Shown here in pieces: positions 1 through 64,000 of a stretch of 64,000 bases of DNA (within the stretch, counting starts at the first letter, position 1; each line of letters begins with the position of its first letter). This DNA comes from Methanolobus sediminis. GTDB lineage: Archaea; Halobacteriota; Methanosarcinia; Methanosarcinales; Methanosarcinaceae. The position numbers and the translations under genes were made by a program. The stretch is taken from contig NZ_CP133592.1 in NCBI RefSeq assembly GCF_031312595.1, positions 1,240,001 to 1,304,000 on the forward strand, written 5' to 3'. The notes under the pieces were generated by a model. That model was not told the origin of the DNA and did no database searches. It saw only the letters and a program-made list of their open reading frames with translations.

Positions 1-529
1 CCTCGGTTGCAGCGAAAACAAAAACATGCTTGTCCATTGAATGATAACGCACTCTGAAACCTTCCGGTGTTGCACGGATAGCCATTTCAACAAGTCTGGA
101 CTGAAGAGTCTTCTGAGGGTCTGCAACAACAAGGTTCTTCAGGAATTCCACATCTTCATCCAGATCTTCCACGGTCATAATCAGGGTCTTTCTTTCAGGC
201 TGGCGTACACCCGCACGTCCGTATTTTGCCCAGAGTTGTTCAAGTAATTGTGGAAGGTATTTTTCCTGTTCAATTGAAATAGTGACTTCCTTTGTAATAT
301 GATTTGTAACATCAACACTGCCCATATCGGATACTTTGACTTTTGGCTGGCTGCCTCTGAGAATTATAGCCATGAGGAAAAGAGAGTCCTCGGGTCTAAC
401 TCTCACTTTTATTCTTCCAATAGCAGCGCCAAGTACCAGTTCAGTGATAATGTCCGCAACTATGCTCTTGTAGGCATCGCCCTCTTCCGGTACCGTGGAC
501 TCCACAACGAAAGTCTCAAGAGGTTCCAT
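1..529 (-). CDS. mmp17: Methanogenesis marker protein 17 (partial, C-terminus off the window)
   Basis: The minus-strand frame from ATG at 529 runs open to the window edge, giving about 176 residues that begin MEPLETFVVESTVPEEGD. The composition and the position directly after the marker 15, 5, 6, 3 and AtwA genes match marker protein 17, a protein of unknown function found almost only in methanogens. The start lies 4 nt after the marker 15 stop, and a GGAG that overlaps that stop codon serves as ribosome site, so translation is probably coupled. The gene is cut by position 1, so its length cannot be compared with the family. A role in methyl-coenzyme M reductase maturation is inferred from the operon. 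Confidence 0.8.
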   Translation of the reverse strand, partial: MEPLETFVVESTVPEEGDAYKSIVADIITELVLGAAIGRIKVRVRPEDSLFLMAIILRGSQPKVKVSDMGSVDVTNHITKEVTISIEQEKYLPQLLEQLWAKYGRAGVRQPERKTLIMTVEDLDEDVEFLKNLVVADPQKTLQSRLVEMAIRATPEGFRVRYHSMDKHVFVFAATE

Positions 530-533
530 AGAA

Positions 534-1775
534 TTACTCCTCCACGTATCCTGAGGCCAGTAAAGCACTTCCTACAGCACCGATAAGGTGGGAGTTCGGT
601 GGTACGAGAACATTGATATGTAGCAGCTCACCAAGAGCCTTTGGAACTCCTTCGATCAGAGATGAACCTCCTACAAGGATAAGCGGTTCCTTTACATCGA
701 CTTCCTGAAGCTGCTGTTCAAATATCTGCTCAACGACACTGTGACATGCCGCTGCTGCAACATCCTCAGGTGTTGAACCCTTTGCAAGTGAGTTTACAAG
801 TGACTGGATACCGAAAACGATACAGTAACTGTTCATATCGACATTCTGTTCCATTCCTTTTACCGCAAGGGCACCAAGTTCTGTAATATCGACACCGAGC
901 CTCTTTGCAGTCATATCAAGGAAACGACCTGATGCACCTGCACAGATACCTCCCATGGTAAACATGCCGGGAATTCCATCATCAACGGATATGGCTTTGT
1001 TGTCCATTCCACCGATATCAATTACAGTTGCATGACCTTTCTGTGTGTCAGCAAGATAAACGGCACCCTTTGAGTTGACAGTTATCTCTTCCTGGATAAG
1101 CTTGGCACCAAAGTATTCACCAATAAGGAAACGACCATAACCAGTAGTACCGATCGCCTGAATATCCTCCTGCTTGACACCGGCTTCTTCAAGTGCCTGA
1201 TTGAAAGCCTCTGTGGCGCTGTCAATTACCTTGATAGTAGGTACCCAGCCTGAACCAATGATCTCGTTGTCCCTCATGACAACAGCCTTGGTAGTTGTGG
1301 AACCGGAGTCAATACCTGCAGTCAGCCCACTCTGCTTTTCCCTTGCAAGCAGGTGTCTGCGTCTTGCGATAGTTGTGAGAGCTTCCATACGTGTCAGCAG
1401 TGTTGCTGCAGTTGTACGCTCTGTAAATGAATAACTGATAACCGGAAGCTCAGAATGCTTGTTGATGTAACGGCGGACCTCATTTCTGACAATCGCTGCC
1501 TCTGCACACCTGAAACATGATGTGATAAAAACACCGTCTACATCAGAGAGCCCTTCTACAACAGCCTTTGCCCTTGCCATCATCAGGCGAAGATCAGGGC
1601 TTGCTGCCTCAATACCGAAATCCTTGCCAATATCATCAAGAACATCAATCTCTATTTCAGGATAGACAAGTTTAGCGTTAACACTTGAAGCTACAGATTC
1701 CAGTTCCCCGTGAACACCTGCGTACTCGGAACCACATGATACAAGTGCCACTTTTACAACAGCTTCATCATTCAT
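534..1775 (-). CDS. mmp15: Methanogenesis marker protein 15 (BcrAD/BadFG-type ATPase fold)
   Basis: This 413-residue protein has an acetate kinase/HSP70/actin-fold ATPase domain. The phosphate-binding loop [14 protein letters not shown] starts at residue 154. The [13 protein letters not shown] and SYCIVFG segments carry the two cysteines that hold a [4Fe-4S] cluster in 2-hydroxyacyl-CoA dehydratase activators. The first 150 residues contain a CFRC motif (87-90) and form a separate domain. Such ATPases drive low-potential electron transfer, so a role in reductive activation of methyl-CoM reductase is a reasonable inference, but it is not shown here. The start ATG overlaps the marker 5 stop (ATGA) and follows a GAGG ribosome site. 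Confidence 0.9.
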
Positions 1776-2242
1776 TCTGTTGCCTCCTCTGATTCTCCTT
1801 TGACTTCATCAAGTGATTTCAAAAACTCTGCGATCTTGTAAACGAATTCCTGTCCTTCATCATCATCTTTTGGAAATTCCAGTTCAAGAAGTGGCATTTC
1901 ACGGCTTCTGATAAGATACTTGGTAAGTTCGTTTGTACGGGCACACCCCATGCAACCAAAGGCCATTGGAGATTCGCCCACAATGATACCGGCTTCCGCC
2001 TCTTCGATCATCGGGCCTACTATAGCCATCCTGCCCCTGACACCTGCAGGAACTTCAACAGCCGCGTATTTGAGACCATGCTTTGGCTCCTCTGCTGTAA
2101 TATTCATGGGTGGTGAATCAACACCAACGGTCGTGACCTTTTCCTTTATCTTTTCCATCATTGCCAGTGGTGTATGACCGAACCTCTGCACCAGGTCAGA
2201 AAGGATCAGACTGTTTGTAGGGTATATGATAACTTTAGCCAT
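1772..2242 (-). CDS. mmp5: Methanogenesis marker protein 5
   Basis: This 156-residue protein begins [20 protein letters not shown]. It contains a cysteine motif [12 protein letters not shown] around residues 95-106, which could bind metal or an iron-sulfur centre. It is recognised as methanogenesis marker 5 by sequence style and by its conserved place between markers 6 and 15. GAGG lies 7 nt before the ATG. The 3' end overlaps the next gene by four bases. The biochemical function is unknown; a role with methyl-CoM reductase is inferred from operon membership and phylogenetic restriction to methanogens. Confidence 0.87.
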
Positions 2243-2251
2243 GGTATTGCC

Positions 2252-2686
2252 TCATAAGCTGGATTCAACTATATCCTGGAGGTCTTTCACTCCAAGTTTC
2301 TTCTTGTGTTCTATCTCTTTAAGCGGAACATGTTTATCGTATTTGTCAAGCGCATTGCCTATCATCGGAAGCATCATTGCTTCTTCCTTGAGGAAATAGA
2401 AACCAGGTCTCGTACCTCCTCCGCGGGATGCACGGCAACGCCTGTCGTCACCCGGAGGGAAACCTCTCTCTTTTACGAAAATATGATTCTTATCAAGATC
2501 AACGATCTCTTTTACTACTTTGTTTACAGCCTCTCTCGGACCTGTGACCATTGTCCCGAAACATGTTTCCTTGATGACGATATCAGTACTGGATTCATAT
2601 ATTTTCATGGCAGCATCGATTGGCAGCACACTGTCAGAACTTGTAACAACAAGTTTTGTTATGACATCATTGTTCTCTTCGGCCAT
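2252..2686 (-). CDS. mmp6: Methanogenesis marker protein 6
   Basis: A 144-residue protein with an ACT/ferredoxin-like N-terminal half and a basic, glycine-rich segment GDDRRCRASRGGGTRPGFYF in the middle, matching methanogenesis marker 6. Two ATGs are possible: 2692, which overlaps the mmp3 stop, and 2686. GGAGG lies one base before the first and seven bases before the second, so 2686 is preferred. No catalytic residues are recognised. Its place between markers 3 and 5 suggests a shared complex or process in methyl-CoM reductase maturation. Confidence 0.87.
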   Translation of the reverse strand: MAEENNDVITKLVVTSSDSVLPIDAAMKIYESSTDIVIKETCFGTMVTGPREAVNKVVKEIVDLDKNHIFVKERGFPPGDDRRCRASRGGGTRPGFYFLKEEAMMLPMIGNALDKYDKHVPLKEIEHKKKLGVKDLQDIVESSL

Positions 2687-2688
2687 TC

Positions 2689-4236
2689 TCATTCCTCCTT
2701 GCTGCTCTCTAAGACATACATTTGATCGCCATCCTTGAAATGTCTGAGTTTCTCAGGGTCCAGTATCTTTCCGATAATGTTGGTGTTTCCAAGTCTCTCG
2801 CCGGTCGGACCGAACAGGTCATCATCAGCTAACTTGACACCTATCATTCCAGCTCTCTTTGCAGCCTGGTTGGTAACACCAATCTCACCTGCAATTGCCT
2901 TTGCCGGAGTGTTCTCCGGGAAGATCTCCTTATAGGATTCTGCAGGCTTTTCAGCCTTGAAGATATAGGTGTTCTCGTAGGTCATCATCACAGGAAGTAA
3001 ACCTACCGGGTCGTATTGAAGACCAACTGCATGCCTGAAGAAATCAAGGGTCTTTGGAGCAAGATCATCGTAAAGCTCGATCTTTACAAGCATCTCAGGG
3101 TCAACGCCCTGTACTGTTACTTTCTTTTCTTGCAGGATCTCAATAGAGGTTGAAGGAGACTGTTTTACAATGAAACCATCATCACCGGTATAGCCAGCCC
3201 TGGTAACTTCAATGTCCTTCTGAGCCATTTGCGCTTCTGCTTCTGCATTGGTCATTCCAAGAAGCATAATCCGGTCCGGAACGGACTCAACCATAACTTT
3301 CTGGCCTTTTTCTGCTATTCTTGCAAGTTCTATTCCCTGCACAACATGACCTATCACAGAATGCATGATAGATGAGGTGCGTGCATCAGTTGAAATGAAA
3401 AGTTTACCGGCACCGTATCCCACAGTTCTCACAAACACAGAACCTGTTGAACGTGCTTCGAAGTTTTCGTATGTTACCAATTCACCCTGGAACCTGTGAT
3501 CGGATATAAATGAAGTTGAAAGATAATCAATATGGAACGTGCCATCCTTTGTTACTGCAAAGAAGAACTCTGCACCTTCCGGAGCCAGTTGGTCTATCTC
3601 GATCTTGATGTAAGTGAAAATGCGGAAACCATCTTCAAGTTTTGTTGAAAGATCAGTCGTAGAAATGTGTTCTCCTACTTTTTCCCATTCGACAACCGGC
3701 TCGATAGATAATATCCTGTCTCCCCTGTCAAGGTCTGAAATTACATGTTTTCCGCTTATCAGTCTTGCAAACACACCTTCCTCAGGTGCACCGTATTCTG
3801 CGGAGTGACGTGTCTTACTCACGATAAGGTGAGTATTGGCAGCATCGCCACCACCTGCACCAAAAAGCATTGTGAACCTTTCCATATCGGAATTTCCACG
3901 TGCAGGTTCCATATCTGTGCTGAAAGGACCAAAGGCAAGTACATCCTTGTTTGTCCATCGCACAGGAAGTTCTGTAAGATCTTTAAAAATAGAAATCCAG
4001 CGTTTGGAAGAAGGAGAAGATTCATCAAGGAGCTCTATTTTGAACTCACCTTTTGATGTTTTCACAAGGTATTCTTTTGAAGCCTGTGATCTCTGGTCTT
4101 CCTTCTCTATAAGAATACCAATCGCTGTACCCTTTTTGTAAGGGGCGTTTGACACCTTTATAGCGTCCTCAAGGGTCGAACTTTCGGGTAATTTCAGTTC
4201 CTGTCCGTTGATCTCTACCGTTATTTCGCCACTCGT
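2689..4236 (-). CDS. mmp3: Methanogenesis marker protein 3 (UPF0288), probable near-cognate ACG start
   Basis: This gene encodes the long marker 3 protein. It contains cyclophilin-like beta segments, and the C-terminus ends FKDGDQMYVLESSKEE. The first conventional in-frame start is GTG at 4155. However, the upstream frame codes for a typical family N-terminus (ITVEINGQELKLPESSTLED) that contains no ATG, GTG or TTG after the TAG at about 4260. ACG at 4236 lies 8 nt after GGAGG (4249-4245) and would give about 515 residues starting M-S-G-E-I-T-V-E. An alternative is a one-base deletion in the A-run at 4226-4224: one more A would let GTG 4232 read Met-Ala-Lys-Ile-Thr-Val. A short start at 4155 would lose 27 residues. 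The stop overlaps the mmp6 region. Confidence 0.85.
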   Translation of the reverse strand, partial: TSGEITVEINGQELKLPESSTLEDAIKVSNAPYKKGTAIGILIEKEDQRSQASKEYLVKTSKGEFKIELLDESSPSSKRWISIFKDLTELPVRWTNKDVLAFGPFSTDMEPARGNSDMERFTMLFGAGGGDAANTHLIVSKTRHSAEYGAPEEGVFARLISGKHVISDLDRGDRILSIEPVVEWEKVGEHISTTDLSTKLEDGFRIFTYIKIEIDQLAPEGAEFFFAVTKDGTFHIDYLSTSFISDHRFQGELVTYENFEARSTGSVFVRTVGYGAGKLFISTDARTSSIMHSVIGHVVQGIELARIAEKGQKVMVESVPDRIMLLGMTNAEAEAQMAQKDIEVTRAGYTGDDGFIVKQSPSTSIEILQEKKVTVQGVDPEMLVKIELYDDLAPKTLDFFRHAVGLQYDPVGLLPVMMTYENTYIFKAEKPAESYKEIFPENTPAKAIAGEIGVTNQAAKRAGMIGVKLADDDLFGPTGERLGNTNIIGKILDPEKLRHFKDGDQMYVLESSKEE

Positions 4237-4244
4237 GCCAAACT

Positions 4245-4249
4245 CCTCC
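4245..4249 (-). promoter_or_regulatory. Shine-Dalgarno GGAGG of mmp3
   Basis: GGAGGAG on the minus strand lies 8 nt before the in-frame ACG at 4236 and 12 nt before an out-of-frame GTG at 4232. It shows that initiation belongs here rather than at GTG 4155, which has only a weak GAGG at a distance. Confidence 0.6.
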
Positions 4250-4265
4250 GTATATGTCTAAAATG

Positions 4266-5876
4266 TCATGTCTCTGCTGCTTCCATGCGCTCTTCTTCGG
4301 TAAGCTCTGCCAGAACAGCTTTTGGTTCACCGATACTGACAATCTTTCCATGCCTCATAAGAGCTACACGGTCACATATCTCTTCAAGGAAGTCCATATC
4401 GTGAGATACAATGACGAATGTGTCGCCCATCTTCTCACGTGCTTCCAGAATAGATTTTGTGACCTCTTTCTTTGTGAACGGGTCCATTGTTCCCGTTGGT
4501 TCGTCCATTATAATGATATTAGGTTCCTTCATCAGGATCTGGGCAAGTGCAACCCTGTGTCTTTCACCTTCACTAATCTCATCTGACATCTTTGATAATA
4601 TAGATTTTGCCTTCTCTTCGGTAAATCCGGTCGCAATCAGCGTATTGATAGCTTTTCTGACAGCAAGCTCGTATGGAAGGTCAATTCCTATGGATTCAGT
4701 AAGATTGTCAATGATAGTCCTGTGTATGTAAAGACCATATTCCTGGTGCAGTATTCCCATGTACTTAACTGCACGTCCTCTGCATTCGGGTCCGGGCTTT
4801 TTCATATCGATCCATTCTTCACCGACACGTACCTGTACGTCACCGCTGGTTGGCGATACAATACCCATGAGAACTTCTGATGTTGTGGTCTTTCCGGCAC
4901 CACTTGTACCTGCAAGACCGAAGATCTCTCCTTCTTTTACATCAAAGGAAATATCATTAACGGCGTAAACAACACCCCTGCTTACTGAAATGTACTTCTT
5001 CACAAGGTTGTCTACCTTTATAAGCGGATCACCTACAACAACGTCACACTTCTTTTCCACAGTGCAGACCATTTCCATGAACTCTTTTGCAACTTCAGAA
5101 GGTGCACCTTCCCTGACAATTGCACCATCTTCAAGAATAATAGCCTTGTCTGCAAGATCTTCAACTACCTCAGACCAGTGGGAAGTAATGACCATTGTCA
5201 TGTTGTAGTCCTTTACTGCCTTTGCAATAACATCGTGGACTATGTCTGCGGTCCTTGGGTCAAGTGTACCGGTTGGTTCGTCGGCTATGAGAAGCATAGG
5301 GTTTCTTACAAGCTGACGGGCAAGTACTACTCTCTGTTTTTCACCACCACTAAGGTCACGTGCAACGTGCATCATACGGTGAGAGAGCTGAACCTTTTCC
5401 AGTAACTCCATTGCACGGGAAACAGCCGTCTCACTGTTAACACCGATCTCTGTCAGTGAGTTTACTACATTGGTTATGACCCTGTCATCACCATACAGCG
5501 CAAATGTACGCTGGAGCATGATTGCGATCCTCTTGGTAATCTCACGTCTGTCAGCATCATGTAAGGAAAGTTTAATGAAATCAGCTTCGAAAGGTTTGAG
5601 GGTATCACCACATATAGGACACTGTTGTCCTGCTTTACTTGGCGGCTCCATATGTCCGCACTTCTCACATCTTGCGAGATGGTAGATTACCTCTCCGCTA
5701 ATACCTTCGTACTCTTCAACACCACGCAGGACGTGCATCAATACTGTTTTGCCTGAACCGCTCCTACCAAGGATACCGAGAACTTCTCCCTCGTTGATGG
5801 TCAGGTTTATATCTTTGAGAACTTTGACACCATCAAATTCAAGTGTCAGGTTTTTGACTTCAATGAATAATGCCAT
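4266..5876 (-). CDS. atwA: Methyl-coenzyme M reductase activation component A2 (AtwA), twin ABC ATPase
   Basis: This 536-residue cytoplasmic protein has two ABC nucleotide-binding domains. The first has Walker A GRSGSGKT and signature LSGGEKQR. The second has Walker A GTSGAGKT and a variant signature ISEGERHR. Component A2 uses ATP in the reductive activation of methyl-CoM reductase nickel cofactor F430. A zinc-knuckle-like insert, CEKCGHMEPPSKAGQQCPIC, lies in the first domain. The start is ATG 5876, 7 nt after GGAGG. An upstream in-frame ATG at 5918 would add 14 unlike residues without a ribosome site. It is the first gene of the marker operon. Confidence 0.95.
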   Translation of the reverse strand: MALFIEVKNLTLEFDGVKVLKDINLTINEGEVLGILGRSGSGKTVLMHVLRGVEEYEGISGEVIYHLARCEKCGHMEPPSKAGQQCPICGDTLKPFEADFIKLSLHDADRREITKRIAIMLQRTFALYGDDRVITNVVNSLTEIGVNSETAVSRAMELLEKVQLSHRMMHVARDLSGGEKQRVVLARQLVRNPMLLIADEPTGTLDPRTADIVHDVIAKAVKDYNMTMVITSHWSEVVEDLADKAIILEDGAIVREGAPSEVAKEFMEMVCTVEKKCDVVVGDPLIKVDNLVKKYISVSRGVVYAVNDISFDVKEGEIFGLAGTSGAGKTTTSEVLMGIVSPTSGDVQVRVGEEWIDMKKPGPECRGRAVKYMGILHQEYGLYIHRTIIDNLTESIGIDLPYELAVRKAINTLIATGFTEEKAKSILSKMSDEISEGERHRVALAQILMKEPNIIIMDEPTGTMDPFTKKEVTKSILEAREKMGDTFVIVSHDMDFLEEICDRVALMRHGKIVSIGEPKAVLAELTEEERMEAAET

Positions 5877-5925
5877 TTGATTTCCTCCGCCCAGGGGTGC
5901 ATAGGAGTCCTGTTTCACTAATAAT

Positions 5926-5937
5926 GATATGCATATC
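5926..5937. promoter_or_regulatory. 12-bp palindrome in the atwA-mmp operon promoter region
   Basis: GATATGCATATC is a perfect 12-bp palindrome about 50 nt before the atwA start, inside an A+T-rich upstream region that extends to 6126. It could be an operator or overlap the promoter. No regulator is identified. The rest of 5938-6126 shows no gene. Confidence 0.35.
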
Positions 5938-6126
5938 TACTCAAATTACTTAACGGTTTTGTAGACTGCGCACAAAACTAGCTCTGCTGGAACCCATGCA
6001 GACCTGATAACAAGTTTTTAGCGATCTTTTTTAAAGAATTACTGTTGGATTATTGAACTCAATACATAAACATAACGCATCTGCTTCGCGCTGTTAACTT
6101 CTAAAAACAGCAGCTACATATTGATT

Positions 6127-6945
6127 TTACGAAGTGACCGATTCATCAATATTCCTTATAATGTCCACTACATCGATGATATTGCCGATGATAATGTCCG
6201 CAGAATCCATCAACACCTGGGGACGCTCATCCCCTTGCTGCGAAGTTAGAATTCCAACATCGGCCGCCCTTAATGCAAGTATATCGTTCATGCCGTCGCC
6301 CACCATGATAACAATATCATGGTCATTTTTCAGGTTTTTCACAATACGTTCTTTATCATGCGTTGTGGCAACTGCGAAAACACGTTTCATGGGGATTGAG
6401 AGAGAAGAAGCAAGTACCTGAAGATTTTGGGCGTCGTCTCCTGAAGCTATGAAAATATCAACACCAAGTTCCCTGACAGTATTGATGGTCTCTAAAGTGC
6501 TGGAATACATCCTTCCGCCTGTGCTAAGAACATAAGGAACCTGAGATTCCAGGGAATCAACTACAAGACCTGCTGCAATATAGGAGATTTCAGGACAGCG
6601 GCCCTTCACGTGTGAAACCACATCATAGATATCCCTAACTTTTACATTATTCCCACGAATTATACTGTAAACATCTTCCAGTTTGAAAGGGCTGCTTGAA
6701 CAACTTATTCCCAGAGGAACATTGTACATATCTATGAACTCACGAAGCTCAAGGTCAGGGGAACATTGCCATAATTCGTCAAAGCGGGTACGCAAAATCA
6801 CAAGTGCCCTGTTGGCTTTCTCCGCAACTAAAAGAGTTGTCTGTATATCTTCCAGCACTGAGCCATTGCTCATGTCCTTTGCAACACGATACATATGTAA
6901 CAGTGTCCCGGCACTGTCAAAGACAACAGCAACACGTTTTTTCAT
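6127..6945 (-). CDS. HAD-superfamily protein, soluble P-type-ATPase-like
   Basis: This 272-residue protein has the four haloacid dehalogenase motifs: FDSAGTLL (motif I, nucleophile Asp10 with the second acidic/Thr position replaced by Ala), IASGDD (motif II), a lysine near THDKERIVKN (motif III) and VGDGMNDILAL (motif IV). The GDGMND form and the overall layout resemble the catalytic domain of P-type ATPases without membrane segments. It lies just upstream of atwA on the same strand, separated by about 250 nt, so it could belong to the same regulon. Its substrate is unknown. Confidence 0.75.
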   Translation of the reverse strand: MKKRVAVVFDSAGTLLHMYRVAKDMSNGSVLEDIQTTLLVAEKANRALVILRTRFDELWQCSPDLELREFIDMYNVPLGISCSSSPFKLEDVYSIIRGNNVKVRDIYDVVSHVKGRCPEISYIAAGLVVDSLESQVPYVLSTGGRMYSSTLETINTVRELGVDIFIASGDDAQNLQVLASSLSIPMKRVFAVATTHDKERIVKNLKNDHDIVIMVGDGMNDILALRAADVGILTSQQGDERPQVLMDSADIIIGNIIDVVDIIRNIDESVTS

Positions 6946-7054
6946 GAATTGTGATAGGATTCATCAAATATACGTTTACTCCTTTACTGCAGATTCATGG
7001 CAATACAGACTGCCAAATAACTAATAAGCAAACAGAAACTATTTCAGAACACCA

Positions 7055-7780
7055 ATGAGCAGAACTAACTTGGCCATAAAGGTCCTGATAGTTATTATTT
7101 TGCTTGCTCTTGCTTTTGAGGGTATGCGACATACAGATAATAACGAACCGGTAATATTATCACAGCCCTGGGACCACAGACCCATTACAGTTTATATTGA
7201 TGACACTGACGTACCGGAGCATTACAGCCCCACTTATAAAGAAGATGTATTGAATGCCATCAAATACTGGGAAAACGGAGGGAACGGACAGTTAGGGTTC
7301 CAGCCTGAGTTTCAGGTACTTGATACGGATAATGCTGACATACTGATAATGTGGGTGGATAATCTTGAAAAGGATGCAGGCTCAGCAGATGGGATTGCAG
7401 GATTTACCAGACCATATATCGTGAACGGACAATTTGAAAGAGTGGATATTGTTCTTGAAGCAGGAAATTACGAAGGTTATGCATGGCGACAATATGGCGA
7501 CAGTTCCATGGAAGACATAGCAGCACATGAAATTGGACATGCACTGGGACTTGGGCACAGCAATGACAGAAACGACATCATGTATCCGAAATATGACCGC
7601 AGGGATAATCTCAATCCACTGCTCTTCAATTCCACTCGCTATGTGCTTCTGGCTCTGTTGATTGTAGCAGCCCTTATAGTTTCATATCATGGAACCGGGT
7701 GGCTCCGGTATAAAAAACAAAGAAAAAAACTGGAAGATGAGGTGTTCAGCAATCCTGAAGGAGAAAAGAAAAATGAATGA
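7055..7780 (+). CDS. Membrane-anchored matrixin-type zinc metalloprotease
   Basis: This 241-residue protein has an N-terminal hydrophobic signal/anchor (residues 8-22). An extracytoplasmic domain carries the metzincin motif HEIGHALGLGHSND (HExxHxxGxxH) followed by a Met-turn candidate, DIMYP. A second hydrophobic segment (about 192-212) precedes a basic cytoplasmic tail. This fits a peptidase M10A-like enzyme held at the outer face of the membrane. The 3' end overlaps the next gene by 8 nt, although a transferase for DNA repair is not an obvious partner. Substrates are unknown. Confidence 0.85.
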   Translation: MSRTNLAIKVLIVIILLALAFEGMRHTDNNEPVILSQPWDHRPITVYIDDTDVPEHYSPTYKEDVLNAIKYWENGGNGQLGFQPEFQVLDTDNADILIMWVDNLEKDAGSADGIAGFTRPYIVNGQFERVDIVLEAGNYEGYAWRQYGDSSMEDIAAHEIGHALGLGHSNDRNDIMYPKYDRRDNLNPLLFNSTRYVLLALLIVAALIVSYHGTGWLRYKKQRKKLEDEVFSNPEGEKKNE

Positions 7781-8138
7781 TATGACTATCTTCCAGGCAA
7801 TCCTGCGATATTTTGGCGGAGAAATCATTGATTTTTCAGACTGCGAAGTTGATCTTTCGGGACTCACACAATTCCAGCGTGAAGTCCTGGAAGAAGTGAG
7901 GAAGATCCCTTATGGTGAAACTATAACATATCAGGAACTTGCCTCTAGGGTTGGAAGAAATGGCGCTGCCAGAGCAGTGGGTTCCGCTGTTGCCAAAAAC
8001 CCGTATCCGATAATCATACCATGCCACCGTGTTGTTGCATCTTCCGGCATCGGAGGATTTTGTGGTGAAACTTGTGGAGAGAAGGTTGAGCTCAAGAGAA
8101 AAATGCTTGAAATGGAAGCGAACTGCAAAAGAAAATAA
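7773..8138 (+). CDS. ogt: Methylated-DNA--[protein]-cysteine S-methyltransferase
   Basis: The 121-residue protein contains only the C-terminal DNA-binding domain of the AGT family: a helix-turn-helix with the arginine finger GAARAVGSAV, the active-site motif IPCHRVV with the acceptor cysteine, and the GFCGE loop. It repairs O6-alkylguanine by moving the alkyl group to its own cysteine. The usual N-terminal domain of about 60-80 residues is missing, as in compact archaeal forms. ATG 7773 has GAAGGAG (7757-7763) about 9 nt upstream and overlaps the metalloprotease stop. Confidence 0.92.
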   Translation: MNDMTIFQAILRYFGGEIIDFSDCEVDLSGLTQFQREVLEEVRKIPYGETITYQELASRVGRNGAARAVGSAVAKNPYPIIIPCHRVVASSGIGGFCGETCGEKVELKRKMLEMEANCKRK

Positions 8139-8198
8139 ATGATGAAAAAGATAATACATGCAGATGGTGGGTTGGAAGAAATACGCAGGGGGTTAAAC

Positions 8199-9878
8199 AT
8201 GTACGGATGGACTGGAAGAACAGTTATCATTGACCTGGGCAACAACTCGGTCACAGAAACAAGAACTAAAAAAGTGTATGCTGAGCAATTTATAGGTGGG
8301 CGTGGTCTTGGATGCAGACTTATGCAGGACTTTGCCAACCCTGAAATAGATCCGCTAAGCCCTGAAAATCCCCTTATACTTACCACCGGACCGCTTACAG
8401 GGACATCAGTCCCAATGTCCGGGCATTTTTCTATCACATGTAAGTCTCCGCTCACATCAACAATTTTCAGCACAAATGTTGGTGGCTATTTTGGAGCGGA
8501 ACTCAAATTTGCAGGCATTGATGCCCTTGTGATAACAGGCAAAGCTGAAAAGCCTGTGTATATCAGTATCTACGATGATGAAGTGGAAATATTACCTGCT
8601 GAGCATCTCTGGGGAAAAAATACTGCTGAAACAACAACCCTTCTTGAAGATAAGGGAAAGGTTGCATGCATAGGTAGGGCCGGAGAAACTTTAGTCAGCA
8701 TGGCAAATATCGTGAATGATCGCTTATATACCAGTGGTCGTGGCGGACATGGAGCTGTTGCAGGTTCAAAAAACCTCAAAGCTATCGTTGTCAAAGGCAC
8801 TAATAAAATAGAAGTTGCAAAACCTGATGAGTTTGAAGAGATTGTTGAGAAGGCAAATAAACTGCTGATCGCAAGCCCTCCTGCTTCCAAAGGACTCAAA
8901 AAATATGGCAGTTCCGTAATTGCAGACCTTCTGAATTATATGGGAACCCTGCCAGCAATGAATTTCCGTGAAAAAAAATTCCATAATGCAGACAAACTTT
9001 CAGGTGAGGAACTCAACAATACTTTTCATTTAAAGGAAGCACCCTGTTACTCGTGCCCCATTGGTTGCAAGCGAACCGACCCGGATGGAAAACCTGTTCC
9101 TGATTATGATTCAATATGGGCTTTGGGATCGAACATCGGAAATGATGATATCCATCTTGTCAGGGAACTTGATAGTCTCTGCCTTGATTACGGACTGGAT
9201 CCTATTTCTGTGGGAGCTGCAATTGCAGCTTATATGGAAATAAAGCCCTGGATCACAATGGAAAAGGTAAAAGAAATTACCATGGAGATAGGAGAAGGAA
9301 CGCATTACGTGTGTAAAGGCACTCATGATTACCTACATTCCACTGGAAAAGAGGAATGTGACACCTCAGTGAAAGGTCTTGGAATCCCAGGATACGACCC
9401 CAGGGAAATCAAAGGTATGGCCATTGCCTATGCTACATCAAACACAGGCGGCTCACATTTAAGCGCATTTATGGCAGGTCCGGAGATAATGGGAAAACCC
9501 ATGCTTCTTGAGAGAGACAAGTTTGATGGAAAAGCTGCTCTTGTGTTATATTTCCAGGACCTTACAGCAGTAATTGATTCCCTTGTGATGTGTCCGTTCA
9601 CAATGCTTGCAGTAGGGGAAGTTGATTTTGCCTCAATGCTGAACAATCTGACCGGAGAGAACTATTCTGCCGAAGAACTGCTAAGAGTTGGTGAAAGAAT
9701 ATTCAATATGGAAAGAATGTTCAATCTAAAAGCAGGCATCACATCCGAAGATGACACGCTTCCTGAGAGATTCTTTGAGAATGGTGATATTGATAAAAGC
9801 GAGTTTGAAAAGACTATTCTGGACTATTACCATTTCAGAGGATGGAATGTTGAGGTATACCGGAAGAGAATACACTGA
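8199..9878 (+). CDS. aor: Aldehyde ferredoxin oxidoreductase (tungstopterin)
   Basis: This 559-residue protein matches the AOR family. The N-terminal domain has GGRGLGCRLM and a glycine-rich pterin-binding region SGRGGHGAVAGSKNLKA. The [4Fe-4S] ligands are CYSCPIGC (CxxCxxxC) with a further cysteine in SLVMCPF near the C-terminus. The family oxidises aldehydes to acids with ferredoxin as acceptor, using tungsten bis-pterin. MoaC encoded later in the window makes the pterin precursor. ATG 8199 follows AGGGGGTT by a good distance. The earlier ATG at 8139 lacks a ribosome site and would add 20 unlike residues. The exact aldehyde is unknown. Confidence 0.92.
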   Translation: MYGWTGRTVIIDLGNNSVTETRTKKVYAEQFIGGRGLGCRLMQDFANPEIDPLSPENPLILTTGPLTGTSVPMSGHFSITCKSPLTSTIFSTNVGGYFGAELKFAGIDALVITGKAEKPVYISIYDDEVEILPAEHLWGKNTAETTTLLEDKGKVACIGRAGETLVSMANIVNDRLYTSGRGGHGAVAGSKNLKAIVVKGTNKIEVAKPDEFEEIVEKANKLLIASPPASKGLKKYGSSVIADLLNYMGTLPAMNFREKKFHNADKLSGEELNNTFHLKEAPCYSCPIGCKRTDPDGKPVPDYDSIWALGSNIGNDDIHLVRELDSLCLDYGLDPISVGAAIAAYMEIKPWITMEKVKEITMEIGEGTHYVCKGTHDYLHSTGKEECDTSVKGLGIPGYDPREIKGMAIAYATSNTGGSHLSAFMAGPEIMGKPMLLERDKFDGKAALVLYFQDLTAVIDSLVMCPFTMLAVGEVDFASMLNNLTGENYSAEELLRVGERIFNMERMFNLKAGITSEDDTLPERFFENGDIDKSEFEKTILDYYHFRGWNVEVYRKRIH

Positions 9879-10014
9879 AAGAACTCGGGATTTACGAAGA
9901 AAAACACAAATCTGACTCTTCTGCGCAACAAGACATATGAGAAAGATATAAACACATTTATATCAGATTCTTCTATTATAACCTCCTATTAATGCGGAAT
10001 CAAAGGTTAAGTTC

Positions 10015-10021
10015 ATATATA
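10015..10021 (+). promoter_or_regulatory. TATA box of the aIF5A gene
   Basis: TATATAG lies about 70 nt before the GTG start. An archaeal start site about 25 nt downstream would leave a leader of roughly 45 nt that ends in GGAGG (10079-10083), 7 nt before the start codon. The surrounding 9879-10090 region shows no gene. Confidence 0.45.
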
Positions 10022-10090
10022 GCATTAGAAGTTATACCCTTTAGACCTTTTAAGCTCATAAATAATTATTACGATTATGGAGGATTTTAA

Positions 10091-10474
10091 GTGAAAATAC
10101 AAGTTGAAGTTAAAGAACTTAAAGAAGGCAAGTACGTCATCGTAGACGACGAGGCCTGCGTCATCAAGAGCATATCCAAGTCCAAGCCAGGTAAACACGG
10201 TTCAGCAAAGGCAAGAATCGATGTTATCGGACTTTTTGACAACCAGAAGAGATCAATTGTAGGTCCTGTATCTGACAAGATCTACGTCCCGGTCGTAGAG
10301 AGAAAGAACGCACAGGTCCTTTCAATTGCAGGCGATGTTGCACAGCTCATGGACATGGGCGACTTCTCAACCTTTGAAATGAAGATCCCTGACGAGTACA
10401 AGGAAAGGATAAAGGAAGGAGAAGAGGTTTCATTCCTCACTGCACTCGGCAAGATGAAGTTCGATCTCAGATGA
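10091..10474 (+). CDS. eif5A: Translation initiation factor aIF5A
   Basis: This 127-residue protein has the SH3-like N-terminal domain with the hypusination loop KPGKHGSAK, where the lysine after PG becomes deoxyhypusine or hypusine, followed by an OB-fold domain ending KMKFDLR. It helps ribosomes through difficult peptide bonds. The start is GTG, 7 nt after GGAGG. A T-rich tract follows the stop. The agmatinase gene is next, which fits the archaeal agmatine-based modification route. Confidence 0.97.
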   Translation: MKIQVEVKELKEGKYVIVDDEACVIKSISKSKPGKHGSAKARIDVIGLFDNQKRSIVGPVSDKIYVPVVERKNAQVLSIAGDVAQLMDMGDFSTFEMKIPDEYKERIKEGEEVSFLTALGKMKFDLR

Positions 10475-10489
10475 TCGAACCTAACTTTT

Positions 10490-10505
10490 CTTATCTTTTT
10501 TTATT
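10490..10505 (+). terminator. T-rich terminator after aIF5A
   Basis: Two T-runs follow the stop codon, TTTTC and a run of seven T at 10496-10502. Archaeal RNA polymerase often terminates at such tracts. Read-through into the agmatinase gene is also possible because its start is only 40 nt beyond. Confidence 0.4.
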
Positions 10506-10514
10506 ACTAAATTT

Positions 10515-11384
10515 ATGTTTTACAAACCTGATATGATGGATGCTTTTGCAGACTATGAGACTGCAAGGTATGTAATATTCGGTGTCCCTTTTGATGCTAC
10601 ATCATCATTCAGGCCAGGAAGTCGCTGGGCTCCTGATGCAATGAGGAAAGCCTCAGTGAATTTCGAAAAATATAACCAGCATTTCGATGTTGATTTTGAA
10701 GACCTGCTCATTCACGATATCGGAAATCTTGAGCCTTATTCTTCAGTTGACGAAACGCTCGAAGACCTGTATTATGCAGTCAGGCCCATTGTAAAAGACG
10801 GAAAAATTCCCATTATGATGGGAGGAGAACACTCTCTTACTTATTCATGTGTAAAAGCATGTGCAGAGGAAGCCGGTGAAGATATTGGCTTTGTTGTTAT
10901 GGACGCACACTTCGACCTCCGGGAAGAATATGGAGGTATCAGGAACAACCATGCATGTGTATCCAGACACGTTCGCGATGATATCACAGATACCTATGTG
11001 ACCATTGGTGTTCGTAGCGGACCCAAAGAGGAATGGGTATATGCTAAAGAGAACGGCATCAAATACTACACCGCAGACGATGTCCGTGAAATCGGAATAA
11101 AACAGGTAATTTCCGAGGTTAAAGAATATCTCGGTTGCAAGAAGATCTACCTGTCACTCGATATGGATGCAATTGACCCTGCATACGCACCAGGTCTTGG
11201 CACACCTGAACCTTTCGGACTTACAGACATTGATGTGCGTGAAGTTATACGTGCCCTGGCACCAATTTCCATTGGATTTGATGTTGTGGAAATCTCCCCG
11301 GAATATGATAACGGAATAAGCGCACTTCTGGGAACAAAACTTCTCAGGGAATTCATTGCTGCCCATGCTGCAAGTGAGAGATAA
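10515..11384 (+). CDS. speB: Agmatinase
   Basis: The 289-residue protein has the ureohydrolase manganese motifs GGEHS, DAHFDLR and SLDMDAIDPAYAPG, with the usual family length. Agmatinase makes putrescine and urea from agmatine. In archaea this family has been tied to deoxyhypusine formation, and the gene lies 40 nt after aIF5A. No clear ribosome site precedes ATG 10515, so it may be leaderless or coupled to upstream transcription through the T-tract. Confidence 0.94.
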   Translation: MFYKPDMMDAFADYETARYVIFGVPFDATSSFRPGSRWAPDAMRKASVNFEKYNQHFDVDFEDLLIHDIGNLEPYSSVDETLEDLYYAVRPIVKDGKIPIMMGGEHSLTYSCVKACAEEAGEDIGFVVMDAHFDLREEYGGIRNNHACVSRHVRDDITDTYVTIGVRSGPKEEWVYAKENGIKYYTADDVREIGIKQVISEVKEYLGCKKIYLSLDMDAIDPAYAPGLGTPEPFGLTDIDVREVIRALAPISIGFDVVEISPEYDNGISALLGTKLLREFIAAHAASER

Positions 11385-11451
11385 AACTACAGAAAATCAG
11401 GTATAAATTCCCGTCTTCACACTCATTTGTACTTAATATACCGGTGATCCT

Positions 11452-11976
11452 GTGAAAATTTCAATAAGGAATGCTGAAAAAGAAGATATTGAAGGGATAA
11501 TGTGTGTTGAGCATAGGTCATTCCACACCAATATAGCTGAAAACAGCGACACTTTTCTGGAAAGAATAGAAAGCTTCTCAGACGGTTTTCTTGTCATGGT
11601 CATCGATGGAGAGATTGCAGGATATATTTCCTCGGAACTCTGGGATTATTCAGAGAACATAGAAACTGAAAAATTCGTTCTTGGACACAACATTACTGAA
11701 ACTCACAGAAATGACGGGAAGGAACTTTACATATCATCCATCGCAGTTCTGAAAAAGTATCGCGGGAAAGGGTATGGTAATGCTCTTTTCTCAGAACTCG
11801 TTAGCAGGATCTACAGGAACTATGAAATATCAAGCATAATCCTCATGGTTTCTGTTAACTGGATAGCTGCAAGGAAAATCTATGAGAAGAATGGATTCAA
11901 GGAAATTCAGGTAATAAAATACTTTTTTGATGATGATGAGAAATCAGATGCGATCATCATGAGAAAACAAATGTGA
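11452..11976 (+). CDS. GNAT-family N-acetyltransferase
   Basis: This 174-residue protein has the GNAT fold. The acetyl-CoA loop is KKYRGKGYGNALF (Q/R-x-x-G-x-G/A form), and the WIAARKIYEKNGF segment is typical of RimI-like enzymes. The substrate, whether a protein N-terminus or small amine, cannot be told. The start is GTG, preceded by GGTGAT. It converges with the winged-helix gene, with a T-rich stretch between them. Confidence 0.85.
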   Translation: MKISIRNAEKEDIEGIMCVEHRSFHTNIAENSDTFLERIESFSDGFLVMVIDGEIAGYISSELWDYSENIETEKFVLGHNITETHRNDGKELYISSIAVLKKYRGKGYGNALFSELVSRIYRNYEISSIILMVSVNWIAARKIYEKNGFKEIQVIKYFFDDDEKSDAIIMRKQM

Positions 11977-11999
11977 GAGTTGGTTTTTAGTTTTAGTTT
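11977..11999. terminator. T-rich region between convergent genes
   Basis: GGTTTTTAGTTTTAGTTTTTAC follows the acetyltransferase stop and ends at the stop of the opposing regulator. The three T-runs on the plus strand fit an archaeal terminator for the acetyltransferase. Confidence 0.4.
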
Positions 12000-12530
12000 T
12001 TACTTGTGATTTACGGTGTCAAGTTCCCACATCTCAATGAAATTATCGAGCATACGGTCAAAGAAACTGCTTTTATAGGTGATTATCAGTTCTGTAATTT
12101 CCTCAGGGTTTATAACCTCAAAATTACTTTCCCTGCCATTTATAATTTTATTCACAACTCCTGATGCCACAAGTTTGTTAAGATGCCAGGAAACCGTAGA
12201 TGGAGATAGACCAATGGCTGAAGAAATATCCTTATTATTCAGATCTGGATTTTCCATGAGAGTAATAAGAATATGCCTGCAGGCTTTTTTCCGAAGGAAA
12301 GACATGACCAGTCGGTCGTTTTCACTCAACTCTTTATCCCTTACAAAATAGCGGAGGAATTGTTCATCTTTTTGTGCTGAAATGATATTCTTTTTTTGCA
12401 TGTAGTGAAGATGATACTGCAGGCTACCAACTGCTATACCAAGACTTCTTTCCAGTTCACGAAGATGAATTCCCGGTGAACTGCGGATGGTTTCAAATAT
12501 CCTTTTGCGGGTTTCAAGCTCGAGTTCCAT
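12000..12530 (-). CDS. Tandem winged-helix transcriptional regulator
   Basis: This 176-residue protein has two winged helix-turn-helix domains. The first (about 5-60) includes GIHLRELERSLGIAVGSLQYHL; the second (about 85-150) includes NNKDISSAIGLSPSTVSWHL and a wing with GRESNFEV. Both resemble ArsR/MarR-like archaeal regulators. It starts one base after the stop of the small membrane protein gene, so the two are almost certainly co-translated and may work as a membrane-linked sensor and regulator. No ligand site is recognised. Confidence 0.85.
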   Translation of the reverse strand: MELELETRKRIFETIRSSPGIHLRELERSLGIAVGSLQYHLHYMQKKNIISAQKDEQFLRYFVRDKELSENDRLVMSFLRKKACRHILITLMENPDLNNKDISSAIGLSPSTVSWHLNKLVASGVVNKIINGRESNFEVINPEEITELIITYKSSFFDRMLDNFIEMWELDTVNHK

Positions 12531-12531
12531 T

Positions 12532-12801
12532 TCAAACCTTCTCTTTTGTCACCATGGCAAAGAAAAATAACAACAGTACGACAAAATTGAGTATACTGCC
12601 CCATATCTCAAGAGTCTCTCCTATTGAAGGGAAAAATGACTCTGTTGAACCCATAAACCCCATCAGGAAATAAGCAAAAAATGCAGTTGTGACCAAAAGT
12701 AATTTTCTTCTGCGCTCCCTCATATACGCAGCAAGGGATATCGAGAAAAGGACTAATGCCAGAATACTTGATACCAGAACTATTATGTTGTCGATTTCCA
12801 T
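12532..12801 (-). CDS. Small membrane protein paired with a winged-helix regulator
   Basis: The 89-residue protein has three hydrophobic segments: residues 5-25, about 35-50 and 65-84, with a basic loop RERRRK between the first two. It belongs to no family I can name. The gene is directly upstream of the tandem winged-helix gene, with only one base between them. Small membrane proteins next to HTH regulators are common in haloarchaea and methanogens, and a sensing role is inferred. Confidence 0.7.
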   Translation of the reverse strand: MEIDNIIVLVSSILALVLFSISLAAYMRERRRKLLLVTTAFFAYFLMGFMGSTESFFPSIGETLEIWGSILNFVVLLLFFFAMVTKEKV

Positions 12802-12852
12802 ATTGCGTTGCCACCTCTGTCAAAAACCAGAAAGAAAGACAGGGTCTTCCTT

Positions 12853-13674
12853 TCATTCAATGGTAATCTCCACAAGTTCAAGCACTTCGTCGCCACCGAC
12901 AACAGCTTCCTCTTTAAGGATACCAATACCACTTGCATAGTACTTGTGTTCTTCAACTCCTGGCTCAAGGGGTGTCCACTCCTTTGTCTGCAGACAGTTA
13001 TCGAATGAACCGTATTCCACTGTAACAGATGCATCAAGGCTCAGCACTTCGGCCATGTCTTCTGCTTCACCTTCATAGTATTCCTGCTGGTAGATATCAC
13101 CAACCTGCGGATTAGCTTTCATAAGAATACCAGGTTCAGCTCCGTCAACACCTCCTTCCCAGGAGCCTGACGTGCCCACCAGTTCACCTTCATCATACTC
13201 TTTTGAATCCTCTCCAAAATACCAGACGTTGCCTTCATTGTCATTAGCAAACCAGTCGTATGTATCTTCCACAAGTTCACCATCTTCCCATTCCCTATCT
13301 CTGATAACCATGGTTGTTACACCCATTATCTCCTTGGTCTGGTCAGTGACATATATTTCAACCCTGATGTCCTCGCCATCAGATTCTCCCTCAAGGATGA
13401 ATGTTGTACCAACTTCAAGAGGGAAATATGGGTTTGCAACAGGATTCGTGAAATCTGCAGGATCAATTACAGAACCAGACTCCCCCATAGTCTCAGTCAT
13501 ATTTTCTTCCATTGCAGCATCTTCTTCTGTATCTGCCATACTGTCAGGTGATTCTTCCAACATTGTGTCTTCAGATACTTCGTCCGGTGAAGACGTATCA
13601 GTGCAACCCGACATCGTTACAAGCGCCACTCCTACCAGAAGCACCACTAAATTTCGAAGTAATTTGGTCTTCAT
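12853..13674 (-). CDS. Secreted lipoprotein of unknown function
   Basis: The 273-residue protein has a signal peptide with lipobox (VTMSGC, cysteine about residue 24). A low-complexity acidic linker rich in Asp, Glu, Ser and Met follows, then a folded domain starting near ANPYFPLEVGTTFILEGE, with many acidic and aromatic residues. It should be anchored by lipid to the outer membrane face. Similar exported proteins occur in methanogens, but no function is known to me. It lies 51 nt upstream of the membrane protein/regulator pair and may share its transcript. Confidence 0.8.
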   Translation of the reverse strand: MKTKLLRNLVVLLVGVALVTMSGCTDTSSPDEVSEDTMLEESPDSMADTEEDAAMEENMTETMGESGSVIDPADFTNPVANPYFPLEVGTTFILEGESDGEDIRVEIYVTDQTKEIMGVTTMVIRDREWEDGELVEDTYDWFANDNEGNVWYFGEDSKEYDEGELVGTSGSWEGGVDGAEPGILMKANPQVGDIYQQEYYEGEAEDMAEVLSLDASVTVEYGSFDNCLQTKEWTPLEPGVEEHKYYASGIGILKEEAVVGGDEVLELVEITIE

Positions 13675-13831
13675 TTAAATCCTCCCTTTATCCTTTCCAG
13701 ATGGAAAAGGTTCTTAAATCAAAATTCGGCTGGATTATATTAACAATTATGGTACAGCTATCGAATACTAGTACAAGCTTCGAACAATTGGAGGAGGAAG
13801 CATATAGTTCAAAGAAAAAGCTGTAAAACTG

Positions 13832-15760
13832 TTACAGATTCTGTGGGATTGTAAAAGTAAAAGTTGATCCTTCGTCCACCTTACTTACAAGAGAAATCTT
13901 TCCACCATGCATCTCAACAAGTTCTTTTACAAGGGAAAGACCGATGCCTACTCCACTATATCTGCGTGCATGTGACCAGTCAAGCTGGACAAAAGGTTCA
14001 AAAAATGTTTCCTGTTTATCTTCAGAGATACCTATCCCGGTATCAATTACCTGTACGTTTACATCATTGCCGGCCTTTTGGAAAATAACTTTTACAAAAC
14101 CTCCTTCCTTATTGAATTTAATGGCATTCTCAAGCAAATTATGAAGAATAGCATTGAATTTGCATTCATCTGCAAAGATGGATTCAAGACCATGCTCTAT
14201 CTCAAATTCAATCATAATGTTCTTCTTGGAAGCTATTGGTCGGAATATTTTTTCAAGTTCAACGACTGTCGACTGCAGATTAAATTTTATAATGTCGAGT
14301 TCACAGTTTCCAGCTTCAATCTCTGCAATATAGATAAGGGAATTTACGATTTCAAGAAGGCTGGAACCTGCCTCCTTGATACGGGTAAAATATTTTATTT
14401 GATCTTCGTTCAATTTTCCAGATAGCTCACTTAGTAATACATCAGAATAGCCAATTACAATATAAAGAGGGGTGCGGAGCTCATGGCTGATATTAGCCAG
14501 AAACTCACATTTTGAATTGGAAGCGTTTTCTGCAAGTACTTTTGCCTCTGTCAACAGATTCTCGGCAAGCTTGCGCTCAGTTGTATCCACACAAAGTGCC
14601 AGAAGTTTTTTTTCATCCAGCATGACGGCTTCTATCTGAATATAGAAATCAGTGCCATCCTTTTTCAGGAACAAGAACTCTCCAGAAGCTTTGCCTTCTG
14701 TTTCTACCCTCAGAAAATGATCTGTAGTTTCAGATACAGATTCAGGACTGCACAGATCAATGATGTTCATGCCCATGAGTTCTTCAACAGAATATCCTGT
14801 CAGGTTGCAGGCAGAAGGATTGACATCCAGAAGCATACCAAAAATGTCAGTTACAAAAATAGGATGAGGTGAATTGTCAACGTATGTGCGGTATTTTTCC
14901 TCACTTCTCTTAAGACGTTGCTGAGATGTCCTTATATCGGTTATATCAAGCACGCTGCGCATATAAAAAGGAACACCTTTACTAGTATAGAGGAGATTTG
15001 CATGAATCAGGACATGCACAAAATATCCGGACTTATGGACGTACCTTTTTTCAATCTCAAACGAATCAATATCCCCATCAAGCATTCTATTTAGCATATT
15101 GGATTCTGTTCCGTTTTCATCGGGGTATGTGATATCCATACACTTCTTTGAGAGGAGTTCATCCCTTGTATAGCCCACAATCTCGCAAAACCTGTCGTTA
15201 ACTTTCAGGAAAGTTCCTTCTGTCGTCGTGTAGGCAATTCCTACTGCTGATTGCTGAGAAGCAGCATTAAAAAGGTCTTCATCGTCCCAATTCAGATATT
15301 CAGGCACATGATTATTAACATTGGAATTTTGTTTTTGGATTTTTGGCTGCCTGTTAACCACATTATTTAGTTTCTGCCCCTTGTTGATGAGAGCTTTCAG
15401 ATAAGAAATAGTAGTATCATTATCAAAAGGTTCTTCAAAATAAGCATCAGCCCCTGACTCAATGAGTTTCACTATATCGTTGCTGGAAAAAGCAGTACCA
15501 ACGAAGGCCAATGGTATAAAGTGGTATTTATCGGAGAATTTTACCTGCTGAGATACCTGATAAGCTCCCTGATCATTGAAAGACACATCAATAATGATAA
15601 GGGCCGGTATTAATGTATCAAGTTCTGTCATAATGGAATTATATGGATTAACATCGACCACATCAAAATACTTCTCAAGAATACTCTTGAATGGACTTTT
15701 ATTATCTGGCCCATTCCTGACAATAAATATCAAAGGTCTCAATAAACCATCATTCCACAT
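13832..15760 (-). CDS. Sensor histidine kinase with receiver-like and two PAS domains
   Basis: This 642-residue soluble protein has a receiver-like domain at 8-120 (acceptor candidate Asp58 in IIIDVSF; the usual conserved lysine appears replaced in YFEEPFD). Two PAS domains follow at about 175-290 and 295-410. A HisKA domain with NISHELRTPLYIVIGY contains the phospho-accepting histidine. The HATPase domain has DTGIGISED and GVGIGLSLVKELVEMHGG. No membrane segment is present, so it senses an internal signal. No response regulator lies nearby. Confidence 0.93.
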   Translation of the reverse strand: MWNDGLLRPLIFIVRNGPDNKSPFKSILEKYFDVVDVNPYNSIMTELDTLIPALIIIDVSFNDQGAYQVSQQVKFSDKYHFIPLAFVGTAFSSNDIVKLIESGADAYFEEPFDNDTTISYLKALINKGQKLNNVVNRQPKIQKQNSNVNNHVPEYLNWDDEDLFNAASQQSAVGIAYTTTEGTFLKVNDRFCEIVGYTRDELLSKKCMDITYPDENGTESNMLNRMLDGDIDSFEIEKRYVHKSGYFVHVLIHANLLYTSKGVPFYMRSVLDITDIRTSQQRLKRSEEKYRTYVDNSPHPIFVTDIFGMLLDVNPSACNLTGYSVEELMGMNIIDLCSPESVSETTDHFLRVETEGKASGEFLFLKKDGTDFYIQIEAVMLDEKKLLALCVDTTERKLAENLLTEAKVLAENASNSKCEFLANISHELRTPLYIVIGYSDVLLSELSGKLNEDQIKYFTRIKEAGSSLLEIVNSLIYIAEIEAGNCELDIIKFNLQSTVVELEKIFRPIASKKNIMIEFEIEHGLESIFADECKFNAILHNLLENAIKFNKEGGFVKVIFQKAGNDVNVQVIDTGIGISEDKQETFFEPFVQLDWSHARRYSGVGIGLSLVKELVEMHGGKISLVSKVDEGSTFTFTIPQNL

Positions 15761-15980
15761 AAGTAATTATACACAACTAGTATATTTTATGGATAGTTCG
15801 TATATAAAAATTCAATTGATACATATTAATAGATTCCAGCCACTTAATCAATTATTGTTAGTAATACAGATTGATGTAATACAAACTGATTATTTTCATA
15901 AATCATAGTATTGAATCGTTTTGACAGATGCAGTCACAGATAATTATTTACATACTCCAGACAATGACATCATTGAGAGT

Positions 15981-16634
15981 ATGAACGACGAAGTTGAAGT
16001 TGTATGTCCGGTATGCTCACCAAAAATAGCAGTACCGCATGATGTATTAAAAGGAGGACAGAACCCTGTCGTCCAGTGTCAGGAATGTGAAAATGTCCAT
16101 CCTACTAAGATAGAGAAGGTCAAAACGTTCAATGTCAAAGTAATAATCAACAAAGGTGAAGAGTCTTTCACACAGATAACCCTACTGACATCTGAAGAAG
16201 ATGTATCTGTGGATGATGAAATAATTGTAGATGACGGAGAATCCGATGAAGTATTCCCTGTGCTGATAACCGCTATTGAATCCGGTGAAAAGAGACTCCA
16301 AAAAGCCAATGCGTCTGAGATTACCACAATATGGGGCAGAGCTATTGACGAAGTTGTGGTAAAGATCGCAGTGCATCGTGGCAGGAATACTGAAGCAATG
16401 CACAAAAGAGTGCCTGGTGGATATGAGTTTATCATCGGTCAGGAAGAAACTGTTGATAAAACAAAGATTCGTATTAAGAAAATAAAGATACGGGATGGAA
16501 GCCTTGAATCTAAAACAGGCACCGCAGTTGCGGCAAAATTCATAAAGAGAGTATTTGCAGAAGAAGTGCAGAGAAAGAGCTGGGGAGATGGAAAAACCCA
16601 ATGGAGTATGAAAGGGAAAGGAAGAAGCTGGTAA
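15981..16634 (+). CDS. HVO_0476-family zinc-finger protein
   Basis: About 217 residues begin [12 protein letters not shown]. Two CxxC pairs, CPVC and CQEC, form a zinc ribbon at the N-terminus, followed by a beta-rich acidic domain, as in the HVO_0476 family of archaeal proteins of unknown function. The frame is open up to TTG at 15921, which would add 20 residues. ATG 15981 is preferred because the family starts close to the zinc ribbon, but neither start has a strong ribosome site. The 3' end overlaps pcm by 34 nt. Confidence 0.8.
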
Positions 16635-17260
16635 ATTCTCTAAGAGAATACAACATATCTGAAAAAACACTTAATGCAATGAAAAAGGTGCCAAGACACC
16701 TTTTCGTACCTTCAGTTCAAATAGCGAACGCCTATGTTGACCATCCTTTGCCCATAGGCTACGCACAAACAATATCAGCACCACATATGGTGGCTATGAT
16801 GTGTGACCTTCTTGATCTTCAGGAAGGACTAACAATACTTGAGATAGGTGCCGGTTCCGGTTACAACGCTGCAGTAATGGCAGAGATAATCGGTTCAAAG
16901 GGAAAAATCTATTCTATTGAAAGGCTTGAAAAGCTTGCTGTTTTTGCGCAGGATAATCTGAAAAAAGCAGGTTACTCCAATGTTGAGGTCATATGCGCAG
17001 ACGGTTCTCTGGGCCTTCCCGAACATGCACCCTACGACCGTATATGCGTGACTGCATCTGCTCCATGCACTCCACTACCTCTCATAGAGCAGCTTAAACC
17101 AGGTGGAATTATGGCAATTCCTGAAGGAAAAGCATACCAACGCCTCTACCTTATCAAAAAGGATATGGAAGGAAATATCATAAAAGAGGATCGTGGCGGA
17201 GTGATATTCGTACCCCTTGTAGGAGACCATGGTTTCAACATGCTTTGTGGTGACAGATAA
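16601..17260 (+). CDS. pcm: Protein-L-isoaspartate O-methyltransferase
   Basis: The 219-residue protein has the Pcm signature: RHLFVP near residue 33, the substrate segment [13 protein letters not shown], and the AdoMet-binding motif [17 protein letters not shown]. It repairs isoaspartyl residues in aged proteins. ATG 16601 lies inside the 3' end of the preceding zinc-finger gene, in another frame; the next in-frame Met is at residue 26, so the overlap is real and the two genes are probably co-expressed. Confidence 0.95.
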
Positions 17261-17356
17261 TATAATGCAGCATCCAGGGCAAAAATATTTTTATTGAGAT
17301 GAGTTCATTTAGCGTAGCATATTTTATAAAATTACAAATCGCTCATTGATGGAAAT

Positions 17357-20300
17357 ATGATGACCCCAATCAACAAAAAATGGCAATTCTGGATAGATAG
17401 GGGAGGCACATTCACTGATGTTGTTGCCCGCAAACCTGACGGACAATTGATTGCCCACAAACTACTTTCAGTTGACCCCGAACATTATACCGATGCTGCA
17501 ATTCATGGTATCAGGACTATTCTCGGCTTGGGTTCTGAAGATGTACTCCCAACTGAGGACATCGCTTCCATCAAAATGGGAACCACCGTGGGAACAAACG
17601 CATTGCTTGAACGTAAAGGTGAGCCTACTGCGCTGGTAATTACCAGAGGTTCCAGGGATGCACTCAGAATAGGATACCAGAACAGGCCTGACATCTTTGC
17701 CCTGAAGATCGAGCTTCCGGATCTGCTTTATGATGAGGTAATCGAAATAAATGAGCGATACAGTGCATCCGGTGAAGAATTAGAAGCTGTAGATACTGAA
17801 AATGCACGATTGGAACTTGAGAGAATATACCGATCAGGAATACGTTCCATTGCCATCGTACTGATGCATGCTTACAGATATCCGGAACATGAGATCCAGC
17901 TTCATGATATTGCAGAGGAAATAGGATTTACCCAGATATCACTTTCACACGAGGTCAGTCCGCTCATGAAATTCATAAGCAGTGGTGAAACCACGGTTGT
18001 GGATGCATATCTTTCCCCGGTGCTCAAAAGATATATCAATATGATAACTGCCACCCTTGAAGCCGGAGGTAACAATACAAAACTCATGTTCATGCAGTCA
18101 AGCGGTGGACTTGTAGAAGCAAGCCAGTTCAGAGGCAAGGACTGTATTCTATCCGGGCCTGCCGGTGGTATTGTAGGAGCTGTGGAAACTTCCAGGAAAG
18201 CAGGTTTTGATAAAATTGTCACTTTTGACATGGGCGGTACTTCCACAGATGTAGCTCACTACAATGGAGAGTACGAGAGGAGTTTTGAGACGGAAATTGC
18301 CGGTGTTCACCTCCGCTCACCCATGCTTTACATTCATACCGTTGCAGCAGGTGGAGGTTCTATCCTTCATTTCGATGCAGGAAGATTCAGGGTCGGACCG
18401 GATTCCGCAGGGTCTGAACCCGGGCCTGCATGTTACAGGAAAGGCGGGCCTCTCACAATTACAGACTGTAATCTGATGCTTGGCAAAATTGACCCAAAGC
18501 ATTTCCCGCATGTTTTCGGACATGACGCAGACATGCCGCTTGATTCCGAGCTTGTTAAAAAGAAGTTTTCTGCTCTGGCACAAGAAGTCAGCGAATTTAC
18601 CGGAGAGAATCACAGTGCTGAGCAGGTTGCCGAAGGTTTCCTGAAAATTGCTATTGAAAATATGGCAAATGCCATCAAGAAAATATCCATCCAGCGCGGC
18701 TATGATACTAAAGAATACGCCCTTTGCTGCTTTGGAGGAGCAGGTGCGCAACATGCCTGTGGTGTTGCAGATGCACTGGGAATAAGTAAGATATTGATAC
18801 ATCCCCTGGCAGGTGTGCTTTCGGCTTATGGAATGGGACTTGCAGACCAGAGAATAATGAAAGAGCAGGCCATAGAGACAAAACTTGAAAGTGGCCTGAT
18901 CGAAGAGCTCCATGGTGTTGTTGCCGAGCTTGAAAGAACCGGCAGGAAAGAGATGGTAATGCAGGGTGTTGCAGATGAGGATATAAGTGCACTGCACAAG
19001 GTTCATGTAAAGTATAAGGATGCAGGAACTTCTATTATTGTTGATTTTGGCTCTGAAAGTAAGATTAAAAGTACCTTTGAGAATGAACACAAAAGCCGTT
19101 TTGGTTTTGTAATGGAGAACAAGGAGCTCTTCATAGAAGCAGTTTCTACGGAAATAATAGGTTCCGGGGAGAAAATGCAGGATGGTTCTCTTTCTAACAG
19201 TTCGCTTTCAGGAGGGGAAGAAAATACAGGGTTGCTTGAAACGACAATGTACACTTGTGGTGGATTCCATAAAACACCTGTTCACAGACGAGAGGAACTA
19301 AAAGATGGTGGAAATGGAATCACCGGGCCGGCTGTGATCGTTGAAACTAACACAACTGTAATAATCGAACCCGGATGGAAAGTAGAACTCAGAAAAGGTC
19401 AGGAATTAGTGCTTGAAAGGGTTGTTCCCCTGCCTAAGAGAGAATCGGTAGGAACCGAAGCTGACCCTGTGATGCTTGAGATATTCAATAACAGGTTCAT
19501 GTCCATTGCACAGCAGATGGGGTATACTCTCCAGAATACTGCCTATTCAGTTAATATCAAGGAGAGACTTGATTTTTCATGTGCGGTTTTTAACAGGAAA
19601 GGAGATCTGATAGCCAATGCACCTCACATACCTGTGCATTTGGGTTCCATGGGAGAGAGTGTCAAGGCGATGATCAGGAAGTTTCCTGATATGGAAGAAG
19701 GTGATGTTTTCATGCTGAATTCTCCGTTTGAGGGTGGAACGCATCTGCCGGATATTACGGTCATAACTCCTGTATTCCATGATGGAGATGTTGAGTTCTA
19801 TGTAGCTTCAAGGGGACACCATGCCGATATTGGAGGAGTGACGCCGGGATCGATCCCTCCTGAGAGCAGGCACATTGAAGAGGAAGGTGTGATTACCGGA
19901 GGAAAACTTATTGTTGCTGACGGGAAATTCCTTGAAGATGAGGTTGCAGAGTGGCTGAATTCGGGAAAATATCCTGCGCGAAATCCGTTCCAGAATATTG
20001 CTGACCTGAAGGCACAGGTAGCTGCAAATGAGAAAGGTGTAAGAGAGCTTTTGAAGCTTGTTGAGCACTTTTCAATGGAAACTGTACAGGCATATATGCA
20101 GCATGTGATGGATAATGCTGAAGAATCTGTCAGAAGGGTTATTGAAGTTTTAAAAGACGGAGAATACTCACTTTCCTTTGATGACGGGACTATTGTATCT
20201 GTAAAAGTTAGTATTGACCATGAGAACAGGGAAGCTCATATTGACTTTACCGGCACTTCAGGACAGCATATTGGAAACCTGAACGCTCCTGTTGCGGTTT

Positions 20301-20998
20301 GTAAGGCTGCTGTGCTCTATGTTTTCAGATCACTTGTTGACAGGGACATTCCACTTAATGAAGGCTGTATGAGGCCGCTCAGGATAACTATTCCCGAAGG
20401 CAGTATTCTGAACCCTGAATATCCTGCGGCTGTGGTGGCCGGAAATGTTGAGACCTCGCAGTATATCGTTGATTCACTTTTCGCAGCTTTAGGAGTTATG
20501 GCAGGCTCTCAGGGGACCATGAATAATTTCACTTTTGGAGATGAGGAGTTCCAGTATTATGAGACCATCTGTGGTGGTTCCGGTGCAGGAGAAGGATTTG
20601 ACGGGACCAGTGCTGTGCAGACCCATATGACAAATTCAAGGATCACTGACCCGGAGGTCCTGGAATGGAGATTCCCGGTGAGGGTTGAGGAGTTTTCCAT
20701 TCGTGAAGGTAGCGGTGGGGATGGGGAATATCGTGGAGGAGAGGGTGTTGTCAGGAAGATAAGGTTCCTGAAACCTATGAGAGCTGCTATTATTTCCAGT
20801 CACAGGAAGTTTGCACCACAGGGATTGAATGGTGGTGAGAATGGACAGATCGGAAGAAATTACATCATCAGAACCGGAGATTCACAGATAGAGGAACTTG
20901 GTGGCAGGGACATCACGGAGATGAACGAAGGTGATGTTTTCGTTATTGAAACTCCCGGAGCAGGTGGTTTTGGCACACGAATGAAAAGAAAGAGTTAA
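17357..20998 (+). CDS. hyuAB: Fused hydantoinase/5-oxoprolinase (HyuA-HyuB)
   Basis: This 1213-residue protein joins HyuA and HyuB. The HyuA half (about 1-690) has the ATPase motifs [25 protein letters not shown] and [11 protein letters not shown]. The HyuB half (about 700-1213) begins [19 protein letters not shown] and contains [12 protein letters not shown] and FTGTSGQ. Such enzymes open 5-oxoproline, hydantoin-like rings or acetone-type substrates with ATP. The fused layout is like eukaryotic and many bacterial 5-oxoprolinases. The substrate in methanogens is unknown. No neighbouring gene of the pathway is visible. Confidence 0.92.
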
Positions 20999-21068
20999 GT
21001 AAGGATAATAATTAAACATCTGTGGGCTTAGGGAAATATTGCGAAAAGGGAAGGCTGTTGTTAATAAT

Positions 21069-21527
21069 ATGGACACTGGAAGCGACATAAAGGAAGTTAC
21101 CGTAAAGGGTGTTTACATGATAAACATCTTTGGCAGGGCTGTGCCTGCGGTGATGCTTGAGGATAAGGAGGGAATGATAATGCCGATACATATAGGACAG
21201 TCTGAGGCTTTGTCTATCAGTTCGGTGATGAAGAATGAGACGATGCCAAGGCCCATGACACATGATCTTATTGTTTCCATACTTTCAAGGCTTGAGGCCG
21301 AGGTTGAGAGGATCCTGATAGATGAAAAGAAAGACAATATCTATTATGCCAGGATGACCCTGAAAAAGGATGGCAATAGCATGGAATTCGATGCAAGGCC
21401 AAGTGATTGTATCGCAATCGCCCTCCGTAATAATGCTCCTATTCTGATAAGCGAAGATGTGTTTAACGAAGATGCTATCAGTAAGGAGAATTTTACAGGT
21501 TCAAAGGCGATCACAGGATTTGCCTGA
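21069..21527 (+). CDS. DUF151 / bifunctional nuclease family protein
   Basis: About 152 residues carry the DUF151 core: VKGVYMINIFGRAVPAVMLED, the IHIGQSEALSI segment, and DARPSDCIAIALRNNAPI. Plant members of this family have been reported to have RNase and DNase activity. The archaeal role is unknown. ATG 21069 is chosen; an in-frame TTG at 21039 behind AGGGAAATA would add ten residues and is also plausible. Confidence 0.88.
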   Translation: MDTGSDIKEVTVKGVYMINIFGRAVPAVMLEDKEGMIMPIHIGQSEALSISSVMKNETMPRPMTHDLIVSILSRLEAEVERILIDEKKDNIYYARMTLKKDGNSMEFDARPSDCIAIALRNNAPILISEDVFNEDAISKENFTGSKAITGFA

Positions 21528-21638
21528 GCTTTAGTTTTCTGGATTTTAGATTTTCAGAGATATTGCAGTTATATTCATTCTTTGCTTTAAGATCAAAAAC
21601 CCACAAAAAGTATATACTGAGAATTAGGACATTATGCT

Positions 21639-22346
21639 ATGAGGCATCGGATATTCTATAATCCTTTTACGTTTGTTTTCACTATCATACTAGCCTTTGT
21701 GCTGGCGTTTAGCATTTCCGTGCTCTTTTACGGGCTGGTTAGCAGCGCCTTCAGTAAAATCGGCTTCTCATGGAACGATGCTCTTATCCTGCTTCTTGCA
21801 TCTCTTATTGGAAGCAGCATCAATATCCCTCTTAAAACCCTTGAAACTGAAACACCGATCGAGAATAGCAAGTATGTCAAGATCTTTGGTGTTTCATACA
21901 GGGTGCCTTTCAAGGAAACTCACAAAACCAGGACAACAATAGCCATTAACGTAGGCGGTGCCCTTATACCAACTATCGTTTCCATTTACCTGCTGAGACT
22001 TTTCCCCGGTTCTGCAATCGAGGTCCTCTACGCAACCCTGATAGTTGCCTTCATCACAAAAGCAGTCGCAAGACCTGTAAAAGGTGTGGGAATCGTTTCC
22101 CCTGCACTTCTCCCGCCAATTGCCGCTGCCCTGAGCTCCATTCTGATAGTCTACTCCACCGGCATCCAGCACGACCTCATCTTCGCAGTAGCCTACATCA
22201 GCGGCACCCTTGGAACCCTCATCGGAGCCGACCTGCTGAACATGCGCGCAATCACAAAGCTTGGTGCGCCTGTGGTCAGTATTGGCGGCGCTGGAACTTT
22301 TGATGGTGTGTTTTTGGCAGGGGTTATTGCGGTGCTGTTGGTGTAA
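21639..22346 (+). CDS. DUF1614 multi-pass membrane protein
   Basis: The 235-residue protein has about seven hydrophobic segments, starting with FTIILAFVLAFSISVLFYG. It includes KAVARPVKGVGIVSPALLPP and a C-terminal GADLLNMRAITKLGAPVVSIGGAGTFDGV region (the polar loop between two helices), which I recognise as DUF1614. The function is unknown. It is transcribed alone, with AT-rich sequence (TATATACTGAG, about 21610) before it. Confidence 0.82.
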   Translation: MRHRIFYNPFTFVFTIILAFVLAFSISVLFYGLVSSAFSKIGFSWNDALILLLASLIGSSINIPLKTLETETPIENSKYVKIFGVSYRVPFKETHKTRTTIAINVGGALIPTIVSIYLLRLFPGSAIEVLYATLIVAFITKAVARPVKGVGIVSPALLPPIAAALSSILIVYSTGIQHDLIFAVAYISGTLGTLIGADLLNMRAITKLGAPVVSIGGAGTFDGVFLAGVIAVLLV

Positions 22347-22354
22347 TATGAAAA

Positions 22355-22528
22355 TTAAGAACTAAGAAGATTGCTCACAGCCGCTTCCATCAACCTTTCC
22401 CCATCCTCCTACGCCTGCCTTATATCAGATTCAAGCCGGTCGCAGAGTCCCATAAGCTGATCTACCTTGGCTACGATACGCTTTTGTTCTTCGAGATTTA
22501 GTCTATTTCTGCTCATTACTTCTTGCAT
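22355..22528 (-). pseudogene. hsdS: Remnant of a type I restriction specificity subunit (HsdS C-terminus)
   Basis: The minus strand from ATG 22528 to TAA 22355 reads 58 codons that match the typical HsdS tail: LEEQKRIVAKVDQLMGLCDR, then an in-frame TAG at codon 40, then EDGERLMEAAVSNLLSS. The EQKRIVAKVD..LM.LCD..E coiled-coil and the EAAV..LL ending are characteristic. No target-recognition domain, hsdM or hsdR is left nearby, so this is the scar of a lost restriction system. Confidence 0.8.
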
Positions 22529-22651
22529 TACTCTTTAATGAGGAATATTGTAAGATATAAAAATACACATTGTGACTAATTATAAATAATTACAACAAAT
22601 ATTCAATATGTAGGACATCAATAAATACATATCCTGCATTAAGGTGAAAAA

Positions 22652-23071
22652 GTGGACCAAGAGAATAAAACTAAGGCAATCACAATAGCCTATTTCCTAT
22701 TAATCATAACTTTATCCTTTTTCCCATCAATCGAACCATTTTACACAATTACTAACGATGATCAATACGCACACGAAATCACCACAAGCATTACCAGTGA
22801 AAATGGAGAGTATTCATGGCAGAGATATTACCAACTTCAACCGGGAGAAACAATAGAAATTAAAAAACCTGTCAGTCTCATAATAAAATGGATAGACCCT
22901 TTCAGAGAGGAAGACATATTTTACTCATCATCAGACTACACATATATGGTGGCATCTGAGGGAAAAGAGGTCTACGATCATCTTCAGCCTGCAATTTCAA
23001 CCTGTGTTATCTTTGAACTGTATAATGAAAGTGAAGAGTTTGAAATCGAGTATGTTGCAACACACTATTGA
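22652..23071 (+). CDS. Hypothetical single-pass membrane protein
   Basis: The 139-residue protein starts with GTG behind AAGGTGAAAAA. One hydrophobic segment (residues 9-26) is followed by an exported domain rich in Tyr, Glu and Ser with no known motif. It lies next to the hsdS remnant, in a region of low G+C. It may be a species-specific gene, and no function can be proposed. Confidence 0.6.
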   Translation: MDQENKTKAITIAYFLLIITLSFFPSIEPFYTITNDDQYAHEITTSITSENGEYSWQRYYQLQPGETIEIKKPVSLIIKWIDPFREEDIFYSSSDYTYMVASEGKEVYDHLQPAISTCVIFELYNESEEFEIEYVATHY

Positions 23072-23085
23072 TCAACTGAAAAACT

Positions 23086-23403
23086 TTAACTCACTTTTCT
23101 TTCCAGAATCAAATTCTCATAGATAAACTGGATGAAAATGGCAAGTAACACCATGGGTAGGCCGCCAATAATAATAGCCAATATTTTCAGTATGAGACTG
23201 TCTGAGTTCCACAAAAGATGCACAGCAAGAAGCCAGAGAGTAACGAACATTGAAACGAAGAGTGCAGAGATAATTGCTACGGCAAAGCTATCTCCTCCCA
23301 TATAAGGATAAAAGAATAAAAACAAAAGAAGAAAGAAACCTAATAGTACATAATACCAGTTTTTATTAGGCATTCTTTTGTGGCTATTAATATAACGACA
23401 CAT
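23086..23403 (-). CDS. Hypothetical membrane protein, three helices
   Basis: The 105-residue protein has three hydrophobic segments: YVLLGFFLLLFLFFYPYM, FAVAIISALFVSMFVTLWLLAVHLLW and IIIGGLPMVLLAIFIQFIY. The N-terminus is basic. It converges with the preceding hypothetical gene, with 14 nt between stops. There is no family assignment. Confidence 0.6.
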   Translation of the reverse strand: MCRYINSHKRMPNKNWYYVLLGFFLLLFLFFYPYMGGDSFAVAIISALFVSMFVTLWLLAVHLLWNSDSLILKILAIIIGGLPMVLLAIFIQFIYENLILERKVS

Positions 23404-23642
23404 TTGTAAGAAAGATACTATAATGTCATATAAATTTTACTTGTGGTATTGTGATAAGTACAATAATTAGTACTACATGTTTAGAAGTATAAGAAGTTGC
23501 GGCTCTGTATTTCTAATTAACCAATATTTGACCCCACAACAAGTATTAAATAAAAACTCGATGTCTTCTTATTAAATACAGCATCTGCCAATCTGTCGGC
23601 AGAAACAAATAATCAAATGCAGTGAAAGGGACAAAGTCATAC

Positions 23643-24464
23643 ATGCTTACAAAAAGGATCATACCATGTCTTGACGTTACGCTTGATGAGGAAGGCGGAA
23701 CCGTTGTCAAGGGAATAGAATTCGTAGACCTGAGAAAAGCAGGAGATCCTGTGGAACTCGCCAAGAGATATAATGAGCAGGGTGCTGATGAGCTTGTATT
23801 CCTTGACATTACCGCATCCCATGAAGGCAGAGGAACCATGGTCAAGGTCATCGAGAGAACTGCAAACGAAGTTTTCATTCCACTTACAGTAGGCGGCGGA
23901 ATAAACTCCATCGAGGACATACGCCAGATCCTCAGGGCAGGTGCCGACAAGGTATCCATAAACACAGCAGCCGTGAAGAATCCTGATCTTATTAAGGAAT
24001 CATCGGAGATATTCGGTGCCCAGTGCATCGTCACAGCAATCGACTGCAAACGTAACCTTGATGTTGAAAACAATCCTGACAAGACCATCCTTGAACTTGA
24101 GGACGGTACCCCTGCATGGTATGAGGTTGTTATCTACGGCGGCAGGCAACCAACCGGAATAGATGCTGTCCAGTGGGCAAAGAAAGTAGAGGAACTGGGT
24201 TCCGGCGAGATACTTCTTACAAGCATGGATAAGGATGGAACCTATGACGGTTTTGATATCCCTATCACAAAGAAGCTTTCAGAGGAACTCGAGATCCCGA
24301 TCATCGCATCCGGCGGAGTAGGTAATCCCGAGCACATGTACGAAGGCTTCACAAAAGGAAAAGCCGATGCAGCACTTGCAGCAAGTATATTCCACTTCGG
24401 AGAATACACCGTCAACGATGTCAAAGAGCATCTCAAAGAAAAGGGCATTCCTGTAAGGCTTTAA
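23643..24464 (+). CDS. hisF: Imidazole glycerol phosphate synthase subunit HisF
   Basis: This 273-residue TIM-barrel protein starts [13 protein letters not shown], with catalytic Asp in PCLDV and AIDCKRN, and phosphate-binding loops GGGINS and ASGGVG. With HisH it forms imidazole glycerol phosphate and AICAR in histidine biosynthesis; AICAR is used by PurH, also in this window. ATG 23643 is the family start. GTG 23622 would add seven unlike residues. hisE lies 19 kb away, so the pathway genes are scattered. Confidence 0.96.
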
Positions 24465-24493
24465 AATCCAGCTAAATTTTCAGGAGACAAGAC

Positions 24494-24781
24494 ATGGAAA
24501 TCTCTGAATTCCAAAAACGTATGTACGACCTTTACGCCCACAACGACAGGAGAAGAGGTGCAGCTGCAACAACGCTCTGGCTTGTGGAGGAGATAGGAGA
24601 ACTTGCGGAAGCTATCCGCAGGGAAGACATGGATAATATCAGGGAAGAGCTTGCAGACTGTTTTGCATGGATAGGAGCCCTGGCAAACCTCTATGATATC
24701 GACCTTGAAGCTGCATTTCTGGAAAAATATCCGGACCATTGTCCTACATGCAAACAAAATCCGTGCATCTGTACGGACTGA
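24494..24781 (+). CDS. mazG: MazG-type nucleotide pyrophosphohydrolase
   Basis: The 95-residue protein has the MazG/all-alpha NTP-PPase helices with EEIGELAEAIRRE and EELADCFAWIG (EExxE and ExxD metal ligands). The C-terminal tail CPTCKQNPCICTD has four cysteines that could bind zinc. It should hydrolyse (d)NTPs to NMPs, possibly non-standard ones. It follows hisF by 29 nt with a GGAG ribosome site and is probably in its transcript; a MazG-like HisE paralog in histidine synthesis is an alternative but hisE is present elsewhere. Confidence 0.88.
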   Translation: MEISEFQKRMYDLYAHNDRRRGAAATTLWLVEEIGELAEAIRREDMDNIREELADCFAWIGALANLYDIDLEAAFLEKYPDHCPTCKQNPCICTD

Positions 24782-24797
24782 AAAACATTGACATTAG

Positions 24798-25694
24798 TTA
24801 CATGTCAGGTTCGCAATGGATGTACAGTATACTGTCCATTCCGAACTTTGCACGTAACCTATTCTCAACTTCAGTGCATATGTTATGAGCTTCGATAAGA
24901 CTTAGATCTTTATCTACCTGAATATGTACATCAGTTGCTATGTTACTACCTATCTTTCTTGCTTTGAGCTTGTGGAAGTCCCTGACGCCTTCAGTCGACA
25001 CAATAATATGACTTATCTCATCAACAATATCAATATCCGGAGCTGCTTCGGTAAGTTCATTGATGTTTGCATAAGAGATTTCAAATGCGACCTTGAATAT
25101 AAAATAACTCAGTATGACCGCTGCTAAAGGGTCAAGAATTACCCATCTGCCCCCGAGGATCATTGCTCCGCCGATGCCTATCATTGTTCCCACAGAAGAA
25201 AATGCGTCTGAACGATGATGCCATGCATTTGCAATCATCGCATCGCTTTTTATAGACCTGCCGGCACTCAGTGTGTAGCGGTATAAACCTTCTTTTGTAA
25301 GAATAGATACTACTGCAGCAATAAGGGCAATAGCTCCGGGTTGTTCAAGGTTGCCACCACCAGCTACAAAAAGTATCTTGCTCATACCACTCTGCAATAT
25401 TTCAAAACCAATTATAAAAAGAACTATGCCTACAAAGGCCGCGCAAAGAGTTTCGATCTTTCCATGACCGTAATGATGATTGTGGTCAGCAGGTTTTCCG
25501 GCAGCTTTGAGCCCGAAAATTACCACGATATCAGTAATAAAATCAGAAAATGAATGGACAGCATCAGCAATCATTGCCGAACTGTGTCCCGTTATTCCGG
25601 CAATGAATTTGAAAAGTGTCAGGAAAATATTAAAGATCATCCCATTTGTAGTCACTTTTACTGCAGTTTTGCTTCTTCCGTCACTATTCTGCAT
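24798..25694 (-). CDS. Cation diffusion facilitator (CDF) metal transporter
   Basis: The 298-residue protein has six membrane segments and the CDF metal-site motifs DAVHSFSDFITD and NAWHHRSDAFSS (HxxxD pairs), with a histidine-containing loop DHNHHYGHGK between. The C-terminal cytoplasmic domain includes VHIQVDKDLSLIEAHNI. It should export zinc, iron, manganese or cadmium by proton exchange. The metal cannot be told from sequence. A 237-nt AT-rich region separates it from the divergent lipoprotein gene. Confidence 0.93.
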   Translation of the reverse strand: MQNSDGRSKTAVKVTTNGMIFNIFLTLFKFIAGITGHSSAMIADAVHSFSDFITDIVVIFGLKAAGKPADHNHHYGHGKIETLCAAFVGIVLFIIGFEILQSGMSKILFVAGGGNLEQPGAIALIAAVVSILTKEGLYRYTLSAGRSIKSDAMIANAWHHRSDAFSSVGTMIGIGGAMILGGRWVILDPLAAVILSYFIFKVAFEISYANINELTEAAPDIDIVDEISHIIVSTEGVRDFHKLKARKIGSNIATDVHIQVDKDLSLIEAHNICTEVENRLRAKFGMDSILYIHCEPDM

Positions 25695-25946
25695 AATTAT
25701 GCGTCCCTTTTATGTAAATAGAGTAGAATTGAAGTCTATTTAAGCTTTTGCAACTCTTTTGATCCCCATAATCTTTTAAAATGTCCTTTAATCCTTATTT
25801 GCCCCTCTAATATGTATATATTCAAAATGATATTTTGCGAACCTATATTGAGAAGGTTAACAAAAAAAGCCACATTCTATTTTTTTCTGCGAACACCCAA
25901 TAATATTTAAATAGTAACGTTTTGTAGTATCATGGGAGAAACATCA

Positions 25947-26930
25947 ATGAAACAGAAAGAGAACAGTATACGTTTCATTCTTATTCTAATTATTATCGCC
26001 TTTTTCACAGTCTCCAGCGGATGCCTGCGTGACTTCGGTGAACAAAAAGGCTCTAATTTGGGGGTAAGAGACGTTGAGATATCAGCAGACAGTGTCAAAA
26101 GCACTTATGTCTGGCTCAATGTGACCACTTACGTAGAGAACATGGGTTCTGACAGTGACAGTAATGCAAGCGTTGTCCTGAAAATATTCAACAAAAATAC
26201 CGGACTTCTTGAGAAGAAACAGGAAGCAAGGATAGGACCAATAGAACAATGGGAAACAAAGGCTGTTAGCCAGAGTATAAGCCTTCTGAAAAGTGGGGAC
26301 TACCGTATCAGTACAACCATCATGGATGATGGGAAACTGAACTATGAGAGGTGGATGACACTTTCAGGACTCGATACCCTGCAGAGCGACATGCAGGATA
26401 CCGGCATCCAGATAGAAACTATTGATTTCCTGGTGCGAGAAACAAGCTCCAAAGGAGTTGTCATCCAGAATGACATTTATCTCAAGAACGAAGGAATTGA
26501 AACTTCCAGGGATTATCGCATACTGATCAAGGCACGGGAAATGGATGCACGCCTTGTTGCAGATAAGGAATGGATAAGCTCCGGGGAGATAGAACCGGAA
26601 GAAACAGTCATCAGAAGCGTTAATCTTACGGTTCCTGCCGGTTACAACTATGCTGTGGAGATAAGTGTATGGGATGGCAACACCATTGTCAAGACCGACG
26701 AGGATTATGTGCAGCTAAACCCGGAAAAAGTGATTGACAGGGACCAGCTTGTGCAGAACAAGAATATCAATACAGCCGACTTCCTTGTGGAAGAGGAAGA
26801 GGACTACAATTGGGATTATGCTGTTGCCGAAGAGACAGCAGAGGAAGAGAGTCCAGGATTTACAGGTTCGTTTGCAGTAATTGGTATTATAACAGCACTA
26901 TACCTGGTGAGGAGGAGATTACATGAGTGA
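25947..26930 (+). CDS. Surface lipoprotein with CARDB-like domains and PGF-CTERM-like anchor
   Basis: This 327-residue protein has a signal peptide and lipobox (VSSGC), two beta-sandwich domains that look like CARDB/adhesion folds (for example VTTYVENMGSDSDSNASVVL and IYLKNEGIETSRDYRILI), an acidic linker, and a C-terminal SPGFTGSFAVIGIITALYLVRRR. The last element is like the PGF-CTERM signal cut by archaeosortase A. ATG 25947 has GGGAG 8 nt upstream; ATG 25932 does not. It overlaps the next gene by 8 nt. Confidence 0.82.
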   Translation: MKQKENSIRFILILIIIAFFTVSSGCLRDFGEQKGSNLGVRDVEISADSVKSTYVWLNVTTYVENMGSDSDSNASVVLKIFNKNTGLLEKKQEARIGPIEQWETKAVSQSISLLKSGDYRISTTIMDDGKLNYERWMTLSGLDTLQSDMQDTGIQIETIDFLVRETSSKGVVIQNDIYLKNEGIETSRDYRILIKAREMDARLVADKEWISSGEIEPEETVIRSVNLTVPAGYNYAVEISVWDGNTIVKTDEDYVQLNPEKVIDRDQLVQNKNINTADFLVEEEEDYNWDYAVAEETAEEESPGFTGSFAVIGIITALYLVRRRLHE

Positions 26931-27225
26931 GGAAAATGAAAGTGTAGAAGTGAAGGAAGAGATAGTAAGTTTTACTCCTAAAAGAGAAAAAAAGGAGAAG
27001 AAAGAAAAGACGGCTCAGGAACATTTCAGGAATGGGATGCTTGCACTTGTAGGCATTATCATTGCTCTCGCAACGCTTCAGTTGTATTTTTCAGTTAGTG
27101 AAATAATCAGCATGTGGTTTGAATATCAGTACAGACCAATCTTCAGATCACTGTACTATCTGGTAGTCATCATTGCCGGACTTCTTGTACTTAATAGATT
27201 TTTCCTGAAAAAGGAAAAGAACTGA
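26923..27225 (+). CDS. Small membrane protein co-expressed with the surface lipoprotein
   Basis: The 100-residue protein has a highly charged N-terminus (residues 1-37, Lys and Glu rich) and two hydrophobic segments: NGMLALVGIIIALATLQLYF and YYLVVIIAGLLVLNRFFL. GGAGGAG precedes the ATG, and the gene overlaps the lipoprotein end by 8 nt. There is no family assignment; it may assist export or anchoring of its neighbour. Confidence 0.72.
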   Translation: MSEENESVEVKEEIVSFTPKREKKEKKEKTAQEHFRNGMLALVGIIIALATLQLYFSVSEIISMWFEYQYRPIFRSLYYLVVIIAGLLVLNRFFLKKEKN

Positions 27226-27229
27226 TTTC

Positions 27230-27262
27230 TTTTCCTCTCTTTTCTTATTTAATCCTCACTTT
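27230..27262 (+). terminator. T-rich terminator
   Basis: TTTCTTTTCCTCTCTTTTCTTATTTAATCC directly follows the small membrane protein stop. It is an archaeal-style pyrimidine-rich termination region. Confidence 0.35.
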
Positions 27263-27353
27263 TCTGCTAATATTACCAGTTTCCTAATCAATTTGATCTA
27301 CCAACAATTAATTATTTATTTAAAAGATATAAGAGGACACAGAAGGAATACCT

Positions 27354-28061
27354 ATGAAAGAATTACCTGAATGGTATTACGATGAATTAATCCAGATAGG
27401 AACGGATTACGGAAGTGAAGAAGAGGTTCTGAACTACGACAGGAAAATGGCAACCATCCGCAACATTGCAGAAGAAGCTAAAAACATGTGTGAACTCATC
27501 GATATCCAGCCAGATGATGAGATTCTGGAAATCGGATGCGGAACAGGTGAATTTTCTATTGAGCTTTCAAAGCATTGCAAACTGGTAACTGCATTGGATA
27601 TTTCACAGATGATGCTTGATTTTGCAGAGAAAAAAGCAAAGTCAAAACAGAGAGACAATGTCAAATTCATCAAGGCAGGATTTCTGACATTTGACCCAGA
27701 AGAGACGAAATATGATGCTGTTGTAACTCAGCTTGTACTACACCACCTGCCGGACTTCTGGAAACTTATAGCTCTGAAGAACATCCACTCAATGCTTAAA
27801 AGAGGAGGAAAGTTCTTCCTGAAAGATGTAGTCTTTTCATCAGAGATTCCTGATTTTGATGTTTATTTCTTGCAGATATTCCAGAATATACCACCTGAAT
27901 CAGGAGATGAGATAGTCAGTGAAATGAAACTTCACATCAAGGAAGAATACTCCACATTCGACTGGGTCATGAAAGGACTAATCGAACAGGCAGGTTTTAG
28001 AATTGAGGAATTTGACCATCAGAATGGTTTCATGGCAACCTACCTTTGTATCAAAGAGTGA
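27354..28061 (+). CDS. Class I SAM-dependent methyltransferase
   Basis: The 235-residue protein has the Rossmann-fold AdoMet site ILEIGCGTGEFSIELS (motif I), acidic residue in TALDIS, and post motif VTQLVLHHLPDF. The fold resembles UbiE/small-molecule methyltransferases. The substrate is unknown. It is transcribed alone, with a TATA-like TTATTTAAAAG about 40 nt before the ATG. Confidence 0.87.
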   Translation: MKELPEWYYDELIQIGTDYGSEEEVLNYDRKMATIRNIAEEAKNMCELIDIQPDDEILEIGCGTGEFSIELSKHCKLVTALDISQMMLDFAEKKAKSKQRDNVKFIKAGFLTFDPEETKYDAVVTQLVLHHLPDFWKLIALKNIHSMLKRGGKFFLKDVVFSSEIPDFDVYFLQIFQNIPPESGDEIVSEMKLHIKEEYSTFDWVMKGLIEQAGFRIEEFDHQNGFMATYLCIKE

Positions 28062-28121
28062 TTTTTTTGAAAGAATGGGAGAGGGGCTTTTATATACTCT
28101 CACCTCATCTGAGCGATTATC

Positions 28122-30596
28122 ATGCTTAAAACTCCCGAACTTTTAGCTCCTGCTGGAAACATGGAATCACTGATAGCTGCCGTTGAAAATGGAGCAGATG
28201 CAGTGTATCTTGGTATTCAGGATTTCAGTGCCAGGGCATATGCAGGAAATTTCACCATAGAGGAATTCAGGGAAGCACTTGACTTTGCACATCTTAGAGG
28301 TGTAAAGGTCTATGTTACCATGAACACACTCATCAAGGATAGTGAGATGGAAAAAGCACTTGGGCTCATGTATACCCTTGATGAACTTGGAACCGATGCC
28401 ATCATTGTGCAGGATATAGGACTTCTGGAACTTGCAAGAGAGAAAGTCCCGTCACTTCCGATCCATGCAAGCACACAGATGACGATTCACAATACAGAAG
28501 CTGTGCTGGCCCTGAAAGAAATGGGAGTTAAGAGAATTGTACTTGCAAGGGAACTCTCACTTCAGGAGATTGCAAGGATAAAAACTGAAACCCGAGCAGA
28601 GATTGAAGCGTTTGTACACGGTGCACTCTGCATCTGTTACTCAGGCCAGTGTCTTATGAGCAGCATGATAGGCGGCAGAAGCGGTAACCGGGGATATTGC
28701 GCCCAGCCATGCCGTAAGCAATACAGGTTACGAAGGGATGGAAAAGAGATAAAAACAGAAGGGAGCTACCTTCTGAGTCCTAAAGACCTGAACACATCTG
28801 AGATTTTGCCTGAAATCATTAAAGCGGGAATAGATTCATTCAAGATCGAGGGCAGGATGAAACGCCCGGAATATGTTGCAGGTGTTGTAAGGATATATCG
28901 CAGTCTTATTGACAGGTTTGCAGAAGACCCTGATAACTATTTTGTAACCGATGAAGAAAAAGAGAATCTGGAACAGTTATTCAACCGGGAGTTCACCACC
29001 GGATACTTCGAGGGTGATCCTGCTGGGGACCTGATGAGCCGGGAAAGACCTCATAACCAGGGAATTGTGGTTGGAAAGGTCAGCGGATACAATAATAAGT
29101 TTAAAAGAATGGAGATCACGCTTACAGGCGAGCTTGAAGTCGGCGATGGGATTGGTTTTGAAGGCAGCAGGGATGCCGGTACAATAGTAAGAGGAATCTA
29201 CGTTGGAAACCGACTGGAAAAGAAAGCGGACAGCGGAGATATTATAACTATCAATTTTGACCAGCCTCCTAAAACCGGTACAACTGTTTACAGAACACTT
29301 GATGATTCCCTGATGAAAGAATTGCAGGCTTCCTACAGTTCTCCTGCTCCAATACGTAAGGTTCCGGTTTCTATCAAATTTAAAGCAATCATCGGAGAGA
29401 AACTCGAGCTCTCAATTTCTGATAATGAAAATAACACATCAACTGTTATTTCTGACTACACTGTTGAAAGATCACAGAAAAGACCCACAACAGAAGATGA
29501 TGTGAAAAAGCAGCTTGCAAAGACCGGAAACACAGTTTTTGAAGTTCAGCAAATTGAAGTTGATCTGCCGGATGATGCATTCATTCCGATTAAAGAACTG
29601 AACAATGCGAGGACCGAAGCTACTACTGAACTTGAAAGGATTAGAATCGAAAAGTTCAGAAGGCCAGCACATGAAAGAAGTTCTGAAATTCTAGAAAAGG
29701 AAACAGATGTTGGTGCTGAAAGTGAGGAGAAAAAAATACTGCTTTCAGTTAGTGTCAATAGTTCGGAAAAGTTCAATTCTGCATTGAAAAGTGGAGCAGA
29801 TCTTGTTTACATTGACGTATCATTAAAAGAGCTTCAAACTCTGGAATGGAAAGTAATGACAGAGCTTGCAGCTGAAAAGAATATTCCTGTATATTTACAC
29901 ACTCCAATCATTATGAAAGACTCTGAATTCCATAATGTGAAAGAAACAATTAAGATTGCAAAGGAACTGGGATTTGAAGGAACTATTGCAGCCAATCTCG
30001 GCGTCCTTGAAATTGCACGCACTGCAGGTCTTAAAATACTGACTGACAGTTCCCTGAATGTGTTCAATAAACACAGTCTTCATGCACTTGAAGAAAAAGG
30101 TGCTGATGCTGTTACACTCTCAACTGAAATGAATCTTGGACAAATAATTGATATTGCAAAATATGGTGATTGCGAATATATTGCACATGGTCAGATTCAG
30201 ATCATGGAATCTGAACACTGTCTCATCGGCGGTGTTCTTGGAGAGAAAGATGAGAATGGTTTTAACTGTGGATCCCAGTGTAAGAGTGGCAATTTTGAGA
30301 TAATCGATGAAAAAGGATTTGAATTCCCAATCAAGACCGATTCACAATGTAGAACCCATATATTCAATTCAAGAGAACTCTGCCTGCTGGATGATATTCC
30401 CCAGCTTATCAAAGCAGGTCTTTCCAGACTCAGGATAGACGCCAGAAACATGGATGATTACAATGTTGGTATGGTCACTAGAGCATACAGAGCCAATATC
30501 GATGCATACTACTCAGGTGACACCAGGCATATATGGCAGGGAAGTGATGTCAGCGAGTTCCACACCAGAGGACATTATCATAGAGGTGTGCAATGA
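28122..30596 (+). CDS. Double-domain U32 family protein (RlhA/TrhP-like)
   Basis: This 824-residue protein has an N-terminal U32 domain (1-300) starting ELLAPAGNMESLIAAVENGA. It carries the U32 signature around FVHGALCICYSGQC and the further cysteines GYCAQPCRK. A middle region (about 350-520) matches DUF3656. A second, diverged U32 domain (about 540-824) has its own cysteines (HCLIGG, NCGSQC, CRTH, LCLLDD). Bacterial relatives RlhA and TrhP hydroxylate pyrimidines in rRNA and tRNA; peptidase activity is doubtful for this class. The last four bases overlap the DNPH1-like gene (ATGA). Confidence 0.9.
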   Translation: MLKTPELLAPAGNMESLIAAVENGADAVYLGIQDFSARAYAGNFTIEEFREALDFAHLRGVKVYVTMNTLIKDSEMEKALGLMYTLDELGTDAIIVQDIGLLELAREKVPSLPIHASTQMTIHNTEAVLALKEMGVKRIVLARELSLQEIARIKTETRAEIEAFVHGALCICYSGQCLMSSMIGGRSGNRGYCAQPCRKQYRLRRDGKEIKTEGSYLLSPKDLNTSEILPEIIKAGIDSFKIEGRMKRPEYVAGVVRIYRSLIDRFAEDPDNYFVTDEEKENLEQLFNREFTTGYFEGDPAGDLMSRERPHNQGIVVGKVSGYNNKFKRMEITLTGELEVGDGIGFEGSRDAGTIVRGIYVGNRLEKKADSGDIITINFDQPPKTGTTVYRTLDDSLMKELQASYSSPAPIRKVPVSIKFKAIIGEKLELSISDNENNTSTVISDYTVERSQKRPTTEDDVKKQLAKTGNTVFEVQQIEVDLPDDAFIPIKELNNARTEATTELERIRIEKFRRPAHERSSEILEKETDVGAESEEKKILLSVSVNSSEKFNSALKSGADLVYIDVSLKELQTLEWKVMTELAAEKNIPVYLHTPIIMKDSEFHNVKETIKIAKELGFEGTIAANLGVLEIARTAGLKILTDSSLNVFNKHSLHALEEKGADAVTLSTEMNLGQIIDIAKYGDCEYIAHGQIQIMESEHCLIGGVLGEKDENGFNCGSQCKSGNFEIIDEKGFEFPIKTDSQCRTHIFNSRELCLLDDIPQLIKAGLSRLRIDARNMDDYNVGMVTRAYRANIDAYYSGDTRHIWQGSDVSEFHTRGHYHRGVQ

Positions 30597-31012
30597 GAGT
30601 ATTCCTTTCAGCCTCCATCAGGGGTGGTAGGCAGATGCTATCCACTTACATGGAGATGTGTAATTATCTTCAGGACAGCGGCCATGAAGTTCTGAGCTGG
30701 CATGTTGCGGACCCTGAACTTGAAAAAACAGAATCACTGCTTTCCGAAGAAGAGATATACATCAGGGACATGGAATTTCTTGAAAAGAGCGAATGTGTGA
30801 TAGCAGAGGTCAGCACACCTTCAATTGGCGTTGGTTATGAGATTTGCAGTGCGCTTCAGAGAGGGATTCCGGTTATGTGTCTGAATGTTCCTGAAGCTAA
30901 TGTATCTGCAATGCTTCTTGGTGATAAGAGAATAATCTGTAAAGAATATCACAATATTAATGAAATGAAAGAAGAGATTAGTAAATTCCTGAGTGATGCA
31001 AACAAACTCTAA
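30593..31012 (+). CDS. DNPH1/Rcl-like 2'-deoxynucleoside 5'-phosphate N-hydrolase
   Basis: The 139-residue protein resembles human DNPH1 (Rcl) and the nucleoside deoxyribosyltransferase fold. The motif ASIRGGRQ lies at residues 7-14, the RDMEFLEKSECVIAEV stretch carries Asp59, STPSIGVGYEI carries the catalytic Glu83, and Ser105 sits in VSAML. Rcl cuts the N-glycosidic bond of (modified) deoxynucleoside monophosphates. Translational coupling to the U32 gene suggests a joint role. Activity is inferred only from motifs; a plain deoxyribosyltransferase is the alternative. Confidence 0.82.
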   Translation: MRVFLSASIRGGRQMLSTYMEMCNYLQDSGHEVLSWHVADPELEKTESLLSEEEIYIRDMEFLEKSECVIAEVSTPSIGVGYEICSALQRGIPVMCLNVPEANVSAMLLGDKRIICKEYHNINEMKEEISKFLSDANKL

Positions 31013-31053
31013 TTTTTTAGCAACGATTAAATACTTATCATAGTAATATAAAA

Positions 31054-31308
31054 ATGGTGATTATGGTAACCGAAATAGTATTTCTTATAGTAGCTATCAT
31101 TGCTGCAATAATTCTCTGGAAAGTACTGAAAACCGTCAAGAACATGGCGATTAACACTGTTTTAGGACTCGTGGTGCTGGTTGTTGCAAACCTGGTGCTC
31201 GGCCTGAATATCGCATATACCTGGGTTGTGATCCTTGTATGTGCAATTGCAGGAGTGTTTGGTGCACTTCTTATAATTGTGCTGAACTACTTTGGAATAG
31301 CATTCTAA
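31054..31308 (+). CDS. BofA-family membrane protein
   Basis: The 84-residue protein is almost all hydrophobic, with three membrane segments and the sequence NTVLGLVVLVVANLVLGLNI seen in proteins related to the pro-sigma-K processing inhibitor BofA. Archaeal members have no known function. Its stop overlaps the end of the convergent methyltransferase gene by 4 nt. Confidence 0.8.
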   Translation: MVIMVTEIVFLIVAIIAAIILWKVLKTVKNMAINTVLGLVVLVVANLVLGLNIAYTWVVILVCAIAGVFGALLIIVLNYFGIAF

Positions 31309-31973
31309 AGACGTGTAATTACCCTTATCTGATGGCGCCTGTGAAGTTCGCCATGATACTTTTTTTCTGATACCAGGTCTTTCATTTCTAAGATTTCAAA
31401 TCCTTCAAGCAGTGATTCCAGTTCATCACGTGTAAAATAGTGGTATATGATACCATTTTTTCTGATGAAAGTATCTTTTTCCACAGACTCGCCACCGTAT
31501 CTCATATCCTCAGTTCCGAAAACTTCCAGCACAAAAATCGCACCGCTTTTCATCACCCTTTTAATCTCAGAAATTGCCTGCTTTCTTTCATCTTCCAGCA
31601 AGTGCTGCAAAACTCCAAGACACAGGATTGCGTCAAATGAATTATCAGAAAAAGGAATTGATGTTATACTCGAAGCAAGGCATTCGGCTCTTTTATCGCT
31701 TCCAACATTGCTTTTTGAAAGATACTCTCTGGCTCTTCTGACTGCAGTTGCTGAAACATCAGTACCGATTGTATTGTACTTACGGGAAAGTGGTAAAAGG
31801 AACCTGCCATTCCCGCAGCCAAGGTCAAGAACAAGTGAACTGGAAGAGATTAATCCCTCCAGCATAGATATCGACCTGGGACCCCCCCAGGTCACATGTT
31901 TGTATTCTTCATCCCAGGCAAGGAAATGGGACTTGCCCTGAAGGTCATTGCCCGGGAATGAACTGTTTGCCAT
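31305..31973 (-). CDS. Class I SAM-dependent methyltransferase next to lysK
   Basis: The 222-residue protein has motif I VLDLGCGNGRFLLPLS, an acidic GTDVS and DAILCLGVLQHLLEDE. It starts 8 nt after the lysK stop and is probably co-transcribed. The substrate is unknown; a tRNA or small-molecule role is possible. A perfect 8-bp inverted repeat GACCTGGG/CCCAGGTC with a run of seven C lies inside the coding region at 31873-31893. Confidence 0.86.
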   Translation of the reverse strand: MANSSFPGNDLQGKSHFLAWDEEYKHVTWGGPRSISMLEGLISSSSLVLDLGCGNGRFLLPLSRKYNTIGTDVSATAVRRAREYLSKSNVGSDKRAECLASSITSIPFSDNSFDAILCLGVLQHLLEDERKQAISEIKRVMKSGAIFVLEVFGTEDMRYGGESVEKDTFIRKNGIIYHYFTRDELESLLEGFEILEMKDLVSEKKYHGELHRRHQIRVITRL

Positions 31974-31981
31974 AATCAGGG

Positions 31982-33574
31982 TCAGGGCTTATACTCTGCT
32001 GCTTCCTTAAAGCGCATTGCAAGGAAGTCCTTTTCAAGTGAGGAAAGGAACCAACCTGCTTTTGGACCTGAAGGTTGTCCGAGTACTGAGACATATATTG
32101 CCTTGAAAAGTTCCTTTGGATTTACTTCAAGTGAAGCTGCATCCACATTGAGTGCACCAGCGATCATTGTATTGAGTTCGGAACCTGCTTCTTTTGCAGA
32201 ATATACAAGGTTGTGGTAGTCCTCACCGTTGAGCTCACCGCTCTTGTCCAGTATGTCTGAGAAGGAACTGAGGAAAGCTCTCTGAAGATCATTGAGCTGT
32301 GAAGTACTTACAGGAAGCTCTTCCTGGACACTGAACTTTGCATTGTCAGGAGCGTACATCTCAAGCCAGTTTCCAACATTGTCAACAAGCTCACGTATGC
32401 ATTTCTCGCTGCTGGTGTCGTATCCTGCTCTCTTCACGATATTCATTATCTTATCAAAGTCACCTGCAGCAACCTGGTAGATCGTTGTCATGTGCTTGAA
32501 CGGAATGTCAGTGTGGCAGAGCCCTGCTGCATGTGAAAGCTCGATCATCCTCTTATCATAGGATGTAGCATTTTCACTTGTTTGAAGGCGCTCAAACTCA
32601 TCCACAAGTGTGAGAAGTGGCAAAGCAGGATCGAATCTGATGTGCTTTTCAGGCTTTGTACGGATGATAAGGTAGCGCAGTACCTCAGGTGGCACCACCT
32701 TGAGCATATCTGCAATTGAAACAACAACACCTGTTGATGATGACATTGCACCTTTCTGACCAAGCATGATCCATTCATAGACTATTGGATGTGGTGCTTC
32801 ATAGCCGAAAATATCCCTGGTAATATCAACGCCGGTGTCATATGAACCGCCTCTTGAAGCGTGGTCCTTACCGAATGGTTCAACCGTAACACCAAGAGCC
32901 TTCCACCTTGCCGGCCAGTCAACACGCCACGTCAGTTTTCCGCCGCCCTTCATTGAGACTGTACCCTTGCTTCCGCATGAACATTCATAGTTCACTGTTT
33001 CAGCATCAAGATCAAAACCAGTCACAATGGTGGTGTTTACCTTTCCACATTCATTGCATATCGGGTTGAACGGGCTCCATGTATCTACAGGGGTCTTGCC
33101 GGATTTCTTCTGCAAGATCGCTGCAATCTCATCCTTTTTCACAAGAGCCTGCTTGATAGCTTCTACATAGACACCTTCCTTGTAAAGTTCATCTGCCCTG
33201 TAAACAGTTGGATGGATTCCCAGGTGTTCAAGAGCTGCAAGGAATGGCTCAAGGAAGTGCTCGGAATAATTCTTATGTTCGCCGCATGGGCATGGAATCT
33301 CAGAAAGTGGTTTGCCAACGTGGGGCGCATAACTATCGTCAAGGAAAGGATAGACCTTTCTTAATGGGTCGTATGTGTCTGCAATGTAGATGAATTCAAC
33401 ATCAGCGCCTTTATCTTCAAGAGCCCTGAATGCTACATCTGCAGTTACGACCTCGCGCATGTTACCAATATGAATGTGACCTGAGGGTGTGATGCCTGTT
33501 GCAACCAGGTGCTTTTTGCCTTTTGCCAGCACCTCGTCTGCGATGACATCTGCCCAATGTGTAATATCTGCCAT
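31982..33574 (-). CDS. lysK: Lysine--tRNA ligase, class I
   Basis: The 530-residue protein is a class I lysyl-tRNA synthetase, with HIGNMREV as the HIGH motif near residue 37 and [10 protein letters not shown] in place of KMSKS. A zinc-binding region has CPCGEHKN and CNECGK...CSCGS. It charges tRNA(Lys) in the cytoplasm. GGTGA lies 4 nt before the ATG. The 200-nt region upstream has four stem-loops. Some Methanosarcinales also encode a class II LysRS, which is not in this window. Confidence 0.96.
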
Positions 33575-33599
33575 GATTTCACCGATCTATGATGAGAAT

Positions 33600-33719
33600 A
33601 TAGTAATGTCCGGATGCTCCGGAGTCAGTAACCTTAGATGATTGTTACTATTATAATCTTTGCTTAAGACGAAATTCCTGAAAGGAATCTTAGAAGAGTA
33701 TTTTGTCCGTTTGCGGACA
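33600..33719 (-). ncRNA. Candidate structured leader of lysK
   Basis: Four inverted repeats lie within 120 nt: TCCGGA-TGC-TCCGGA (33609-33623), AGTAAC/GTTACT (33627-33632, 33644-33649), ATTCCT-GAA-AGGAAT (33674-33688) and TGTCCG-TTTG-CGGACA (33704-33719). ATAGTAA (33600-33606) can also pair with TTACTAT (33645-33651), which excludes the second stem. Placed between a TATA-like box on the minus strand (TTATATGA, about 33738-33731) and the lysK start, they could form a switch-like leader. Strand and transcription are inferred. Confidence 0.4.
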
Positions 33720-33782
33720 GATTCCCGCCTCATATAATTTCAATACGAAAGGTATTAATAAAAAATTACTGTTCATTTTAAT

Positions 33783-34016
33783 ATGACTCGCATTACTGAA
33801 AATATGCACAGGATCTCATTATGCGCCTCTGAGGATATTTTCAACATGAAAAACCAGCGTGATCCAAACAATAATGAGCTCTGGCCATTCCTCGTAGTCC
33901 ACGCAAATCATGCCACCATCAACAAGGAAGTTGTTGTGTATGATGACGAAGGTGTGTATCAGGTGTATACAAAAAAGGTCATGTCCGAACTGAAAAATAT
34001 ACAAAAAAGCAAATAG
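33783..34016 (+). CDS. Hypothetical protein, 77 residues
   Basis: The small protein has the sequence ELWPFLVVHANHATINKEVV in its middle and a Lys-rich end. A second Met at residue 9 (33807) is also possible. There is no strong ribosome site, and a leaderless mRNA from the AT-rich upstream region is possible. The antisense frame is open too, so coding is likely but not certain. No family is recognised. Confidence 0.5.
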   Translation: MTRITENMHRISLCASEDIFNMKNQRDPNNNELWPFLVVHANHATINKEVVVYDDEGVYQVYTKKVMSELKNIQKSK

Positions 34017-34027
34017 TCGGTAAATAG

Positions 34028-34813
34028 TTACCAGTATGTCTTGAAGTTCAGTAGTTCTTCTATCGTATCACGGTTCTTATCAAAGAACCTGTAATCTTTT
34101 ATCAGATTCCCATTGTAACTAAGAGTATCTATATAACCATACCAGTAAACGATCATACCGGTACCGTATTTCTCTTCGTATTCCCTGAACTGCTTTTTAA
34201 TATAGTAGTCATGCTCTTTTTCATCACCAAAAAGAGCCTTGCTTTCTATCCAGAAAATATCGATACCATCTATCACGATCTCTGAGTCCAGCAGAAAATC
34301 CGGAGTCTTTGAAAAACCCTCTTCCCTCAGGTCATTTTCTGACCTGTATGTAATTTCGTGCTCATCAAGCCACTCAGAAAGAATGGATTCTCCCATTTCA
34401 CCTTTCTCTGCATGAAGAGCATGAGCTTTCGGAGAGAAGAAGAAATCAGATTCCGTAGCTGCAATTACTTCTCTTTTCAGACGCCCGTCAGGCTGATCTT
34501 CAAGATTCCTGATAAAACCCTTTTTAGGAATACCCATTTCCTTGAGCAGCATGGAAACCATAAGAGTTGCAGGAATATCATTCTTTTTTGCTATCTCAAT
34601 GATACTTTTTCCTTTCCTCCATTGCTTCAGATGCCTTGGGGACTTACTCTTTACCCTGGAGAAATTTCTCTTTACCTTTGTGACAGTTTTCTGGTTCAAT
34701 ATTGAATGGATGGTACCTATAGGCTGTGAGAACTGCCGGGATACATTCTTCACGTCATCTACGCTCTCAAGGCTCTCATATATCTTATTATAAGTCTCAA
34801 TATCCATTCTCAT
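34028..34813 (-). CDS. TPD-domain protein, archaeal CDIN1/C15orf41 homolog (putative nuclease)
   Basis: The 261-residue protein has two helix-turn-helix segments (about 20-42 and 65-95), followed by a PD-(D/E)xK nuclease-like domain. That domain has the TPD signature at 170-172 (FSKTPDFLLDSEI), then WIESKALFG (Glu190, Lys192) and an EYEEKYGTGMIVYWYG end. This is the layout of the TPD family that includes human CDIN1, whose loss causes congenital dyserythropoietic anaemia type I. The gene overlaps the glycosylase gene by 17 nt, so both are translated together. The substrate is unknown. Confidence 0.82.
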   Translation of the reverse strand: MRMDIETYNKIYESLESVDDVKNVSRQFSQPIGTIHSILNQKTVTKVKRNFSRVKSKSPRHLKQWRKGKSIIEIAKKNDIPATLMVSMLLKEMGIPKKGFIRNLEDQPDGRLKREVIAATESDFFFSPKAHALHAEKGEMGESILSEWLDEHEITYRSENDLREEGFSKTPDFLLDSEIVIDGIDIFWIESKALFGDEKEHDYYIKKQFREYEEKYGTGMIVYWYGYIDTLSYNGNLIKDYRFFDKNRDTIEELLNFKTYW

Positions 34814-35429
34814 TCAAATCCTTCAGAATACATTCATTACATCTTTTTTTGCCACAATAGGCTTTTGAATATTCAACTATGAGGGCGTGGTATTCCTTAT
34901 AGATATCTACGTTTTCGGGAAGTTCTGCTTCAAATCTCTGCTGTAATTGCAGATAGTCGCCCTCTATGCCAATACATTTCATCATGCGGGTCGTGTACGC
35001 ATCTATGACGAATTTGGGTTTGTTGGCAGCATAAAGAACAATGCTGTCGGCAGTTTCGTTGCCAACTCCTTTAATAGACAATATGTTTTTCCTGAGTTCC
35101 ATCACAGGAAGGGAAAAAACATTATCCATACCGTTTTCTGCAAAAAAAGCCGCTATTCCCTTTAACCTGGAAGCTTTTTGCCGGTAGAAACCACAGCATC
35201 TCACAAGTTCTTCAATAAGCTCAGTGTCAGCTTCAGCAAGAGGCTCTATTTCCAGAAGACCATGATCCTTCAGGCCCTCAATGGCCTTTTCCACATTGGT
35301 CCACTTTGTCTGCTGCGTGAGCATGGCCCCGATAACAACTTCAAATGCCGTATCAGCAGGCCACCAGTATTGGGGTCCGAGTTCATCAAGAAGCAGATCA
35401 TATACCCTGCAAAGTATTCCAGCCGTCAT
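34797..35429 (-). CDS. HhH-GPD DNA glycosylase (EndoIII superfamily, MagIII-like)
   Basis: The 210-residue protein has the hairpin-helix-hairpin SIKGVGNETADSIVLYA (about 118-134) and catalytic Asp143 in FVIDAYTTR. The lysine used by bifunctional endonuclease III is replaced in GVGNETAD, which is closer to monofunctional enzymes such as MagIII 3-methyladenine glycosylase. Only three cysteines (192, 197, 200) are left in the iron-sulfur loop region, so a [4Fe-4S] cluster is doubtful. It starts 15 nt after the acidic protein gene and overlaps the TPD gene. Confidence 0.87.
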   Translation of the reverse strand: MTAGILCRVYDLLLDELGPQYWWPADTAFEVVIGAMLTQQTKWTNVEKAIEGLKDHGLLEIEPLAEADTELIEELVRCCGFYRQKASRLKGIAAFFAENGMDNVFSLPVMELRKNILSIKGVGNETADSIVLYAANKPKFVIDAYTTRMMKCIGIEGDYLQLQQRFEAELPENVDIYKEYHALIVEYSKAYCGKKRCNECILKDLNENGY

Positions 35430-35444
35430 GACATGTCAGAAGAG

Positions 35445-35936
35445 TTAGTCCCAGAATTTTTCTTCATAATCATCCGGAAGGTCCAGATCCATTAATTCAT
35501 CCAGAGACTTTCTCTTTTTGTCTTCCTTTTGGACATCTTTGCGAGCTTCAAAAACCGTAGTGTCCTTGTCATTTACCACAACCTCTTCACGGTTTACAGG
35601 ATACATTGGTTCTTTAGGAGGAAGCCCGGCAATCTCTGTGGGAGCTTCTGCAGAAATTGGCTGTCGCTTAAGATGTTGACGCCTTTCAGTACTTTGTTCT
35701 GGTTCAGGCCAGGACTTTCTTTCAACAGGAGCTTTCTTTTGAATCCTCATGCGCGTGCTTTCGGCATAGGTATCTACCATAGGAGTGGATCTTGAAAGCT
35801 CTTTGTGAGTTGAGCGGTACCCGATCACACATTGTTCGTCCCCTGTACGCCACTCTACTACGTAAAGGTGGCAGGCTTTTTTCTTACACTGGGAAACTCC
35901 GTCTTTGGGACAAATATCGGGCAACGTCATGATCAA
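35445..35936 (-). CDS. Hypothetical Cys-rich N-terminus protein with disordered tail
   Basis: The 163-residue protein has cysteines at its N-terminus (DICPKDGVSQCKKKACHLYVVEW), which could bind zinc, then a long charged, Pro- and Glu-rich tail likely to be disordered. The tail ends DLPDDYEEKFWD, an acidic aromatic end that could be a protein-binding motif. It lies 18 nt after prs and 15 nt before the glycosylase in one operon. A role as adaptor for the repair genes is a guess. Confidence 0.65.
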   Translation of the reverse strand: MIMTLPDICPKDGVSQCKKKACHLYVVEWRTGDEQCVIGYRSTHKELSRSTPMVDTYAESTRMRIQKKAPVERKSWPEPEQSTERRQHLKRQPISAEAPTEIAGLPPKEPMYPVNREEVVVNDKDTTVFEARKDVQKEDKKRKSLDELMDLDLPDDYEEKFWD

Positions 35937-35954
35937 ACCTCAATATATTAATGT

Positions 35955-36803
35955 TCAGATACTTCTTAAAGCATTGGCTATAAGAGGTGCCACACTGACA
36001 CAACTCTGCACCTTTTCTATTGTATCGGTAGCTATAATATCTTTTACCCCTGCATTGTACAGGCGCAACACCGCATTCCTTGCAAGAACTGGGTGAACAC
36101 ATGCAAGGTACACATCCTTTGCACCTTGGGATTTCAGCAGTTTGATGGATTCTGCCATGGTTCCACCGGTTGCGATCATGTCATCGATGATGATTATATC
36201 CCTGTTCATTACATCGACATTCTTTGCCTTGATAGTAACTGAATCACCGGAGTGTCTTGTCTTTTCAAGGTAATCATATTCCAGTCCGACATCGGTAGCT
36301 GTATTCTCTGCAAGGTTGATTGCACCCTTGTCAGGCGAGACAATCAGAGGATTGCACAGGTTCAGTGACCTTATGTGATAACCCAGAAGACGTGAAGCAT
36401 CAAGATCGAATGCATCGGCATTAAAATAGTTCAGAACACTTGCCTCATGTATATTTACTGTAAAGATCCTGTCTGCATTGATCGTCCTTGCGATAGCCCT
36501 TGCAGTTATTGGCTCTCCTGTCTTGAACTTTTTATCCTGCCTGGCATAGCCCATGTAAGGTATAACCACATTTATGACAGGTGAATCCTCACAGGCGTCA
36601 ATAAGCTGTAATAAGGCAACAAGATCAGAATCAGTTGTTGTACTCTGGATAATAGTAACTTCATCCACGTCCTCATCAAGTATGCGTGAATAGAGTTCAC
36701 CATCCGGGAATTTTGTGAAGTCACATACAGTAGGCTCAATATTAAGTTCTCTTGCAACCCTTGATGAAAGAGCCTGAGATGCTGGTCCCCCTATAATTTT
36801 CAA
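35955..36803 (-). CDS. prs: Ribose-phosphate pyrophosphokinase
   Basis: The 282-residue protein makes PRPP from ribose 5-phosphate and ATP, with the ATP site YMGYARQDKKFKTGEP and PRPP loop IIIDDMIATGGTM. It is shorter than the bacterial enzyme, as in other archaea. The start is TTG, with GAGGT 8 nt upstream. PRPP feeds the histidine and purine pathways whose genes (hisF, hisE, purH) also lie in the window. It heads an operon with the glycosylase and TPD genes. Confidence 0.95.
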   Translation of the reverse strand: MKIIGGPASQALSSRVARELNIEPTVCDFTKFPDGELYSRILDEDVDEVTIIQSTTTDSDLVALLQLIDACEDSPVINVVIPYMGYARQDKKFKTGEPITARAIARTINADRIFTVNIHEASVLNYFNADAFDLDASRLLGYHIRSLNLCNPLIVSPDKGAINLAENTATDVGLEYDYLEKTRHSGDSVTIKAKNVDVMNRDIIIIDDMIATGGTMAESIKLLKSQGAKDVYLACVHPVLARNAVLRLYNAGVKDIIATDTIEKVQSCVSVAPLIANALRSI

Positions 36804-36894
36804 ATAATTTACCTCTTTAAGATTTAATTAATATTTAATTTTGGATAATTGATCAGAGTGATTAGAGTGCTTTCTAATGCATCCCTCAAATACA

Positions 36895-37371
36895 TTAGTT
36901 TTGGTTCATTTTGACTTTCTCAAGAACTTTTATATTCTGGATTCCAGTTGCAGGATAATTACCAGTTTCATCTTTCTCTGCAGATTTGACCATATCCCAC
37001 ACAGTCAGCAGGGCAACTGAGACACCTGTGAGTGCCTCCATCTCAACACCTGTTTTTCCGACAGAACGCACCTCTACAGTTGTACGAACGATGTTCTCAT
37101 GAATTGAAAAGTCTACATCCACCTTGGTAATTGGGATCTGATGACACATAGGAATAAGTTCCGGAGTCTTCTTAACCGCAAGAATCGAAGCCACGCGCGC
37201 GGTGGAGAACACATTACCTTTTTCAACAGTACCTGTGCGTATCTTCCCGATGGTTGCATCACTCAGGACTATTTCGCCGGAAGCTATTGCTTTTCTCACA
37301 ATTATATCCTTTTTACTGATGTCTACCATGACCGCGCGGTCGTTCTCGATATGTGTGAATGTAGCTTCCAA
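36895..37371 (-). CDS. moaC: Cyclic pyranopterin monophosphate synthase MoaC
   Basis: The 158-residue protein has the MoaC motifs IPMCHQIPITKVDVDF and GVEMEALTGVSVALLTVWDM. It converts the MoaA product to cyclic pyranopterin monophosphate for molybdenum/tungsten cofactor. The start is TTG, preceded by GGTGATTAA. The cofactor serves formylmethanofuran dehydrogenase and the AOR encoded near 8 kb. It follows the 60-residue gene by 13 nt in the nnr operon. Confidence 0.96.
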   Translation of the reverse strand: MEATFTHIENDRAVMVDISKKDIIVRKAIASGEIVLSDATIGKIRTGTVEKGNVFSTARVASILAVKKTPELIPMCHQIPITKVDVDFSIHENIVRTTVEVRSVGKTGVEMEALTGVSVALLTVWDMVKSAEKDETGNYPATGIQNIKVLEKVKMNQN

Positions 37372-37384
37372 TTAATCACCGTTT

Positions 37385-37567
37385 TTAATCAATTCTAATA
37401 TTTTGTCTCTGCAGGTAATCCTCAATAGTAGTATTTAGTTGTTCTTTCAGAATACGTGCCTCATCAATTGTAAGTTTGAGTATTTCCTCATCCTTGCCAT
37501 GGCTGACAATGATGCGTATCCACTTTCTTTCAATATCCACACTAATTTTTCTGCTTTCCTGCTCCAT
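37385..37567 (-). CDS. Hypothetical 60-residue protein between nnr and moaC
   Basis: The small protein has a beta-rich first half (KISVDIERKWIRIIVSH) and a helical second half (IDEARILKEQLNTTIEDYL). Its ATG overlaps the nnr TAA by one base, which is strong evidence of real translation, and moaC follows by 13 nt. No family is recognised; it could be a small partner of one neighbour. Confidence 0.7.
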   Translation of the reverse strand: MEQESRKISVDIERKWIRIIVSHGKDEEILKLTIDEARILKEQLNTTIEDYLQRQNIRID

Positions 37568-39045
37568 TATAATACACCTAATATAACATCTGTAATCCGA
37601 GCAATTATATCTGTCGCAAGCAAGCCATTTCCTTTGTTCTTAAACGCAAGGTCGCCGGCTGCACCACTTATGAAAACCGCACATGAAGCCGCATCCATTG
37701 CATCATTAACTGCAAAGAGGGCACCGGTTATTCCAGTCAGAACATCTCCTGTGCCGCCAACGGTCATTCCGGCATTACCTGTCCTGTTAAGACGGGCGAC
37801 TGAACCATCCGAGATGACATCTACCTTTCCTTTCATAACTACTGTAACATCATTATCTGAAGCAAAACTGCTGACAACATTCTTTTTAGAATCAAGTTCC
37901 TCTGGAATTTCAGAACCGTAAAGACGTGAAAACTCTGCAGAATGTGGCGTCAGAATGAATTTACCCTCAGATTTTATGGGCAATTTCAGCTCAAAGAGCG
38001 CGTCTGCATCAACAACAGCTTTCCTGCATAGAGGAAGAAGCTGTTCCACCGTTTCCAGAGTTTCTTTTTCCCTGCCAAGGCCCGGACCGATCACAGCAAC
38101 ATCATGAGTTTCTAAGAGATTTTTGAGAACAGGAATATTTGATGGATTAAGCCGGTCTCCTTTAAGTGGTATCACTATGAGATTTGGTGAAAATGAAGCA
38201 ACGGTATCTGCAACATTCTCCGGTACTGCCACAGTTACTATATCCGCACCAGTTCGAAGTGCTGCCAGAGCTGCAAGGGCAGGAGCACCATAGTACGCAC
38301 CGCCGCCGATAATTAGTACTCGTCCTGAATTGCCTTTGTGGGCATCCCTGTTCCTGCGTGAGAGGGACATAAGATCTCCCATCCCCACATATTCCTCTGC
38401 ATCCCTGCAAACACCGATCGGAGCAACTTTTACCAGACCGGAATATTTTTCAGAACCGGGAAGTTCAAGACCTGTTTTCATCCTGTGGAAAGTAATCGTC
38501 ATGTCTGCAATCACACTTTTTACAACCTCTCCACCATCCAGATCATACCCCGATGGGGAGTCAATGGAAATTATGAATGAGTTAGAAGAATTGATCAGGG
38601 CAATTGCAGTTGATTCAGGCTCCCTTGGAGCGCCTTTTATTCCTGAACCCAGTACCCCATCAACAATAATGTCATTGTCCTTCCATCCTGAATATTTTTC
38701 AAGTTCCTTTGAATCTGCTATTTCCTTTAATTCTGTAAGGCCGCTGTAACTGAGAAGAGAAAAGTTCTGTTTTGATTCTTCTGTCCTTATGCGGGAAGAA
38801 TGACCAAGGAGTATCAGTCTTACTTCATAATTCGTGTTCGTTGCCAGATGACGTGCAGCAACGAAGGCATCTCCTCCGTTGTTTCCCCTGCCTGCAACAA
38901 AAAGGACTTTACCGGAACTTATCTTAGACATAATTTCCCGGGCAATGGCAGCACCTGCATTTTCCATAAGCTGCACAGGGCTTAAGCCAAGATATGTGCA
39001 ATTAGCATCGATAGCACGCATTTTGGAAGAAGTGATGGAAGACAT
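37567..39045 (-). CDS. nnr: Bifunctional NAD(P)H-hydrate epimerase / ADP-dependent dehydratase
   Basis: The 492-residue protein has an N-terminal YjeF-type epimerase domain (1-210) with GRGNNGGDAFVAARHL and a C-terminal ribokinase-like dehydratase domain (about 225-492) with GGGAYYGAPALAALAALRTGA and NAGMTVGGTGDVLTG. It repairs hydrated NAD(P)H, using ADP in the second step. AGGT lies before the ATG. The stop overlaps the following small gene. Confidence 0.95.
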   Translation of the reverse strand: MSSITSSKMRAIDANCTYLGLSPVQLMENAGAAIAREIMSKISSGKVLFVAGRGNNGGDAFVAARHLATNTNYEVRLILLGHSSRIRTEESKQNFSLLSYSGLTELKEIADSKELEKYSGWKDNDIIVDGVLGSGIKGAPREPESTAIALINSSNSFIISIDSPSGYDLDGGEVVKSVIADMTITFHRMKTGLELPGSEKYSGLVKVAPIGVCRDAEEYVGMGDLMSLSRRNRDAHKGNSGRVLIIGGGAYYGAPALAALAALRTGADIVTVAVPENVADTVASFSPNLIVIPLKGDRLNPSNIPVLKNLLETHDVAVIGPGLGREKETLETVEQLLPLCRKAVVDADALFELKLPIKSEGKFILTPHSAEFSRLYGSEIPEELDSKKNVVSSFASDNDVTVVMKGKVDVISDGSVARLNRTGNAGMTVGGTGDVLTGITGALFAVNDAMDAASCAVFISGAAGDLAFKNKGNGLLATDIIARITDVILGVL

Positions 39046-39149
39046 AGTTACCTATTTATTCCTTAGTTTGCATTCTATTTATCAGTTAATGTATTATTTC
39101 TGTAATTTTATTGAAAATTGTTTTATGCAAATATGACCCTTAACCAGAT

Positions 39150-39154
39150 GGAGG
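39150..39154 (+). promoter_or_regulatory. Shine-Dalgarno GGAGG that places the ATT start
   Basis: GGAGG with a 7-nt spacer TTATTCT precedes in-frame ATT 39162. No ATG, GTG or TTG in that frame lies between the upstream TAA and 39351. Confidence 0.6.
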
Positions 39155-39161
39155 TTATTCT

Positions 39162-40631
39162 ATTAACAACGTTGCAAAGGAGATTAACGCAACTGACAAA
39201 ACTAAAATCAAGCCCACATACCTTATTCTTGGTAGTGGCAGTTTTGGATTTGCATTAGCCAAGGAACTCAGGGAACTTGACAAAGAGCTTATTATCGTCG
39301 ATAAGGATGCGCAGAAGGTTGAAACACTGCGTGAGGAAGCATATGAAGCCATGGTTGGTGATGTCAGCGACCCAAACCTTTTTGACACAATCAACACCAA
39401 GAACCTTGCAGGTATCCTTATCCTGAGTTCTGATCCAAAGGCAAACAAAATAGCCCTCAAAAATATCAAGGAAAAAGTATCACCTGATATTTACTCTGTA
39501 GTAAGAGCTCCTGATGTGATCAACATGCAGGAGATGGAAACCCTTGGAGCAGACCTTGTAATTATGCCGCCAAGAATGGTGGCAAAGTCCCTTTCAAGAT
39601 CACTGGAGCGCGCAGAAGCTATGCGCAGAGGTAACAAGCTCACACAGTGGTTTGAAACAAACAAGGGAAAGAAACTTGGAATTGTTGTCCACGATAACCC
39701 CGATCCTGATGCCATATCCAGTGCCCTTGCACTGAAAACTATTGCATCATCTTTCAATGTTCTTGCAGACATTATATATCACGGAGAGATAGGACATCAG
39801 GAAAACAAGGCTTTTGTGAACCTGCTTGGCATTGATCTTTACAGATCGGAAGATGTTGGATTTGCAAATTACGAGAACCTTGCGCTGGTTGATTGTTCAA
39901 TGCCAGGTGCAAATAACTCGCTTTCTCTTGATACCCATGTAAATATCATTATAGACCATCATCCTCTTCCTGATGCAGATATAGATGCGGACTTTATCGA
40001 TATCAGACCGCATGTCGGTGCATCTGCTACAATTCTTACAAAATACCTGCAGGAACTCAATATCGATATTGACAGTGAACTTGCTACTGCGCTGCTCTAC
40101 GGCATAAGGACAGATACCCTTGACTTCAAGAGAAATACGGATTCAGCAGACCTTTCTGCAGCTTCGTATCTCTATCCTTTATCTGACCATGATATACTGG
40201 AACAACTGGAACGTCCTTCGATGTCAATTGAAACACTGGATGTGCTTGGTGAAGCCATTAACAGCAGACAGGTAATTGGAAGTTATCTGCTCTCAAATGT
40301 GGGAAGTATCCGTAACAGGGACACATTGCCGCAAGCAGCAGACTATCTGCTTAACCTTGAAGGTATTTCAACATCGATCGTTTTCGGAGTGACTGAAGAT
40401 AAGATCTACATATCCGGTCGCAGTAACGATATAAGAGTCAACCTTGGAGATGTAATGAAAAGAGCATTTGGGGAAGACGCAGGCGGAGGACATGCAACTG
40501 CAGCGGCCGCGCAGATTCCTCTTGGAGTTTTCAGTGCATCCAAGGACCGCCAGACACTATTAAGACTTGTTAATGAAGCTGTCGTAAAAAGATTCCTGGC
40601 AGCTGTCGGTGTGGAAGAGGCCGACGAATAG
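39162..40631 (+). CDS. TrkA-N/DHH phosphoesterase with probable ATT start
   Basis: The 489-residue protein has a Rossmann TrkA-N domain (LILGSGSFGFALAKEL, residues about 22-37) and a DHH/DHHA1 phosphoesterase domain (VVHDNPDPDAISSALAL, ALVDC, IIIDHHPLPD, GGGHATAAAA). Relatives hydrolyse short RNA or cyclic di-nucleotides. The frame is open back to TAA at 39141-39143, but the first ATG is at 39351, inside the Rossmann domain. ATT 39162 lies exactly 7 nt after GGAGG (39150-39154) and gives MNNVAKEINATDKTK before the domain. A conventional start would remove the nucleotide-binding loop. Confidence 0.88.
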   Translation: MNNVAKEINATDKTKIKPTYLILGSGSFGFALAKELRELDKELIIVDKDAQKVETLREEAYEAMVGDVSDPNLFDTINTKNLAGILILSSDPKANKIALKNIKEKVSPDIYSVVRAPDVINMQEMETLGADLVIMPPRMVAKSLSRSLERAEAMRRGNKLTQWFETNKGKKLGIVVHDNPDPDAISSALALKTIASSFNVLADIIYHGEIGHQENKAFVNLLGIDLYRSEDVGFANYENLALVDCSMPGANNSLSLDTHVNIIIDHHPLPDADIDADFIDIRPHVGASATILTKYLQELNIDIDSELATALLYGIRTDTLDFKRNTDSADLSAASYLYPLSDHDILEQLERPSMSIETLDVLGEAINSRQVIGSYLLSNVGSIRNRDTLPQAADYLLNLEGISTSIVFGVTEDKIYISGRSNDIRVNLGDVMKRAFGEDAGGGHATAAAAQIPLGVFSASKDRQTLLRLVNEAVVKRFLAAVGVEEADE

Positions 40632-41050
40632 ACTCTTCCGTTACTGTTTTTTGTTAAACTGCAATTAGAAGCAGATGCGAAGTTATGCACAATATAAAAC
40701 ATATATAATAATATATATGAAATAGAGAATATATTGCAACATCCATATACCTGCATATACATATATCAAAGAAATATAGTAATTTCCACACATAACCGTC
40801 CATATTTTACAAACATAATAGTAATAATTAGTAAGCCCATACGTGGGCATACAAAATATTACATATTAGCCAGCATAGAACACATACGCTTACAAAATCA
40901 TACTTTAAATGAAGGACATTACCCTTTTTCATACTGCCATCTTATTGAAAAAATGCATAGACATAAACAACACAACCGGTTTTTGAAAGAACATGAACTG
41001 GAAAGTGCAACCCCATGAAAGATAAATGATCAGAGCATTCAGATAAGCAG
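40632..41050. other. Intergenic region, A+T-rich, no gene supported
   Basis: About 420 nt separate the DHH gene from the YkgJ gene. It has a TATATAATAATATATATGAAATAG stretch and one short hairpin GCCCA-TACG-TGGGC (40835-40848). A 94-codon plus-strand frame (40734-41018) has poor composition, many His, Tyr and Ile, and no ribosome site, so it is not called. Confidence 0.5.
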
Positions 41051-41761
41051 ATGAATGATAATTTGAAGGAAATCCTTATCAATGAACTTGTAGCAGAACT
41101 TGTTGCTGCTAAAGAGATAAGCGTGCAGCAAATTGCCGATGAGATTCACAATATCGGATTTAAATGCCTGATGTGTGGGAAATGCTGTCGCAGAGAGTGT
41201 GGCGATAACAGGGTAGCGATAACTGCTACTGAGATACATACAATTAAAGATAATTGTAATCTCAGATGGGAGGAAATTGCAGATCCTTTTGTAGCGGAAT
41301 CCGAAACCCCGGAAGAAGAATGCGAGATTAATGCCGCAGACGGGCTCATTGATGAGGACGGAAATATACATACATTTGGATGGATGCTGCATCGAAAGGA
41401 GAATAATGATTGTTCGTTCATCCCTGATGATACCACAGACCATAAGTGCAGGATCTACAACCTAAGACCTCTTTTGTGCAGTACATACCCGTTCTATATG
41501 GAAGGACTTAAGCTCAATATATCTGAATGCGAAGGTATTGGAAGAGCCATGGATAAACAAGAAAGTTATGAACTTGCAGAGCTTTTGCTGAAAAGATACA
41601 TTGTGGAATTAGAGGATACTATTCTCACCTATAAGAACTACAATGGCTTCAAAACAGGAGAAAATAGTAAAATTATTGCAGATTCTTGCCTGAAGCAAGG
41701 ATACTTAAATTACATCGTCCATTATAGTGAGGGAACGTACAGGATAACAAAAAATATCTGA
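41051..41761 (+). CDS. YkgJ-family cysteine cluster protein
   Basis: The 236-residue protein has a cysteine cluster CLMCGKCCRRECGD at about 40-53 and later C..YNLRPLLCSTYPFYM, as in the YkgJ/Fe-S or zinc cluster family. The function is unknown. The first 30 residues form a helix. It is transcribed alone. Confidence 0.83.
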   Translation: MNDNLKEILINELVAELVAAKEISVQQIADEIHNIGFKCLMCGKCCRRECGDNRVAITATEIHTIKDNCNLRWEEIADPFVAESETPEEECEINAADGLIDEDGNIHTFGWMLHRKENNDCSFIPDDTTDHKCRIYNLRPLLCSTYPFYMEGLKLNISECEGIGRAMDKQESYELAELLLKRYIVELEDTILTYKNYNGFKTGENSKIIADSCLKQGYLNYIVHYSEGTYRITKNI

Positions 41762-41846
41762 ATTACCCCTAAATTAGGCTTAAAATTACACTTAATTTCA
41801 GTTTATCGATTGATTTATAATAAATAAACATTATGCAGGAATAAAC

Positions 41847-43127
41847 ATGTCCACTAATAATGAACCTATGACGATCTCTGAGAAGATCTTTTCAAAGGCT
41901 GCCGGAAAGACGGTAAAAGCCGGAGAATTCGTACTGGCCAATATAGACAGGGCAATGACCCACGACATCACAGGACCTCTTGCAGTAGAAGGATTCTACG
42001 AGATCATGAGAGACAAGGAAGAAAAGAAGGTATGGGATCCAAGCAAGATCGTAATTCTTTTCGACCATCAGGTTCCTGCAGACTCACTCAACGCTGCACA
42101 GAATCACATTATGCTCAGGAAGTTCGCAAAGGAACAGGGCATCATCAACTATGACGTTTATGAAGGTGTCTGCCACCAGGTAATGCCTGAAAAGGGACAT
42201 GTAAAGCCAGGAGACCTTGTAGTAGGTTCTGACTCACACACCTGTGCATACGGGTCACTCGGTGCATTCTCAACAGGTATCGGCTCAACTGACATGGCTG
42301 CAGTCTTTGCATCAGGAAAACTCTGGTTCAAGGTGCCTGAGACCATAAGGTTTGAGGTTGAAGGAAAACTTCCAAAGCACGTCTACTCAAAGGACATCAT
42401 TCTCCACCTCATTGGAGATGTAGGTGCAGAGGGTGCAAGATACAAGGCAGCAGAATACGCAGGTTCAGCTATCAGCTCACTTCCAATGTCCGAGCGTATG
42501 ACCATCTCCAACATGGCTATCGAAATGGGCGGTAAGGCAGGTATCATCGAAGCTGACGCAGTTACAGAAGCATACCTCAAGGAAAGAATACCAGACTATG
42601 AGTTTGACCCATACTGGAAGTCTGATGAAGGTGCAGACTGTGAACTTCACAAGTATGACATCAGCAATCTTGAGCCACAGGTCGCATGCCCACACAACGT
42701 AGACAACGTAAAGCCTGTAACAGAAGTTGAAGGCACAAAGCTTGACCAGATCTTTGTAGGCTCCTGTACAAATGGAAGGTTTGAGGATATCGAAGTTGTC
42801 GCAAAGATGATGGGTGATGAGCCTGTTGCAAAGGGAGTAAGACTTCTTATTATCCCTGCATCCAGAACAGAGTACATGAAGGTACTCAGAGCAGGCTACA
42901 TCGAGCAGTTCATGGAAGCAGGCGCAATTGTGGAAGCACCATGTTGTGGTCCATGTATGGGAGGTTCTTTCGGACTTCTCGGTGATGGTGAGGTAGGACT
43001 TGCAACATCCAACCGTAACTTTAAGGGACGTGAAGGTAGCCCACAGTCCTTCGTATACCTGAGCTCACCGGCAACCGCTGCAGCATCAGCACTCACAGGA
43101 GAAATCACAGATCCGAGAAAGATCTGA
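41847..43127 (+). CDS. leuC: 3-isopropylmalate dehydratase / homoaconitase large subunit
   Basis: The 426-residue protein is an aconitase-superfamily large subunit with [29 protein letters not shown] and three [4Fe-4S] cysteines in [13 protein letters not shown] and CGPCMGG. It serves leucine (isopropylmalate) or, in methanogens, 2-oxosuberate synthesis for coenzyme B (homoaconitase HacA). The two cannot be told apart here, since the small subunit gene is not adjacent. Codon use is strongly biased (high expression). Confidence 0.92.
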
Positions 43128-43130
43128 TTT

Positions 43131-43152
43131 CCCTTTTTTTCGTTCTTTTTTT
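43131..43152 (+). terminator. Terminator after the aconitase-family gene
   Basis: Two runs of seven T (43134-43140 and 43146-43152) follow the stop codon at 43127 within 25 nt, typical of a strong archaeal terminator. Confidence 0.6.
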
Positions 43153-43172
43153 CAACTGTTAGACCACAAAAG

Positions 43173-43180
43173 ATATATTA
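43173..43180 (+). promoter_or_regulatory. TATA box for the candidate RNA before hisE
   Basis: AAAGATATATTAAAC includes TATATTA about 25 nt before the base of the conserved-looking stem at 43195-43265. The distance fits an archaeal promoter. Confidence 0.45.
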
Positions 43181-43194
43181 AACAAATTAATATG

Positions 43195-43276
43195 ATAGTT
43201 CCAGACGTTGGTATAACCAACACTATCCCGTCATATTGTGTGTGGATTACAACCAACGTCACTATAACTGTTTTTT
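43195..43276 (+). ncRNA. Candidate structured small RNA
   Basis: ATAGT (43195-43199) and GACGTTGGT (43204-43212) pair with ACCAACGTC (43252-43260) and ACTAT (43261-43265), forming a 14-bp stem with a 4-nt bulge. Six T follow at 43271-43276. The strand GTTGGT (43207-43212) can also pair with ACCAAC at 43216-43221 across a 3-nt loop, so two folds compete. With the TATA box upstream this looks like a free RNA or a leader of hisE. It is recognised only by structure. Confidence 0.45.
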
Positions 43277-43372
43277 ATCTGTTGCCTTCAAAAGTTACCG
43301 CGTAGGTTGCCCGTTTGAGCTATGCACCATAAAGATGTAATATGATTACCATATATGTGAGAGGGATAAATC

Positions 43373-43672
43373 ATGCCGGACACTGACCTTTCAATATTTG
43401 ACGAACTTTATGGGATCATAGAAGACAGGAAAAAGAATCCTGTAGAGAATTCATATGTGTGCTCTTTGCTTAACCACAGGAAAGGTATTGACAAGATACT
43501 GGAAAAAGTCGGCGAAGAAGCAGTTGAAACCATACTTGCCGTGAAAAGCGGGAAAAAGGAAGATATCATATACGAATCATCTGATCTGCTTTTCCACCTC
43601 ATGGTAATGTTTGTGGCTGAGGGAATAACCCTTGAAGAGATCGCCACCGAACTTAAGAAAAGAAGAAAATAG
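43373..43672 (+). CDS. hisE: Phosphoribosyl-ATP pyrophosphatase HisE
   Basis: The 99-residue protein has the HisE helical core: [33 protein letters not shown] and [14 protein letters not shown] (ExxE...ExxD-like metal sites). It removes pyrophosphate from phosphoribosyl-ATP in step 2 of histidine synthesis. GAGGGAT precedes the ATG. A candidate structured RNA lies upstream. Confidence 0.95.
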
Positions 43673-43698
43673 TTCTTAGAACTATTTCTTAACTATTT

Positions 43699-44571
43699 TT
43701 AATACACAAGTTCGTGGAATACATCTTTCTTGGAAAGAACTCCCTTTGGTACGCCATCATAGGACACCAGCAGGAAACCGATATTGTGAGTATCAAACAT
43801 TTTTACAGCATCATAGAGAGATGTGTCAGCATCAATTGTAATAAGGTCGCGAGTCATAATTTCCTTGACCTTTGCAGTCATTTTTCCACTTGCTACAGCA
43901 TCACCAATATCAGTGAAGGTGACAACACCAAGGATAACCTCTCCATCCATTACAGGAGCTCCATGAATACCATTGTCAACAAGTATACGTGCTGTTTCCT
44001 GAATGGAAGCATTTTCACTTATTGAGATCATATTTGTACGGGCATAGTTCTTAACAGGTTTCTTTGGCAGGGAGATCATCTCATTAATTGAGAAGACAAG
44101 AGTGTTCTGGGTATCGTCCCTTCCTACTATTTCACCACGAACAACAAGTTTGTTCACAGGTGTCGGGCCTGCCTGAACAAGGTCACCCTGTTCAAATCCC
44201 TTAATATTGCCAAGTACTTTTAGCATACCATGACAAAGATCAGGATGCCTGACAGTGGTAAAACTGATCTCGGCTACTGTTGCCCCATCCACAAGCTGGT
44301 CGTTCCTGTAAATAGGAACACTTGCTTCATGGTCCATTGCTGTGATACTTAAAGCTTCATAGGCCTCGCCTGTTGCTTTATATCCACCTTTTGGACCAGG
44401 AACACCTTCAACAAGACCGAGAACTTTCAGAGATTGCATCTGATTCCGGACAGTACCAGGATTCCTGCTAATGAGCTCTGCAATCTCTTCGCCTTTAACA
44501 GCTCGATCTTTTTCTCTCTGGAGATTGATCAATGCAATAAGAATATCTTTCTGAATAGGAGTCAGTTCCAC
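43699..44571 (-). CDS. Winged-helix and twin CBS-domain regulator
   Basis: The 290-residue protein has an N-terminal winged helix (KGEEIAELISRNPGTVRNQMQS, then GPKGGYKAT), a middle beta domain (about 85-165), and two CBS domains (about 178-232 and 240-290; EIMTRDLITIDADTSLYDAV). CBS pairs often bind adenosyl nucleotides. The start is GTG with GGTGAT upstream. Target genes are unknown. Confidence 0.88.
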   Translation of the reverse strand: MELTPIQKDILIALINLQREKDRAVKGEEIAELISRNPGTVRNQMQSLKVLGLVEGVPGPKGGYKATGEAYEALSITAMDHEASVPIYRNDQLVDGATVAEISFTTVRHPDLCHGMLKVLGNIKGFEQGDLVQAGPTPVNKLVVRGEIVGRDDTQNTLVFSINEMISLPKKPVKNYARTNMISISENASIQETARILVDNGIHGAPVMDGEVILGVVTFTDIGDAVASGKMTAKVKEIMTRDLITIDADTSLYDAVKMFDTHNIGFLLVSYDGVPKGVLSKKDVFHELVY

Positions 44572-44761
44572 AAAATCACCGGGTCCATAAACTCAATATA
44601 GTTTATAGATAACTCTTAAGAGATATATAAAACATAGTATAGAATCACAGTTAGAGAATCTGGGAAATGTATTGCAGGAGAATTACATTTTTTAAAAGAT
44701 TCTATTTATAGGAATAGGGATTTATATGTTGAAGTGATTTGAAGCCACGACAGGAAGAAAC

Positions 44762-45766
44762 ATGATCTTTGAGAAAATTAATACAGTCCAGACATCCGAG
44801 GAATTACTTGACAAGGCGTTTAGAAGAGCAACCAGAGCCATGTCCGGAAAGACTATCAGTGGAAGAAAGACAGCAATTGAGGCTAACGAATCAATGATGC
44901 TGACTGCTGGTAACATACTCACGGATAACCTGAAGAACATCGTTAGAAGATTCCCTACTTTTGAGAATCTGCCACCTTTCTATTACGAACTTGCAGATGT
45001 TATGGTAGGCGTTGACGATATGAGAAAATCCCTGAGCAGGCTTGACTGGGCCAGCGCAAAGATACATGAAGTAACAAGGGATCATGTTGGCAAGATCAGA
45101 AAAGCAAGAGAACCTATGTCAGTCAGAAAACAGTGTTTTGGAAGATTATCATCCATTATGCGCTCAATTGACAAAGATCTGTTATTCCTCAACGAATCAC
45201 GCAATAAGCTCAGAAAACTGCCTTCAGTAAATGATGAGCCGACCATTGTTGTTGCAGGATACCCGAATATTGGAAAATCCAGTTTTGTTACAAAGGTTAC
45301 CGGAGCGACACCTGAGATAGCTCCTTACCCCTTTACCACAAAAGGAGTATCAATAGGACATTTCTTTGTTGACAATGACAGGTATCAGGTAATGGATACA
45401 CCGGGTCTTCTTGACAGACCAATGTCAGAGCGCAATGAAATTGAACTTCAGGCAATTACAGCTCTTAAGAATCTCGATGCTGTTGTCCTCTTCATTATTG
45501 ATGCAACTGAAACATGCGGATATGAGATAGAGGATCAGAAACGCATGCTTGAAGAAGTTCGCAGTGGATTTAACTTGCCGGTTCTCGTAGCAGCTAACAA
45601 GGCAGACTTACCACAGTTCAGGGATCTTGATTTTGTTGATATGAAAATGTCAACTGCTACCGGAGAAGGCATCGAAGAAGTTACTTCAACACTTATAGAG
45701 ATGGTCAAAAAAGCTATCGCAGAAAAAGAAGTAGTTGAAGAAAATGAGATAATGGATGACTATTAA
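44762..45766 (+). CDS. NOG1/Obg-family GTPase
   Basis: The 334-residue protein has the NOG1 N-terminal helices (1-160) and a G domain with AGYPNIGKSSFV (G1), DTPGLLDRP (G3) and AANKADL (G4). NOG1 acts in large ribosomal subunit assembly. The archaeal form lacks the long C-terminus of the eukaryotic protein. AGGAAG precedes the ATG. It converges with the aminotransferase gene. Confidence 0.93.
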   Translation: MIFEKINTVQTSEELLDKAFRRATRAMSGKTISGRKTAIEANESMMLTAGNILTDNLKNIVRRFPTFENLPPFYYELADVMVGVDDMRKSLSRLDWASAKIHEVTRDHVGKIRKAREPMSVRKQCFGRLSSIMRSIDKDLLFLNESRNKLRKLPSVNDEPTIVVAGYPNIGKSSFVTKVTGATPEIAPYPFTTKGVSIGHFFVDNDRYQVMDTPGLLDRPMSERNEIELQAITALKNLDAVVLFIIDATETCGYEIEDQKRMLEEVRSGFNLPVLVAANKADLPQFRDLDFVDMKMSTATGEGIEEVTSTLIEMVKKAIAEKEVVEENEIMDDY

Positions 45767-45772
45767 AAGTCA

Positions 45773-46894
45773 TCACAATACTTTTTCCATTATATCAAGA
45801 GCTTGTTTTAAGTTGTCCATGGATGAAGCGTAGGAAAGGCGTATGTGTCCTTCTCCGCGGTCACCAAAGGCAGTACCGGGAACAACTATTACCCCGTTTG
45901 ATATTAATTTTGAAGCGATTTCTCCTGATGTAGTTCCCTCTGGAACTTCAGGGAAAGCATAAAACGCACCCTTTGGAGATTCACATTTAAGTCCGATTGA
46001 GTTCAGACCTTCGACAAGCATATCCCTGCGAGCCTTGAACTCATCACGCATTGCATAGACAGAATCCATCGGGCCTGAAACTGCTGCGTATGCAGCCTTC
46101 TGGGCAATGGAATTAGCACATGCCTGCACATACTGGTGGACCTTGATCATCTGCTCGGTATATTCCTTCCTTGCAGCAACGTAACCAATCCTCCATCCAG
46201 TCATAGAGAATGTCTTGGACACTGCATTGATTGTGATCACATTGTCTGTGAACTGGGCAGGACTGACATGTTCACCTTCGTAGATGAAATGCTCGTACAC
46301 TTCATCGGAGATTATTGTTATATTATGGTCATCTGCAATCTCTGCAAATGCTTTCATGTCACTTTTGCTCTGCACGGCACCGGTGGGGTTTGCAGGGGAA
46401 TTAATGATGACAGCTTTTGTCTTCGGAGCTATATTTTCCATTACAACATCAGGACTTATTGTAAGATCGTCTTCAAGAGGCAGAGGAGTTACAGTTCCAC
46501 CCATGATATGTACAAGAGAATTATATGACACAAAACCCGGATTTGCTATCAGCACATTATCTCCCGGATCTACCAGGGATGCCATTGCAAGCTCCAGAGC
46601 CTCTGAAGCACCTGATGTGACGATAATCTCATTTGGTGAAACTTCAAAATTGTTCTGATCTTTGAACTTGGAACTCAAAGCCTGAAGAAGTTCAGGAATT
46701 CCCGGTCCTGCTGTGTAACCTGTAAAACCTTCATTGATAGCATCTATAGCAGCCTGCTTAATATGCTGCGGAGTATCAAAATCCGGCTGTCCAAGACCAA
46801 GATTAATAGAATTTGGACCTGCACCCTCAAACATCTTTCTTATACCGGAAATATCTATACACAGAACCCTCTGTGCGAACTTCGAATCAGGCAT
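45773..46894 (-). CDS. Class I/II aminotransferase
   Basis: The 373-residue protein is a PLP enzyme of fold type I, with NPANPTGAV, DEVYEHFIYEG and the PLP-lysine in AVSKTFSMTGWRIGY. The late RLSYASS motif binds the substrate carboxylate. It probably transaminates aspartate or a related amino acid; the exact substrate is uncertain. It starts 14 nt after the hxlB stop and may share its transcript. Confidence 0.92.
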   Translation of the reverse strand: MPDSKFAQRVLCIDISGIRKMFEGAGPNSINLGLGQPDFDTPQHIKQAAIDAINEGFTGYTAGPGIPELLQALSSKFKDQNNFEVSPNEIIVTSGASEALELAMASLVDPGDNVLIANPGFVSYNSLVHIMGGTVTPLPLEDDLTISPDVVMENIAPKTKAVIINSPANPTGAVQSKSDMKAFAEIADDHNITIISDEVYEHFIYEGEHVSPAQFTDNVITINAVSKTFSMTGWRIGYVAARKEYTEQMIKVHQYVQACANSIAQKAAYAAVSGPMDSVYAMRDEFKARRDMLVEGLNSIGLKCESPKGAFYAFPEVPEGTTSGEIASKLISNGVIVVPGTAFGDRGEGHIRLSYASSMDNLKQALDIMEKVL

Positions 46895-46908
46895 GTTATC
46901 ACTTAATT

Positions 46909-47517
46909 TTATTCAATATTTGTGTGTCTTGACTTGAGATCTTCTTCTGAAGCGCCGGTTATGAAGATAAGCTCAGCAATAACACCATCAAGGAAAACAC
47001 TTGAAGAGGTTTCAAAAGAAGTACCAAGAGGAGTAAGATAAGTATATTCACCGCGCATGTGACGTTCAACATAGCCACCTGCGTCATCCTTTGACCTTCC
47101 CGGAAGAACTATTGTTGTATCGGATAGCTCCCCAAGAACGGATTCCTTGTTGGATGTGATGGTAACAAGTTTTGCACCTATCTCTTTGGCAACTCTTCCA
47201 AGGTTTGCAATGGAACGGGTCTGGCCTGAGCCTGAGATCGCTATGACAACATCATCCTTGCTGACAGCAGGAGTTGTGGATTCACCGACTACATGGGATG
47301 CGAGTCCAAGGTGCATAAGTCTCATGGCAAATGCCCTTCCTACAAGACCTGAACGTCCTGCACCCATGACAAAGACACGCTTTGCAGCCATTATGTCCTC
47401 AATCATCTGTATGACAGAATCCCTGTCAAGTTTATTTGCCATATTTTCAAGGTGCTCAGCCATCAATAAAATAGAAGAAGTTAAGTATTTACATTCAGAT
47501 AAGTGGATTTCTTTCAT
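46909..47517 (-). CDS. hxlB: 6-phospho-3-hexuloisomerase
   Basis: The 202-residue SIS-domain protein has VFVMGAGRSGLVGRAFAMRL and AISGSGQTRSIANLG. It interconverts fructose 6-phosphate and hexulose 6-phosphate, and in archaea runs toward ribulose 5-phosphate to supply pentoses. That would feed the PRPP synthase gene in this window. GAGG lies before the ATG. The hexulose-phosphate synthase partner is not nearby. Confidence 0.92.
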   Translation of the reverse strand: MKEIHLSECKYLTSSILLMAEHLENMANKLDRDSVIQMIEDIMAAKRVFVMGAGRSGLVGRAFAMRLMHLGLASHVVGESTTPAVSKDDVVIAISGSGQTRSIANLGRVAKEIGAKLVTITSNKESVLGELSDTTIVLPGRSKDDAGGYVERHMRGEYTYLTPLGTSFETSSSVFLDGVIAELIFITGASEEDLKSRHTNIE

Positions 47518-47534
47518 AAGAGTTCCTCAATAAA

Positions 47535-48059
47535 TCAATCAGAAATTATGATATCACTTTGTTTTTCTTTTGCATCATCCTTATAATTGATGCCTTTAAG
47601 CTTCCAACCTTCAATATTACTCAACTCTTCATACAAACGCATGATGTCAGAGTCATCTCCGGTCCAGTAGCAGTCTAAGATAGTGTCCTTGTCTTTAAGT
47701 TCTTCGGTGATAGAACCTGCAAGATGAAAAAGAGCTTTTTTGCTGGAAAAAGGAACATTGAAAGTTGTCCTGTAGCCGTTTTTTGATTTTGCATACGACA
47801 CGAGGACGTAACCGTGGCTTTCATATTCCATTATTTCGTCAAAATCACATATGAGTTCAAGTTCATGGACAGCCGAATTGTCAATGTTGGATATACCAAG
47901 AAGTATCTGTCCTATGACTATATCCGGTGCCTGCCTTCCAAACCATATGGAGATTTTACCGTAGGTACAAACTACGTTCACATCATCTCTCCCCATCTCA
48001 AAAGAAGAAAGGGAGAGATTAGGTGATATTTCATATTCTTTACTTGATTTCTGACCCAT
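47535..48059 (-). CDS. Hypothetical protein downstream of an Era-like GTPase pair
   Basis: The 174-residue protein is beta-rich (VNVVCTYGKISIWFGRQAPD, GYVLVSYAKSKNGYRTTF) and ends in an acidic tail. It has no motif I can name. It follows the DUF2073 gene by 17 nt and precedes hxlB by 17 nt on the same strand, so it is part of this operon. Confidence 0.68.
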   Translation of the reverse strand: MGQKSSKEYEISPNLSLSSFEMGRDDVNVVCTYGKISIWFGRQAPDIVIGQILLGISNIDNSAVHELELICDFDEIMEYESHGYVLVSYAKSKNGYRTTFNVPFSSKKALFHLAGSITEELKDKDTILDCYWTGDDSDIMRLYEELSNIEGWKLKGINYKDDAKEKQSDIIISD

Positions 48060-48076
48060 TTATTGCTTCACGCAAA

Positions 48077-48448
48077 TTACTTGTTTGTGGAAATAAGTGC
48101 ACTGATCATATTGCGATCCTTTTTCAGGGTCTTTAACTGATCAGCAGGTCCGATTACAGTCAGACGTGACTTAAGAGCATTCTTTTTGAGGATCTTTCCT
48201 ATGAAAGAGGTGTCCACTTCTGACGGGTAACTTTCCATCTCGATACCGGAAAATCCGTCAGGCTCAATAAGAGTCATTGTCATCTCAATAAGGCTTGCCT
48301 CCTCTTCAGGACTCAAACCTTTTTCAAGGACCAGTATCTTTCCGCTTTTTACCTCATCAATAATAAACCTGACCTTTTCCACAGGTGACATCTGGGATAA
48401 TCTGTGCTCTGATACAAGATCCATCTGGAAGCCCTGCATTGCGATCAC
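48077..48448 (-). CDS. DUF2073 protein, partner of an Era-like GTPase
   Basis: The 123-residue protein matches DUF2073 (MDLVSEHRLSQMSPVEKVRF, IDEVKSGKILVLEKGLSPEE). The start GTG at 48448 overlaps the GTPase stop (GTGA); ATG 48439 is an alternative. The same gene pair is conserved in Euryarchaeota, and in haloarchaea it has been described near a replication origin. No origin features are seen here. Confidence 0.85.
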   Translation of the reverse strand: MIAMQGFQMDLVSEHRLSQMSPVEKVRFIIDEVKSGKILVLEKGLSPEEEASLIEMTMTLIEPDGFSGIEMESYPSEVDTSFIGKILKKNALKSRLTVIGPADQLKTLKKDRNMISALISTNK

Positions 48449-49080
48449 CCGAACCTCTTTGCAAGTTCTTCGTAGAATGTTTCTACGTTCTTACCTTCCA
48501 GGGCAGATATTGAAACCATTGGATGCTGTGGGAAAGCATCCCTGATAGTTGAAGGAGAAGCTTCCGGAAGATCCACCTTGTTGGCGACAATAAGAAGTGG
48601 AAGACTCCTTGCTTCCATATTACCAATAACAGTCACATTGACCTGGGTGAACGGATCCTCAGTTGCGTCCATAACAAGAATTACACCATCAAGGTTCTCA
48701 AGCCATTTAACAGCTTCAATGACACCTTCTGTGGCTTCCTTTGCACGCCTTTTGGATTCTGCTTCGTCCATACCCTGTTCCATGAACTCATGGAAATCGA
48801 TCTTTGTGGCAAGTCCGGGAGTATCAATAATATCAAGAGTAATGGAATTTCCGTTGGTCTTGATAGTCACACCTTCTCTGCGTCTTGCGCGTCTTGTTTC
48901 GTGAGCAATGTGTGATACAGATCCCATTGCATCGCCGGTCCAGTCTCTTAATATCCGGTTAGCAAGGGTAGTCTTTCCCGCATTAGGCGGGCCGTATATT
49001 CCAATTCGGGCATTCTGCTTTTTGAACAGTTTTTTAAATAGGTCTGAAAAATTCCTCTTGAACGATCTGATTACGCCCAT
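48445..49080 (-). CDS. Era-like GTP-binding protein
   Basis: The 211-residue protein has a basic N-terminal helix (SFKRNFSDLFKKLFKKQ) and the G motifs GPPNAGKTTLANRI, DTPGLATK and VANKVDL. It lacks the KH domain of bacterial Era. GGAGGG precedes the ATG. Overlap with the DUF2073 gene suggests a complex. The cellular role is unknown; an RNA or DNA-replication-linked function has been suggested for relatives. Confidence 0.9.
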   Translation of the reverse strand: MGVIRSFKRNFSDLFKKLFKKQNARIGIYGPPNAGKTTLANRILRDWTGDAMGSVSHIAHETRRARRREGVTIKTNGNSITLDIIDTPGLATKIDFHEFMEQGMDEAESKRRAKEATEGVIEAVKWLENLDGVILVMDATEDPFTQVNVTVIGNMEARSLPLLIVANKVDLPEASPSTIRDAFPQHPMVSISALEGKNVETFYEELAKRFG

Positions 49081-49214
49081 TCATTCCCTCCGTGAAGTAG
49101 CATTATATTTTATTATGGATAATTTTAGTAGTATAAACACTCATTGACATATAATTTTTATTATCTGAATCTGTAAATTGTCTGTTTTTATCATATTCAG
49201 GCTATCTTTTTGAA

Positions 49215-50213
49215 TTATATGTTCTTCGACATTGCAGAGTTTATAGCAATTTCAGCTATATTTGAGCCGTAATCACCTGTTCTGTCAATACTGTCAACAA
49301 CTGTACCAAGGGCAACTACAGCTCCGTAAGATTTTATCTTGAGAATAGAAGCATTTAACTTGTTGATCATAGGAGACATGCGGGCAACCCTGTCAATAAC
49401 CTGGTTTGCAAGCCCGACATCAGAATTATAAAGTGCATCTATTGCATCCTCTACAACCTTTCTGGAGAGCTCAGATGTCGATTCTATCATTTCCATAATA
49501 TCATCGGGAATTGGTTCGTTAAGGGCGGTTGTAACCTTTGCGATCTTACGTGCGTGATCTGCTATACGCTCAATAGGACCTGCTGCCATCCTGAGGTCAT
49601 GATATTCATCAATCGAGGTCTCTGCCGCATCAGGAAGCCTTGCACCACGTAATATTGCACGGAACTGTTTTGAGATCAATAAAAATAGCCTGTCAACATC
49701 ATCATCCCTCTGGTCAACATCAAGTGCAAGATCCGCATCAAGTGTCTTGATGGCTTTTATTGCATCAATGTGCATGGAATTAGAGATTAGATACATTCTC
49801 CTTACACTCTTTTTTATGGATATTTCATCAGGGTTCAGAAGATCCTGAATGACCACCTTTTTAGCAGTTTCCTCTATGATCTCAGGTCCAATAAGCTTGT
49901 AACACATACTGCGAATAATATTCTTCTGTTCCGCCAGGATCCTGTCTGCTTTTACCTCAATAATGTCAGAACCTGCAAGATAAGCTGCTATCATATCCCT
50001 TGTCAGGGCATCACCCATAAGCCCGCTAACATCTATCTGGATCTTCCTCACCGGAGGAGCATCATGTATAGGATCAAGTACCAGTTTACCATCTGGCTGG
50101 GGCTGTAAAGTGACTCTACTTCCTGTTTGTATGCCAACTTTGTCTGCCCAGGTTTTTGGAAGAGAAATAATATATGTGGAACCACCTGTTTGCTGAACTT
50201 TTCTGGTTTCTAT
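49215..50213 (-). CDS. phoU: AbrB-PhoU phosphate-uptake regulator with probable ATA start
   Basis: The 332-residue protein joins an AbrB/SpoVT-type N-terminal domain (ETRKVQQTGGSTYIISLPKT, then WADKVGIQ) to a PhoU helical domain (about 75-332; repeats with MEMIESTSEL). The first conventional in-frame start is GTG 50051, after the AbrB domain. Upstream the frame has TGA, then GGG ATT TCA ATA GAA ACC AGA AAA with no ATG/GTG/TTG. ATA 50213 lies 7 nt after GAGG (50224-50221) and gives M-E-T-R-K-V-Q-Q-T-G-G. It should regulate phosphate transport. Confidence 0.88.
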   Translation of the reverse strand: METRKVQQTGGSTYIISLPKTWADKVGIQTGSRVTLQPQPDGKLVLDPIHDAPPVRKIQIDVSGLMGDALTRDMIAAYLAGSDIIEVKADRILAEQKNIIRSMCYKLIGPEIIEETAKKVVIQDLLNPDEISIKKSVRRMYLISNSMHIDAIKAIKTLDADLALDVDQRDDDVDRLFLLISKQFRAILRGARLPDAAETSIDEYHDLRMAAGPIERIADHARKIAKVTTALNEPIPDDIMEMIESTSELSRKVVEDAIDALYNSDVGLANQVIDRVARMSPMINKLNASILKIKSYGAVVALGTVVDSIDRTGDYGSNIAEIAINSAMSKNI

Positions 50214-50220
50214 TGAAATC

Positions 50221-50224
50221 CCTC
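50221..50224 (-). promoter_or_regulatory. Shine-Dalgarno GAGG that places the ATA start of phoU
   Basis: GAGGG on the minus strand at 50224-50220 is followed after 7 nt (from GAGG) by in-frame ATA 50213, the codon before the conserved AbrB N-terminus. Confidence 0.5.
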
Positions 50225-50324
50225 ATTTATGTTATAGATTACTTGAATATATAGAACACAAGGTAATATATAGGCACTTCCCTTTGCATAAAAATATATA
50301 TTTGAGATTATACAATATAGGGCT

Positions 50325-50810
50325 ATGAGAAATTTGAAAATAAAACCGGATGATATGAAGCTTTTGAGAAAAATAATGCCATTTATATGTCTGGCTATAC
50401 CCTGGGAAGTTTATTTTTATTCTGCGTATTCCCAGGGGTGGGGAATCAAATTCTCTGTATTCTATGCTAATTTTGACATAATTTACGGAACGATCTTTGT
50501 CGGCATAATCAAGCAGATGAAACTACTCTCAATGGGTGGATTCCTGCCATCTGTAAGGACACTTGGATGGGTTATTGCATCTTTTGCCTGTATAGGACTG
50601 GCTGCCTATGAACTCTTCAAAGACAATATCGAGATAGATATAGATACAAAGACTGCGGGTTACATACTCATATTATGCGGTATCCTTTCACTGATAAGTT
50701 CCCTTGCAGTATGGAACAGCAGTTTCAAAACACTTCCAATAGCTCCTCTCTTTTTTTGGGTGTTCGGATACATTTTATTGCAAGCCGGAAGAAATGACAC
50801 AGTCGATTGA
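50325..50810 (+). CDS. Hypothetical membrane protein
   Basis: The 161-residue protein has four hydrophobic segments, including IMPFICLAIPWEVYFYSAYS, FDIIYGTIFVGII, LGWVIASFACIGLAAYELF and GYILILCGILSLISSLAVW. There is no family assignment. It diverges from phoU and overlaps the 3' end of an opposing frame. Confidence 0.65.
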   Translation: MRNLKIKPDDMKLLRKIMPFICLAIPWEVYFYSAYSQGWGIKFSVFYANFDIIYGTIFVGIIKQMKLLSMGGFLPSVRTLGWVIASFACIGLAAYELFKDNIEIDIDTKTAGYILILCGILSLISSLAVWNSSFKTLPIAPLFFWVFGYILLQAGRNDTVD

Positions 50811-51242
50811 ATTGATCCGGACTTTAATATTTGCAGGAGTCATTTTTCTGGAGGATATTATCAATGCAGCAAAAGACATCCATTCTATCATGATAGCTAC
50901 CATTATGCGTGGTCCGTTTACATGAAGTGGAAGTTTTTTTACCTCATAAAGCAACCGGGAAGAGAAAGAGGATAAAAAAGACCTGTCAAACGGATATACA
51001 GACTGCAGGACATCAACTATATAGTTGCTTATGGAAGTAATAATTTCCCCATTTTCCGAACCTTTCAGACAAAAATGCAATGACAGGCCACAAATATTTG
51101 AATTGTAATGAGGAGCTACACACCTGTTTCTCAAAGCTAAATTGCACATGGGAGCCATATGCAAATCCAGAATATCATCGCCATATACCACTATACCATA
51201 ATCCTGATGAATAAAATGGCAGATTTCAATGGTGTTACTCAT
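50775..51242 (-). CDS. Hypothetical Cys-containing protein (uncertain)
   Basis: From ATG 51242 the frame reads 155 residues starting MSNTIEICHFIHQDYGIVVY. A TATA box CTATATATA at about 51281 on the minus strand lies 40 nt before the ATG, as for a real archaeal promoter. The 3' end overlaps the opposing membrane protein gene by 36 nt, and the last 40 residues look less protein-like, so the gene may be truncated or frameshifted. No family is recognised. Confidence 0.45.
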   Translation of the reverse strand: MSNTIEICHFIHQDYGIVVYGDDILDLHMAPMCNLALRNRCVAPHYNSNICGLSLHFCLKGSENGEIITSISNYIVDVLQSVYPFDRSFLSSFSSRLLYEVKKLPLHVNGPRIMVAIMIEWMSFAALIISSRKMTPANIKVRINSIDCVISSGLQ

Positions 51243-51251
51243 ATCTGCCAA

Positions 51252-51577
51252 CTTTGCAAGTATGCTGTAAAATGAAACTAGTCGTATATATAGTAGATTT
51301 TCACTAATAATAGATTGATAGACCTTTTTTTAGCACTGGTATAAGCATCAGTTACAAAAATTATATATACTTTAATATTAATACCATAATAATTATAGAA
51401 GTTTACAAAGATGAAGCCATCCCAGGCATTCATAATATAGGTACAAACAAATAGTGCAGGCCTTTTATAGCTGGTTTGTATTTTGGTCTGTATGATTATA
51501 GCTTTGGCTTTAGTAGTTTAATAGTATAATCTTATACTCAAAAAATAATATTAGATGGTTTGAGTCCTTTTATTGAT
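51252..51577. other. Intergenic region, A+T-rich, divergent promoters
   Basis: The 326-nt region separates the hypothetical minus gene and the UbiA gene. It has TATA-like boxes for both (TATATATA near 51280; AATAGTATAATCTTATAC near 51520) and an inverted repeat TACAAAC/GTTTGTA (51441-51480). No gene or RNA is supported. Confidence 0.4.
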
Positions 51578-52504
51578 ATGAACTCGAACTGCACAATAGC
51601 TCTCCCGGGTCTTTCAGTAAAGAAATACGAACAAAAGTACAGCCAGCCACGCATTAATCCATCTCCTACTATCAATCTTCTCAAAAGTTCCATACTGGTC
51701 TCATTTTCAGGTGCATTAAGAATACATATTGCATTCCTGTTGCTCCATATACAGTCTGTCTTTTTGAATTGCCTTGCAGGAGGACTGATCATTTACGCAG
51801 TCTACACTTTAGACAGGGCATTGGATTCTGAAGAAGATCTGGCCAACAGGCCTGAATTGAAGGGAGCTTCGAAGAAGACTGCCCTGATAATTTCGCTCAT
51901 CTGCTTTTTGATCGGAGCTGCAATCCTTACGGTAAATGGTCTTACATTCTTCGCTTTTCTCCCTCTTGTCACAGGTTATCTTTACAGTAAAGGTGCCAAA
52001 ATCGGTAAATTCAATCTCAAGCTAAAAGGCGGACTTGGAATGAAGAATATTGTTGTCGGCACAACATGGGGAGCATTCATAGCAGGCATTGCCGGCATCT
52101 ATGCAACCGATATGTTTGCACCTGTAATAGTTTTCCTTTATTTTGGCCTCAAGCTCTTTGTTAATTCCGCCATATATGATTTCAAGGACATAAAAGGCGA
52201 CACTCTGGCAGGAATTAAAACACTACCAGTAGTACTCGGACAGGAAAAAGCTAAGATAATGTTATTCAGCTTGCATACACTATCCCACATAATACTATTA
52301 ACGTCCATAATTACAGGAACACTGGCGTTTGAACCTGTAATACTTGCTTACAGTTTCATTATCGGACTGCTGTACATTAAGAACTTTGCAGAGCCTGTGG
52401 AGGTTGAAACGAAGAACAGACTTGCCAGAAGGCTGTTCATGATAGATGGTGAGTCAACCACCATAGTCGGACTCAGGACAATTGCAAGCGGACTACTAGC
52501 CTGA
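51578..52504 (+). CDS. UbiA-family prenyltransferase
   Basis: The 308-residue protein has about eight membrane segments and the two aspartate motifs of UbiA enzymes: YTLDRALDSEED and YDFKDIKGD. UbiA proteins move a prenyl chain to an acceptor in membrane lipid, quinone or haem synthesis; in methanogens the acceptor could be geranylgeranylglyceryl phosphate or methanophenazine precursor. ATG 51578 is chosen over TTG 51560. No ribosome site is seen, so a leaderless mRNA is likely. Confidence 0.88.
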   Translation: MNSNCTIALPGLSVKKYEQKYSQPRINPSPTINLLKSSILVSFSGALRIHIAFLLLHIQSVFLNCLAGGLIIYAVYTLDRALDSEEDLANRPELKGASKKTALIISLICFLIGAAILTVNGLTFFAFLPLVTGYLYSKGAKIGKFNLKLKGGLGMKNIVVGTTWGAFIAGIAGIYATDMFAPVIVFLYFGLKLFVNSAIYDFKDIKGDTLAGIKTLPVVLGQEKAKIMLFSLHTLSHIILLTSIITGTLAFEPVILAYSFIIGLLYIKNFAEPVEVETKNRLARRLFMIDGESTTIVGLRTIASGLLA

Positions 52505-52508
52505 AAAA

Positions 52509-53294
52509 TCAAATAGATGTGACCTTGCGGGATTTACCCTGGTAATAATCGAAAAGGTCACTTCCCCATTTTAATGCAGCCTGGTCATACCCTACAATAT
52601 CATCCCTCGGGTCATAGGTGTCAGGATTGAAGAACAAGGACATGGAGAAGAATACATCAGTAACTACGAAAGCAAGCTTTACATCATCTATTACATGAAG
52701 CTCGGTTTTTGGAGCATCCAAATAGAACTTCAGTTTTTCACGGTGCTCATCCCTCACCTTTTGAAACACATTTTCAGTCAATATCAAGGAGGTCGGTACA
52801 TCCTTTTTGGCAAGTTCCACTACAAAATCAGGATATGTTGGTATGAATATTGAGGATACTCCTTTGATAGTTGTCGATTTGAGAAGATTTTCCACAAATA
52901 TTTTGTGGGATTCGTAGATATTCTCTATGCTACCTGACACGACATTGCATTCTTTCAAAGCTATGAGATCGTTGAGCAAATGCTGGGGTATATCACCCAG
53001 ATAATGTTCTACCCAGAAAGATTCATTTTTCTCTATTGTTTCAATAATATCCAGAAAAGGTCTGAAATGGTGGATTATAGCTTTTCCAATAGGGGTAATC
53101 TGATAGCCTTTTTCTGTTTTTTCAATCAGGTTGTGTTCCAGCATTTCTTTAATTCGTGGGGAAATTTCCGGAGAGGATACGTTAAAATAATCTTTGATAT
53201 CGGATAATGTACATGATTTTTCTTCAAGCAGGAATAGTATGTCCTTCCTTTTTTCCGAAAATGTCAGTATACTTAAAAGCCCCTTAGACTTCAA
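52509..53294 (-). CDS. DUF1724 winged-helix transcriptional regulator
   Basis: The 261-residue protein has a winged helix (residues 1-75; SDIKDYFNVSSPEISPRIKEM) and a C-terminal DUF1724/FilR1 domain (about 130-255; KFYLDAPKTELHVIDDVKLAFVV). Methanosarcina regulators of methanol/CoM methyltransferase genes belong to this family. The start is TTG with GAGGTG upstream. An AACTAA/TTAGTT dyad surrounds its TATA box, which suggests autoregulation. It converges with the UbiA gene. Confidence 0.9.
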   Translation of the reverse strand: MKSKGLLSILTFSEKRKDILFLLEEKSCTLSDIKDYFNVSSPEISPRIKEMLEHNLIEKTEKGYQITPIGKAIIHHFRPFLDIIETIEKNESFWVEHYLGDIPQHLLNDLIALKECNVVSGSIENIYESHKIFVENLLKSTTIKGVSSIFIPTYPDFVVELAKKDVPTSLILTENVFQKVRDEHREKLKFYLDAPKTELHVIDDVKLAFVVTDVFFSMSLFFNPDTYDPRDDIVGYDQAALKWGSDLFDYYQGKSRKVTSI

Positions 53295-53349
53295 TTTTCC
53301 ACCTCAATATATATTGATTATGTATCCAACCAACCAATAAGCAAAACGC

Positions 53350-53373
53350 AACTAATTAATATAAAAGTTAGTT
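53350..53373. promoter_or_regulatory. Dyad over the DUF1724 promoter
   Basis: AACTAA (53350-53355) and TTAGTT (53368-53373) are inverted repeats separated by 12 nt that contain the TATA sequence TTTATATTAATT on the minus strand, about 60 nt before the regulator start. This position suits an autoregulatory operator. The rest of 53295-53539 is AT-rich with no gene. Confidence 0.4.
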
Positions 53374-53539
53374 AATGATTTATAAGTGTTTTCGCGTAAA
53401 AAGTAGCAGAAGATAATTTTTACAAATAAAATATAAATTTTAATTGCTATGATTATAAACTTTAATCAAAAGAAAAATGCAAAAACATAATCCGGTGGTA
53501 AATAAAGAAAACTTAACATAAAAAAGAGAGAGAAACACT

Positions 53540-55156
53540 TCAATGTAAGAAGTGTCTCATTCCGGTGAATACCAATGATACGCCCAATCTGTTAGCCGTA
53601 TCAATGACTTCCTGATCCCTGATGGAACCTCCGGGTGAAAGAATATACATTATACCATTTTCTTCTGCATGCACAACACTGTCATCGAATGGGAAAAATG
53701 CATCAGATGCCATTACACATTTTGCGAATACATCATTGCAGTAATCCTCGTATGACATGTCAGTAATCTCACGGTCATACATCACCTTAAGATTTTCACG
53801 TGCCTTTGTTGCAGCAAGTTTCCTGATGGAATCTACCCTGTTTGGCTGTCCTGCACCCATTGAGAGCATCATGTAGCAGCCATCGGTATACTCAAACGCA
53901 AGAGTAACTGCATTTGATTTCACACATTTGCATGCATGCATGGCAAACTCAGAAACTGCGCGAAGGTCTTCAGGATATGGAGTTTCAGTTACGCAGTCCC
54001 ATTTGTCATAGATACCTACATTGCGGGACTGTTCCAGTATGCCGCCGATAACGAACTTATAGGTATTCTCAACCTCAAATGGTTCGTTCATTTCAGGCAA
54101 TTCAAGCAAACGGAGATTTGCACTCTTGTTCTTAAGATATTCAAGAGCATCCGGCTCAAATCCAGGAGCAAGGATTATTTCAACAAATTTACCATTGAGG
54201 AATTCTGCTGCCTGAAGACTAAAAACAGTATTGGTGCAGATTATGCTTCCGTATGCGGATATTGGATCGCCGTCCCATGCTGCGCCGAGCGCCTGCAAAA
54301 GTGTGTTGCCGGTTGCAAGACCACATGGATTGTTGTGCTTTACAATTGCCACTGCCGCATTGGAACAGGATAATTCCTTAACGGTCTGGAGGGCATTGTC
54401 AGCATCAATATAATTGTTATAGGAAAGTTCTTTTCCATGAAGCTGCTTTGCATTGGCAAGTGAAGGGCCGGTTATGCCATCCTCTTTATAGAACTTAGCA
54501 GCCTGGTGCCAGTTCTCTCCATATCTGAGGGTAACTCCGTCCTTGTAACTGAGGCGCAGTACTTCTTCACCAAGAAGTTCCTTACTAAGATATGTGTCTA
54601 TGGTGGCATCGTAATCGGCTGTGTGCCTGAAAGCCTTTACAGCAAGCACTTCTCTTGTCTTCTGGGACACGACGCCTGTGGAACGGATCTCTTTTAGAAC
54701 ATGACCATAATCATCAGGGTCGCATACAACACTTACATAACGATAATTCTTAGCTGCCGACCTGAGCATCGCAGGTCCGCCAATGTCGATATTTTCAATA
54801 GCTTCATCAAGCAATACGCCTTCTTTTGAAACTGTGATCTCAAAAGGATAAAGGTTGACTACTACAAGGTCTATCATTTCTACTTCTGCTTTCTGGGCCT
54901 CTCCCATATGGTCATGGTCATCTCTTATACTGAGAATTCCACCATGGATCCTTGGATGGAGAGTCTTAACCCTGCCGCCCATCATTTCAGGGAAGCCCGT
55001 GACGTCTGAAACGTCCATGACCTCAATACCTGAGTCACGAAGTATACGGGCAGTTCCGCCGGTAGAGATGATCTGTATATCCAGTTTTTCGAGTCCACGA
55101 GCAAAATCTACAATTCCGGTTTTATCAGAAACGCTGAGCAGTGCTCTTTTTACCAA
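53540..55156 (-). CDS. purH: Bifunctional AICAR transformylase / IMP cyclohydrolase
   Basis: The 538-residue protein has the N-terminal IMP cyclohydrolase domain (1-200; SVSDKTGIVDFARGLE, TGFPEMMGGRVKTLHPRIHGG) and C-terminal AICARFT domain with VKHNNPCG (catalytic Lys-His). It completes IMP synthesis from AICAR using formyl-tetrahydro(methano)pterin or folate. Many archaea use PurP and PurO instead, so this bacterial-type form is notable though known in Methanosarcinales. The start is TTG behind GGTGAT. Confidence 0.95.
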   Translation of the reverse strand: MVKRALLSVSDKTGIVDFARGLEKLDIQIISTGGTARILRDSGIEVMDVSDVTGFPEMMGGRVKTLHPRIHGGILSIRDDHDHMGEAQKAEVEMIDLVVVNLYPFEITVSKEGVLLDEAIENIDIGGPAMLRSAAKNYRYVSVVCDPDDYGHVLKEIRSTGVVSQKTREVLAVKAFRHTADYDATIDTYLSKELLGEEVLRLSYKDGVTLRYGENWHQAAKFYKEDGITGPSLANAKQLHGKELSYNNYIDADNALQTVKELSCSNAAVAIVKHNNPCGLATGNTLLQALGAAWDGDPISAYGSIICTNTVFSLQAAEFLNGKFVEIILAPGFEPDALEYLKNKSANLRLLELPEMNEPFEVENTYKFVIGGILEQSRNVGIYDKWDCVTETPYPEDLRAVSEFAMHACKCVKSNAVTLAFEYTDGCYMMLSMGAGQPNRVDSIRKLAATKARENLKVMYDREITDMSYEDYCNDVFAKCVMASDAFFPFDDSVVHAEENGIMYILSPGGSIRDQEVIDTANRLGVSLVFTGMRHFLH

Positions 55157-55208
55157 AAAATCACCGTATTAAAGAGGTGAATATATACTAAAAGGTTTCT
55201 GGTTGGAA

Positions 55209-57119
55209 TCAGGAATTGAATTTGACAACAGGACAAACACTTATGCACTGACCACAGTGTGTACATCTGTCATTAATGATAGCAAGTCCCTTTTTTATTT
55301 TTACGGCACCTTCTGGACATTTACCAACACAGACCCCGCAGCCACTGCAAAGAAGAGCCCTTCTGACAGAAAGTTCAACCCTTCTCATGAGCCTGCGCGC
55401 AGACTTGTCAGAATCACTTCTGGCAGTTACGCTACCTGAAGCAAACACCTGGGCACGGTCTTCATCTTCAGTTACCATCGCAACACCTTCCATGTAGGAG
55501 GTGTTTCCAACTGCTTCCAGCATTCCAGTGAGTTCCAGCCTGTTAATGTCAACAGAACCATCAAAGCCGCCTTCTGCGGATATTCCACCCTGCTTGCATG
55601 GACGATAACCAGTTGTCACAGCAAAATTGAGACTGTACTCATTCTTACTCTGTGGAATAAGATTGATTCCCTTTTTCTTTGCAATCTCTTTCAACGGAGC
55701 AGGCAGGTCCTTCCATCTCCAGAAACCGTGCTTAACCCAGTCCTCAGAAAGACCCATGCGTTCTGCATAGGAAAGCAGGTAATCGTTGAGCTTTTTCTCC
55801 ATTTCAGGATGGGTTTCCCTGAGTCTGTAAAGGTCTGCAACGGAACATGATGGACATAGCCAGCACCCGATTCTGTCAAAACCTTCAGCGTAAAGCGGGT
55901 TGTAAAGCAGATCATTTTTGAAAATGTAAAGCCAGACATGCATTGCAGTCCAGTTCTGTATGGGAGCGGCTGCTACCTGGTTACCTACCCATGGATTCTT
56001 CCATACACGTTCGCTCTTTGCCCTGGTGTCTGATTCATACTTTCTTTGTCCGATGAAAGTGAGACAACCGTTATCGTAATTATCATTGATGATCTGGGTT
56101 ATCGGCCCAAGTTTACAGACCTTACAGCACCAGCGGACCTCAACACTTGGAGGACCGAAACTGTCAACAGAATCCCAGAAAGCATTTCCAGAGTCCAGCA
56201 TATTCAAAGGTTTACCATAAGCTTCTGCGACATCATGCACATTCTTTACGGTTTCCGGGAACTCAATGCCTGTGTCTGAAAACAGAAGGTCGTACTCATC
56301 AAGGCACTCACTTACAAGATGCAGAACCGCAAGACTGTCCTTTCCTCCTGAATAAGATACTGTGACCGGACGGTCTACTGATGAAGATACATTTTTAATG
56401 AATTTGTGGGAACGTTCAATGAAATCATTCATGTAGTTCTCATTAGCTTTTACAACATCGTCCCAGGTCTGTCCACCCTCAGGAACTGTAAGTGTAATAT
56501 TAGCAGGATCTTCCTTGAACCTCACTTTTACTCCAACGCCCTTTCCTCTTTCGAGCATCTTTTCCCCGGTCATGCGGGTGCGGCCTACACCAAGGACTTT
56601 TCCTTCATGTGTAAGAACAACTACCTCTTCAGCTTCCAATATGGATGGGTCAGCATCCTTTATACCAGGAGCAAGCACACTGGAACCACCCAATATGAAC
56701 TTCTCAGCACCTGCGTCTATCATAACCCAGTTACTCAGGGTTTTATAATCCACATTACCAAATATGCGCCTTGCACCATTCATCCTCAGAAGAAGGGTCC
56801 ATTTAAGCTGCTCAAGCTCAAAACGTATGCTGCCTATGACCTCACCGTCTACAATAACCTCTTCCATGCGGTCGTCATAGGGAGATTTGTTAAGTACTAC
56901 TGTGCGCTGGTCTGTGATAAGCGGTGCATTGAACTGTTCAACAGAAATCTTATTGATAAGCTCAATTTCATACGGAAAAGCAGGTCTGATGTCTCCTGGA
57001 GGAGTGATAGTTACCTGTTTGGTCTTTGCCCCGCAGGAGCATTCTTTTCCAAGTACAGGAACGTTACATGAAGGGCACCAGTAAAGGAGCAGTTCGCCGA
57101 GGTAAAGAGGTTTGGACAT
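55209..57119 (-). CDS. PAPS-reductase-like protein with zinc ribbon, PUA and 2x[4Fe-4S]
   Basis: The 636-residue protein has a zinc ribbon (YWCPSCNVPV..ECSCGAK, residues 13-32), a PUA-like domain (about 125-205; MIDAGAEKFILGGSSVLAPGI), a PAPS/APS reductase-type ATP pyrophosphatase domain (VSYSGGKDSLAVLHL; CCKVCKLGP; CWLCPSCSV) and a C-terminal ferredoxin with two CxxCxxCxxxC clusters. Related methanogen proteins have been tied to sulfur assimilation or thiolation of RNA; the PUA domain would support an RNA substrate. The exact reaction is unknown. Confidence 0.87.
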   Translation of the reverse strand: MSKPLYLGELLLYWCPSCNVPVLGKECSCGAKTKQVTITPPGDIRPAFPYEIELINKISVEQFNAPLITDQRTVVLNKSPYDDRMEEVIVDGEVIGSIRFELEQLKWTLLLRMNGARRIFGNVDYKTLSNWVMIDAGAEKFILGGSSVLAPGIKDADPSILEAEEVVVLTHEGKVLGVGRTRMTGEKMLERGKGVGVKVRFKEDPANITLTVPEGGQTWDDVVKANENYMNDFIERSHKFIKNVSSSVDRPVTVSYSGGKDSLAVLHLVSECLDEYDLLFSDTGIEFPETVKNVHDVAEAYGKPLNMLDSGNAFWDSVDSFGPPSVEVRWCCKVCKLGPITQIINDNYDNGCLTFIGQRKYESDTRAKSERVWKNPWVGNQVAAAPIQNWTAMHVWLYIFKNDLLYNPLYAEGFDRIGCWLCPSCSVADLYRLRETHPEMEKKLNDYLLSYAERMGLSEDWVKHGFWRWKDLPAPLKEIAKKKGINLIPQSKNEYSLNFAVTTGYRPCKQGGISAEGGFDGSVDINRLELTGMLEAVGNTSYMEGVAMVTEDEDRAQVFASGSVTARSDSDKSARRLMRRVELSVRRALLCSGCGVCVGKCPEGAVKIKKGLAIINDRCTHCGQCISVCPVVKFNS

Positions 57120-57513
57120 TCTGTCATCCTAGATATTTAAGTCTTAAATGCTTTTTGGCAAATTCGGCTCTATCAAAATTCTACCACTATGATCTATCGT
57201 ATATTAGGAATAACTTGAATGAGACCGGCGAGGCCGGCACTTTCCTATAAAACAAAACAAAGTTATGTACAAATACATTGTAATTTCTTATCGCATGGTT
57301 TCTTTTAGATTTACCTGTATAAATGTAATAAATTCTGGAAAGCAGCATATGAATACACCGCCTTCGGCGGATGGTTACTTTGTATTAGATTACAGGTTGT
57401 TTTTGTGGAATAAAAAATGAGCAACATTTGTGTCACTCATATTTACATGAATTCTACAGAGCCCAAAACCCAGAATCTGAAATTTAGATCATCTGATCCT
57501 CTGATTCAATGGC
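57120..57513. other. Intergenic region with two G+C-rich hairpins
   Basis: The region has two 5-bp hairpins with 3-nt loops: CCGGC-GAG-GCCGG (57224-57236) and CCGCC-TTC-GGCGG (57360-57372). A TATA-like TCGTATATTAGG (57195-57206) lies 25 nt before the first. It could hold a small RNA or terminators. A plus-strand frame at 57417-57620 is not protein-like. Confidence 0.4.
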
Positions 57514-58341
57514 TCAGAAGAACTTTGAAGCAAGCGAGGCTTTCACATTGCACATCTCTGAAAATTCACAACTGGAGCACAGTGCACTCTCATTTTTATC
57601 CGGCATCTTGCCATCCTTGATCTGCCTTGCACGGCTGATTGCTTTTAAGACCTGCCTGCGGTCATTTGAATGAATATTGGCCTTTCTGAAATGACCCGAC
57701 TTTGCATATATAACAAGACCGGATTTTACAGGAATTCCGTGGGTTTCTTCCGCAAGCATAGCAAGAGAAGTAATATGCAGCCGGTCATTGTTCCAGACAC
57801 CATTTTCAGGCGCTTTGGATGTTTTTATCATCACGGGAACAAACGAATCATTCATGTTGAGAAGTCTGTAAGGAACGCCTGTCACATTCAGTTTTTCAGA
57901 ATGGAGATATGGTTCATTATCAGATGAGGATATCAGGTCTGCAATTATGGATATTTCGGATATTTCCGTGTCTTCAATCTGCTCAGTAAGATTCTGCTGA
58001 ATCTCTGCCAGATAAGAACGGACAGTTTCTGCAAGTTCACTAATTTCTTCTGCCGTAACACCTGCCATCTCGTCAGGATAGATAATACTCAAATCATCCA
58101 TTGTCTGCAAAAGCAGGGAATCAAAGTCTACAGATAACACATCGTCTTTTGACGAAGAGCTCTTCAACATATCAGAATACGTCATAGCCATTTCCTTTAA
58201 TACAAGGTGCTCTATATAGCTTAGAGAGGAAGAATGGAACTGCTCGTGGCCGCGGCATGAATAATATAATTTCCTTGCACAGGAAAAATACATGGATAAT
58301 TCGGACACGGTTATTTTTATTTTTTCGTTTTTAAGAAACAT
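57514..58341 (-). CDS. Cas4/Dna2-like protein with degenerate nuclease motif
   Basis: The 275-residue protein has Cys21 (MYFSCARKLYYS) and C-terminal Cys255, Cys258 and Cys264 (LCSSCEFSEMC), the four iron-sulfur ligands of Cas4/AddB nucleases. The expected nuclease motif G..D...(E/Q)xK is present only as GVPYRLL and PVMIKTS, so the two acidic metal ligands seem replaced by Tyr or Arg and Met while the lysine is kept. No CRISPR or cas genes are nearby. The start ATG 58341 has no ribosome site. It diverges from the XRE regulator. Confidence 0.78.
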   Translation of the reverse strand: MFLKNEKIKITVSELSMYFSCARKLYYSCRGHEQFHSSSLSYIEHLVLKEMAMTYSDMLKSSSSKDDVLSVDFDSLLLQTMDDLSIIYPDEMAGVTAEEISELAETVRSYLAEIQQNLTEQIEDTEISEISIIADLISSSDNEPYLHSEKLNVTGVPYRLLNMNDSFVPVMIKTSKAPENGVWNNDRLHITSLAMLAEETHGIPVKSGLVIYAKSGHFRKANIHSNDRRQVLKAISRARQIKDGKMPDKNESALCSSCEFSEMCNVKASLASKFF

Positions 58342-58390
58342 ATTTTTATAGTTGATATATAACATACTATAAATAAAGAAATGTTTTGAA

Positions 58391-58426
58391 TCGAAATGTA
58401 TCGACAATAGACGAACTTGTATTCGT
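58391..58426. promoter_or_regulatory. Tandem dyads before the XRE regulator
   Basis: TCGA-N6-TCGA (58391-58404) and ACGAA-N6-TTCGT (58411-58426) have centres 21 bp apart, two helical turns, and the second ends just before the TATA-like TTAAATATATATGG. This is a good candidate operator in the shared divergent promoter region of the Cas4-like and XRE genes. Confidence 0.42.
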
Positions 58427-58464
58427 TAAATATATATGGTAATCTACCCTTAGGAATATAAAGC

Positions 58465-59205
58465 ATGAGTGAAGACGAATCGCATGATATGGTTCGCCAG
58501 CGTCTTGCAGAAAAGATGGCAGGCGAGATAACGCTGTCTGAGAAGCCTGGCGAAGCCCTGAAAAAATGGCGATTGAACTTCGAGATCGCACAGACCGACC
58601 TTTCGGGTTATCTGAGTGTCTCACCTTCGGTCATCAGCGACTATGAGAGCGGCAGGAGAAAATCTCCGGGTACGCTAATTGTGAGCAGAATAGTCGATGC
58701 GCTCCTTGAGATTGATTCACAGAGGGGAGGACAGAAAATTCATGCTTATGAGGGGATACTTTTCGCAGACAAGAAGTCTAAGGCCATTTACGCCACCTAC
58801 GAATACACATTTCCCATGCAGGTTGCAAAACTTGCCAATATCATTGAGGCAGACATCGTTAACAAAGGAATAGAGAAACCGCTTTACGGTTTTACTGTTG
58901 TCGACAGTAAAAAGGCTATTCTTGAACTTTCATCCCATGAGTTCCAGAAACTCTACGGATGGAGTACTGAACGTGCAATGATATTCACCAAGGTCACGAC
59001 TGGAAAATCACCAATGGTCGCCATAAGGGTTACAAACCTTAAACCCGGGGCTGTTGTAATGCATGGCCTGCGAGGAAATGAAGTACATCTGATGGCTAAA
59101 AAAATGGCTGAGATTGACAGGATTCCCCTTCTCGCAACGACAATGGATATTGACGAAATGGTAGAAGCGCTGAAGAAATACAGCGAATACCATGTAATCG
59201 AGTAA
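58465..59205 (+). CDS. XRE-type regulator of the mevalonate cluster
   Basis: The 246-residue protein has a helix-turn-helix (about 35-85; AQTDLSGYLSVSPSVISDYESG) and a C-terminal domain (about 95-246) without enzyme motifs, of the archaeal type that recurs upstream of HMG-CoA synthase. A role in isoprenoid gene control is inferred from this context. It lies 33 nt before the synthase gene. Confidence 0.88.
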   Translation: MSEDESHDMVRQRLAEKMAGEITLSEKPGEALKKWRLNFEIAQTDLSGYLSVSPSVISDYESGRRKSPGTLIVSRIVDALLEIDSQRGGQKIHAYEGILFADKKSKAIYATYEYTFPMQVAKLANIIEADIVNKGIEKPLYGFTVVDSKKAILELSSHEFQKLYGWSTERAMIFTKVTTGKSPMVAIRVTNLKPGAVVMHGLRGNEVHLMAKKMAEIDRIPLLATTMDIDEMVEALKKYSEYHVIE

Positions 59206-59238
59206 ATATCACTAAATACACATTTGAACGGTGTTAAG

Positions 59239-60288
59239 ATGAGTGTAGGGATAGTCTCATATGGTGCCTATGTACCAAAATATAGAATTAAAGTGGAAGA
59301 CATCGCCCGCGTATGGGGAGACGATGCAGAGATTCTCAAGTCAGGACTGATGGTCAATGAGAAAGCAGTTCCTGATGTTGATGAAGATGCAGCGACTATT
59401 GCAGTGGAGGCTGCAAGGGCTGCAGTAAACAGGTCAGACATAGATGCGCAGAGAATAGGTGCAGTATACACCGGTTCTGAAAGCCACCCTTATGCCGTAA
59501 AACCTACCAGTACTATTGTAGCAGAAGCAACTGGAGCAACTCCGGTGTTGACTGCAGCTGATTTTGAATTTGCCTGTAAGGCAGGAACCGCAGCGGTTCA
59601 GGCATGTATGGGTCTGGTAAGCTCAGGTATGATCGACCTTGGACTTGCTATCGGTGCCGATGTGGCACAGGGTGCACCGGGAGATGCACTTGAATATACT
59701 GCCGCAGCAGGTGGTGTAGCATATGTCATCGGTAACAAGGAATCTGAACTTGTGGCAATTATCGAAGACACATATTCATTTACAACTGATACACCTGACT
59801 TCTGGAGACGTGAAGGAATGCCATATCCTGAACACGGTGGAAGATTCACAGGAGAGCCAGGATACTTCAAGCACGTAACAAACGCTGCAAAGGGACTTCT
59901 GAACAAACTTGGCACAAAACCTGAAGATTACGATTATGCAGTATTCCACCAGCCAAACGGAAAGTTCCCAAGCCGTGCAGCCAAGATGCTTGGATTCAGC
60001 AAGGAACAGATTAAACCTGGGCTTGTAGTTCCAAGACTTGGAAACACATACTCAGGTTCATGTATGATGGGAATTGCAGCAACACTTGACCAGGCAAAAC
60101 CGGGAGACCGTATCTTTGCAACCGCATTCGGTTCAGGTGCCGGTGGAGATGCTTTCAGCATAACAGTCACCGACAAGATAGATGAGATACGTGACAATGC
60201 ACCGAAAGTCGAAGAGCTTCTTGCAGACCCGATCTATGTAGACTACGCAACGTACGCCAGGCATAAGGGTAAGATAAAGATAGCATGA
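59239..60288 (+). CDS. Hydroxymethylglutaryl-CoA synthase
   Basis: The 349-residue thiolase-fold protein has Glu in [12 protein letters not shown], the acyl-accepting Cys in [11 protein letters not shown] and His in [10 protein letters not shown]. It condenses acetoacetyl-CoA and acetyl-CoA in the mevalonate pathway that makes archaeal ether lipids. ATG 59239 follows GGTG by 6 nt. The thiolase gene begins 10 nt after the stop. Confidence 0.95.
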
Positions 60289-60298
60289 GGTGTGGAAA

Positions 60299-61471
60299 AT
60301 GAGAGATGTAGCAATCATAGGTGTTAAAAACACAAAATTCGGTGAATTGTGGGACCGCTCTTTCAGAGATGTTGTAGTTGAAGCCGGTGTAGGTGCTGTA
60401 AGTGATGCCGGTGTTGTAGGCGAGAAGATCGATGCAATGTTTGTCGGTAACATGAGCGGTGGACAGTTCGTAGAACAGGAACACATCGGTGCTCTAATTG
60501 CTGATTATTCAGGCCTTGCAAAGGATATTCATGTACCTTCAACCCGTGTTGAAGCTGCCTGTGCTTCAGGCGGACTTGCACTCAGGCAGGGAATTTATGC
60601 CGTAGCTTCAGGAATGGATGACATTGTTATCGCAGCCGGAGCCGAGAAGATGACAGATGTACCTTCTGCAAAGGCATCATCAGCCCTTGCAGCAGCAGCT
60701 GACAGGGAATGGGAAGGTATCATGGGTGCAACATTCCCGGGACTTTATGCAATGATCGCAAGGATGCACATGCATAAGTACGGAACCACAAGCGAACAGC
60801 TTGCACAGGTTGCTGTGAAGAACCACCAGAACGGTCAGCACAATCCTATAGCTCAGTACAAGACACCAATTACCGTTGATTCAGTACTGAAATCCATTAT
60901 GGTAGCAGACCCATTACACATATTCGACTGCTCACCGATCACAGATGGTGCATCTGCTGTTGTGCTTGCACCCGCAGATATTGCACATGAGTACACAGAC
61001 ACTCCAATTTACGTAAAGGCAACTGCACAGGCATCAGACACCATTGCACTGCACGACCGCAGGGACATTACGACCCTTGATGCCAGTGTTGCAGCAGGAA
61101 AGAGAGCCTATGAAATGGCAGGCCTGCAGCCAAAGGACATTGACCTTGTAGAAGTCCATGACTGTTTCACAATTGCTGAAATATGTGCAATTGAAGACCT
61201 TGGCTTTGCTAAGAAAGGTGAAGGTGGAATTGTAACGCAGAACGGTGAGACTGCAATTGGCGGAAGGATACCTGTTAACACATCAGGTGGACTCAAATCA
61301 TGCGGACACCCTGTCGGAGCTACCGGTGTAAAGCAGGCTGTTGAGATAGTCGAACAGCTTCGCGGAGAGGCTGGAAAGCGACAGGTTGACGGAGCAGAAA
61401 TTGGAATGACCCACAATGTGGGAGGTTCCGGAGCGACTGCTGTTGTACACATATTCTCGAGGAACAGGTGA
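60299..61471 (+). CDS. Acetyl-CoA C-acetyltransferase (thiolase)
   Basis: The 390-residue thiolase has Cys in [11 protein letters not shown], His in [10 protein letters not shown] and [12 protein letters not shown]. It makes acetoacetyl-CoA. Archaeal thiolase, HMG-CoA synthase and DUF35 protein form one complex in a related methanogen, in which the unfavourable condensation is channelled to the next enzyme. All three genes lie together here. GAGGTG lies before ATG 60299. Confidence 0.95.
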
Positions 61472-61476
61472 TTATC

Positions 61477-61881
61477 ATGTCCGTACCAAGATTTTGGAGA
61501 AAACAGATAGCCAGGTACAACCTTGTAGGTACACACTGTAAGAAGTGCGATGAATATTTCTACCCACCACGTAACATGTGTCCTGCATGCAGACGTGAAG
61601 GTGAGATAGAGGAGTACAAATTCTCCGGGAAAGGAGAAGTTGTGACGTACACTGTGATCCATACTGCTGCTGAAGGTTTTGAGAACCAGACACCTTATGT
61701 CCTCGCAATAATAAAACTGGACGAAGGACCAAGCCTTACAAGCCAGATAATATGTGACCCTTCAAATGTGAAAATAGGTATGAAGGTCAAACCTGTGTTC
61801 AGGAAGCTCGGACAGGCCGGAGAGCGTGGTATGATCTACTACGGTACTAAGTTCGTACCAGAAGTTGCAGATAAATGTTAG
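61477..61881 (+). CDS. DUF35 Zn-ribbon/OB-fold protein of the thiolase-HMGCS complex
   Basis: The 134-residue protein has a zinc ribbon CKKCDEYFYPPRNMCPAC and an OB-fold (FSGKGEVVTYTVIH). DUF35 proteins bridge thiolase and HMG-CoA synthase and share their CoA site. ATG 61477 follows GGTGATTATC. The stop overlaps the CYTH gene by 7 nt. Confidence 0.93.
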   Translation: MSVPRFWRKQIARYNLVGTHCKKCDEYFYPPRNMCPACRREGEIEEYKFSGKGEVVTYTVIHTAAEGFENQTPYVLAIIKLDEGPSLTSQIICDPSNVKIGMKVKPVFRKLGQAGERGMIYYGTKFVPEVADKC

Positions 61882-62405
61882 AAATAGAAGTTAAGACCCG
61901 TGCCGACCATCAGCAGGTAAAAGAGCAGTTGTCGGCCATGGGTGCTGTTTTTGTGGGTGTCCAGCACCACTGCGACACCTATTTTAATTCCCCGGACAGG
62001 GATTTTGCCAAAACGGATGAAGCACTTAGGATACGCTCCGTTGACGGCAGGTCGGTCATGACCTACAAAGGCAAAAAACTGGATACTCTTTCCAAAACAA
62101 GAGAGGAATTCGAGACCGAGGTAGACGGTGGAACAACCCGAAGCATCCTGCTTGCGCTCGGATTCTACGAATCCGGTGTTGTGAAGAAGACAAGAGATGT
62201 CTACAAGTACAAGTATATGACCATCTGCCTTGACAAAGTCAATGGACTTGGCGAATTCATGGAAGTAGAGATCGGTGCAGAATCTGATATCGAAACCCAC
62301 CGAAAGAAGATATTCTCATTTTTGGAGAAGTTTGGAATTGGAGAAGAGGATTCCATCAGGACATCTTATCTTGAAATGGTTTTGGAAAAAACTCCCCTAA
62401 AGTAG
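61875..62405 (+). CDS. CYTH-domain protein (class IV adenylate cyclase-like)
   Basis: The 176-residue protein has the CYTH ExExK motif (EIEVKTR), HHCDTYFN, ALRIRSV, MTYKGKKLD and a late EFMEVEIG, as in class IV adenylate cyclases and thiamine triphosphatases. It binds a triphosphate through a beta tunnel. Overlap with the DUF35 gene suggests co-expression, though the link with lipid synthesis is unclear. Confidence 0.9.
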   Translation: MLEIEVKTRADHQQVKEQLSAMGAVFVGVQHHCDTYFNSPDRDFAKTDEALRIRSVDGRSVMTYKGKKLDTLSKTREEFETEVDGGTTRSILLALGFYESGVVKKTRDVYKYKYMTICLDKVNGLGEFMEVEIGAESDIETHRKKIFSFLEKFGIGEEDSIRTSYLEMVLEKTPLK

Positions 62406-62438
62406 CTACATTTATACCAACAATTTAAGGGTAAGTTG

Positions 62439-63110
62439 CTAGTTCAATGTAAGCACTTTATCTCTTATAAAACTCAAAAACTCTAGTATTTCTTTGTCAT
62501 TCAAATCATTGAATTCCTCGTTCCCATGTGCTGCGAGTGAGCCGATCTTATAGTTTGCTCTAAGACTTATCTCAAAAGGGTGATTAATTAGGTTTTCTTG
62601 CCGAAGTGCAATTATTATTTGATCAAATTTTTGGGTGAATTCAACATTATTTTTCTTTGCAAATTCTTTTATCGTAGTTTCTAAAACAACTCTTCCATAT
62701 ATCCCAGCAGCTAACAAAAGCCCTTTATCATGAAACTCAAATGCCTGAGTTAGCATGTCACTAAAAACCAATAGTTCTCTTTGATAAAACTGATCATCTG
62801 TTAAACCCGATTTCAGTGCATCAAGTACAGCTTCGAGTAATCCAATTTTTCTTCGTACATATCGCCTATAATAACTATACTCACTCTCAAATTCGCCAAT
62901 TTTTACTTTTATTTGATCGTAATCAGTATAAAAATGAGAGTCCTCTCCAAAGCGTATTAACAATATATTTTTAGCGGCAGAATTAAAACAGACTATGTCT
63001 CTTTGATACTCATTGTCCCAATAACTGCCTCCTGTGCCTAGTTTATGGATCATAGAATATCCGTGACGGATAATTTCCGCCAATTTAGTACAAATCAATT
63101 CATCACTCAT
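62439..63110 (-). CDS. Hypothetical protein, HEPN/DUF4145-like
   Basis: The 223-residue helical protein has a C-terminal segment AAGIYGRVVLETTIKEFAKK and GSLAAHGNEEFNDL, like HEPN/DUF4145-type domains. An Rx4-6H RNase motif cannot be confirmed. It may be an accessory gene, since the remnant of a histidine kinase lies next to it. GGAAGG precedes the ATG. Confidence 0.62.
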   Translation of the reverse strand: MSDELICTKLAEIIRHGYSMIHKLGTGGSYWDNEYQRDIVCFNSAAKNILLIRFGEDSHFYTDYDQIKVKIGEFESEYSYYRRYVRRKIGLLEAVLDALKSGLTDDQFYQRELLVFSDMLTQAFEFHDKGLLLAAGIYGRVVLETTIKEFAKKNNVEFTQKFDQIIIALRQENLINHPFEISLRANYKIGSLAAHGNEEFNDLNDKEILEFLSFIRDKVLTLN

Positions 63111-63510
63111 CTTACCTTCCCAGTAGACATATGTCTATCTTGATATTCATTATACTCACTTTACTATATAGTAGTACCCAAAACAAAGAAAATAAGATGA
63201 GTAACTATAGAACATCTTAATCGTTTAACATAGATGAAAATAAGAACAGTTTTTGACAAATATTTTCTTAAAAACCTATCATTCATTCTCATCAACAGGA
63301 ATCTCGAAACAGAATCAAGAGCCTCCCCACAGTTTACTTTCCACCCAGACCCTGCCATCGTGCATTTCAACGAACTTCTTTACAAGAGCAAGATTCCTTT
63401 TTTCCATTTCCATTTTGGTGACCTCAAGTAACCAATACAAATATAAAAAGAAGCAAAATCAAAATAAAAAACTTAAACGGGTGCAGGATGCACCCTACAA
63501 AAAAACAAAA
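63111..63510. other. Intergenic region with histidine kinase remnant
   Basis: The 400-nt region between the HEPN-like gene and metG holds a decayed kinase fragment (63279-63413) and otherwise A+T-rich sequence. A 60-nt stretch of A-rich repeats precedes metG's end (63430-63480). No intact gene is supported. Confidence 0.5.
63279..63413 (-). pseudogene. Remnant of a sensor histidine kinase C-terminus
   Basis: On the minus strand from ATG 63413, 45 codons read ...LALVKKFVEMHDGRVWVESK, then GGS, an in-frame TGA, then FCFEIPVDENE and a stop. This is the G2 box and end of a HATPase domain (typical form LALVK.FVEMHGGRVWVES...GS.F.F.IP). The first part of the ATPase domain is absent. Confidence 0.75.
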
Positions 63511-64000
63511 TTATCTGATGCAGGAACCTGGTCCCATTTCCTTATCAGTTGTCAGAAGAGAAACTCTCTCACCGGCATCTGCTGCAAGGAGCATTCCCTG
63601 TGACTCAACACCACAGAGCTTTACAGGTTTCAGGTTTACAAGCACATTCACGACCTTACCTATCATCTCTTCAGGCTCGTAGTGCTCTGCAAGACCTGCA
63701 ACTACCTGTCTTGGCTCCTCATCTCCGATATCAACCTGGAGACGCAGGAGTTTCTTTGATTTCTTGATCTTCTCAGCGGTAACGATCTTACCAACCCTGA
63801 TATCAAGTTTTGCAAAATCATCATATTCTATTTCGTCTTTGTATTCCATTATTTCTACTTCCTTTATGCCTGCTTCCTTTGCCATTGCAGCCTTTACACG
63901 TTTTGATGATATTGCTTCCATCTGTGCGATCTTGTCATCCTCAAGCTTTGTGAACAGGATCTCCGGTACATCAAGTTTTGTTCCGCTTACAACAGGAACT
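63511..64000 (-). CDS. metG: Methionine--tRNA ligase, C-terminal part (partial)
   Basis: The open frame from the window edge (residues [20 protein letters not shown]) runs through a linker into an EMAPII/Tyr-type OB-fold tRNA-binding domain ([38 protein letters not shown]) and ends at 63511. This is the C-terminus of methionyl-tRNA synthetase with its tRNA-binding domain. The catalytic domain lies beyond position 64000. Confidence 0.9.

Follow-up and report, generated by a model that had tools for sequence, protein, structure and literature searches.

What does a nuclease of the CDIN1 family act on, and can the gene neighbors of an archaeal member tell us? Human CDIN1 (C15orf41) is essential and linked to a disease, an anemia; it is without a known substrate, and searches using the human protein have failed. 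Family members have been predicted to be nucleases (PMC7092493, PMC6519365, PMC7261414), and archaeal and viral orthologues are on record (PMC7092493, PMC6519365). CDIN1 has no reported nuclease activity (PMC7261414, PMC13370696), nothing ties it conclusively to a nucleic-acid substrate (PMC11911400), and human CDIN1 together with a Codanin-1 fragment cleaved none of the DNA or RNA tried (PMC7261414). Codanin-1, the partner of human CDIN1, resembles the mRNA-decay scaffold CNOT1; in the literature it is known from eukaryotes only and has not been reported from archaea (PMC7092493). Archaeal relatives of CDIN1 are small and carry a full active site, and with no reported Codanin-1 they are good material for finding a substrate. 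In a stretch of 64,000 nucleotides from the methane-producing archaeon Methanolobus sediminis (the window), a first-pass annotation had proposed that such a protein, named TPD for its Pfam domain, could form a base-excision module with a DNA glycosylase whose gene overlaps its own.

Two overlapping genes in Methanolobus

The features of the locus, by position in the window, are as follows.

31982..33574, minus strand: lysS, class I lysyl-tRNA synthetase (PF01921, E=9.9e-126), 453 nt downstream of TPD
34028..34813, minus strand: TPD/CDIN1-family protein, 261 aa, possible second start at 34807 (Pfam, AlphaFold2 model, Foldseek)
34178..34390, minus strand: PD-(D/E)xK active site of TPD, with GE142, KTPD172, ESK (E190, K192), and Q208xxxY212 (alignments)
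34508..34801, minus strand: N-terminal helical (HTH) region of TPD, residues 5-102 (NCBIfam, AlphaFold2 model, Foldseek)
34797..34813, minus strand: overlap of the two reading frames, 17 nt (sequence coordinates)
34797..35429, minus strand: MagIII-like HhH-GPD DNA glycosylase, 210 aa (PF00730, PDB profile match)
34863..34865, minus strand: K189 of the glycosylase, at the MagIII Lys211 position (alignment)
35001..35057, minus strand: glycosylase catalytic stretch, with D143 kept and E125 where EndoIII has its lyase lysine (alignment of 23 orthologues)
35445..35936, minus strand: Cys-rich protein, next gene upstream, syntenic in Methanosarcina too (synteny)
35955..36803, minus strand: prs, ribose-phosphate pyrophosphokinase, used as a synteny control (PF13793/PF00156)

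The glycosylase gene lies upstream of TPD on the same strand, and the 17-nt overlap first reported was confirmed. Most relatives of TPD begin at its second ATG (MDIE...), a start that would reduce the overlap to 11 nt. Because 9 of the 43 same-strand neighbor pairs in the window overlap (in four cases over more than 4 nt), gene overlap is ordinary here, and the length of this one is only mildly unusual. A scan for sigma-70 promoters, a model ill-suited to archaea, gave matches at chance level, and the Cys-rich protein had no match in Pfam.

We assigned TPD to the CDIN1 family by Pfam and by its fold match to viral CDIN1/TPD proteins. The protein matched PF14811 with an E value of 1.5e-47 (161.3 bits against a curated cut-off of 27), a domain that it has in common with the human family, and its nearest named relatives are from M. 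vulcani, at 93-94%. Residues E142, D172, E190, K192, Q208, and Y212 were invariant in alignments of 33 and 49 relatives. These are the marks of a PD-(D/E)xK nuclease, and the E ... D ... ExK pattern in the core fold was present in 49 of 49 sequences; the active site is apparently intact. The AlphaFold2 model (pLDDT 93.7, pTM 0.89) places a tandem helix-turn-helix before the nuclease domain with high confidence. The same arrangement has been described for human C15ORF41, with HTH segments N-terminal to the PD-(D/E)xK domain (PMC7261414). Against viral models, Foldseek matched TPD to giant-virus TPD and “CDAN1-interacting nuclease 1” proteins at E values of 1e-11 and 1e-9. Both the homology to CDIN1 and the combination of a nuclease core with HTH segments, as first annotated, are thus upheld by Pfam, the alignment, the model, and the viral fold match. 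Three CDIN1/TPD-type entries in BFVD from megavirus and mimivirus (A0A8F8SNR0, A0A167RJG3, and A0A2L2DJP4) have the same fold as the protein encoded at 34028-34813.

Against the PDB, the TPD model had no Foldseek match at E<=0.001, and the best matches, all weak, were mostly PD-(D/E)xK nucleases. Among the weak matches were NucS (2vld), MUS81-EME1, and XPF-ERCC1, which share the type of nuclease core; the HTH-before-core order of the TPD family sets the archaeal protein apart from them. No PDB chain matched an archaeal TPD profile, and hence there was no human CDIN1 structure for comparison. The N-terminal region showed a weak likeness to Cbp1, a CRISPR-repeat-binding protein, through NCBIfam HTH_Cbp1 (E=1.5e-4, under the cut-off) and a weak Foldseek match to 2lvs, a Cbp1 HTH protein.

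The glycosylase matched PF00730 with an E value of 7.1e-16 (58.9 bits against a cut-off of 26.2), and its closest solved relative was Helicobacter pylori MagIII (1pu6, E=3e-24; profile match, E=5.9e-33). Since it scored 123.7 bits against the cut-off of 192 for the NCBIfam MagIII equivalog (NF010494), “MagIII-like”, the label of the first reading, is right by sequence and plain “MagIII” is not. The two proteins have in common the HhH-GPD fold family, the WWP motif, and the catalytic Asp; D143, invariant in 23 orthologues, corresponds in the alignment to the Asp in the VVDKY of MagIII. Equally invariant are K189, aligned with MagIII Lys211, and E125, at the position where EndoIII carries its lyase lysine. 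The hairpin reads GVGNE, compared to GVGRK in the Nth of Archaeoglobaceae, and thus lacks the GVGxK lysine of bifunctional EndoIII-type glycosylase/lyases, as does MagIII. With E125 in place of this lysine, the glycosylase is predicted to be monofunctional and should leave abasic sites. MagIII, in the aligned part, is without the three C-terminal cysteines (C192, C197, and C200) that are invariant in the Methanolobus-type glycosylase. These cysteines, encoded within 34830-34856 of the window, number three compared to four in the iron-sulfur loop of EndoIII.

Distribution and linkage of the pair

TPD was found in 90 of 295 genomes of the phylum, only in Methanosarcinaceae, ANME-2, and Archaeoglobaceae. 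It occurs as one copy per genome, and nearly every sampled genome of Methanosarcinaceae and Archaeoglobaceae has one. Orthologues of the glycosylase range far wider, through many other families. In Methanosarcinaceae other than Methanosarcina (Methanolobus, Methanococcoides, ANME-3, Methanomethylovorans, Methanosalsum, Methanohalophilus, and relatives), the two genes were adjacent in all 36 separate-gene loci examined. A Methanococcoides MAG has them fused in one open reading frame of 487 aa (L104:5329-6792); the fusion arises from an 8-nt deletion relative to the nearest relatives and was seen in this single MAG. The pair is intact even where the upstream flank (ANME-3) or the downstream flank (Methanolobus) has changed. 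However, background synteny in Methanosarcinaceae is high, and moaC, prs, and the Cys-rich gene, without known shared function, stay together about equally well, Methanosarcina included.

The first-pass annotation had called for a survey of TPD gene neighbors in archaea. The linkage proved to extend over most Methanosarcinaceae genera but was absent in Methanosarcina, ANME-2, and Archaeoglobaceae, so that it does not reach past one lineage. In Methanosarcina, TPD is at the same locus, the glycosylase is missing there, and the closest one present is a distant copy at another site. Archaeoglobaceae have TPD and EndoIII-like proteins only, with no orthologue of this glycosylase. Conversely, one genome (G217, of the same genus as G002; locus L198) keeps the glycosylase between its usual neighbors and has no TPD anywhere in a 98%-complete assembly. 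A branch-length hint of faster glycosylase evolution after this loss disappeared against the prs and lysS controls, with which the divergence of the G217 glycosylase was in line. In this distribution, neither gene shows a dependence on the other.

In ANME-2, the glycosylase gene sits by npdG and a proteasome beta gene. The glycosylase and npdG genes overlap there and in families without TPD (spacings of -10 in L197, -23 in L203, -4 in L205, and -23 in L208), and for L197, L205, and L208 a model match confirmed the identity of npdG, an NADPH-dependent F420 reductase. Since the glycosylase gene shares nucleotides with that of a reductase in these genomes, an overlapping neighbor is no indication of a common pathway. 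The glycosylase tree placed the unlinked ANME-2 sequences, with moderate support, as the sister group of the linked clade, which implies that the linkage probably arose once.

Other neighbors of TPD genes

In other lineages TPD has different neighbors. In most ANME-2 loci, it lies 9-17 nt behind the gene of release factor aRF1, and in one (L141) the two are predicted to overlap by 53 nt. In Archaeoglobaceae, a gene of about 90 aa is directly upstream of TPD in 30 of 46 informative loci (counted after removal of duplicates) and overlaps it in 19. The encoded protein matched Nmd3 (PF04981) in 14 of 14 cases scanned, the first with 36.5 bits against a cut-off of 24.9, and its predicted fold matched pre-60S Nmd3 (Foldseek E value, 6e-6). 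It spans just a portion of the family model; we call it mini-Nmd3, and full-length NMD3 is encoded separately in Archaeoglobaceae. Mini-Nmd3 also occurs without adjoining TPD and in a few families without TPD. It was present in nearly all Archaeoglobaceae searched (L036-L049 and L154-L187; e.g., L045:3456-3737 and L041:4601-4885), mostly overlapping TPD.

Two Archaeoglobaceae of one genus have an overlapping string of nth (endonuclease III), mini-Nmd3, and TPD (L044:2908-4596 and L045:2828-4620). In eight loci of one Archaeoglobaceae genus, RecJ lies upstream of TPD with 166 nt between them; two loci have TPD overlapping the tgtA-arcS genes; and in Methanosarcina and ANME-3, TPD is tail-to-tail with rad50-mre11. 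Taken together, the neighbors of TPD mix DNA repair and translation and differ by lineage, and outside the linked clade the tight neighbors are mostly translation or RNA genes. Within the literature collection searched, we found no paper joining C15orf41, endonuclease, and glycosylase, and the linkages of TPD to the glycosylase and to mini-Nmd3 appear to be unreported.

Function of the archaeal TPD protein

Our leading reading, held at about even odds, is that TPD is a nuclease in its own right, with DNA as its most likely target, that is co-expressed with the glycosylase and independent of it. This reading starts from direct observations (gene identities, active-site conservation, predicted fold, distribution, linkage, and losses), and we favor it because each gene is kept without the other, because an Xth AP endonuclease is present, and because the glycosylase lies beside npdG in ANME-2. 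The positions of TPD near rad50-mre11 and RecJ also speak for it. In our model, two individually useful genome-maintenance enzymes would be made from one transcript; a prokaryotic operon with a glycosylase sets the archaeal gene apart from CDIN1. The monofunctional glycosylase would take out damaged, probably alkylated, bases and leave abasic sites, which the resident Xth can cut. TPD would be a metal-dependent PD-(D/E)xK nuclease whose N-terminal HTH segments grip nucleic acid, with branched or damaged DNA as its most likely substrate. The genes were probably joined once, after ANME-2 split off, in a common ancestor of the Methanosarcinaceae other than Methanosarcina, and translational coupling would have kept them together since then, with neither dependent on the other. 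Against this, the pair outlasted changes of both flanks, which could reflect selection acting on the two genes as a unit; two Archaeoglobaceae carry EndoIII in their TPD operon; and the human protein with a Codanin-1 fragment cut none of the DNA or RNA tried (PMC7261414).

The base-excision module first proposed, in which TPD would incise or trim at the abasic site left by the glycosylase, with the two perhaps forming a complex, seems to us unlikely. Its parts, the overlap, and the linkage in most Methanosarcinaceae genera held up: the genes overlap or lie close together at 36 loci, one MAG has them fused, and a monofunctional glycosylase would require a downstream nuclease. A second, separate operon with EndoIII adds to this, as two separate HhH-GPD links would seem to exceed chance expectation (a judgment rather than a calculated value). 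However, the genes occur apart, TPD alone in Methanosarcina, ANME-2, and Archaeoglobaceae and the glycosylase alone in G217 and many families; the glycosylase overlaps npdG elsewhere; and the fusion, which we do not build on, depends on one small deletion in a single MAG. Xth, an ExoIII-family AP endonuclease, was well over its curated cut-off in 16 of 16 Methanolobus genomes, and therefore TPD is not needed for cutting abasic sites. With prs, moaC, and the Cys-rich gene equally faithful and the majority of TPD neighbors elsewhere being non-base-excision genes, the linkage argues weakly for a common function in repair, and on its own it does not settle the substrate of the CDIN1 family.

A nuclease for RNA processing or quality control, linked to RNA or the ribosome and with the glycosylase as an accidental neighbor, is likewise a doubtful reading of TPD, and we think it equally unlikely that archaeal CDIN1-family nucleases in general act at the ribosome or on RNA. 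The idea comes from the translational coupling of TPD to the single-domain Nmd3 in Archaeoglobaceae and from its position behind aRF1 in ANME-2; the tgtA-arcS overlap and the likeness of Codanin-1 to CNOT1 (PMC7092493) point the same way. But mini-Nmd3 is also found away from TPD and in families without it, the HTH region of TPD resembles a DNA-repeat binder, replication and translation genes are often mixed in archaeal operons (PMC2643942), and human CDIN1-Codanin-1 preparations cut no RNA tried (PMC7261414). If true, this reading would agree with the CNOT1-like architecture of Codanin-1, and the hunt for what CDIN1 acts on would turn away from DNA repair and toward RNA or ribosome quality control. 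We think it improbable, more so than either of these alternatives, that the adjacency is synteny inertia of no functional bearing and that TPD serves a restriction- or defense-like activity. The high background synteny in Methanosarcinaceae and a fold in common with restriction enzymes would agree with it, whereas a single-copy gene that is near-universal in the sampled Methanosarcinaceae and Archaeoglobaceae is unlike the patchy defense genes. TPD had no match in a defense library, plasmids, phages, or viral contigs, and we rejected it as a mobile-element gene. Our survey of neighborhoods gives a ranked list of substrate candidates: branched DNA, abasic DNA, and rRNA, tRNA, or ribosomes.

A minor observation concerns in-frame TAG codons in the pair. 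A Methanohalophilus-like genome (G197, L027) has one each in the TPD and glycosylase genes, and another genome (G085, L022) has one near the glycosylase start; these codons are possibly read as pyrrolysine.
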